Shown here piece by piece: positions 1 to 35,103 of a DNA stretch of 35,103 bases. A model generated the notes under the pieces. It had not been told where the DNA came from and searched no databases. It saw only the letters and a list, made by a program, of their open reading frames with translations. Numbering within the stretch: position 1 is the stretch's first letter; the number at the start of each line of letters is the position of its first letter. The translations under genes and the position numbers were made by a program. The stretch lies in contig VGAJ01000009.1 in NCBI GenBank assembly GCA_016870795.1, positions 1 through 35,103 of the forward strand, in the 5' to 3' direction. The DNA is from Actinomycetota bacterium. Its GTDB lineage: Bacteria; Actinomycetota; Actinomycetes; Nanopelagicales; Nanopelagicaceae.

Positions 1-778
1 GGCGATCTAGCATCCCGCCATGTCCTGGAAGAATTGTTCCCATATCCTTAATTGATAGATCTCGCTTTATGCCACTTTCTAATAGGTCGCCAACTGTTGC
101 AGTAAGTGCTCCGGCGCATCCTGCCAGCGCTCCAATTACTGGGTGATAATCAAGGAGATAGTAAAAAGCAAGCGAGCTTCCAATTGCGCTAAATATCAAC
201 CCGCCAAAGAATCCTTCCCAGGTCTTCTTTGGTGAAATCTTTGGAGCAAGAGGGTGTTTTCCAAGTAAAACTCCGAAGGCCCAAGCAAAGGTGTCATTGC
301 AGCCAACCATGATCACAAGCGTTGCAATATAGGAAAATCCCTCCCCAGATCTGGCAAGTAGAAGAATAAAACCTGCCACAAAGCCTGGATATAAAAGTGC
401 AAAAGCTGATGCGGTAGCTCTACTAACAAAGCCATCAACTCCGCCGCGAAGAACAAGGAGTAAGTTAAAAATTAAGGAAACTACCATCGAAACAGTCAAG
501 CCTGGAAGCCCGCCAATCCAAGTACTTCCAAGAATTAAGGCAGTTGAAAGAGCAAGCCCTAGGTAATTTGAAGTAATGCCCCGAGCTTTAAATGCTGCAG
601 TTAACTCCTTTAGAGCAATCAAAACCGCAACAGTCACAAATGCTGCAAAAGCAATTGGAGCATATGAGATGGTGGAGAAAACTATTGCAAGAAGTAATAG
701 ACCTACCAAAATGGAGGGGAAGAGCTTTCGCCCCGCCTTCTTATTTATCGCCTTATTAATTGAGTGAAGGTCGCTCAT
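1..778 (-). CDS. cdsA: Phosphatidate cytidylyltransferase (CDP-diglyceride synthase), 3'-truncated by window edge
   Basis: CdsA makes CDP-diacylglycerol from phosphatidate and CTP, the branch point of membrane phospholipid synthesis. It is an integral membrane enzyme. The frame is open from an ATG at 778 to base 1 (259 codons seen) and consists of successive hydrophobic segments after a short basic N-terminus (MSDLHSINKAINKKAGRK). The last 25 visible residues (about 235-259) carry the full family signature: S-x-x-K-R, then K-D, then PGHGGMLDR, which holds the metal/CTP-binding acidic residues. Only the last few residues and the stop should be missing, since this signature lies close to the C-terminus. 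It starts 15 nt after the frr stop, so it is the last visible gene of rpsB-tsf-pyrH-frr-cdsA, the usual actinobacterial order. The identity is secure from the signature. Confidence 0.95.
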   Translation of the reverse strand, partial: MSDLHSINKAINKKAGRKLFPSILVGLLLLAIVFSTISYAPIAFAAFVTVAVLIALKELTAAFKARGITSNYLGLALSTALILGSTWIGGLPGLTVSMVVSLIFNLLLVLRGGVDGFVSRATASAFALLYPGFVAGFILLLARSGEGFSYIATLVIMVGCNDTFAWAFGVLLGKHPLAPKISPKKTWEGFFGGLIFSAIGSSLAFYYLLDYHPVIGALAGCAGALTATVGDLLESGIKRDLSIKDMGTILPGHGGMLDR

Positions 779-793
779 AGTTTTACCTCAAAG

Positions 794-1354
794 TTAGACT
801 TCGAGAAGTTCGGCTTCCTTATGCTTTAACATCTCATCGATTTTTGCCACATGATCAGAGGTGACTTTCTCAAGCTCTTTCTCGCCGCGAGAGAGATCAT
901 CTTTACCAATCTGGCCATCTTTCTCTAGCTTCTCCATGGCCTCTTTAGCAGCTCTTCTAATGCTTCGAATCGAGATTTTAGAATCCTCAGCCTTGGTCTT
1001 TGCCACCTTAATAAACTCTTTACGTCTCTCCTCAGTTAGCTGTGGGAAATTAACGCGAATTACTGTGCCATCTCCCCCAGGATTTACTCCAAGATCTGAT
1101 TCTCTAATTGACTTCTCTATTGAGGTGATTGCTCCCTTATCAAATGGGGTAATCATCGCTGTTCTTGCCTCTGGAACTTGAATTGTTGCGAGTTGCGAAA
1201 GCGGGGTGAGAGTTCCGTAATACTCAACCATAATCTTGGCGAACATTGATGGATGGGCTCTTCCAGTTCTAATCGCTGCCATATCTTCCTTTGCAACGTC
1301 AACAGCCTTATTCATCTTGGTATTGGTATCGGCAATTACTGTTTGAATACTCAT
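794..1354 (-). CDS. frr: Ribosome recycling factor
   Basis: RRF works with EF-G to split post-termination 70S complexes in the cytoplasm. The product is 186 residues, the normal family length (about 185). Typical RRF features are visible: an N-terminal helix with DMAAIRTGRAHPSMF (about 24-38), the central IQVPEARTAMITPFDKGAI stretch, NFPQLTEERRKEFIK, and a long C-terminal helix rich in Lys/Glu (EKVTSDHVAKIDEMLKHKE). It begins 9 nt after the pyrH stop and is followed 15 nt later by cdsA, so it is cotranscribed with both. Nothing is unusual. Confidence 0.98.
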   Translation of the reverse strand: MSIQTVIADTNTKMNKAVDVAKEDMAAIRTGRAHPSMFAKIMVEYYGTLTPLSQLATIQVPEARTAMITPFDKGAITSIEKSIRESDLGVNPGGDGTVIRVNFPQLTEERRKEFIKVAKTKAEDSKISIRSIRRAAKEAMEKLEKDGQIGKDDLSRGEKELEKVTSDHVAKIDEMLKHKEAELLEV

Positions 1355-1363
1355 CTATTCCCC

Positions 1364-2086
1364 TTAATTAACTAACGTTCCGATTGCCTCGCCACGAACA
1401 GCGCGAGCAATATTGCCATTTTCAAGAAGGTTAAATACCACGATAGGCAATTTATTCTCGCGGCAGAGGCTAAATGCTGCAGCATCGGCTACAGCAAGTG
1501 ATTTCGATAAAACTTCATCATAGGTAATAACGTCATAGCGCTTTGCATCTTTATCTTTTCTAGGATCTGCTGAATAGACCCCATCAACCCCGCTCTTAGC
1601 AAGAAGAAGAGCATCTACTCCTATTTCAAGTGCTCTCTGAGCTGCAACGGTATCGGTTGTGAAAAATGGCATACCCGCGCCTGCGCCAAAGATAACTACT
1701 CGCCCCTTTTCTAGATGGCGAATTGATCTACGTGGAATATATGGCTCAGCAACTTGACCCATAGCAATAGCGGTTTGAACTCTGGTTTCAATTCCTTCTT
1801 TTTCTAGAAAATCTTGTAGCGCTAGGCAGTTCATAACAGTTCCTAGCATTCCCATATAGTCGGCTCTAGCACGATCCATACCGCGCTCTTGAAGTTCTGC
1901 GCCTCTAAAGTAATTTCCGCCGCCAACAACAATAGCTACTTGAGTTCCGGAGCGAACTACCTCTGCAATTTGCTCGGCAACGCCATGGACTACATCTGGA
2001 TCTACTCCAACGCCCTTGCTTCCGCCAAAGACCTCACCAGATAATTTAAGGAGTACTCGCTTATAGGCCTTTCGCTTATCTGCCAT
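1364..2086 (-). CDS. pyrH: Uridylate kinase (UMP kinase)
   Basis: PyrH phosphorylates UMP to UDP with ATP. It is a hexameric cytoplasmic enzyme of the amino-acid-kinase fold, usually activated by GTP and inhibited by UTP. The 240-residue product shows the N-terminal LLKLSGE (12-18), the glycine loop GGGNYFRG (55-62), the UMP-site region [15 protein letters not shown], and the C-terminal ATP-site stretch with [14 protein letters not shown] and [15 protein letters not shown]. The ATG has a clear AAGGAG (2094-2099, minus sense) 7 nt upstream. It is separated from tsf by 41 nt and from frr by 9 nt, so it lies within the rpsB operon as in most bacteria. Confidence 0.98.
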
Positions 2087-2127
2087 ATCGCCACTCCTTA
2101 AATATCTAGAGATCTACGGAAATAACT

Positions 2128-2955
2128 TTACTGTCCTACTCGGAATCGATAGAAGGCTGACACGGAATTTTGCGCCTCAGTAAGGATGGCTGCAACGCTC
2201 TTTTTCTGATCTTTAGCAAAGGCCTGCTCAAGAAGAGCAACTTCTTTGATAAAGCCAGTCACGCGCCCCTCAGTAATCTTGGCGATAGCTGCCTCAGGCT
2301 TACCCTCATTCTTAGCGGTCTCTTCAGCAACTTTACGCTCATGCTCTAAGACATCAGCAGGCACTGAAGCTCTATCTAAGTACTGTGGGGCAAAGGCTGC
2401 AATGTGCTGAGCAATATCCTTGCCAACTACTGCATCATCTTTCGCAAGTGCTACCAATACTCCAACTTGTGGTGGCAAATCTGGGCTAGTGCGATGTAGA
2501 TATTGAGCATTGGGCGAGCCTTGAATTACTGCAAGACGTCTTAACTCAACTTTCTCACCCATTGTCGCATTAGCTTCATCAATTACCTCTTGCACAGCTT
2601 TACCTGTTGCAAGCTTTGAAGTTAGAAATGCTGCAAGATCGCTCTGCTTTGAGGAAAATAGGTGCTCAAGAAGTTCATTGGCAACTGCTTGAAATCTCTC
2701 TCCCTTAGCAACGAAATCTGTTTCACAATTAAGTTCAAGCATTACCGAAGTGTTGCCCTCTGATTTGGCAGCGATAAGTCCATTTGAAGTGGCTCTACCT
2801 TCACGCTTGGTAACACCTTTAAGGCCTTTAACTCGGATAATTTCTACTGCCTTATCAAAGTCGCCTTCTGCTTCATCTAAAGCTTTTTTGCAATCGACCA
2901 TGCCGGCTGCAGTTGCTTCGCGAAGTCTCTTAACATCAGCTGCTGAATATGACAC
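2128..2955 (-). CDS. tsf: Translation elongation factor Ts
   Basis: EF-Ts is the guanine-nucleotide exchange factor for EF-Tu. The 275-residue protein has the N-terminal UBA-like domain (about 1-50, with LREATAAGMVDCKKAL), the EF-Tu contact motif TDFVAKG (79-85), and then the core domain to the C-terminus (VGVLVALAKDDAV, HIAAFAPQYL). The start is a GTG that directly follows the rpsB TAA with no spacer. Its Shine-Dalgarno sequence AAGGAG (2961-2966) is written into the last codons of rpsB, 5 nt upstream, so the two genes are very likely translationally coupled. The pairing rpsB-tsf is near universal. Confidence 0.98.
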   Translation of the reverse strand: MSYSAADVKRLREATAAGMVDCKKALDEAEGDFDKAVEIIRVKGLKGVTKREGRATSNGLIAAKSEGNTSVMLELNCETDFVAKGERFQAVANELLEHLFSSKQSDLAAFLTSKLATGKAVQEVIDEANATMGEKVELRRLAVIQGSPNAQYLHRTSPDLPPQVGVLVALAKDDAVVGKDIAQHIAAFAPQYLDRASVPADVLEHERKVAEETAKNEGKPEAAIAKITEGRVTGFIKEVALLEQAFAKDQKKSVAAILTEAQNSVSAFYRFRVGQ

Positions 2956-3777
2956 TTATGCTCCTTGGTTCTCAGTTGGTGCTTCAGGAGATCCTGCAAG
3001 TAGCTCCTTTTCCCAATCTGCAAGAGGCTCACCTGCAGCAACGCTTCCTTCAGCGCTCTTAGCTGCATCCATTGCTTCTTTAGCAACATTTGCAGAGCGC
3101 GCTTGAAGTCCTGCTGCAACAGCATCTGCAATAACGCGAGTTAGCAGCGCTACTGAGCGAATCGCATCATCGTTTCCAGGAATCTTGAAATCAACTTCAT
3201 CTGGATCGCAATTGGTATCAAGAATTGCAATAACTGGAATTCCAAGCTTATGAGCCTCAGCAACTGCTAGATGCTCTTTCTTAGTATCAACCACCCAAAC
3301 TGCCGATGGCAACTTGGTCATGTTACGAATTCCATCAAGGTTCTTATGAAGCTTTTCGCGCTCACGACGGAGCAAGAGAAGTTCTTTTTTAGTTAGAACT
3401 TGATCATTAGATGCCTCAAGCGCCTCTAGTTCCTTAAGGCGCTGGATACGCTTATATACAGTTGGGAAGTTGGTCAGCATTCCACCGAGCCAACGCTCTG
3501 TGACATAAGGCATTCCAACTCGAGCGGCTTGAGACTTAATTGGCTCTTGAGCCTGCTTCTTTGTTCCTACAAATAGTAGGTGTCCACCCTTTGCAACGCT
3601 ATCTTTGACAAAGTCATAGGTCTTATCGATTAGCGCAAGTGATTGCTGAATATCGATGATGTAGATTCCATTGCGCTCTGTGAAGATAAAGCGCTTCATC
3701 TTTGGATTCCAACGACGAGTCTGATGTCCGAAGTGAACACCGCTGTCGAGGAGTTCTCGCATTGTTACAACCGCCAT
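2956..3777 (-). CDS. rpsB: 30S ribosomal protein S2
   Basis: S2 is a late-assembling protein of the 30S subunit. The product is 273 residues and shows the canonical S2 sequence: [22 protein letters not shown] at the N-terminus, [55 protein letters not shown] and [17 protein letters not shown]. Beyond about residue 230 there is an Ala/Glu-rich acidic tail, common in actinobacterial S2. The ATG has AAGGAG (3787-3792) 9 nt upstream. A structured leader of about 170 nt precedes it (separate entry), which suggests autoregulation as known for rpsB leaders in other bacteria. It is the first gene of rpsB-tsf-pyrH-frr-cdsA. Confidence 0.99.
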
Positions 3778-3786
3778 GGCGGCACG

Positions 3787-3967
3787 CTCCTTAAGCGCGA
3801 ACTTTTCGTTCGCATCGGTTAATGAACCAACTATTTGTTAGTTCTCTAGCGTCTAGGCACCGACTAACCCATTTAGAGTCAGACCGAAATGGTTTCCTCA
3901 AGTTAATTACAGCGTGTGTAATTAAATGAAGTAGACGCGTGAAGTCACAGAGTTTTACCTCTGTGCA
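3787..3967 (-). promoter_or_regulatory. rpsB 5' leader with five consecutive stem-loops
   Basis: In the minus (rpsB) sense the leader holds five hairpins in a row. A is 3946-3952 with 3959-3965 (7 bp, 6 nt loop). B is 3903-3911 with 3917-3925 (9 bp, 5 nt loop, AT-rich). C is 3869-3874 with 3887-3892 (6 bp). D is 3837-3842 with 3863-3868 (6 bp). E is 3797-3802 with 3808-3813 (GCGAAC/GTTCGC, GAAAA loop). They are followed by the AAGGAG Shine-Dalgarno. All stems are perfectly paired by eye. Autogenous control of rpsB by S2 binding its leader is known in other bacteria; that this leader does the same is inference. Hairpin B could alternatively be a DNA operator. Confidence 0.55.
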
Positions 3968-3973
3968 GGCCAA

Positions 3974-3979
3974 ATCCTA
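3974..3979 (-). promoter_or_regulatory. Possible -10 element for the rpsB operon
   Basis: TAGGAT in the minus sense fits the TAnnnT -10 pattern. It would place the transcript start near 3967, immediately before the first leader hairpin (3965). No convincing -35 hexamer is visible at 16-18 nt upstream (that stretch reads GAAAAA), so the call is weak and rests mainly on its position relative to the hairpins. Confidence 0.25.
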
Positions 3980-4061
3980 CCCGACCCACAACCCCACTTT
4001 TTCCACCAATATCGCCCATAACTGCCCTAGATCGATAAGGGTGCAAGGCAGATTTGCCTCT

Positions 4062-4190
4062 ATGAAAGCCGCTGCTCTTCTCACCGCCTTTCTTATTGGC
4101 CTGGTTGCAGGGATTACATTTTCCGATCCACTAAATATTGAAATATCTTCAAAGCCGCTGAAAGAGGATATTCGTAGGGGTATAGATTAA
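4062..4190 (+). CDS. Small single-pass membrane protein, unknown function
   Basis: I do not recognise a family. The 42-codon frame starts [20 protein letters not shown], one clear hydrophobic helix of about 17 residues, followed by a polar tail ([20 protein letters not shown]) that would lie outside or inside depending on topology. The frame stays open further upstream to an ATG at 3939, but that part lacks hydrophobic or protein-like character and overlaps the rpsB leader, so I prefer 4062. A 5-bp hairpin (4046-4050 with 4055-4059) sits just before the ATG and would occlude any weak AAGG ribosome site. The stop is only 5 nt before the glpX ATG, so the two are probably cotranscribed and coupled. 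Being ahead of a cytosolic FBPase says little about its role. Confidence 0.55.
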
Positions 4191-4195
4191 GAACT

Positions 4196-5155
4196 ATGGC
4201 ATTTACCCAACCCTCACGAAATCTAGCTCTTGAGCTAGTGCGAGTTACTGAGACTGCAGCGATTGCAGCATCTCGCTGGGTTGGACGAGGGGCAAAAAAT
4301 GATGCTGATCAAGTAGCAGTCGATGGCATGAGAAAGATGATCAATACCGTCTCCATGAATGGCGTAATAGTTATTGGCGAGGGCGAGAAAGATCACGCTC
4401 CGATGCTATTTAATGGCGAGCAGGTTGGCGATGGAAATGGTCCATCAGTTGATGTTGCAGTAGATCCAATTGATGGCACAACTCTTACCGCTAAGGGAAT
4501 GAATAACGCAATTAGCGTAATCGCACTTGCCGAGCGTGGCACTATGTTTGATCCAACAACTGTATTTTATATGAAGAAGTTAGTTGTTGGCCCAGAAGCA
4601 GCTGACGTTGTCGACATCACCGCCCCGGTTAAAGAGAACTTGAAACGGATCGCTAAGGCAAAACGCCGTGATATCGAATCACTAACGGTTGTTCTCCTGG
4701 ATAGGCCAAGACATGATCAATTAGTTAAGGAGATCAGAGAGACTGGAGCAAGAATTAAATTCATCACCGATGGCGATGTGGCAGGAGCAGTTGAAGCAGC
4801 CCGCGATGAGACAGGAATTGATGCCCTCATGGGAATTGGTGGCACTCCGGAAGGAATCATTGCCGCTTGCGCTATGAAGTGTTTAGGCGGGGTAATTCAA
4901 GCGATCCTGCATCCAAGGGATGAGGCAGAGCGAGAGAAAGCCATAGCAAATGGCATGGATCTTGAGAAGGTATTAACTACCAATGATCTAGTTTCAGGTG
5001 AGAATGTCTTCTTTGCCGCAACTGGAATAACAGATGGCGAGCTATTAAAGGGTATTCGCTTCACAGATCGATATATCCAATCAAACTCGCTTGTAATGCG
5101 CTCTCGTTCAAAGACAATACGATTTATTTCTAGCGAGCACCCGCTACAAGATTGA
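4196..5155 (+). CDS. glpX: Fructose-1,6-bisphosphatase class II
   Basis: GlpX hydrolyses fructose-1,6-bisphosphate to fructose-6-phosphate, the committed step of gluconeogenesis; class II enzymes are metal-dependent and cytoplasmic. The 319-residue protein shows the diagnostic [20 protein letters not shown] block (61-80) and the inositol-phosphatase-like metal site [11 protein letters not shown] (87-97). Further on are GDVAGAV and [20 protein letters not shown], a typical GlpX glycine-rich stretch. The family norm is about 320-340, so it is complete. Class II is the usual and often only FBPase in actinobacteria. It follows a 42-codon membrane ORF by 5 nt and meets xerC tail to tail 3 nt after its stop. 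There is no strong Shine-Dalgarno, consistent with coupling to the small ORF. Confidence 0.96.
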
Positions 5156-5158
5156 TTC

Positions 5159-6070
5159 TCAAGCCCTGGGATGGGCTTGCTCATATGCTTTTTTGATTCT
5201 CTCTTGAGAGACATGGGTATATATCTGAGTAGTTGCAAGGGATGAGTGACCGAGAATCTCTTGAACAGTTCTTAAATCTGCGCCACCTTCAAGTAAATGT
5301 GTTGCTACGCTATGTCTAATAGTATGTGGTCCTAATTTCTTATCGCTACCAATTGCCTCCATCGCTTGATAAACAACGCTTCTAGCAACTCTCTGATCAA
5401 TTCTCTTGCCACGAGAACCAATAAATAGCGCGCTGCCACTTGCTTCACTTACTAGCTCTGCTCTTCCTTTATTAATCCAATTATCAACAGCATTAAGTGC
5501 TGGTTGGCCAAGAGGAACGATTCTTTCTTTACTTCCTTTACCCATCACTTTGATAGTTGATCTCTGCCTATCAATATCACCAAGATCTAGACCAACTAGC
5601 TCTGAGATACGAATACCTGAGCCATATAAGACTTCAACTAACGCTAGATCTCGAAGCGAGCTGGCACTTTCCTCTTCCTGCGCTCTTATCTCAAGTGCTT
5701 TTATTGTTAGCGCTGCACTTTCGATATCTAAAACATCAGGCAAATTTCTCTCAGGCTTTGGGGCAATTAAATCTTTACCAATATCTCTTGCTAGCCAGCC
5801 GCTTCTAGCCCCCCAATAGGTAAAGGCGCGTATTGAAACTACTCGGCGGGTAATTGAAGATCTAGCTGCTCCCTTACTAGAGAGGTTTGCAAGCCAAGAG
5901 CGAATGTGATTTAGCTCTAGCTGAGCAAACTCTGACACTCCCAATTGATTTATGTGAACCAAGAGCGACTCTAAATCGGCAAGGTATGCCCTAATGGAGT
6001 TCTCTGAGAGATTTCGCTCAGCGATTAGATGGCTGCGATAAGCCTTTGCCAACTCACTATCTAGCGCCAT
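5159..6070 (-). CDS. xerC: Tyrosine recombinase XerC
   Basis: XerC, with XerD, resolves chromosome dimers at dif. The 303-residue product has the N-terminal SAM-like core-binding domain (about 5-90, with LSENSIRAYLADLESLL) and the C-terminal catalytic domain. All six catalytic residues are present: R154 (GSGIRISEL), K178 (MGKGSKERIVP), H249 and R252 (GPHTIRHSVATHLL), H275 (LGHSS) and the nucleophile Y284 (TQIYTHVS). It is full length. I call it XerC rather than XerD because of its position near rpsB-tsf, the actinobacterial xerC locus; sequence alone cannot separate the two with certainty. It converges with glpX (3 nt apart) and its upstream spacer carries palindromes (separate entry). No dif-like site was seen beside it. 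Confidence 0.9.
   Translation of the reverse strand: MALDSELAKAYRSHLIAERNLSENSIRAYLADLESLLVHINQLGVSEFAQLELNHIRSWLANLSSKGAARSSITRRVVSIRAFTYWGARSGWLARDIGKDLIAPKPERNLPDVLDIESAALTIKALEIRAQEEESASSLRDLALVEVLYGSGIRISELVGLDLGDIDRQRSTIKVMGKGSKERIVPLGQPALNAVDNWINKGRAELVSEASGSALFIGSRGKRIDQRVARSVVYQAMEAIGSDKKLGPHTIRHSVATHLLEGGADLRTVQEILGHSSLATTQIYTHVSQERIKKAYEQAHPRA
5160..5179 (+). terminator. Hairpin after glpX (possible terminator)
   Basis: A perfect 7-bp inverted repeat (CAAGCCC/GGGCTTG, 6 nt loop) begins 5 nt after the glpX stop and lies within the last codons of xerC on the other strand. A run of six T starts only about 9 nt after the stem, so it is not a textbook U-tail terminator; it may still stop glpX transcripts. 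Confidence 0.35.
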
Positions 6071-6112
6071 AAACCCTAGGTTATCTAGGAATCACCTCTA
6101 AGAACGATAGAC

Positions 6113-6170
6113 ACAGCGTTGCTTATAAGCAACACTTAATCCACGCTGTTTCAGATGCGCAAAGTGTGGA
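6113..6170. repeat. Nested inverted repeats between xerC and a small plus-strand ORF
   Basis: The 147 bp spacer holds a perfect 16-nt palindrome GTTGCTTATAAGCAAC (6118-6133). Around it is a second pair, ACAGCG (6113-6118) with CGCTGT (6144-6149). A third, mutually competing pair is ATCCAC (6139-6144) with GTGGAT (6165-6170). There is no T-run after any stem on either strand, so this is not a standard terminator. The TATAAG core could serve as a -10 for either divergent gene, but no matching -35 is visible. It may be an operator or part of a small structured RNA; I cannot decide. Confidence 0.45.
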
Positions 6171-6217
6171 TCTTCTTCGGTGGTTTGTCAGAGGTAAGTG
6201 AATCACTTAGCTACTAA

Positions 6218-6472
6218 ATGGCGAAGGGGCAGCAATTGAAAATTCTCTTAGTAATAAGTGATACAGCCCTTGAGCCAAGCCTTACAAATACTGCGACTGA
6301 AATAAGAGTCACAATTGGAATCAATGATGATTTTGATCAGATTTTAGATGTTACATCCGGGATATTAGACACTGAGCAGATAGCTCACTTGCATCGCCTA
6401 TGGGCAGATGATGCTTTTCCTAGGGACTTTAATCGAACTGGAGATGAGCTAATCATCACTGCAAGAGAGTGA
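6218..6472 (+). CDS. Small hypothetical protein
   Basis: I do not recognise a family. The frame encodes at most 84 residues, mixed and soluble-looking, with a hydrophobic beta-like start (LKILLVISD), an acidic middle (INDDFDQILDVTSG) and a charged end (RTGDELIITARE). The ATG at 6218 directly follows an in-frame stop and has no close ribosome site (a GAGG lies more than 20 nt upstream). A TTG at 6236 has AAGGGG 6 nt upstream and would give a 78-residue protein beginning MKILLVISD, which looks the more natural start. Its TGA abuts the stop of the minus-strand regulator gene with no base between them. No opposing gene overlaps the frame, which favours it being real. Confidence 0.5.
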   Translation: MAKGQQLKILLVISDTALEPSLTNTATEIRVTIGINDDFDQILDVTSGILDTEQIAHLHRLWADDAFPRDFNRTGDELIITARE

Positions 6473-6736
6473 TTAGCTGCGCTTCTTATCTATTGCGCCA
6501 AGGGCGATAAGCAGAGTCTCTGGAGACACTTCAAGTGCTTGAGCAAGTGGGGCAATGACATCAATTTTTGGGGTGCGCTCTTGGCGAAAATATCGCGAGA
6601 TCGAGCCCTTATCGATTCCTGTTTTTAAGTGGAGTTCTTCAAGCCCTGAAATCCCTAATTGTTCCATTCTTGCTCTTAGCCAATCTGATGATTCGCTAGG
6701 AGTTAACTTCGCTCCTCTTTTTAAAGCTGTGCCCAT
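6473..6736 (-). CDS. XRE/Cro-type helix-turn-helix protein
   Basis: This is an 87-residue protein that is essentially one DNA-binding domain. Residues about 20-75 fit the Cro/C1-type fold: MEQLGISGLEELHLKTGI, then KGSISRYFRQERTPKID, then APLAQALEVSPETLL. Only short tails flank it (basic MGTALKRGAK at the start, GAIDKKRS at the end), so it has no effector domain. It lies 33 nt downstream of cimA in the same direction and could be the distal gene of the branched-chain amino-acid operon, though a terminator-like hairpin spans the cimA stop. AAGGAG is present but about 16 nt before the ATG, longer than ideal, and no alternative start codon is visible. The target is unknown; the nearby palindromes at 6113-6170 are a possible site by inference only. 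Confidence 0.8.
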   Translation of the reverse strand: MGTALKRGAKLTPSESSDWLRARMEQLGISGLEELHLKTGIDKGSISRYFRQERTPKIDVIAPLAQALEVSPETLLIALGAIDKKRS

Positions 6737-6762
6737 AGCTAAATTCTTTTCTCTCCTTACCT

Positions 6763-6783
6763 AAAAACCTTACTCAGGTTTTT
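6763..6783 (-). terminator. Terminator-like hairpin spanning the cimA stop
   Basis: In the minus sense AAAAACCT pairs with AGGTTTTT around a GAGTA loop (8 bp; the 3' arm itself ends in U5). The cimA TAA lies at the loop/3'-arm junction. The stem is A-U rich, so termination is probably partial, which would allow some readthrough into the helix-turn-helix gene. Confidence 0.4.
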
Positions 6784-8359
6784 TTCCTGCTCTTATTAGC
6801 CCATAAGTTAGCGCATCTTCTAGCGCCATAGCAGAGGCGGCAATAACATTTTCATGAACTCCTATTGTGCTCCATTCGCCATGACCATCGCTGCTCTCAA
6901 CTAATACTCTTGTAATAGCCCCCGTTCCAAGGCGACCTTCCAAGATACGAACTTTGTAATCAGTTAGCTCAAGCTCAGCTAGTTCTGGATATAACTTCTC
7001 AAGACCATTTCGTAGCGCTCTATCGATAGCGTTTACTGGACCATTTCCACGACCAGAGGATGAAATTAATTCTCCCTTTGCCCTAATACTTACCTCAGCT
7101 CTTGAAGTTACTGAGCCATCTTCGAGCTGATCAACGCTAGTTTTCCAACTCTCGATAGTGAAAAAAGAGGGTTTCTTTCCAGCAAGCTCTTCTCGCAATA
7201 ACAGCTCAAAGCTGGCATCTGCTGCCTCAAATGTGTAACCACCAGATTCCAGTTCTTTTACTCGCTCAACTAAGCGAGCCACAACCTCTTTTTCTTTACT
7301 TAAGTCAAAACCAAGTTGTGAGGATTTAATTTCAATTGAAGCTCTTCCTGCCATTTCAGAAACGAGCATTCTCATATCGTTACCAACACGTTCAGGGTTT
7401 TCATGTTGATAGAGCGCTGGATCAACTTTAATTGCGGATGCATGAAGTCCGGCTTTATGTGCAAAGGCAGAGATACCAACGTATGGCTGTCTGGCACTTG
7501 GTGAGACATTGGTAACTTCAGCAACAGCGTGAGCGATTCTAAATGCCTCCTCTAGCGCTCCAGCTGGAAGTACTTCTTGTTTCTTCTTTAGCTGCAGATT
7601 AGCAATGATTGAAATAAGATCTGCATTTCCAGTTCTCTCGCCATAGCCATTTAAAGTTCCTTGAACATGGCTAGCACCAGCTGCAACAGCAGCAAGTGAG
7701 TTAGCGATAGCGCATCCTGTGTCATTATGACAATGGATTCCAATACGAGCAGCGCTATCTGAAATTACCTTTGCAACTACATCTGATAGTTCATCAGGCA
7801 GCATCCCACCATTGGTATCACAGAGAGCAATAACATCTGCTCCGGCCTCTGCTGCAACTCTTACTACCTCAAGTGCGTATGCTAGATTTGCCCGATAACC
7901 ATCAAAGAAATGTTCTGCATCAAGAAATACTCTCTGGCCGCCTTGCCTTAAAAACTTAATTGAATCCTTAATCATCGCTAGGTTTTCTTGTAAATCTGTT
8001 TTCAAAGCTAGCTCAACATGGCGATCATGCGACTTTGCAACAAGAGTTACAACTGGCGCTCCAGAATCAGCCAGCGCTCTAAGAAGGACGTCATCAGCTG
8101 CTTTGGTATTGGCCCGCCTAGTAGCGCCAAATGCTACAAATGTTGCATTCTTTAACTTCAACTCTTTAGCAGCTAATTTAAAGAATTCGGTATCTTTTGG
8201 ATTAGCCCCAGGCCATCCCCCTTCAATAAAGCCGACTCCAAGATCATCAAGATGTCTGGCAATAGTTAATTTGTCATGAACTGAGAGATTAAGACCCTCT
8301 TGCTGCGCGCCATCTCTAAGGGTGGTGTCATAGATATGAAATGAATCAGAGATTGCCAC
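6770..8359 (-). CDS. cimA: (R)-citramalate synthase
   Basis: CimA condenses pyruvate with acetyl-CoA to (R)-citramalate, the first step of the threonine-independent isoleucine route. The 529-residue protein has the HMGL-like TIM barrel with YDTTLRDGAQQEG (10-22). RDGAQ rather than RDGEQ is typical of CimA as opposed to 2-isopropylmalate synthase. The metal-binding HCHNDTG (209-215) and GTLNGYGERTGNADL follow. The C-terminal third is the LeuA-type allosteric domain (RAKGELISSSGRGNGPVNAID onward). The start is a GTG whose G is the last base of the ilvE stop (TAGTG). It is the last biosynthetic gene of the ilvB-led operon, beside leuB, which would act later in the same route. Some actinobacterial homologues are annotated as 2-isopropylmalate synthase-like, but the motif favours citramalate. 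Confidence 0.88.
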   Translation of the reverse strand: MAISDSFHIYDTTLRDGAQQEGLNLSVHDKLTIARHLDDLGVGFIEGGWPGANPKDTEFFKLAAKELKLKNATFVAFGATRRANTKAADDVLLRALADSGAPVVTLVAKSHDRHVELALKTDLQENLAMIKDSIKFLRQGGQRVFLDAEHFFDGYRANLAYALEVVRVAAEAGADVIALCDTNGGMLPDELSDVVAKVISDSAARIGIHCHNDTGCAIANSLAAVAAGASHVQGTLNGYGERTGNADLISIIANLQLKKKQEVLPAGALEEAFRIAHAVAEVTNVSPSARQPYVGISAFAHKAGLHASAIKVDPALYQHENPERVGNDMRMLVSEMAGRASIEIKSSQLGFDLSKEKEVVARLVERVKELESGGYTFEAADASFELLLREELAGKKPSFFTIESWKTSVDQLEDGSVTSRAEVSIRAKGELISSSGRGNGPVNAIDRALRNGLEKLYPELAELELTDYKVRILEGRLGTGAITRVLVESSDGHGEWSTIGVHENVIAASAMALEDALTYGLIRAGKKPE

Positions 8360-9444
8360 TAGATGACTCGCTTCATCCAGCCATGTTTATCAGGGATAGT
8401 GCCATGTTGAATGCCAAGTAAGTGATTACGGATCTCCATAGTAATCGGCCCAGGGTTGCCATCACCGGTTACCCAGGTTCCATACTTGCTCTTCGCAGAA
8501 CCAACAGGTGCAATAACTGCTGCTGTTCCGCAGGCAAAGATTTCAGAAATTTCTCCGCTTGCTACTCCATCGCGCCATTGATCAATAGAGATCATTCCCT
8601 CTTCGACTTTATATCCTAAATCTTTAGCAACGCTAAGAATTGAATCTCTTGTTATTCCATGAAGCAGAGTTCCAGTTAATTTTGGAGTAAAAATAGTTGC
8701 ATCTTTTCCTCTACCCTTAACGAAATAGAGATTCATTCCGCCCATCTCTTCAACCCAGAATCGCTCTTTAGCATCAAGCCAGACCACTTGATCACAACCT
8801 TCTTTTGCTGCCTCCTGCTGAGCAAGAAGAGAGGCCGCATAATTTCCACCACATTTTGCCTCGCCAGTTCCACCAAGTACCGCTCTGACATACTCTAAAG
8901 AGATCCAAACTGTTACAGCTTTGGCAGAATTAAAGTAAGCAGCTGCAGGGGTGGCAATTACTGCAAATAGCGCTTTATTGGATGGCCTTACTCCAAGACC
9001 AACTTCAGTTGCGATCATAAATGGCCTCAAATAAAGAGACTCGCCAACTTTCTTTGGAACCCAGCCAGCATCTTGCTTTACTAAAGCCTCAACGGCGCTA
9101 ACAAAGTCTTCAACTGGAAGCTCTGGGAGAGTGATTCGCGCTGCGCTCTTTGCAAAGCGAAGAGCATTGGCATCAGGGCGAAAGAGCGCAATAGATCCAT
9201 CTGGTTGGTAGTAAGCCTTCATCCCTTCAAAAATTTCTTGCCCATAATGAAAGACCATTGCAGCAGGATCTAAATTGAGCGGCCCATAGGCAGAAATTGT
9301 TAGATCAGACCAACCACTCGACTGATTCCATTCAGCAACTGCCATGTGATCTGTGAAATATTTTCCAAATCCAGGCGCCTCTAAATACTGATCTCTCTGA
9401 GTTGGTGAGATTGGATTTGATGAAGGGCTGATTGTAATTTTCAT
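8359..9444 (-). CDS. ilvE: Branched-chain amino-acid aminotransferase
   Basis: IlvE transfers amino groups between glutamate and the 2-oxo acids of valine, leucine and isoleucine; it is PLP-dependent, fold type IV. The 361-residue length is that of the longer class-II BCATs typical of actinobacteria. Visible landmarks are FHYGQEIFEGMKAY (65-78), YLRPFMIATEVGLGV (about 138-152) and the PLP-binding lysine K197 in GEAKCGGNYAAS. Then come VEEMGGMNLYFV, LTGTLLHGITRDSIL and EIFACGTAAVIAPVG. The ATG overlaps the leuB stop by one base (TAATG) and its own stop overlaps the cimA GTG by one base, so all three are translationally coupled. Confidence 0.96.
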   Translation of the reverse strand: MKITISPSSNPISPTQRDQYLEAPGFGKYFTDHMAVAEWNQSSGWSDLTISAYGPLNLDPAAMVFHYGQEIFEGMKAYYQPDGSIALFRPDANALRFAKSAARITLPELPVEDFVSAVEALVKQDAGWVPKKVGESLYLRPFMIATEVGLGVRPSNKALFAVIATPAAAYFNSAKAVTVWISLEYVRAVLGGTGEAKCGGNYAASLLAQQEAAKEGCDQVVWLDAKERFWVEEMGGMNLYFVKGRGKDATIFTPKLTGTLLHGITRDSILSVAKDLGYKVEEGMISIDQWRDGVASGEISEIFACGTAAVIAPVGSAKSKYGTWVTGDGNPGPITMEIRNHLLGIQHGTIPDKHGWMKRVI

Positions 9445-10480
9445 TAGCTAAGAGCCTTTGCTAGGTCATCGCCTATTTCACTAGTGCTTCGCTTCTTATC
9501 GGCTCTTGAAAGCAAGTCAGCCTCAACTGCTTTCTCAACATCTCTTGCAGCATCACTAAGCCCTAAATGATTAAGTAGCATTGCAACAGACATAATTGTT
9601 GCAGTTGGATCAGCAATTCCTTTTCCTGCGATATCAGGGGCTGAGCCATGAACTGGTTCAAACATTGAAGGAAACTCGCCACTTGGATTGATATTGCCAG
9701 AGGCAGCTAGACCAATTCCGCCACAGATAGCAGCAGCGATATCAGTCAAAATATCGCCAAAGAGATTATCAGTCACCACTACATCAAAGCGCTCTGGATT
9801 TGTTACAAAAAACATCGAGGCTGCATCAACATGGAGATAATCAGTGCTTACTTTAGGAAACTCCTTAGCAACTTCTTCAAACGTTCTTGTCCAAAGGCTT
9901 CCAGCTCTTGTTAAAACATTATTCTTATGAACTAAAGTCAATTTCTTTCTAGGTCTTGCCATAGCTCTATTAAATGCATCTCTTATAACTCGCTCTGCGC
10001 CTCGTCTGGTATTTAGACTCTCCTCTGTTGCAATCTCACTTGAAGTGCCAAAGCCAAGAACTCCCCCAGCTCCAACATAAGGTCCTTCAGTTCCCTCTCT
10101 AACCACAATAAAATCAATCGGAGCACGTGTCTTTAGCGGACCAACTACTCCTGGATATAGGCGAGCTGGGCGCAGGTTGATGTAATGATCAAAGGCAAAA
10201 CGAAGTTTTAGAAGTAAGCCGCGCTCAAGGACTCCACTTGGAACACTTGGATCTCCTACTGCGCCAAGAAGGATTATATCAAAGCTCTTTAGTTCTTCCA
10301 GAGTTTTATCTGGCAGAACTTCCCCTGTCTTATGCCAGAAGGCGGCCCCTAATTCAAATGCTTTCTTGCTATAGGTAAAGCCATGCTTCTTGCCCGCTGC
10401 ATCAAGAATTTTCAAACCCTCATTAACAACCTCAGGGCCAATTCCATCGCCTGCGATTACTGCAAGATTAAAGTTCTTAC

Positions 10481-10484
<4 letters not shown>
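9444..10484 (-). CDS. leuB: 3-isopropylmalate dehydrogenase
   Basis: LeuB oxidatively decarboxylates 3-isopropylmalate in leucine synthesis. The same enzyme can use erythro-3-methylmalate in the citramalate route to 2-oxobutyrate, which is relevant here because cimA is in the operon. The 346-residue protein shows [10 protein letters not shown] (11-20), [11 protein letters not shown] (72-82) and the substrate/metal residues K187, D220, D244 and D248 ([11 protein letters not shown]). The NAD-binding [18 protein letters not shown] (276-293) follows. Its ATG overlaps the serA TGA by four bases (ATGA). leuA, leuC and leuD are not in the window. Confidence 0.95.
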
Positions 10485-13118
<2,634 letters not shown>

Positions 13119-13679
13119 TTAGTTTTGGTAGTCCTCGGTCTGGCTATGCGTCGATGAAGAAGCTAGTCCAGTTTCTTGCAAAGTTCTTTCAGCCAAAGTC
13201 GCATCGCCATTTTCTAGCGCAATAAGACCTGATTGAACTAACTCTTTGATGCCAAAGCTTGATAGTTCACCTAGCAACGCTGCAATCTCAGCGCTACTTC
13301 CTATCGCCTCAATGGTAAGGCTGGAGGCAGCCTGGCTAACAATTGAGGCTCGATATTTGCCCACAACAGCTTCAATCTTTGAGCGATTATCTCCAGCGCT
13401 GTTTACCTTAACCATCAAGAGCTCTCTTTGATGGGAGTTCTTATCTTCCATCTCCTGAATGCCGATAACGTTAACTAATTTAAATAGCTGGGCGCTGACC
13501 TGATCTAGTGCGTGGCCCTCAAGATTTAAAACAATTGTAATTCGCGAAATCTCAGGACTCTCGGTTGGTCCCACAGCAAGTGAATCAATGTTGTATCCCC
13601 GGCGAGAAAATAAGGATGCAACCCTGGCTAGAACACCTGGGCTATTTTCAACGAGAACAGAGAGTGTGTGTTGGGCCAT
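13119..13679 (-). CDS. ilvN: Acetolactate synthase small (regulatory) subunit
   Basis: This subunit activates the large subunit and confers valine feedback inhibition. The 186-residue protein has an N-terminal ACT domain (about 4-78) with NSPGVLARVASLFSRRGYNI (13-32), the region that binds valine in homologues, followed by the second ALS small-subunit domain (RELLMVKVNSAGDNRSKI onward). The last ~20 residues (GLASSSTHSQTEDYQN) are a polar tail. It starts 2 nt after the ilvB stop, so the two subunits are coupled. Confidence 0.96.
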   Translation of the reverse strand: MAQHTLSVLVENSPGVLARVASLFSRRGYNIDSLAVGPTESPEISRITIVLNLEGHALDQVSAQLFKLVNVIGIQEMEDKNSHQRELLMVKVNSAGDNRSKIEAVVGKYRASIVSQAASSLTIEAIGSSAEIAALLGELSSFGIKELVQSGLIALENGDATLAERTLQETGLASSSTHSQTEDYQN

Positions 13680-13681
13680 GG

Positions 13682-15421
13682 CTATAACTCCTGTGAATCC
13701 CAGTCAGGTGCCATCTCTTTGGCAATCAAAATATCATCATTAGAAGTTCCGGCAGCCACCATTGGCCAGACCATTGCGTCTCTATGAACGCTAAAGTCCA
13801 CTACAACTGGCGCATCATTGATTGCATTTGCCTCTTTAATGATTTTATCAACATCACCTTTTGACTCACAGCGAAGCCCAACACAGCCCATCGCCTCTGC
13901 AAGTTTTGCAAAGTCAGGAATTCTCTTGGAGTGCAGATCAGTATTTGAATAACGCTCTTTATAAAAGAGAGTCTGCCACTGACGAACCATTCCAAGGCTC
14001 TCATTATTAATAACAGCTACCTTGATTGGAATATCATTTAGGGCGCAGGTTACTAATTCCTGATTTGTCATCTGGAAGCAACCATCACCATCAATTGCCC
14101 AAACTGGAGTATCAGGGGCGCCAACTTTTGCGCCCATTGCTGCTGGAACTGCATAACCCATAGTTCCAAGGCCACCAGAATTTAGCCAGGTTCTTGGTTT
14201 TTCATACTTAACAAATTGTGATGCCCACATCTGATGTTGCCCAACACCTGCAACATAGATTCCATCAGGACCGGTAATTTCTCCGATTCGCTCAATTACA
14301 TATTGTGGTGATAGCGATCCATCACTTGGTTCGTTATATCCAAGGGGATACTTCTGGCGTAGTGAATTCATCTGCTTCCACCACGAAGTGATATCAGCCT
14401 TATTCTTAGCAAACTCAGCCTTAACTGCGGGAATTAGCGCTTTAATGATTGGGCCAAGATCGCCAATAATTGGCACGTCTGCGTAGCGATTCTTACCAAT
14501 TTCTGCCGGGTCAATATCGGCGTGAATTATCTTGGCATTTGGGGCAAATGTAGAGAGTTTTCCAGTTACTCGATCATCAAATCGAGCGCCTAAAGTAATA
14601 AGTAAATCTGCTTTCTGCAGGCCAGTAACAGCAGCAACTGTGCCATGCATTCCGGGCATACCGAGATGCTGGCTATGGCTATCAGGAAAGGCTCCTCTTG
14701 CCATCAAAGTTGTAACAACGGGAGCTCCAACTAGCTCTGCTAGCACAAGAAGTTCTTTTGCGGCATTAGCCTTTATCACTCCGCCGCCGATATAGAAGAT
14801 TGGTTTACTTGATTGAGCGATAAGTGATGCAGCATCTCGAATTGCCTCTGAGTTAGGTTCAATCTGCGGGTTATAACCTAGAAGGTTTAACTTCTTTGGA
14901 TAGTTATAGCTAGTCATCTTCTGTAGCGCATCTTTAGCGATATCAACTAGAACTGGTCCTGGCCTTCCAGATGATGCAATATAAAAAGCTTCAGCAATTG
15001 CCCGCGGAATTTGAGCAGGATCTGTTATCAAGTAATTGTGTTTTGTTACCGGCATTGTGATTCCGCGAATATCAGCTTCTTGGAAGGCATCGGTTCCAAT
15101 AGCAGCTGATGGAACTTGACCAGTGATAGCAACAATTGGAACTGAATCCATCTGCGCATCAGCAATTGGTGTAACTAAATTTGTTGCTCCTGGCCCTGAA
15201 GTTGCAATGCATACCCCAACGCGGCCGGTAACTTGGGCATATCCAGTTGCAGCATGACCAGCTCCCTGTTCATGGCGAACCAGGATGTGGCGAATCTTTG
15301 AATCAAAGATTGGATCATAGGCAGGAAGGATTGCGCCACCAGGAATACCAAACATGACATCAACGCCAGAATCTTCCAGCGCATTAACGAGGGCTTGAGC
15401 CCCTGTTATCTCACTTGCCAT
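13682..15421 (-). CDS. ilvB: Acetolactate synthase large (catalytic) subunit
   Basis: IlvB joins two pyruvates to 2-acetolactate, or pyruvate and 2-oxobutyrate to 2-aceto-2-hydroxybutyrate, using ThDP, Mg2+ and FAD. The 579-residue protein has the three ThDP-family domains: the Pyr domain with the catalytic glutamate E51 in [14 protein letters not shown], the central FAD/TH3 domain (GGGVIKA about 212-218, [13 protein letters not shown] about 275-287), and the PP domain with the ThDP/Mg motif GDG (445-447) to NN (472-473). The ATG has AAGGAG (15431-15436) 9 nt upstream. It is the first structural gene after the attenuator leader at 15468-15572, and its expression is expected to respond to branched-chain amino-acid supply. 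Confidence 0.98.
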
Positions 15422-15467
15422 CTTGGTCCACTCCTTTCTTCCAATTCTTTTTTAGGCCCACTAATGC

Positions 15468-15491
15468 AAAAACCCTCAGTTTCCTGAGGGT
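15468..15491 (-). terminator. Intrinsic terminator (attenuator) before ilvB
   Basis: In the minus sense ACCCTCAG pairs perfectly with CTGAGGGT (8 bp, 15472-15479 with 15484-15491) around a stable GAAA tetraloop, followed by UUUU (15471-15468) and then G. It lies 32 nt ahead of the ilvB Shine-Dalgarno and after a Val/Ile/Leu-rich leader peptide, so it fits a transcription attenuator rather than an end-of-gene terminator. Confidence 0.9.
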
Positions 15492-15568
15492 GCGCGTGAA
15501 CTTTTATCTAGTTCACGCGCAGCGAATCACCACTGAAACAAGTGCTATTACAGAAGTTGATTTCGCTG
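15491..15568 (-). promoter_or_regulatory. Attenuator stem-loops of the ilvB leader
   Basis: Two further stems precede the terminator. H1 pairs 15558-15568 (CAGCGAAATCA) with 15520-15529 (TGATTCGCTG): 10 bp with one bulged A, enclosing the Val/Ile/Leu codons of the leader peptide. H2 pairs 15511-15521 with 15491-15501: 11 perfect bp with a 9 nt loop, whose 5' arm contains the leader peptide stop codon. H1 and H2 share 2 nt, and H2 shares 1 nt with the terminator stem. A ribosome stalled on the Val/Ile codons would break H1; one that reaches the stop would block H2. A fully exclusive antiterminator is not visible, so the exact switch is unresolved. Confidence 0.7.
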
Positions 15569-15572
15569 ACAT
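15513..15572 (-). CDS. ilvB leader peptide (attenuation control ORF)
   Basis: A 19-codon ORF reads MSAKSTSVIALVSVVIRCA and ends in TGA. Seven of its residues are Val, Ile or Leu, concentrated at positions 8-16 (V, I, L, V, V, V, I). The A of its ATG lies 8 nt after the -10 hexamer, so the transcript probably begins at or one base before the ATG and the ORF would be translated as a leaderless mRNA, common in actinobacteria. There is accordingly no Shine-Dalgarno sequence. It plays the part of the leader peptides that control ilvBN-type operons elsewhere, including corynebacteria: scarcity of charged branched-chain tRNAs stalls the ribosome here and alters folding ahead of the terminator. The function is inferred from position and composition; the codons and hairpins are directly seen. 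Confidence 0.82.
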   Translation of the reverse strand: MSAKSTSVIALVSVVIRCA

Positions 15573-15579
15573 GTGGATA

Positions 15580-15608
15580 AGTATCCCCTGATAAAAAGTT
15601 TGAGTCAA
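15580..15608 (-). promoter_or_regulatory. Promoter of the ilvB leader and operon
   Basis: In the minus sense there is TTGACT (15603-15608), a spacer of exactly 17 nt, and GATACT (15580-15585). This is a good vegetative-sigma -35/-10 pair. It predicts a start at about 15572-15573, the A of the leader peptide ATG. It lies in the 233 bp gap between ilvD and ilvB, so ilvBNC-serA-leuB-ilvE-cimA is a transcription unit of its own, apart from ilvD. The -10 overlaps TTATCCACA, which matches a DnaA box but is probably fortuitous. Confidence 0.8.
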
Positions 15609-15638
15609 CCCTTAAGACGGCCATCTCACAATATGAAC

Positions 15639-15652
15639 GGGGATTACTCCCC
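15639..15652 (-). terminator. Weak hairpin after ilvD
   Basis: GGGGA/TCCCC (5 bp, 4 nt loop) lies 2 nt beyond the ilvD stop in the minus sense. It has no U-tract, so it is at most a weak end signal for the gatCAB-ilvD transcript. Confidence 0.25.
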
Positions 15653-15654
15653 TC

Positions 15655-17331
15655 TTAGTCGCAGACCGCGCCCTTTGATGCTGATCCCACAAGCTTTACA
15701 TACTTACCCAATACCCCGGAGGTATACCTACTTGGTAGCGGTTTAAAGCTCTCTCTTCTCTTTGCTAACTCAATTTCATCAACTAACAAATCTAGCGTTC
15801 TTGCATTGATATCAATCCGAATTCGATCGCCATCTTTAACAATTGCAATTGCTCCACCATCACTTGCCTCTGGTGCAACATGGCCCACACATAGCCCGGT
15901 TGTGCCACCTGAGAATCTGCCATCGGTAATTAAGAGAACAGATTTTCCAAGACCTGCTCCTTTAATTGCGCCAGTAATCATTAACATCTCGCGCATTCCA
16001 GGCCCGCCCTTTGGCCCTTCATAGCGAATCACTACAACATCACCTGCTGTAATTGTTCCATCTTCTAAAGCTTGCATCGCTGCTTGCTCTCTATCAAAGA
16101 CTCTGGCAGGTCCTTCGAAGGAGTCAACTCCAACTCCGGCAACCTTTGTCACTGCGCCATCTTTAGCAAGTGAGCCGCTTAAAATTGTGATTCCGCCACT
16201 TACACCGATCGGACTTTTTACCGCTCTTAAGATTTCGCCATCAGGATCTGGTGGATTGATATCCGCTAAGTTCTCAGCCATAGTTTTTCCAGTAACTGTT
16301 AAACAATCACCATGGAGCAGGCCAGCATCAAGTAGGGCCTTTAATATCACCGGAATTCCTCCGACTTTATCGACATCGCTCATAACAAATCTGCCAAATG
16401 GTTTTAAGTCGCCAAGTAGTGGGACCTTTGAGCCAATGCGATGGAAATCATTTAAAGTTAAATCAACCTTTGCTTCATGGGCAATTGCTAGTAAGTGAAG
16501 AACAGCATTAGTTGATCCGCCGAGGGCCATAAGGGCAGTGATGGCATTTTCAAATGCTTGCTTACTCAAAATATCTCTTGTAGTGATTCCCGCTCTTATT
16601 AGCTCAACAACAGCTGCCCCTGACTTAACAGCATAGCTATCGCGCCTGCGATCAACTGCTGGCGGCGCAGCAGAGCCAGGAAGTGATAGACCGATGGCTT
16701 CGCCAACAGTTGCCATTGTGTTTGCGGTATACATCCCGCCGCAGGCACCTTCACCAGGACAGATTGCGCGCTCAATTTTATCGACCTGCTCTTGAGAAAT
16801 TAAGCCTCTGGCGCAGGCTCCAACTGCTTCGAAGGCATCAATGATGGTGACATCTTTTCCATCGACTTGTCCTGGAAGAGTAGAGCCGGCATAAACAAAG
16901 ACGCTAGCAACATCAAGACGCGCTGCTGCCATCATCATTCCTGGAAGAGACTTATCACAACCAGCAAATGTGACCATGCCATCAAATCTCTCTGCTTGCA
17001 TAACTGTTTCCACGGAGTCTGCAATAACTTCTCTTGAAACTAGTGAGAAGTGCATTCCCTCATGGCCCATTGATATGCCATCAGAGACTGAGATAGTGCC
17101 AAACTGCATTGGAAATCCGCCTGCATCAAGGACTCCTTGCTTTGATGCTTTTGCTAAACGATCTAAGGAGAGATTACATGGCGTGATTTCATTCCAAGAA
17201 GATGCAATTCCTATTTGTGGCTTAACCCAATCTTCATCTTTCATTCCTACCGCTCTAAGCATTCCGCGAGCAGGAGCGCGCTCAAGACCATCTGTTACAA
17301 GTCCAGAACGCGGCTTCATTGGATTTGTCAT
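15655..17331 (-). CDS. ilvD: Dihydroxy-acid dehydratase
   Basis: IlvD dehydrates 2,3-dihydroxy-isovalerate and its methylvalerate homologue to the 2-oxo acids, the third common step to valine and isoleucine, using an Fe-S cluster and Mg2+. The 558-residue length is that of the family. The three cluster cysteines are present: C52 (EITPCNLSL), C125 ([12 protein letters not shown]) and C197 ([14 protein letters not shown]). The C-terminal beta-barrel domain shows [15 protein letters not shown] and [21 protein letters not shown]. It begins 13 nt after the gatB stop, so it is read from the upstream gat transcript. It is separated from the rest of the pathway by the ilvB promoter and attenuator, and is therefore probably outside attenuation control. 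Confidence 0.97.
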
Positions 17332-17344
17332 GAGTTAATCCTAC

Positions 17345-18847
17345 TTATCCCTGTCCTAAATGCTTTAGAAGAAGATCGCGCACCTTTGCTGCATCAGCTT
17401 GACCCTTTGATTCTTTCATTACTGCGCCAATTAACGCTCCTGAGGCTGGAATATTTCCCCCTCTAACCTTTTGGGCAACATCTGGAGCAGCTGCGATTGC
17501 TCGCTCAATTGCTGCCATTAGAGATGAATCATCGGAGACAACTTTGATACCACGAGTTTCAATTATTTTTGCCACACTGCCCTCGCCATTAATTAGCGCC
17601 TCAACAACCTGGCGAGCTAATTTATCGGTTAGCTCTCCCTTAACAATTAGGGCGATAACTTCAGCAACATCTGCAGCGCTGATAGCTAGATCTGCGGCAG
17701 CAACCGACTTCTCATTTGCAATTCTGGCAATTTCACCTAACCACCAAGAGCGAGCGCGAGTTGGATCTGCTCCCAATTTCACGGTTGCTTCAACTAGATC
17801 TAGAACATCAGCATTGATCATCGCCGCCATCTCTTTATCTGGCACCTGCCAAGCCTCTTGTAATTTCTTTCTTCTAACTGAGGGTTTTTCTGGAAGGGTT
17901 GAAGCAATCTTTGCAATTAACTCTTTACTTGGAGCAATGGGAACCAGATCTGGTTCTGGAAAATATCGGTAATCCTCGGCTTGCTCCTTTGAGCGCCCAG
18001 AAGTTGTTAGACCAGTATCTTCATGGAAATGTCTAGTCTCCTGTATTACTCGCTGATTGGAATTTAGAAGTTCAGCATGGCGAATCATCTCTGACCTAAT
18101 TGCTCGCTCTACTGACTTAAGTGAGTTGACATTCTTAGTCTCACTTCTTGTTCCAAGTTTCTCAGAGCCAATTAGTCGAAGTGAGACGTTAGCATCGCAG
18201 CGCAGTGATCCCTGCTCCATCTTCACATCACTTACCCCAAGGCCGCGCAGAATATCTCGAAGTTCTGAGACATATGCTCTGGCAACTTCTGGTGCGTATT
18301 TGCCGCAGCCATTAACAACTTTTGTAACGATCTCAACTAATGGAATTCCAGCTCGGTTGTAATCAAGAAGTGAGTAATCAGCGCCATGAATTCGACCGGC
18401 TTCCCCTCCCATATGAAGTGACTTTCCAGTGTCCTCTTCCATATGGACGCGTTCAATTTCAATTCTAAAGTCCTTGCTTCCTTCATCTGTATCAATTGTG
18501 ATATCTAGATATCCATTGGTGCAGATTGGCTCGTCATATTGTGAGGTTTGAAAATTCTTTGGCATATCAGGATAGAAGTAATTCTTTCTAGCAAAGCGAC
18601 TATATGGCGCAATAGAGCAATTAAGAGCGAGTCCTATTGCAATTGTGTATTCAATGGCTTTGCCATTAACTACAGGAAGTGCGCCTGGAAGGCCTAAACA
18701 GACCGGGCAGGTTTGAGTATTGGCAGCTGCTCCAAAGACTGTATTGCAGCCACAGAACATCTTTGATGCTGTGCCTAGTTCAACGTGAACTTCAAGACCA
18801 AGTGCTGGTTCATATTTGACAATTACCTCTTCATATTTAAGAGCCAT
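17345..18847 (-). CDS. gatB: Asp/Glu-tRNA(Asn/Gln) amidotransferase subunit B
   Basis: GatB binds misacylated Glu-tRNA(Gln) or Asp-tRNA(Asn), activates the acyl group by phosphorylation and, with GatA and GatC, amidates it. The 500-residue product shows GLEVHVEL (17-24), the zinc-type cysteines C32, C34, C47 and C50 (KMFCGC, TCPVCLG), [13 protein letters not shown] and [15 protein letters not shown]. The C-terminal helical and YqeY-like tail domain ends [20 protein letters not shown]. Its ATG overlaps the gatA TAA by one base (TAATG). Confidence 0.97.
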
Positions 18848-20334
18848 TATTTAGCTCCTAGCTTTGGAGCGGAATTTAGAATTGGTCCCTGCCACTTAGT
18901 ATTTAGCTTTGCTTCAAGGGCGGCGCCGACTTTATACATCAAATCATCTTTCATAGCTGGGGCCATTATTTGAAAACCAGCGGGCAGCCCATCTTCAGCG
19001 GCAAGTCCTGAAGGCAGAGACATGCCACCAATGCCGGCAAGGTTAGTTGGGATTGTTGCAATGTCATTTAAATACATCGCAATTGGATCATTGGACTTCT
19101 CGCCAATCTTAAATGCAGTCGTTGGCGCTGTCGGTGAAACTAAGACATCAGCTAATTTAAACGCGCTTTCAAAATCGCGTGATATTAGAGTTCTAACCTT
19201 CTGCGCGCTTCCATAATAGGCATCGTAGTAACCACTTGAGAGTGCATATGTTCCAAGGATTATTCTGCGCTTAACTTCCCTGCCAAAACCAATCTGTCTT
19301 GTGGCATTCATGACCTCTTCAGCAGAGCCCTGACCACTCCTTATTCCATAACGCATCGCATCAAAGCGAGCAAGATTTGAAGAGCATTCACTTGGTGCAA
19401 TTAAGTAATAAGCAGCTAGAGCATAATCAAAATACTTACAAGATACTTCTACAATCTCAGCGCCAAGTGATGCCAGAATATCTAGTGATTCATTAAATAA
19501 CTTTAATACTCCAGCTTGATAACCATCTCCTTGAAGTTCTTTAATAACGCCTATCTTCATTCCTTTTATATTTCCATTCTTAGCAGCGGCAACAACTGCT
19601 GGAACTGAGGCGTTGATGGAAGTTGAATCTAGAGGGTCATGGCCGGCAATTGCTTCATGTAGGTATGCCGCATCAAGAACAGTTCTAGCGCATGGTCCTG
19701 CTTGATCAAGAGATGATGAGAAGGCAACTAAGCCATATCTAGAAACTCCGCCATAAGTTGGCTTCACTCCAACAGTTCCTGTTACTGCAGCTGGCTGGCG
19801 AATTGATCCTCCAGTATCAGTCCCAATTGCAAGGGGTGCTTGAAATGATGCTAGAGATGCAGATGAGCCGCCGCCTGATCCGCCAGGGATGCGAGTTAAG
19901 TCCCAAGGATTTTTAGTGGGGCCATAAGCTGAATTTTCAGTTGATGAGCCCATAGCAAACTCATCCATATTGGTTTTACCTAAAATAACTATGCCATTTT
20001 CTTTTAACTTTCTAACAACTGTTGAATCATAAGGAGGGCGCCATCCCTCTAACATCTTTGAGCCACAAGTGGTAGGAATTCCTTTTTGAACTAGAACATC
20101 TTTAAGAGCTAGTGGCACTCCAGCTAAGGCAGAAAGTTTTTCGCCAGCACTTCTCTTTGCATCTACTTGGCTTGCCTGATCTAAAGCTCCCTGGGTATCA
20201 ACATGAAGAAAAGCGTGAACTTGTCCATCCACTTCACTTATCTGATTTAGATGCGCCTTCGTTAGTTCAACGCTTGTGATTTCGCCCTTGTTTAGCGCCT
20301 CTGCCATCTCAACTGCGCTCTTATTGATCATCAC
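18847..20334 (-). CDS. gatA: Asp/Glu-tRNA(Asn/Gln) amidotransferase subunit A (amidase)
   Basis: GatA releases ammonia from glutamine (or asparagine) for the amidotransferase. The 495-residue protein is an amidase-signature enzyme with the complete Ser-cisSer-Lys triad: K78 (PLALKDVL), S153 ([12 protein letters not shown]) and the nucleophile S177 ([12 protein letters not shown]). Numbering from the GTG at 20334 matches other GatA proteins closely. The next codon is an ATG (20331) that would give a protein one residue shorter, and both overlap the gatC TGA, so coupling holds either way. It ends with [21 protein letters not shown], a typical GatA C-terminal motif. Confidence 0.97.
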
Positions 20335-20627
20335 TCTTCACCCAAAATCTGCGGAACTTTAAATCTCTGCTCCTCTTGCTCTGGAGCTCCAGAGAGAGCT
20401 TCCTGTGGAGTAAGACTTGGACGTACTACATCTTCTCGAAAGACATTTACAAGAGGTAGTGGGTGAGAAGTTGGTGGAACATCTTCGCCTGCAACCTCTT
20501 GAACTCGAGCAACTGCATCAAGAATTACGGAGAGTTCTTTAGCAAGACCAGCCAATTCATCTTCTGATAAATCAATGCGAGCTAACTTGGCTAGATTTGC
20601 CACATCATCGCGCGAGATATTGGACAT
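20331..20627 (-). CDS. gatC: Asp/Glu-tRNA(Asn/Gln) amidotransferase subunit C
   Basis: GatC is the small linker that wraps GatA and GatB. I chose the ATG at 20627 (98 residues, [20 protein letters not shown]) because TAAGGTG lies 6 nt upstream. A GTG three codons earlier (20636) sits inside that site and is less likely. Characteristic features are the N-terminal helix [17 protein letters not shown], the stretch [20 protein letters not shown], and the C-terminal FKVPQIL. The length is normal. It starts 38 nt after the proA stop on the same strand, so gatCAB may be read from the obgE-proBA transcript. Confidence 0.95.
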
Positions 20628-20665
20628 ATAGGTCACCTTACCGAAGAGCTATCGCTGCCAGCGAA

Positions 20666-21934
20666 TTACTTTCGGATCTGGCCATCTCCTCTCACAATCC
20701 ATGTGGTGGTGGTCATCTGCTCAAGACCCATCGGACCGCGAGCATGAAGCTTCTGATTTGAAATTCCAATCTCTGCGCCAAATCCCATCTCTTGGCCATC
20801 AGTAAATCTAGTAGAGGCATTGACCATAACTGCGGCGCAATCAGATAGAGCAATAAATCTCTCTGCGCTCTCATTTGATTCAGTGACAATTGCCTCTGTG
20901 TGATTGGTTCCATATTTCAAAATATGAGCAGCAGCGCTATCTAAATCAGATACAACTGCAACATTCATCTCTAATACACCGTACTCGGTAGACCAATTCT
21001 CTTCAGTGGCAAGGGATGCTGAAATTGAAAGGGAGTTAGCAACGCCAAGGCTTACTTGATCGCAATGCAGGATTACTCCCGCCTGATGGAGTTCTTTAAG
21101 AACAATTGGCAGAAACTCACTTGCTATCTCTTTATGAACCAGAAGCGTCTCTGCAGCATTACAAACACTAGGTCTATGAGTCTTTGAGTTAGTTACGATT
21201 GGAAGAGCTTTGGCAAAGTCAGCGCTCTTATCAATATAAACATGACAGACTCCAGCTCCAGTTTCAATAGTCGGCACAGTTGAATCATCAACAACCATAC
21301 GGATTAATTCTGCGCTTCCTCTAGGAATAACTAAATCAACTTTGCCTCGAGCATGAAGCAGGGCTCTGGTGGTATCACGATCACTTGAAGGAATTAATTG
21401 AATTACCTCACTTGATATATCTCCCGCCTCAAGTGCGCCTCTCATTACTTTAACCAATACCTCATTGCTTGCCTTGGCAGATGATGAGCCGCGAAGTAGC
21501 GCTGCATTTCCTGACATCAGAAGAATTACTGCAGCATCAACAGTTACATTTGGACGAGCCTCATAAACCATTCCAATAACCCCAAATGGCACAGTTACTT
21601 GAGTGAGTTTCAAACCATTACTTAGAGTTCGCTGCCTTAAAACAATTCCAAGTGGGTCATCAAGTGCTGCAACTTGGCGCGCCCCTGAGGCAATATCTTT
21701 GATTCGCTCTGGGTTTAAAGCTAGGCGATCAAGAAGTGATGAGTTAAGTCCATTAGCTTTCCCGCGCTCCATATCTAGCTTATTGGCTTCAAGGATCTCG
21801 CCCATATTGGCCTCAAGTGCATCTGCAATTGCAAGCAGTGCACCCTGTCTCTTGCTATAGCCAGCTGTTATTAGAGTCTTAGATGCTTTTTTTGCTTTAT
21901 CTGCTAGATCTGCAACTAATTGATCATTGCTCAT
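20666..21934 (-). CDS. proA: Gamma-glutamyl phosphate reductase
   Basis: ProA reduces gamma-glutamyl phosphate with NADPH to glutamate-5-semialdehyde, the second step to proline. The 422-residue protein is an aldehyde-dehydrogenase-fold enzyme with the N-terminal LADKAKKASKTL, the substrate-binding VPFGVIGMVYEARPNVTVDA (115-134), GSSSAKASN and the catalytic cysteine C258 in THRPSVCNAAETLL. GAEIGISNQKLHARGPMGLE near the end is a family hallmark. Its ATG overlaps the proB TGA by four bases (ATGA). In many actinobacteria nadD follows proA; here gatC does instead. Confidence 0.97.
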   Translation of the reverse strand: MSNDQLVADLADKAKKASKTLITAGYSKRQGALLAIADALEANMGEILEANKLDMERGKANGLNSSLLDRLALNPERIKDIASGARQVAALDDPLGIVLRQRTLSNGLKLTQVTVPFGVIGMVYEARPNVTVDAAVILLMSGNAALLRGSSSAKASNEVLVKVMRGALEAGDISSEVIQLIPSSDRDTTRALLHARGKVDLVIPRGSAELIRMVVDDSTVPTIETGAGVCHVYIDKSADFAKALPIVTNSKTHRPSVCNAAETLLVHKEIASEFLPIVLKELHQAGVILHCDQVSLGVANSLSISASLATEENWSTEYGVLEMNVAVVSDLDSAAAHILKYGTNHTEAIVTESNESAERFIALSDCAAVMVNASTRFTDGQEMGFGAEIGISNQKLHARGPMGLEQMTTTTWIVRGDGQIRK

Positions 21935-23043
21935 AACAGCACCATGTCATCGCGGTGGACCAATTCTCGCTCATATTCAGGCCCTAATTCTTTCGCAAGA
22001 TCTTTAGTGGAGCGTCCAAGCATTGCTGGAATTTCTGAAGAATCAAAGGCAACTAAGCCGCGGGCAACGATGCTGCCATCTTCGGCTGTTATTTCAACAG
22101 TGTCTCCTGAGCTAAATTCCCCTTCAACAGCTTTTACTCCAGCAGGAAGAAGTGAGGTGCCACGCTCACGCAGCGCGCTAACAGCGCCTGCATCGATAAT
22201 TAATCTTCCACTGCTACTTGCCGCATGCGCTAACCAGAGCAGACGAGAAGACTTCTTATCTGTTGATGCAACAAAGAATGTTCCAAGTTCGGCTCCAGTA
22301 AATGCTTGGGAAACATCAGCAAGACAGGTTAATAACATTGGAATTCCAGCTTGGGTTGAAATTCGCGCAGCTTCAATCTTTGTAACCATCCCGCCACTGC
22401 CAACTTTAGATCCGGCTCCCCCAATTTGGGCCGCTGCTAACTCTGCAAGGGAATCAACTTGAGAGATTTTCTTAGCTCCAGCCTCTTTTGGATTAGCGTC
22501 ATAGAGCGCATCAACATCGCTAACAAGTACCAATAAGTCTGCTCCAATTAGGTGAGAAACTAAAGCAGCGATTCGATCGTTATCACCAAATCTAATCTCT
22601 TGTGTTCCAACTGAATCATTCTCATTAATAATTGGAACAACACCTAGCGCAAGTAATTTAAAGAGAGTGCGCTGCGCATTTTGATAATGAGATCTACGGA
22701 CAATGTCTTCAATAGTTAAAAGCACTTGCGAGGCAATGATTTTATGTTTTCTTAACGCTTCGGTATAGCTATGAATCAATAGCCCCTGGCCAACAGATGC
22801 TGCTGCTTGTTGCGTTGCAAGATCGGCAGGCCTCTTACCTAGCCCAAGAGGAGCAAGACCTGCAGCAATTGCTCCTGATGAAACAACAACAACTTCTCTA
22901 CCCTGCTCTTTTAATTCAGCAACTGCTGCTGCCAATTTAGTGACGGCAGCGCTGTCAAGGCCGGCGCCATCTTCACCAGTAAGAGTTGAGGAGCCGATTT
23001 TGATAACTATTCGCTTTGCTTTGATAACTGCATCGCGATTCAT
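21931..23043 (-). CDS. proB: Glutamate 5-kinase
   Basis: ProB phosphorylates glutamate to start proline synthesis and is normally feedback-inhibited by proline. I chose the ATG at 23043 (370 residues, [19 protein letters not shown]), which overlaps the obgE TGA by four bases. The frame extends 19 codons further into obgE but with no family character. The amino-acid-kinase domain (about 10-255) shows [32 protein letters not shown] and [14 protein letters not shown]-terminal PUA domain (about 275-360) is present ([20 protein letters not shown]), as in long ProB forms. Confidence 0.96.
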
Positions 23044-24518
23044 CTCTGCTCCTCCATTTCTACTCCTGGATCTGTTGGATCTTCCACCTTGTACTCCCAT
23101 TGCTGGGCTAATTCTTCATCATCTAATTGATCAATTGCCTCTTCATCAAACTTCTCCCATCCGCGCGGGATACGCATGTCATCGCCGCGAGGTCCTGATA
23201 GAAGTTCGGCGCCTGCCTCAATAGTTGGCTCCCAATCAAAGATCACTGCATCATCACCAAGACCAATACGTACTTCATCGCCTTGTTTGGCCCCCAATTT
23301 AAAGAGTTCTTTTTCTACACCCAAACTTGCTAGACGATCTGCAAGATATCCGACAGCTTCAGCATTACTAAAGTTTGTTTGATGAACCCATCTCTCAGGA
23401 CGTGAACCAATAACGGTGAATGAGCCATCATCATTAGCCATAGTCTTAAAGCCAACATCATCAAATGGAGTTGGGCGAAGCACAATCTTTACCTTCTCTT
23501 GTGCGCTCTCCTGCTTTCTATGTTCTGCAACTAACTTAGCCATGGCATATAGAAGTTGTTCAAGTCCAATTCTTGATGCAGCTGAGATCTGAAAAACCTC
23601 ATATCCCATCTTTTTTAACGTTGGCTCGACCATATCTGCCATTGCTTTAGCATCAGGAAGATCAACTTTATTAAGAGCAATGATTCGAGGTCTGGTGCTT
23701 AAGTCCTCTGCATACTTCTTTAATTCATCTTCAATTACTTCAAAATCTCTAACTGGATCGCGCTCGGTCTCCAGCGTTCCACAATCGAGAACATGTACTA
23801 AAGCTGCGCAGCGCTCAACATGGCGAAGAAATTGCAAGCCAAGACCTTTTCCTTGCGAAGCACCTGGTATCAAACCTGGAACATCTGCAACAGTAAATCT
23901 CGCCTCTCCTGCCTGAACAACTCCAAGATTTGGGGCAAGTGTTGTAAATGGATAATCAGCAATCTTTGGTCTTGCAGCAGAAATAGCTGCAACTAAAGAT
24001 GATTTACCAGCGCTTGGATAACCAATTAAACCAATATCTGCAACAGATTTAAGTTCTAAAACTAAAGTTCGTTTTTCGCCAGGTTCACCAAGGAGAGCAA
24101 AACCTGGAGCTCTGCGTCGGTTTGAGGCAAGTGCATTATTGCCAAGACCACCTAAACCACCTTTGGCTGCAATAAATCTTGTTCCATTACCTACTAGATC
24201 TGCCAAGATGCGGCCTTCTTTATTCATCACAACTGTTCCATTAGGAACACCAAGAATTAAATCTTCGCCATCAGGACCATTTTTTAGCGCGCCATATCCC
24301 TGTCTTCCCGAGCTAGCGCTGCGATGTGGTGAGTGATGAAAATCCAGCAAGGTAGTAACACTTGGATCAACAACCAAAATAATGTCGCCGCCTCTTCCAC
24401 CGCTGCCCCCATCAGGGCCGCCAAGTGGAACGAATTTTTCACGGTGCACAGAGACGCAGCCATCTCCACCTTTTCCTGCTGCGGCATGAAGAGTCACGCG
24501 ATCAACGAAGGTTGTCAT
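23040..24518 (-). CDS. obgE: GTPase Obg (CgtA)
   Basis: Obg is an essential ribosome-associated GTPase of 50S assembly and stress control. The 492-residue protein has the glycine-rich Obg domain (1-160, with [20 protein letters not shown] and [10 protein letters not shown]), the G domain with P-loop GYPSAGKSS (166-174), switch region [15 protein letters not shown] (212-215) and NKVD (283-286). The C-terminal OCT domain (about 345-430) follows, with an acidic tail (ending [13 protein letters not shown]) as in other actinobacterial Obg. It follows the rpmA terminator and overlaps proB by 4 nt. Expression must come from readthrough or a weak promoter in the short gap, since no clear -35/-10 pair was found there. 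Confidence 0.98.
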
Positions 24519-24554
24519 CTGACTCTTGCCTTTCTATAAATTAGGTGGATAAGT

Positions 24555-24583
24555 AAAAAGCGGGCCCGTATGCACGGACCCGC
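24555..24583 (-). terminator. Intrinsic terminator after rplU-rpmA
   Basis: A 10-bp GC-rich stem (24560-24569 with 24574-24583, 4 nt loop) is followed in the minus sense by UUUUU (24559-24555). One pair is a G-U wobble in minus-strand RNA and would be a C/A mismatch in plus-strand RNA, so the hairpin is built for the minus direction. An A-run precedes the stem. It lies 20 nt after the rpmA stop and should end most rplU-rpmA transcripts before obgE. Confidence 0.88.
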
Positions 24584-24603
24584 AATTTTTTAAAGTCCGT
24601 TGC

Positions 24604-24858
24604 TTAGGAAACCGGGACGATATTTACAACGCGACGACCACGAGCACTGCCAAACTCCACTGAACCTGAAGCAAGTGCAAATAGCGTGTCATCTTTTCCG
24701 ATTCCTACATTCTTACCTGGGTGGAACTTGGTGCCACGCTGGCGAACGAGAATCTCACCGCTGTTAACTACCTGACCACCAAATCTTTTGATTCCAAGAA
24801 ATTGTGCATTGGAATCGCGACCATTTCGGGTTGAGGAGACGCCTTTTTTCGATGCCAT
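24604..24858 (-). CDS. rpmA: 50S ribosomal protein L27
   Basis: L27 lies near the peptidyl-transferase centre. The 84-residue product starts [20 protein letters not shown] and shows [20 protein letters not shown] and [20 protein letters not shown], all canonical. There is no firmicute-type cleavable N-terminal extension. It begins 14 nt after the rplU stop and is followed by a strong terminator. Confidence 0.98.
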
Positions 24859-24872
24859 TTATGCCAACCCCT

Positions 24873-25187
24873 TTACTTCACACCATTAATCGCAGTGATT
24901 TTCACGCGAGTGTTTTTGGAACGAAAACCCTGACGACGGCGATAGCCAGTCTTATTCTTAAAGCGCAAGATATGAATCTTTGGACCCTTAACCTCTGAAA
25001 TAACTTCTCCAGTTACTTTAACTCCAGAGAGCAGCTTTGGATCACTTGTTACTGCTGATCCATCGACAACTAATACAGCAGGAAATGAAACGGTGGAACC
25101 AGCAGCTGCATCAATACGATCAACAAAGAGAGTATCGCCTACAGCGACCTTCTCCTGGCGACCGCCAGCTTTAACTATTGCGTACAC
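24873..25187 (-). CDS. rplU: 50S ribosomal protein L21
   Basis: L21 binds 23S rRNA in the large subunit. The 104-residue product starts [20 protein letters not shown] and ends [19 protein letters not shown], the standard L21 signature region. The start is GTG with AAGGA about 6 nt upstream. A promoter and a short leader of about 50 nt precede it in the 95 bp gap after rne. It forms the usual rplU-rpmA pair ahead of obgE. Confidence 0.98.
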
Positions 25188-25246
25188 AATGGTCCTTCCA
25201 TTTCTTTATCTACTCTTGCCAAAGACCCTTATCGGGGCAGGGGCAT

Positions 25247-25276
25247 AGGTTACGGATTGAGCCTATCTAGGGTCAA
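25247..25276 (-). promoter_or_regulatory. Probable promoter of rplU-rpmA
   Basis: In the minus sense TTGACC (25271-25276) is followed after 18 nt by TAACCT (25247-25252). This gives a start near 25240 and a ~50 nt leader with a small CCC/GGG hairpin (within 25215-25240). The pair starts just past the rne stop, so L21/L27 can be made independently of rne. Confidence 0.55.
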
Positions 25277-25282
25277 ACTGAG

Positions 25283-27382
25283 TTAGGCCGTTACAACTCC
25301 AGAGCTGGCAGCCCTGCGTTTACGCCTGCCAAAGCCTTTCTTTTGGCCAGAATCTCCATCTTTTTTGGCCGGAGTCACATCTTCATCCAGGCTTTCTTTC
25401 TCATCACTTTCTGAATCATCAGATGAGAGGTTCTCCTCTTTATTGACCTTTGCTGGAACAAATTCACGATCAAGGCTCTTCTTATTAACTGGCTCCATGT
25501 GAACATGAATGCCTCGACCACCACAACTATCACAAGTTGTAGAGAAGGCTTCAATTAGCCCTTGGCCAACTCTCTTTCGAGTCATTTGAACTAAACCAAG
25601 TGATGTTACTTCAGCTACTTGATGCTTAGTTCTATCTCTTCCTAAACACTCAACTAATCTGCGTAGTACCTGCTCGCGATTTGATTCTAAAATCATATCG
25701 ATAAAGTCGATAACGATAATTCCACCCAAATCTCGAAGCCTTAATTGACGAGCAATTTCCTCTGCTGCTTCAAGGTTATTTTTAGTGACAGTCTCTTCTA
25801 GATTTCCACCCTTACCGATGAACTTTCCAGTATTAACATCAATAACCACCATAGCCTCAGTGCGATCAATAACTAATGAGCCTCCAGATGGCAGATAGAC
25901 CTTACGGTCAAGTGCCTTAGCCAGCTGCTCTTCAATTCTATTTTCAACAAAGAGATCATTGCCTTGGCTGTATTTTTCAATCTTTGTTAAGAGCTCAGGG
26001 GCGATATGTCCAAGATAATTATTAATATCATCCCAAGCATCGCCTCCTTGTACTGTGAGCTTGCGGAAATCTTCATTGAAGATATCTCTAATTACTCGAA
26101 CCGTTAGATCAGGCTCACCATAAAGAAGTGATGGGGCTGAGGTACTGGTGTCTTCAGACTTTGCCTTAATGTCATCCCATTGCGCCTTTAGGCGGATCAC
26201 ATCGCGAGTAAGCTCTTCATCGCTTGCTCCTTCGGCAGCAGTTCTAACAATTACGCCCTCTTCATCAGTGATTAGACCTTTGAGAATTTCCTTTAAGCGG
26301 GAGCGCTCAGTATCTGCAAGTCGTCTTGAGATTCCGCTCATTCCCCCGCCTGGCACATAAACCAAATAACGACCAGGAAGTGAGATCTGACTGGTTAGTC
26401 GAGCTCCCTTCTGACCAATTGGGTCTTTAGTTACTTGAACTAATACTGATTGACCAGTTTTTAGAACTTTCTCAATCTTTCGCTCTTGATTATCAGCAAG
26501 ACCTGCTGCATCCCAATTAACTTCGCCAGCATATAAAACTGCATTTCGTCCCTTGCCGATATCAACGAAGGCAGCTTCCATCGAAGGTAAAACGTTCTGG
26601 ACTTTTCCAAGATATACGTTTCCAACATAGGAGATATTGCTATTGCGATTGACATAGTGCTCAACCAAAACCTTATCTTCTAAAATTGCAATCTGAGTTC
26701 TATCGCCTTGCTGGCGAACCAACATCTCGCGATCTACAGATTCACGTCTTGCAAGAAATTCAGCATCGGTAAGAATTGTGCCGCGACGACGATTTTCACG
26801 ATAATCGTTATATCTATTTTTTTCTCGTCCTCTATCTCTATCGCGATCTTTAAAGCGACGAGGTGGGCGATCAAAGCTCTTCTTCTCTCTAACCGGCTTT
26901 TCTTGAACCGGACGAGGCTCGCGTACTTTAACTACAGTTAATACGCCATCTTCTTCAATCTTTTCACCTGGAGCTACACCTTCAGCCCCTGAGCGACGAC
27001 GGCGTCGGCGTTTCTTAAATCCAACGCTGCCTTGAGAATCACTACTTGGGCCCTGGCTTAACTCTGAACTAGTTTTAGGGCTTTCATCTTTTTCTAACCT
27101 GCGACGAGAACGGCCTCCCCTGCGACGACGGCGTCGGCGATTTTCTCTCTCCGCCTCTCTCTCGCCAGAGACTTCAGCTGAGCTCTTTGCAGCAGGTTTT
27201 GTTGTAGCTGCCTGTGCCTTTGGGGCGGCAGCAACGGGAGCTGCTTGAAATATTGGAGCTGGAATTACCCCGGCTTTTGATTTCTTCTCTTTAGCAGCAG
27301 GAGCGCTCTCGCTCTGCTCTATTGCCTTACTCGCGCTTTTCTTTACAGCGCGCTTACGCACTTTTTTTGGCTCTTCGGCCAT
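25283..27382 (-). CDS. rne: Ribonuclease E/G
   Basis: RNase E/G is the main single-strand endoribonuclease for mRNA decay and rRNA/tRNA maturation. The 699-residue protein has a ~210-residue disordered, highly basic N-terminal extension with runs of Arg (about 82-95, 124-130, 170-200), as in other actinobacteria. It continues with the S1 domain (about 240-290, NVYLGKVQNVLPSMEAAFVD), the 5'-sensor/RNase H-like region, and the catalytic DNase I-like domain with metal ligands D515 (VVIDVNTGK) and D559 (IVIDFIDM). A Zn-link CxxC follows (C617, C620 in TCDSCGGRG). The C-terminus is Ser/Glu-rich and ends in a basic patch (KKGFGRRKRR). It is shorter than many actinobacterial RNase E proteins. A structured leader lies upstream (separate entry). 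Confidence 0.95.
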   Translation of the reverse strand: MAEEPKKVRKRAVKKSASKAIEQSESAPAAKEKKSKAGVIPAPIFQAAPVAAAPKAQAATTKPAAKSSAEVSGEREAERENRRRRRRRGGRSRRRLEKDESPKTSSELSQGPSSDSQGSVGFKKRRRRRRSGAEGVAPGEKIEEDGVLTVVKVREPRPVQEKPVREKKSFDRPPRRFKDRDRDRGREKNRYNDYRENRRRGTILTDAEFLARRESVDREMLVRQQGDRTQIAILEDKVLVEHYVNRNSNISYVGNVYLGKVQNVLPSMEAAFVDIGKGRNAVLYAGEVNWDAAGLADNQERKIEKVLKTGQSVLVQVTKDPIGQKGARLTSQISLPGRYLVYVPGGGMSGISRRLADTERSRLKEILKGLITDEEGVIVRTAAEGASDEELTRDVIRLKAQWDDIKAKSEDTSTSAPSLLYGEPDLTVRVIRDIFNEDFRKLTVQGGDAWDDINNYLGHIAPELLTKIEKYSQGNDLFVENRIEEQLAKALDRKVYLPSGGSLVIDRTEAMVVIDVNTGKFIGKGGNLEETVTKNNLEAAEEIARQLRLRDLGGIIVIDFIDMILESNREQVLRRLVECLGRDRTKHQVAEVTSLGLVQMTRKRVGQGLIEAFSTTCDSCGGRGIHVHMEPVNKKSLDREFVPAKVNKEENLSSDDSESDEKESLDEDVTPAKKDGDSGQKKGFGRRKRRAASSGVVTA

Positions 27383-27587
27383 ACGATCAAATCCTTCTTA
27401 TAAGTTTTCATAAACGCTTTTGTTAAAAGCATTTGCTAAAAAATCTGTGGTGACGCCTTTTTTTCCGGATCTGCCGACCGCACCTAAAGAGCGGTCTTGG
27501 CGACCTCAAGAACCTGAGGCGACTTCGAACTGGGAAAGTATGGCAGATAGTTAAAGCCTTCGCCTAATTAGGCGCAAAAAGCAGCGC
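27383..27587 (-). promoter_or_regulatory. Structured rodA-rne spacer / rne 5' leader
   Basis: The 205 bp gap contains, in transcript order on the minus strand: a perfect CGCCTAATTAGGCG palindrome (27561-27574) 13 nt after the rodA stop; a 5-bp hairpin CCTCA/TGAGG (27504-27508 with 27515-27519); a 6-bp hairpin GACCGC/GCGGTC (27476-27481 with 27491-27496, 9 nt loop); an A7 run and a T6 run about 13 nt apart; and a GCTTTT/AAAAGC hairpin (27416-27430). The first has no U-tail. Autoregulation of RNase E through its 5' leader is established in enterobacteria; a comparable role here is inference. No credible small ORF was seen. Confidence 0.45.
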
Positions 27588-28730
27588 TTATCGCGTCCTT
27601 TGATAGACGTTTTGCAATAGGCCAATAGCGATTAAATTGGCAAACATTGCAGAGCCCCCATAGGAGAGAAATAGGAGTGGAACCCCGGTCATTGGCATAA
27701 GCCCCATCGTCATTCCAACATTTTCAAAGATTTGAAATGAGAACCAAGCAACAACACCGATACAGACCATTTTGCCAAAGAGATCTGTGGTAGCTCTTGC
27801 GATAGCAAAGGCTCGCATCAATACTATGAAATAAAGTAGCAAAATAAATGAAGAACCAAGAAAACCTAATTCCTCGCCCGCGACTGTAAAAATAAAGTCT
27901 GTCTGTTGCTCTGGAACAAATCGTCCATTGGTCTGCGGTCCATCAAACAAACCTTTACCAAGTAATCCGCCTGAACCAATAGTGATACGAGCTTGTCTTA
28001 ATTGATAGCCACTTGCCTGCGGATCTGCTGACGGATCAACAAAAGATTTTAGGCGACTTAATTGATACTCACTCACTTCGCCGCTAGCAATTGCAATATA
28101 GACGCCAGCTACTCCGGCAATTAGAAGTCCAATCACCCAATAAAGAGATGCGCCGGAGAGTGCAATCATTGTTATCACCGCTGCAGAGATAATTAGCACA
28201 GTTCCTAAATCTGGCTGAGCAACAATCAAAATAATTGGAAGCGTTGCAACTCCTAGCGCTTGCAAGACCTGCCTATCACTTGGTCGATCCTCTCCTGCCA
28301 TGCGCTCTGAGAGAATGAGAGCCATTCCAACAATAATTGAAATCTTTGCTAGCTCTGCTGGCTGAAATTGCAAGCCCCCTGGAAATGAAATCCAAGAGCG
28401 AGCGCCATTAACTGTTGAACCAAGTCCAGGAATCAATACTGCAATAAGACCTAATACGCCAAAGCCCCAGAGAAATGGTGTGTAGGCCCGAAGAAGGCGG
28501 TAATCAATAAGAGTTGTGCCATAGGCCAGTGCAATACCAATAATGACATTAACTATCTGGCGCTTTAGGTAGTACTGCGGATCTAGTCCATTAGCAGCAA
28601 ACCAATCTCTAGTTGCGGCATAGACCAAGACAATGCCAATCAAGAGCAGCATAAATACTGCCAAGTTCAAGACTTGATCTGTTCCTGCAAAGAATCCTTT
28701 CTTACTCTGACCTCTTAGGGAAATTTTCAT
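27588..28730 (-). CDS. rodA: SEDS peptidoglycan glycosyltransferase RodA
   Basis: RodA polymerises lipid II into glycan strands for lateral wall growth, in complex with PBP2. The 380-residue protein is almost all membrane segments (about ten). It has the family landmarks TVNGARSWISFPGGLQFQPA (108-127), ISIIVGMALILSE, AQPDLGTVLIISA, GSGGLLGKGLFDGPQ, FVPEQQTDFIFTVAGEELGF (the conserved periplasmic loop) and GVPLLFLSYGGSAM near the C-terminus. I call it RodA rather than FtsW because of its overlap with the PBP2 gene (ATGA, 4 nt) and the mre context. Confidence 0.96.
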   Translation of the reverse strand: MKISLRGQSKKGFFAGTDQVLNLAVFMLLLIGIVLVYAATRDWFAANGLDPQYYLKRQIVNVIIGIALAYGTTLIDYRLLRAYTPFLWGFGVLGLIAVLIPGLGSTVNGARSWISFPGGLQFQPAELAKISIIVGMALILSERMAGEDRPSDRQVLQALGVATLPIILIVAQPDLGTVLIISAAVITMIALSGASLYWVIGLLIAGVAGVYIAIASGEVSEYQLSRLKSFVDPSADPQASGYQLRQARITIGSGGLLGKGLFDGPQTNGRFVPEQQTDFIFTVAGEELGFLGSSFILLLYFIVLMRAFAIARATTDLFGKMVCIGVVAWFSFQIFENVGMTMGLMPMTGVPLLFLSYGGSAMFANLIAIGLLQNVYQRTR

Positions 28731-30793
28731 GGCAGCGCTACCTTTGCAGAATCAATTCTTGGAAGTTTTTTCGGTGTTCCATTAGGAAATATTGCCACTC
28801 GACCATTGGTGCCAAAGATATGTTCGTAGATTTTTCTCACTCCAACACCACTAGTGCTGGCACCAAAACCACCCTGACTCACCATCATCACAACGGCATA
28901 TTCTGGTTTCTTACTTGGAGCAAAAGAGGCAAACCAAGAAGTGTCATCCTTACTTGAGCCATCAAGATTTCTACCAAACACCTGACCGGTTCCAGTTTTT
29001 CCACTTACCTCAACTCCAACTCCAGAGAATGCTCCAGTTGCAGTACCTGAGGTCACCACTGCTCGAAGTGAGTTTTGCAGAAATTTTAGAGTTGATTTCT
29101 TAATTGGAAGACGGCCGCTAACTTCCGGCTTAAATTCTTTTACTACTCTGCCACTAGGTTCAATAATCGCCTTAGCAATCTTTGGCACCATTAATTTGCC
29201 ACCATTAGCAAGAGCTGAATAGGCCACAGCTAATTGCAATGGCGTCATCAAAGTATCTCCCTGGCCGATTGAGAAGTTGACCATATCTCCCGCTCTGACT
29301 TTGTCGCCATCAAGGCAATTCTCTCGGGCAATCTCAATTAAATATGGCGTGAGCTGAGATTTCTTGGCTTTTTCGGTGTAATTACAGTAGAAATCCTTAT
29401 TCTTTTCATACCAGTTTAACTTCCACTGCCTATCTGGAAGACGCCCAGATAACTCGGAAGGAAGATCAACTCCGGTCTTTTTTCCTACTCCAAATCCCTT
29501 TGCTGAATCGAAGAAGTAATCATTTGGGCTTGGCTTTGGCTTTAACCCACCATCTCGGACCCATTCGTCATATGCAATTTGATACCAGATTGAATCGCAA
29601 GATATCGCCATAGCTGTTGTCATACTAATTCGTCCGGCAGCCTTGCTATCAAAATTCTTAAAAGTTCTATCTCCGATTTGAACTTCACCTGGACACTCAT
29701 AGGTAGTTTTCAGGCTATATCCAGCATCAACTGCAGCAGAGAGTGAAACGACTTTAAATGTTGAGGCTGGAGCAAATTCGCCTTGAATCGCCCGTGAAAG
29801 GGCAGGTACTCCGCTCTTTTCGCTATAGAGATCTCTTGCCTGCTTAACAGTGATTCCATTTTCCCAAATGTTTAAATCATAATCAGGATATGAGGCCATC
29901 GCTAGAACTTCGCCAGTCTTCACATCCATAACAATGGCAGCTCCAGAATCTCCACGATATCCATTAGCCCTTGCACGAAAGACAGCATCTTTGAGTTCTA
30001 CTTCAACTGCTGCTTGTAATTTAGCATTCAGGTTTAAAACTAGATGATTACCGGCAACTGGCGCTCTATTGAGTGATTCCTGTCTAAATATTTCTTTGCG
30101 ATCGACAATTACGGTCCTTATTCCAGGAACTCCACGAAGTTGTTCATCGTAGAGCAATTCGATTCCAGCTTTACCAATTAACTCATTTCGATAATATCGT
30201 TTTCCTTCTTCGTTATTTAGATTCTTTTCGGTAATTGGCCCCAAATAACCCAATACATGGGTAGCTTTCTGCCCGGCAAGTGATGGATAGGAGCGGATTG
30301 AGACTGGCTTCGCATCGATTCCAGGAAAGAGGTCCGATTTTTCTAGAATAGTAAATACTTGATTCTCGCTTGCATCTTTGGTTATTGGAATTGGTTGATA
30401 GCGATTTCCATTCCAGCATCCATTTCGCTCTCCACTTGCTAGCTCGCCGCAGAGCCTAGTTCTGGTGTAGATATCGCTATATTCCAGTTTTAAAACCTCT
30501 GCCACTCTCGTTAATACTGAAACGCCTTTATCTTCTAACTTATCTAGAACTGATCTATCGGCTGTGACCATTAGCCCTGCTTTATTGGTTACAAGAGCAT
30601 TTCCTTCATGATCGACAATCAATCCACGAAGAGCTGGAGTGACGATATCTCTGCTTTGAATATCAAGTGCCGCTTCTTGATAACGCGGACCGTCTGCAAT
30701 CTGAAGATAAAAGAGTCGGCCAAATAAAGAGAGCATCAGCGAGATAACCAATACTTGGGCAACCAGAAGGGTTAGCGCTGAGCGATCTCTCAT
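28727..30793 (-). CDS. mrdA: Penicillin-binding protein 2 (class B transpeptidase)
   Basis: PBP2 crosslinks peptidoglycan in the elongation machinery and activates RodA. The 688-residue protein has one N-terminal membrane anchor (about 6-30), a dimerisation/pedestal domain (about 45-250) and the transpeptidase domain. The active-site motifs are all present: S344-TF-K347 (ASTFK), S398-C-D400 (AISCDSIWYQIAYDE, the SxD variant usual in PBP2) and K599-T-G (VSGKTGTGQ). GQGDTLMTPLQLAVAYSALAN follows the family pattern. It is adjacent to mreD (0 nt gap) and overlaps rodA by 4 nt. Confidence 0.96.
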   Translation of the reverse strand: MRDRSALTLLVAQVLVISLMLSLFGRLFYLQIADGPRYQEAALDIQSRDIVTPALRGLIVDHEGNALVTNKAGLMVTADRSVLDKLEDKGVSVLTRVAEVLKLEYSDIYTRTRLCGELASGERNGCWNGNRYQPIPITKDASENQVFTILEKSDLFPGIDAKPVSIRSYPSLAGQKATHVLGYLGPITEKNLNNEEGKRYYRNELIGKAGIELLYDEQLRGVPGIRTVIVDRKEIFRQESLNRAPVAGNHLVLNLNAKLQAAVEVELKDAVFRARANGYRGDSGAAIVMDVKTGEVLAMASYPDYDLNIWENGITVKQARDLYSEKSGVPALSRAIQGEFAPASTFKVVSLSAAVDAGYSLKTTYECPGEVQIGDRTFKNFDSKAAGRISMTTAMAISCDSIWYQIAYDEWVRDGGLKPKPSPNDYFFDSAKGFGVGKKTGVDLPSELSGRLPDRQWKLNWYEKNKDFYCNYTEKAKKSQLTPYLIEIARENCLDGDKVRAGDMVNFSIGQGDTLMTPLQLAVAYSALANGGKLMVPKIAKAIIEPSGRVVKEFKPEVSGRLPIKKSTLKFLQNSLRAVVTSGTATGAFSGVGVEVSGKTGTGQVFGRNLDGSSKDDTSWFASFAPSKKPEYAVVMMVSQGGFGASTSGVGVRKIYEHIFGTNGRVAIFPNGTPKKLPRIDSAKVALP

Positions 30794-31312
30794 TTATCGC
30801 TGCCTTGAGGTTAGTGTGACTTTATGTAGCTTCATGGCAAGCGGGATATACAGAGGTGAAAGTAGCGCGCCCCAGAGAGCATTTCCTGCGATGCTTCGAG
30901 TTAGATATGAGGCAGAGCCAACTTCTTGACCCAAGATCGCGCCAATTAATAAGAAAAGAATTAAAGCAAATGAGCTCGCTAAAACTGTAACGCTCAGCAT
31001 TACGAGCGGACTTAACTCAGCATCTAGCGCTGCTCTAACATTACTTGCTAGCAGATAACTCATTGAGGTTAGCACTAGTGTCCATAGCCCAAAAGGTGCT
31101 TCAAGAGTTGGCGATAGATCCAGAATCAAACCAGCAATAAATCCAGTAACTACCGCGCTATTTCTCTGATCTTGAATTACCCAAGCCATAAAAAATGCAA
31201 GATAGAGTGAAAATCCTGCGACTAGAAAATTAATCTGACTTATTAAAGCTTCTTGAATTAGAAAGAGAGTTAAGAAAATCAGTATGACTTTAGGAAGGCG
31301 ATTAATCTCCAT
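30794..31312 (-). CDS. mreD: Rod shape-determining protein MreD
   Basis: MreD is a small integral membrane partner of MreC in the elongation complex. The 172-residue protein is hydrophobic throughout with about five membrane segments and contains VVTGFIAGLILDLSPTLEAP (about 54-73), the typical MreD G-x-x-x-D-l region. MreD is poorly conserved, so the call leans on topology and position between mreC (4 nt) and mrdA (adjacent). Confidence 0.9.
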   Translation of the reverse strand: MEINRLPKVILIFLTLFLIQEALISQINFLVAGFSLYLAFFMAWVIQDQRNSAVVTGFIAGLILDLSPTLEAPFGLWTLVLTSMSYLLASNVRAALDAELSPLVMLSVTVLASSFALILFLLIGAILGQEVGSASYLTRSIAGNALWGALLSPLYIPLAMKLHKVTLTSRQR

Positions 31313-31316
31313 AGCC

Positions 31317-32234
31317 TTATTCCTTTGGCGTCGGGCTAGGTGTTACAAATACCGTAACTGTTGGAGCAGGCCTTGGGGCCTTAGGCACTAAGGCATCGCC
31401 AGGATCTCCGGCAACTGCTGATAAGACTACGCTCACCACTGAGAGAGAATTTAGGTCTACAAATCCATTAACCCTTCCCTCTTTTGTTAATTGGCCAACG
31501 GTATTTTCAACATAACTAATTCTTCCAACTGGAACCCCTGGAACAAAAGGCTTATCTCCAGAGCTTCCACGTGCCAGCAAAACATCACCGACGCTGATTG
31601 CTGATGTTGCACTTAGCATCTGTAGTGAGTAGCTCTTATCGCCTTGGCCAAGCAGGATTCCCATATCTTGCTTTCCAGCAACCCTTACGCCAATTCGAAA
31701 AGATGGGTCATTCATTAAAAGCACAATTGATGATGAGGCTGTTGTTGATTTAACCACCCCGACAAGCCCGCCCGCTGCAATGACTGTCATATCTCGTCGT
31801 ACTCCAGAATCACTGCCGATATCTAAAACTATAGTTTCACTAAATGTCCCCGTTCCACCTTTGCTAATCACTCTTGCAGACACTGTCTTATAGCGAGCTT
31901 TGCCAGCCAGATCCAAAACGCCTTTTAGCGACTCTAATTGCGCTAGCGTATTTTCATTCAAAATAACTTGACTCTTTAACTCTTGATTCTCTTCTTCTAA
32001 CTTCTCTATTTTTGCTTTACTTCTACCTAAATTACCAACCTCTGAGAAGAAATCACCAACTGGTGAGAAGAAATTATTTGCTAGGCGCTCAACAGGGGCT
32101 AAAGCACTTTGAGTTCCACTTCGAAGCGATGAGAGAAGACTTACCCCTCTTAAGTCAAGAGTAATAATAAAAAGTGAGGTCACAAGTAGTGAGACCCAGA
32201 GGAGCCTACTTCTATTAGAGCCTCGAGTTGCCAT
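31317..32234 (-). CDS. mreC: Rod shape-determining protein MreC
   Basis: MreC is an extracytoplasmic scaffold that links MreB with PBP2/RodA. The 305-residue protein has a short basic N-terminus, one membrane helix (about 11-28), a coiled coil (about 70-107, SKAKIEKLEEENQELKSQV) and the paired beta-barrel domain (ARVISKGGTGTFSETIVLDI; MNDPSFRIGVRVAGKQDMGI). It ends in a Pro/Thr-rich tail (PRPAPTVTVFVTPSPTPKE) that resembles an unstructured outside extension. It starts 7 nt after the mreB stop. Confidence 0.95.
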   Translation of the reverse strand: MATRGSNRSRLLWVSLLVTSLFIITLDLRGVSLLSSLRSGTQSALAPVERLANNFFSPVGDFFSEVGNLGRSKAKIEKLEEENQELKSQVILNENTLAQLESLKGVLDLAGKARYKTVSARVISKGGTGTFSETIVLDIGSDSGVRRDMTVIAAGGLVGVVKSTTASSSIVLLMNDPSFRIGVRVAGKQDMGILLGQGDKSYSLQMLSATSAISVGDVLLARGSSGDKPFVPGVPVGRISYVENTVGQLTKEGRVNGFVDLNSLSVVSVVLSAVAGDPGDALVPKAPRPAPTVTVFVTPSPTPKE

Positions 32235-32241
32235 GAGTTAA

Positions 32242-33282
32242 CTAACGGCGAGGCTCGGAGATCAGAACTTTCTCTAGCGCCTCAAACTCTTCAACGCACT
32301 TTCCAGATCCTTCAACCACAGCATTTAGTGGTCTCTCTGCAATGTGAATCGGCATATTTGTTTCATGGCGCAATCTCTCATCTAAGCCTTTAAGAAGTGC
32401 TCCCCCGCCAGTTAATACAATGCCGCGATCCATCAAATCTGCCGCCAACTCTGGTGGAGTCTTATCAAGGGTTCCCTTAACAGCATTAATAATTGCATTG
32501 ACTGGTTCTTCAATTGCTTTACGAATATCTTCAGATGAAACTACGATTGTTTTTGGTAGCCCGGTTGCTAAATCTCTTCCTCTAATTTCAGCATCTGGTT
32601 CATCACGAAGAGGATATGCAGATCCAATTGCCATCTTTATCTCTTCAGCAGTGCGCTCACCAAGTAATAGTGAGAACTCCTTCTTAACCCAGTTAATAAT
32701 GGCATGATCAATCTCATCTCCACCAACACGGATAGAGAGGGCAGAGACAATCCCGCCAAGTGAAATCACGGCAACCTCTGTAGTTCCACCGCCGATATCA
32801 ACCACCATATTTCCAGTTGGTTCATGGATTGGAAGACCAGCGCCAATTGCTGCTGCCATTGGCTCTTCAATTATGTAAACCTTTCGAGCTCCCGCTTCAT
32901 ATCCAGCATCTTTGACCGCGCGCTGCTCAACTCCAGTAATTCCTGAAGGAACACAGATAACAATTCTTGGCTTTGCAAGATAGGTGCGCTTATGAACTTG
33001 GCGGATAAAATACTTAATCATTAGTGCAGTGGTATCAAAGTCTGCAATAACGCCATCTTTAAGAGGGCGAATGGCGACAATATTTCCTGGCGTTCTTCCA
33101 ATCATCTTCTTGGCTTCAGCTCCAACTGCAAGAACTGCGCCAGTATCTTGATTAACGGCAACCACACTTGGCTCATTGAGAACGATACCTCTGCCACGGA
33201 CATAAACCAAGGTATTTGCTGTTCCTAAATCAATAGCCATATCTCGTCCTAGGACGGACCAGTCAGTTTTGAACTTTGCCAT
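32242..33282 (-). CDS. mreB: Rod shape-determining protein MreB (bacterial actin)
   Basis: MreB forms membrane-bound filaments that direct lateral wall synthesis. The 346-residue protein shows phosphate-1 [14 protein letters not shown] (15-28), [10 protein letters not shown] (114-123), the catalytic glutamate E140 in [11 protein letters not shown], phosphate-2 [12 protein letters not shown] (161-172) and the adenosine motif [17 protein letters not shown]. It is full length. It starts 11 nt after ndk and leads mreBCD-mrdA-rodA. Its presence implies a rod- or bent-rod-shaped cell, or at least MreB-guided growth. Confidence 0.98.
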
Positions 33283-33293
33283 TTAATCGCTCC

Positions 33294-33731
33294 TTACAAG
33301 TTAGGGAAGAAAATCTTTATCTCACGCTGCGCTGATTCAACTGAATCAGAGCCATGCACGATATTTTGCACAACTTTGGTCCCTTGATCACGGGCTAAAT
33401 CTCCCCGAATTGAACCAGGTGAGGCAAGTGTGGGATCAGTCGCTCCTGCTAGAGATCTAAAGCCCTCAATAACTCTCTGGCCTTCAGCAATCATCGCAAC
33501 GATTGGACCTGAGGACATAAATTCTAGAAGCGGTTCATAGAACGGTTTGCCTTGATGTTCTGCGTAATGAGTAGCTAGAAGATCTTCATCTGCAGTTAGC
33601 ATTCTAAGTGCAGCGATTTTATATCCCTTGCTCTCAATACGACTGATGACCTCGCCAACTAAACCACGACGCACTCCATCTGGTTTAACCAAGATCAGGG
33701 TGCGCTCTGCTGGCGTTGATGAGTTACTCAC
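33294..33731 (-). CDS. ndk: Nucleoside diphosphate kinase
   Basis: Ndk balances nucleoside triphosphate pools by ping-pong phosphate transfer. The 145-residue protein has TLILVKPDGVRRGLVGEVI (11-29), the nucleotide-site GSIRGDLA and the phospho-histidine H126 in NIVHGSDS. An ~8-residue Ser/Thr-rich N-terminal extension precedes the family start. It lies between the DUF4233 gene (21 nt) and mreB (11 nt); the folC-DUF4233-ndk trio is an actinobacterial arrangement. Confidence 0.98.
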   Translation of the reverse strand: MSNSSTPAERTLILVKPDGVRRGLVGEVISRIESKGYKIAALRMLTADEDLLATHYAEHQGKPFYEPLLEFMSSGPIVAMIAEGQRVIEGFRSLAGATDPTLASPGSIRGDLARDQGTKVVQNIVHGSDSVESAQREIKIFFPNL

Positions 33732-33752
33732 GGGGTAAGTCTATGGGCATTT

Positions 33753-34097
33753 CTAACTGCCCGAATCTGGCCCTTCTGCCTTGGCTATCTGGGCCGCTTT
33801 GGCCGCCTCGCCCTTTCGACCCAAGATTATTGCCGCCACCCAGAGTCCAAGAAATAGGGATCCCAGAATAAACATCGTTGGGATAAAGAAACCATATGCA
33901 ATAAGCAGAATCTGGGTTAGCCAACCTAAAGCCCAGCCAACTTTATATTTCAAAAGTCCCGATGAGAAAAAAGCTAAGAGCGCAATTAGCGCGCCAAAGT
34001 AAAGACTATTTGTGGTTGAAAGATCTTTAGCAACAAGAAGAGCAAAGCCAATGATTAAAAACTCCATAATCAAAACACTTCTGGCAAGCATCTTCAT
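33753..34097 (-). CDS. DUF4233-type membrane protein
   Basis: This is a 114-residue protein with about four hydrophobic segments (roughly 6-22, 31-48, 54-73, 75-93) and a polar, Ala/Lys-rich tail (GRKGEAAKAAQIAKAEGPDSGS). The sequence and the position between folC and ndk match the DUF4233 family found at this spot across actinobacteria. The function is unknown. It starts 5 nt after the folC stop and is surely cotranscribed. Conserved linkage to folate polyglutamylation and NTP metabolism does not by itself indicate a role. Confidence 0.85.
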   Translation of the reverse strand: MKMLARSVLIMEFLIIGFALLVAKDLSTTNSLYFGALIALLAFFSSGLLKYKVGWALGWLTQILLIAYGFFIPTMFILGSLFLGLWVAAIILGRKGEAAKAAQIAKAEGPDSGS

Positions 34098-34102
34098 GGC
34101 CT

Positions 34103-35103
34103 TTAGATTCCCTTTCTTCGAATTATTGCCCTGGCCTCACCGGCGCTAACAACTGATCCAGCAATTAAGACTGCGGTGTTTGAATCATTAAGGGCATTAC
34201 CAGTTCTTGCCATATCTACTGCTTGAGTGATGCCTTGCTCTAAATCATCGGAGGCAGTGACTCGATTACTTCCAAAAATCTCCATAGCAAGGGATTTTAG
34301 TTCATCTACATCTGCAGCGCGATGCGAGCTATTTCTAGTTACTATCACTCGATCTAAAACGGGCTCAAGTGCTTCAAGAATACCGGTCACATCTTTATCT
34401 CCCATGGGAGCAATGACTCCAATTAGCGCTGCGAAATCAAATTCCTCACTGATAGTCTTTTTCAAAGACTCTGCGCCATGAGGATTATGGGCCGCATCAA
34501 TGATGATGGTGGGGTTTCTCCCAACAATCTCACATCTTCCAGGTGATGTGGCGTTAGCAAATGCCTGTCGCACTATTTCTTCATCGAGCTTTGTCTCACC
34601 TGCAAAGACTTCAACGGCAGCAAGAGCTGTAGCGGCATTACTTGCTTGATGCTGGCCATAGAGCGGAAGATATAAATCTTCATACTGTCCATAAACACCA
34701 GAGATAGTAAGCATCTGTCCACCTAGAGCCAGAGCCCTTGATTTGAGGCTAAATTCAATACCTGACCTAATTGGAGTGGCATCAGTCTTAGCGCAAGCTC
34801 GCATCAACACAGCTGCTACATCATTTTCTTGCTCAGCTAGAACTACAAAGGAATTTTGCTTAATAATTCCTGATTTAGTTTGAGCAATCTTTTCAAGCGT
34901 ATCTCCTAGATACTCCATATGATCAAAACCTATTGGAGTAATCACATTTACCGAGCCATTAATAACATTGGTCGAATCCCACTCTCCCCCCATCCCACAT
35001 TCAAAGATTCCAACATCGACCGGAAATTCAGCAAAGGCAACAAAAGCAAGTGCGCACATCGATTCAAAGAATGAGAGCTTGTTAGTCATCTTGGAATCAA
35101 CTA
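34103..35103 (-). CDS. folC: Folylpolyglutamate synthase / dihydrofolate synthase, 5'-truncated by window edge
   Basis: FolC adds glutamate to dihydropteroate and to reduced folates, an ATP-dependent Mur-ligase-family reaction. The frame is open to the right edge; an internal Met at 35089 is not the start, because residues before it (VDSK) continue in frame. Visible are KLSFFESMCALAFVAFAEFP, the central IFECGMGGEWDSTNVI, NVITPIGFDHMEYLGDTLEKIA, the folate/ATP region YGQHQASNAATALAAVE and the C-terminal ligase domain starting IIIDAAHNPHGAESLKK. The N-terminal P-loop part (about 100 residues) lies outside the window. It is followed by DUF4233 and ndk. Confidence 0.95.
   Translation of the reverse strand, partial: VDSKMTNKLSFFESMCALAFVAFAEFPVDVGIFECGMGGEWDSTNVINGSVNVITPIGFDHMEYLGDTLEKIAQTKSGIIKQNSFVVLAEQENDVAAVLMRACAKTDATPIRSGIEFSLKSRALALGGQMLTISGVYGQYEDLYLPLYGQHQASNAATALAAVEVFAGETKLDEEIVRQAFANATSPGRCEIVGRNPTIIIDAAHNPHGAESLKKTISEEFDFAALIGVIAPMGDKDVTGILEALEPVLDRVIVTRNSSHRAADVDELKSLAMEIFGSNRVTASDDLEQGITQAVDMARTGNALNDSNTAVLIAGSVVSAGEARAIIRRKGI

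Follow-up and report, generated by a model that had tools for sequence, protein, structure and literature searches.

The window analysed here, a stretch of 35,103 nucleotides covering contig VGAJ01000009.1 of an actinobacterium of the Nanopelagicaceae (source assembly GCA_016870795.1: 1.05 Mb, 65 contigs, 79% complete), carries an ilv locus whose genes and leader all lie on the minus strand, in the order ilvD, leader, ilvB, ilvH/N, ilvC, then serA, leuB and ilvE (Table 1). Nanopelagicales (acI-type) are freshwater actinobacteria, and the closest relatives of this genome, as judged by ilvB, are mostly environmental actinobacterial assemblies. A short hairpin without a U run (GGGGA-GUAA-UCCCC, 15639–15652, minus strand) directly follows the ilvD stop codon.

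Table 1. Genes and leader elements of the ilv locus, listed in the direction of transcription (window coordinates).
Feature	Position	Strand	Basis or remark
ilvD, dihydroxy-acid dehydratase	15655..17331	-	TIGR00110; 5' of the leader, same strand
Operator-like palindrome TGAGATGGCCGTCTTA (putative)	15613..15628	-	stops 4 nt short of the -35
-35 hexamer TTGACT	15603..15608	-	sequence; kept across the genus
-10 hexamer GATACT	15580..15585	-	17-nt spacer after the -35; 7 nt ahead of the leader ATG
Leader peptide ORF MSAKSTSVIALVSVVIRCA + TGA	15513..15572	-	19 codons, 7 Val/Ile/Leu; conserved promoter-ORF unit
Stem A, within the ORF	15521..15567	-	AGCGAA 15567-15562 / UUCGCU 15526-15521; folding; one compensated pair in the genus
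Stem B, 11 bp, candidate antiterminator	15492..15520	-	15520-15510 / 15502-15492; fold and conservation
Intrinsic terminator, 8 bp, GAAA loop	15468..15491	-	15491-15484 / 15479-15472, U run 15472-15468; folding, terminator scan
AAGGAG, likely ilvB ribosome binding site	15431..15436	-	sequence
ilvB, acetolactate synthase large subunit	13682..15421	-	NF005860 and TIGR00118 above cut-off
ilvH/ilvN, acetolactate synthase small subunit	13119..13679	-	TIGR00119
ilvC, ketol-acid reductoisomerase	12066..13100	-	TIGR00465

An earlier note on this DNA had described, ahead of ilvB, a promoter closely followed by an ATG, a 19-codon ORF with seven Val/Ile/Leu codons, two stems and a GAAA-loop terminator with a U-tail, and all of these elements were confirmed at their coordinates. 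The stretch between the -10 hexamer and the start codon reads TATCCAC, the A of the ATG (15572) being the eighth base, and this distance of 7 nt is the value expected of a leaderless leader, i.e., one whose start codon lies at most about 5 nt from the transcript start. Judging from this promoter geometry, the transcript probably starts at or beside the ATG (15572–15573), and the sequence has no Shine-Dalgarno motif at the usual distance 5' of it. Taken by itself, the promoter match is weak (9/12; chance alone gives 0.9 such matches per 501 bp).

Downstream of the start codon, the UGA stop codon of the ORF sits in the 5' arm of stem B, for which a twelfth pair (U15521–A15491) is possible. The predicted fold of 15574–15422 has an energy of -51.4 kcal/mol, shuffled sequences averaging -35.3 (z = -3.99), and one of 200 dinucleotide shuffles is equally good. 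Terminator-like sites are in modest excess over chance (2 vs. 0.3 expected). Since ppGpp riboswitches control ilvB in some bacteria (PMC10272879), the leader might conceivably be a ligand-binding riboswitch or a protein-binding RNA in which the ORF has no role. We consider this extremely improbable: searches with the Rfam 15 covariance models returned no match at the gathering threshold or at E <= 5, the conservation tracks codons and simple hairpins (see below), and the Corynebacterium ilvB-II RNA gave no ppGpp response (PMC10272879). On the whole, the evidence from this single sequence is moderate and, since the promoter match is at chance level when taken alone and the terminator excess is modest, the case for the leader rests on its conservation.

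Within the genus, 22 of 24 genomes contain ilvB, and promoter and ORF could be scored in 21 of these loci (the promoter of L006 contains Ns). Directly upstream of ilvB, stem B and the terminator are present in 22/22 loci, whereas the promoter–ATG–ORF unit is kept in all 21 with readable upstream DNA. The leader peptides, among them MSAKSTSVIALVSVVIRCA, MSANTSSVSIIVSVVVIRCA, MSTNTFSSSVVVIRCA and MTTKTSSLSVVVIRCA, are encoded by ORFs of 51, 60 or 63 nt (stop codon counted), every indel thus amounting to whole codons; synonymous changes occur at Val, Ile and Arg codons, and the end of the peptide, (V)VVIRCA, is constant. The alignment of relatives proposed in the earlier note therefore bore out a conserved short ORF of constant Val/Ile/Leu content in every scorable locus, and the case that the note had named as refuting, a relative retaining the stems after losing the ORF, was not seen among them. 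Regarding the stems themselves, sliding the 3' partners out of register in the genus alignment lowers the fraction of paired cells from 96.6% to 28–47%. Two pairs covary, a G-C of stem A (to A-U) and an A-U of stem B (to U-A or U-G), each being changed on both sides in 7/17 sequences of an otherwise almost invariant region; these two pairs probably reflect one event each and, for this reason, are not used as support for the stems. Just 3' of the U run (15455–15467), a GCATTA sequence lying outside the ORF and the stems is nearly invariant across the genus (L002–L023), and in one locus (L019) several head-to-tail copies of a unit of about 17 nt, AAAAAAGGCGATACCAG, lengthen the spacer between the terminator and the ilvB ribosome binding site.

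Beyond the genus, 80 further ilvB loci were collected and their leaders called where possible. Of 86 called loci, 83 have 6 or 7 nt between the -10 hexamer and the start codon, a count somewhat favoured by the method, as the caller allowed 5–9 nt and slightly preferred 7. A stricter pattern (TTGAC or GTGAC as -35, 16–19 nt, a -10 with at least 3/6 matches, 5–8 nt, then a start codon opening an ORF of 8–32 codons with at least three consecutive Val/Ile/Leu codons) was found in 44/48 loci of the genus and of Nanopelagicales-like organisms (L002–L058) and in 14/48 other actinobacterial ilvB loci, vs. none on the reverse complement and a mean of 0.025 per 48 shuffled sequences (at most 1/48 in 40 shuffles). 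Four loci titled Bifidobacterium breve (L043, L055, L056 and L066) have ilvB genes and leaders resembling the Nanopelagicales-like ones, and their titles are probably wrong. Across Actinobacteria, stem B occurs in 72 different hairpin versions, each position being filled by several types of pair, which documents diversity and is no independent test of covariation, the helices having been drawn from each sequence's own fold. Stem A was not seen among the further actinobacterial ilvB loci.

These spacings bear on whether the peptide is read from a leaderless transcript, as the earlier note had suggested. A real leader peptide could also be translated from a longer RNA, starting further 5' or reading through from ilvD, and such readthrough is possible; yet the conserved -35/-10 pair puts the start at the ATG, a Shine-Dalgarno motif is missing where this reading would call for one, and leaderless ilvB leaders have been mapped in C. 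glutamicum, C. diphtheriae and S. lividans, all of which makes a longer transcript very improbable. A start at or next to the ATG, as the note had it, is thus supported by the spacing conserved across loci, and the arrangement is already established in these three species (PMC11857589, PMC5784534, PMC8079986).

Terminators were called with a fold-based finder, because a perfect-stem finder missed or mis-set those of GC-rich genomes, and the gap between stem B and the terminator is 0 nt in 69/88 actinobacterial loci (22/22 in the genus, 47/66 elsewhere) and at most 3 nt in 64/66 of the loci outside the genus. A stem with 8 bp or more abuts the terminator in 68/89 loci, vs. 22.9 when the sequence upstream of the terminator is shuffled, and lies within 3 nt of it in 85/89, vs. 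43. Moreover, the last Val/Ile codon begins 7–8 nt from the base of stem B in most Nanopelagicales-like loci, the exceptions being L036, L055 and L056 (4–5 nt), L050 and L053 (for which another stem B is predicted) and L057 (a miscalled leader), while the stop codon wanders from 13 nt inside stem B to 5 nt before it. It is therefore the control codons, and not the stop codon, that keep their distance to stem B. This bears on a reading in which the hairpins merely form a (possibly tandem) terminator of ilvD and the short ORF is incidental: ilvD does lie upstream on the same strand, with its stop codon about 165 nt before the terminator, and the hairpin with its U run is a sound terminator site. 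Nevertheless, a promoter and an in-frame ORF rich in Val/Ile/Leu codons are conserved between ilvD and this terminator, and the control codons hold their position relative to stem B even as other spacings change, which renders an ilvD terminator very improbable.

To relate ribosome position to folding, we modelled a ribosome covering 12 nt past the first base of its A-site codon. When the modelled ribosome stalls at the first Val codon of the terminal run, stem B is whole; at the last Ile codon about half of it is left (4.9/11 pairs), and at the stop codon it is fully masked. Stem B is the element controlled by ribosome position, and a sensible response to starvation then requires that it favour readthrough. 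In contrast, thermodynamics lets the terminator fold fully in all three modelled positions, and neither inspection by eye nor ribosome-masked folding found a conserved antiterminator excluding it by base pairing, so that the label of a complete attenuation leader given in the earlier note was too strong. Since stem B and the terminator overlap by at most one base, A15491, whose terminator pair is missing in one relative (L012), strand exchange does not account for the way stem B would block termination. As for the stop codon, it lies 21 nt from the terminator. In E. coli a terminator is repressed when a ribosome sits at a stop codon close to it, full termination being reached beyond about 27 nt (PMC4824070); some leakiness is thus to be expected.

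Altogether, ilvBHC very probably stand under a ribosome-mediated transcription attenuator whose leader peptide would be translated from a leaderless transcript. Pointing to this attenuator are the presence of its parts and their conservation far above that of shuffled sequences, the in-frame length changes and synonymous changes at Val/Ile/Leu codons, the role of the downstream genes in Val/Ile/Leu synthesis, the modelled release of stem B by a ribosome stalled at Val and its masking by one at the stop codon, and experiments on the relatives C. glutamicum and M. tuberculosis. The conservation and the in-frame length changes make attenuation by a Val/Ile/Leu leader peptide, the central proposal of the earlier note, well supported. 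Against it stand the modelled folds, in which no strand competition is evident, and S. coelicolor ilvB, where a change of the candidate regulatory codons is reported to have had no effect (PMC1262725).

From the observed parts, their conservation and their spacing, we infer the start site, the translation of the peptide, the direction of regulation and the mode of antitermination by stem B. Briefly, transcription would begin at or next to the ATG, and a ribosome would load straight onto the 5'-terminal AUG, as actinobacterial precedent suggests. With Val, Ile and Leu tRNAs charged, this ribosome would get to the stop codon and cover the 5' arm of stem B, thereby blocking the stem; the terminator would then form and transcription stop. 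Conversely, once formed, stem B would adjoin the terminator without a linker and hinder it, allowing transcription of ilvBHC, which is the least certain step. One suggestion is a steric effect of stem B at the base of the terminator inside the exit channel of RNA polymerase. That the actinobacterial ilvB leaders make up a distinct class of attenuators, with abutting and non-exclusive hairpins, is an idea we put forward tentatively and regard as rather unlikely.

Upstream of the promoter, the palindrome TGRGAY-N4-RTCYCA (scored as a match to TGRGAYNNNNRTCYCA) ends at a distance of 4 nt from the -35 in all 21 genus loci; it is likewise present, 4 nt or rarely 5 nt from the -35, in 20/24 other Nanopelagicales-like loci, and it occurs in 9/41 other loci, which suggests an added, putative operator. 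A possible candidate for its regulator is an IclR-type gene divergent from leuC (L111, 1–2190; G000:C2, about 86.9 kb), which is how ndgR/ltbR are arranged in other actinobacteria. No clear copy of the palindrome lies in the short intergenic region between leuC and the IclR-type gene, and a loose search yielded 82 sites per strand vs. 30 for a control, too many to define a regulon. Assignment of the palindrome as an NdgR/LtbR site was rejected, as the published NdgR motif differs (PMC4340878).

A limited search of an incomplete literature collection returned no report of such a leader in Nanopelagicales, and the present locus widens the range of an already characterised control logic to include freshwater actinobacteria with small genomes. 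Moreover, the roughly 90 loci provide a natural comparison set, in which the stop codon varies while the distance from control codons to stem and the stem–terminator junction are fixed, and which makes testable how an upstream stem prevents termination in actinobacterial ilvB attenuators.

Several known systems share part of this organization. For Corynebacterium, Mycobacterium and Streptomyces, Seliverstov et al. (2005) predicted that leader peptides and terminators precede ilvB, and the same kind of features occur here, namely a short ORF containing consecutive Val/Ile/Leu codons and, between it and ilvB, a terminator hairpin with a U run. The Corynebacterium ilvB-II motif likewise has upstream ORFs with lengths divisible by three and a terminator stem upstream of ilvB (PMC10272879), but its two-stem model places the antiterminator between the P1 loop and lower P2, whereas the window leader matches no Rfam model. 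The mycobacterial polycysteine attenuators (Canestrari et al. 2020, as cited in PMC13236596) also use a leaderless short ORF, there with cysteine codons and ahead of another operon. In M. tuberculosis ilvB1, for which attenuation was tested with an LVVI-to-AAAA reporter, a Val/Ile/Leu upstream ORF precedes a terminator and the outcome is proposed to depend on ribosome position (PMC13236596); its authors propose mutually exclusive terminator and anti-terminator, while no exclusive pairing was found here.

Leaderless control peptides of ilvB are already known in C. glutamicum, C. diphtheriae and S. lividans, and the leader of the window is very probably a switch of the same kind. RNA-seq revealed leaderless, Val/Ile/Leu-rich peptides upstream of ilvB in S. 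lividans (ilvL, PMC8079986) and C. diphtheriae (PMC5784534), which differ from ours in lineage and sequence (MRTRILVLGKRVG and MNIIRLVVITTRRLP, respectively). For C. glutamicum, the title of Morbach et al. (2000) announces leader peptide formation without a ribosome binding site; the 5' end of the ilvBNC transcript is a single nucleotide away from the ATG of the leader, changing leader Val codons to Ala abolishes the valine response, and an ATG-to-AGG change was also made (PMC11857589). As in this operon, the window combines a probable start at or next to the leader ATG, a short Val/Ile/Leu peptide and a terminator before ilvB. In the 'fast' attenuator of C. glutamicum, made of three hairpins, antiterminator and terminator share only a boundary GCC (PMC11857589), so that the upstream stem overlaps the terminator by very few bases in both organisms, GCC there and the single A15491 here; the peptide (MTIIRLVVVTARRLP) and the stem sequences of C. 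glutamicum are different, and its switch is known from experiments, ours from sequence.
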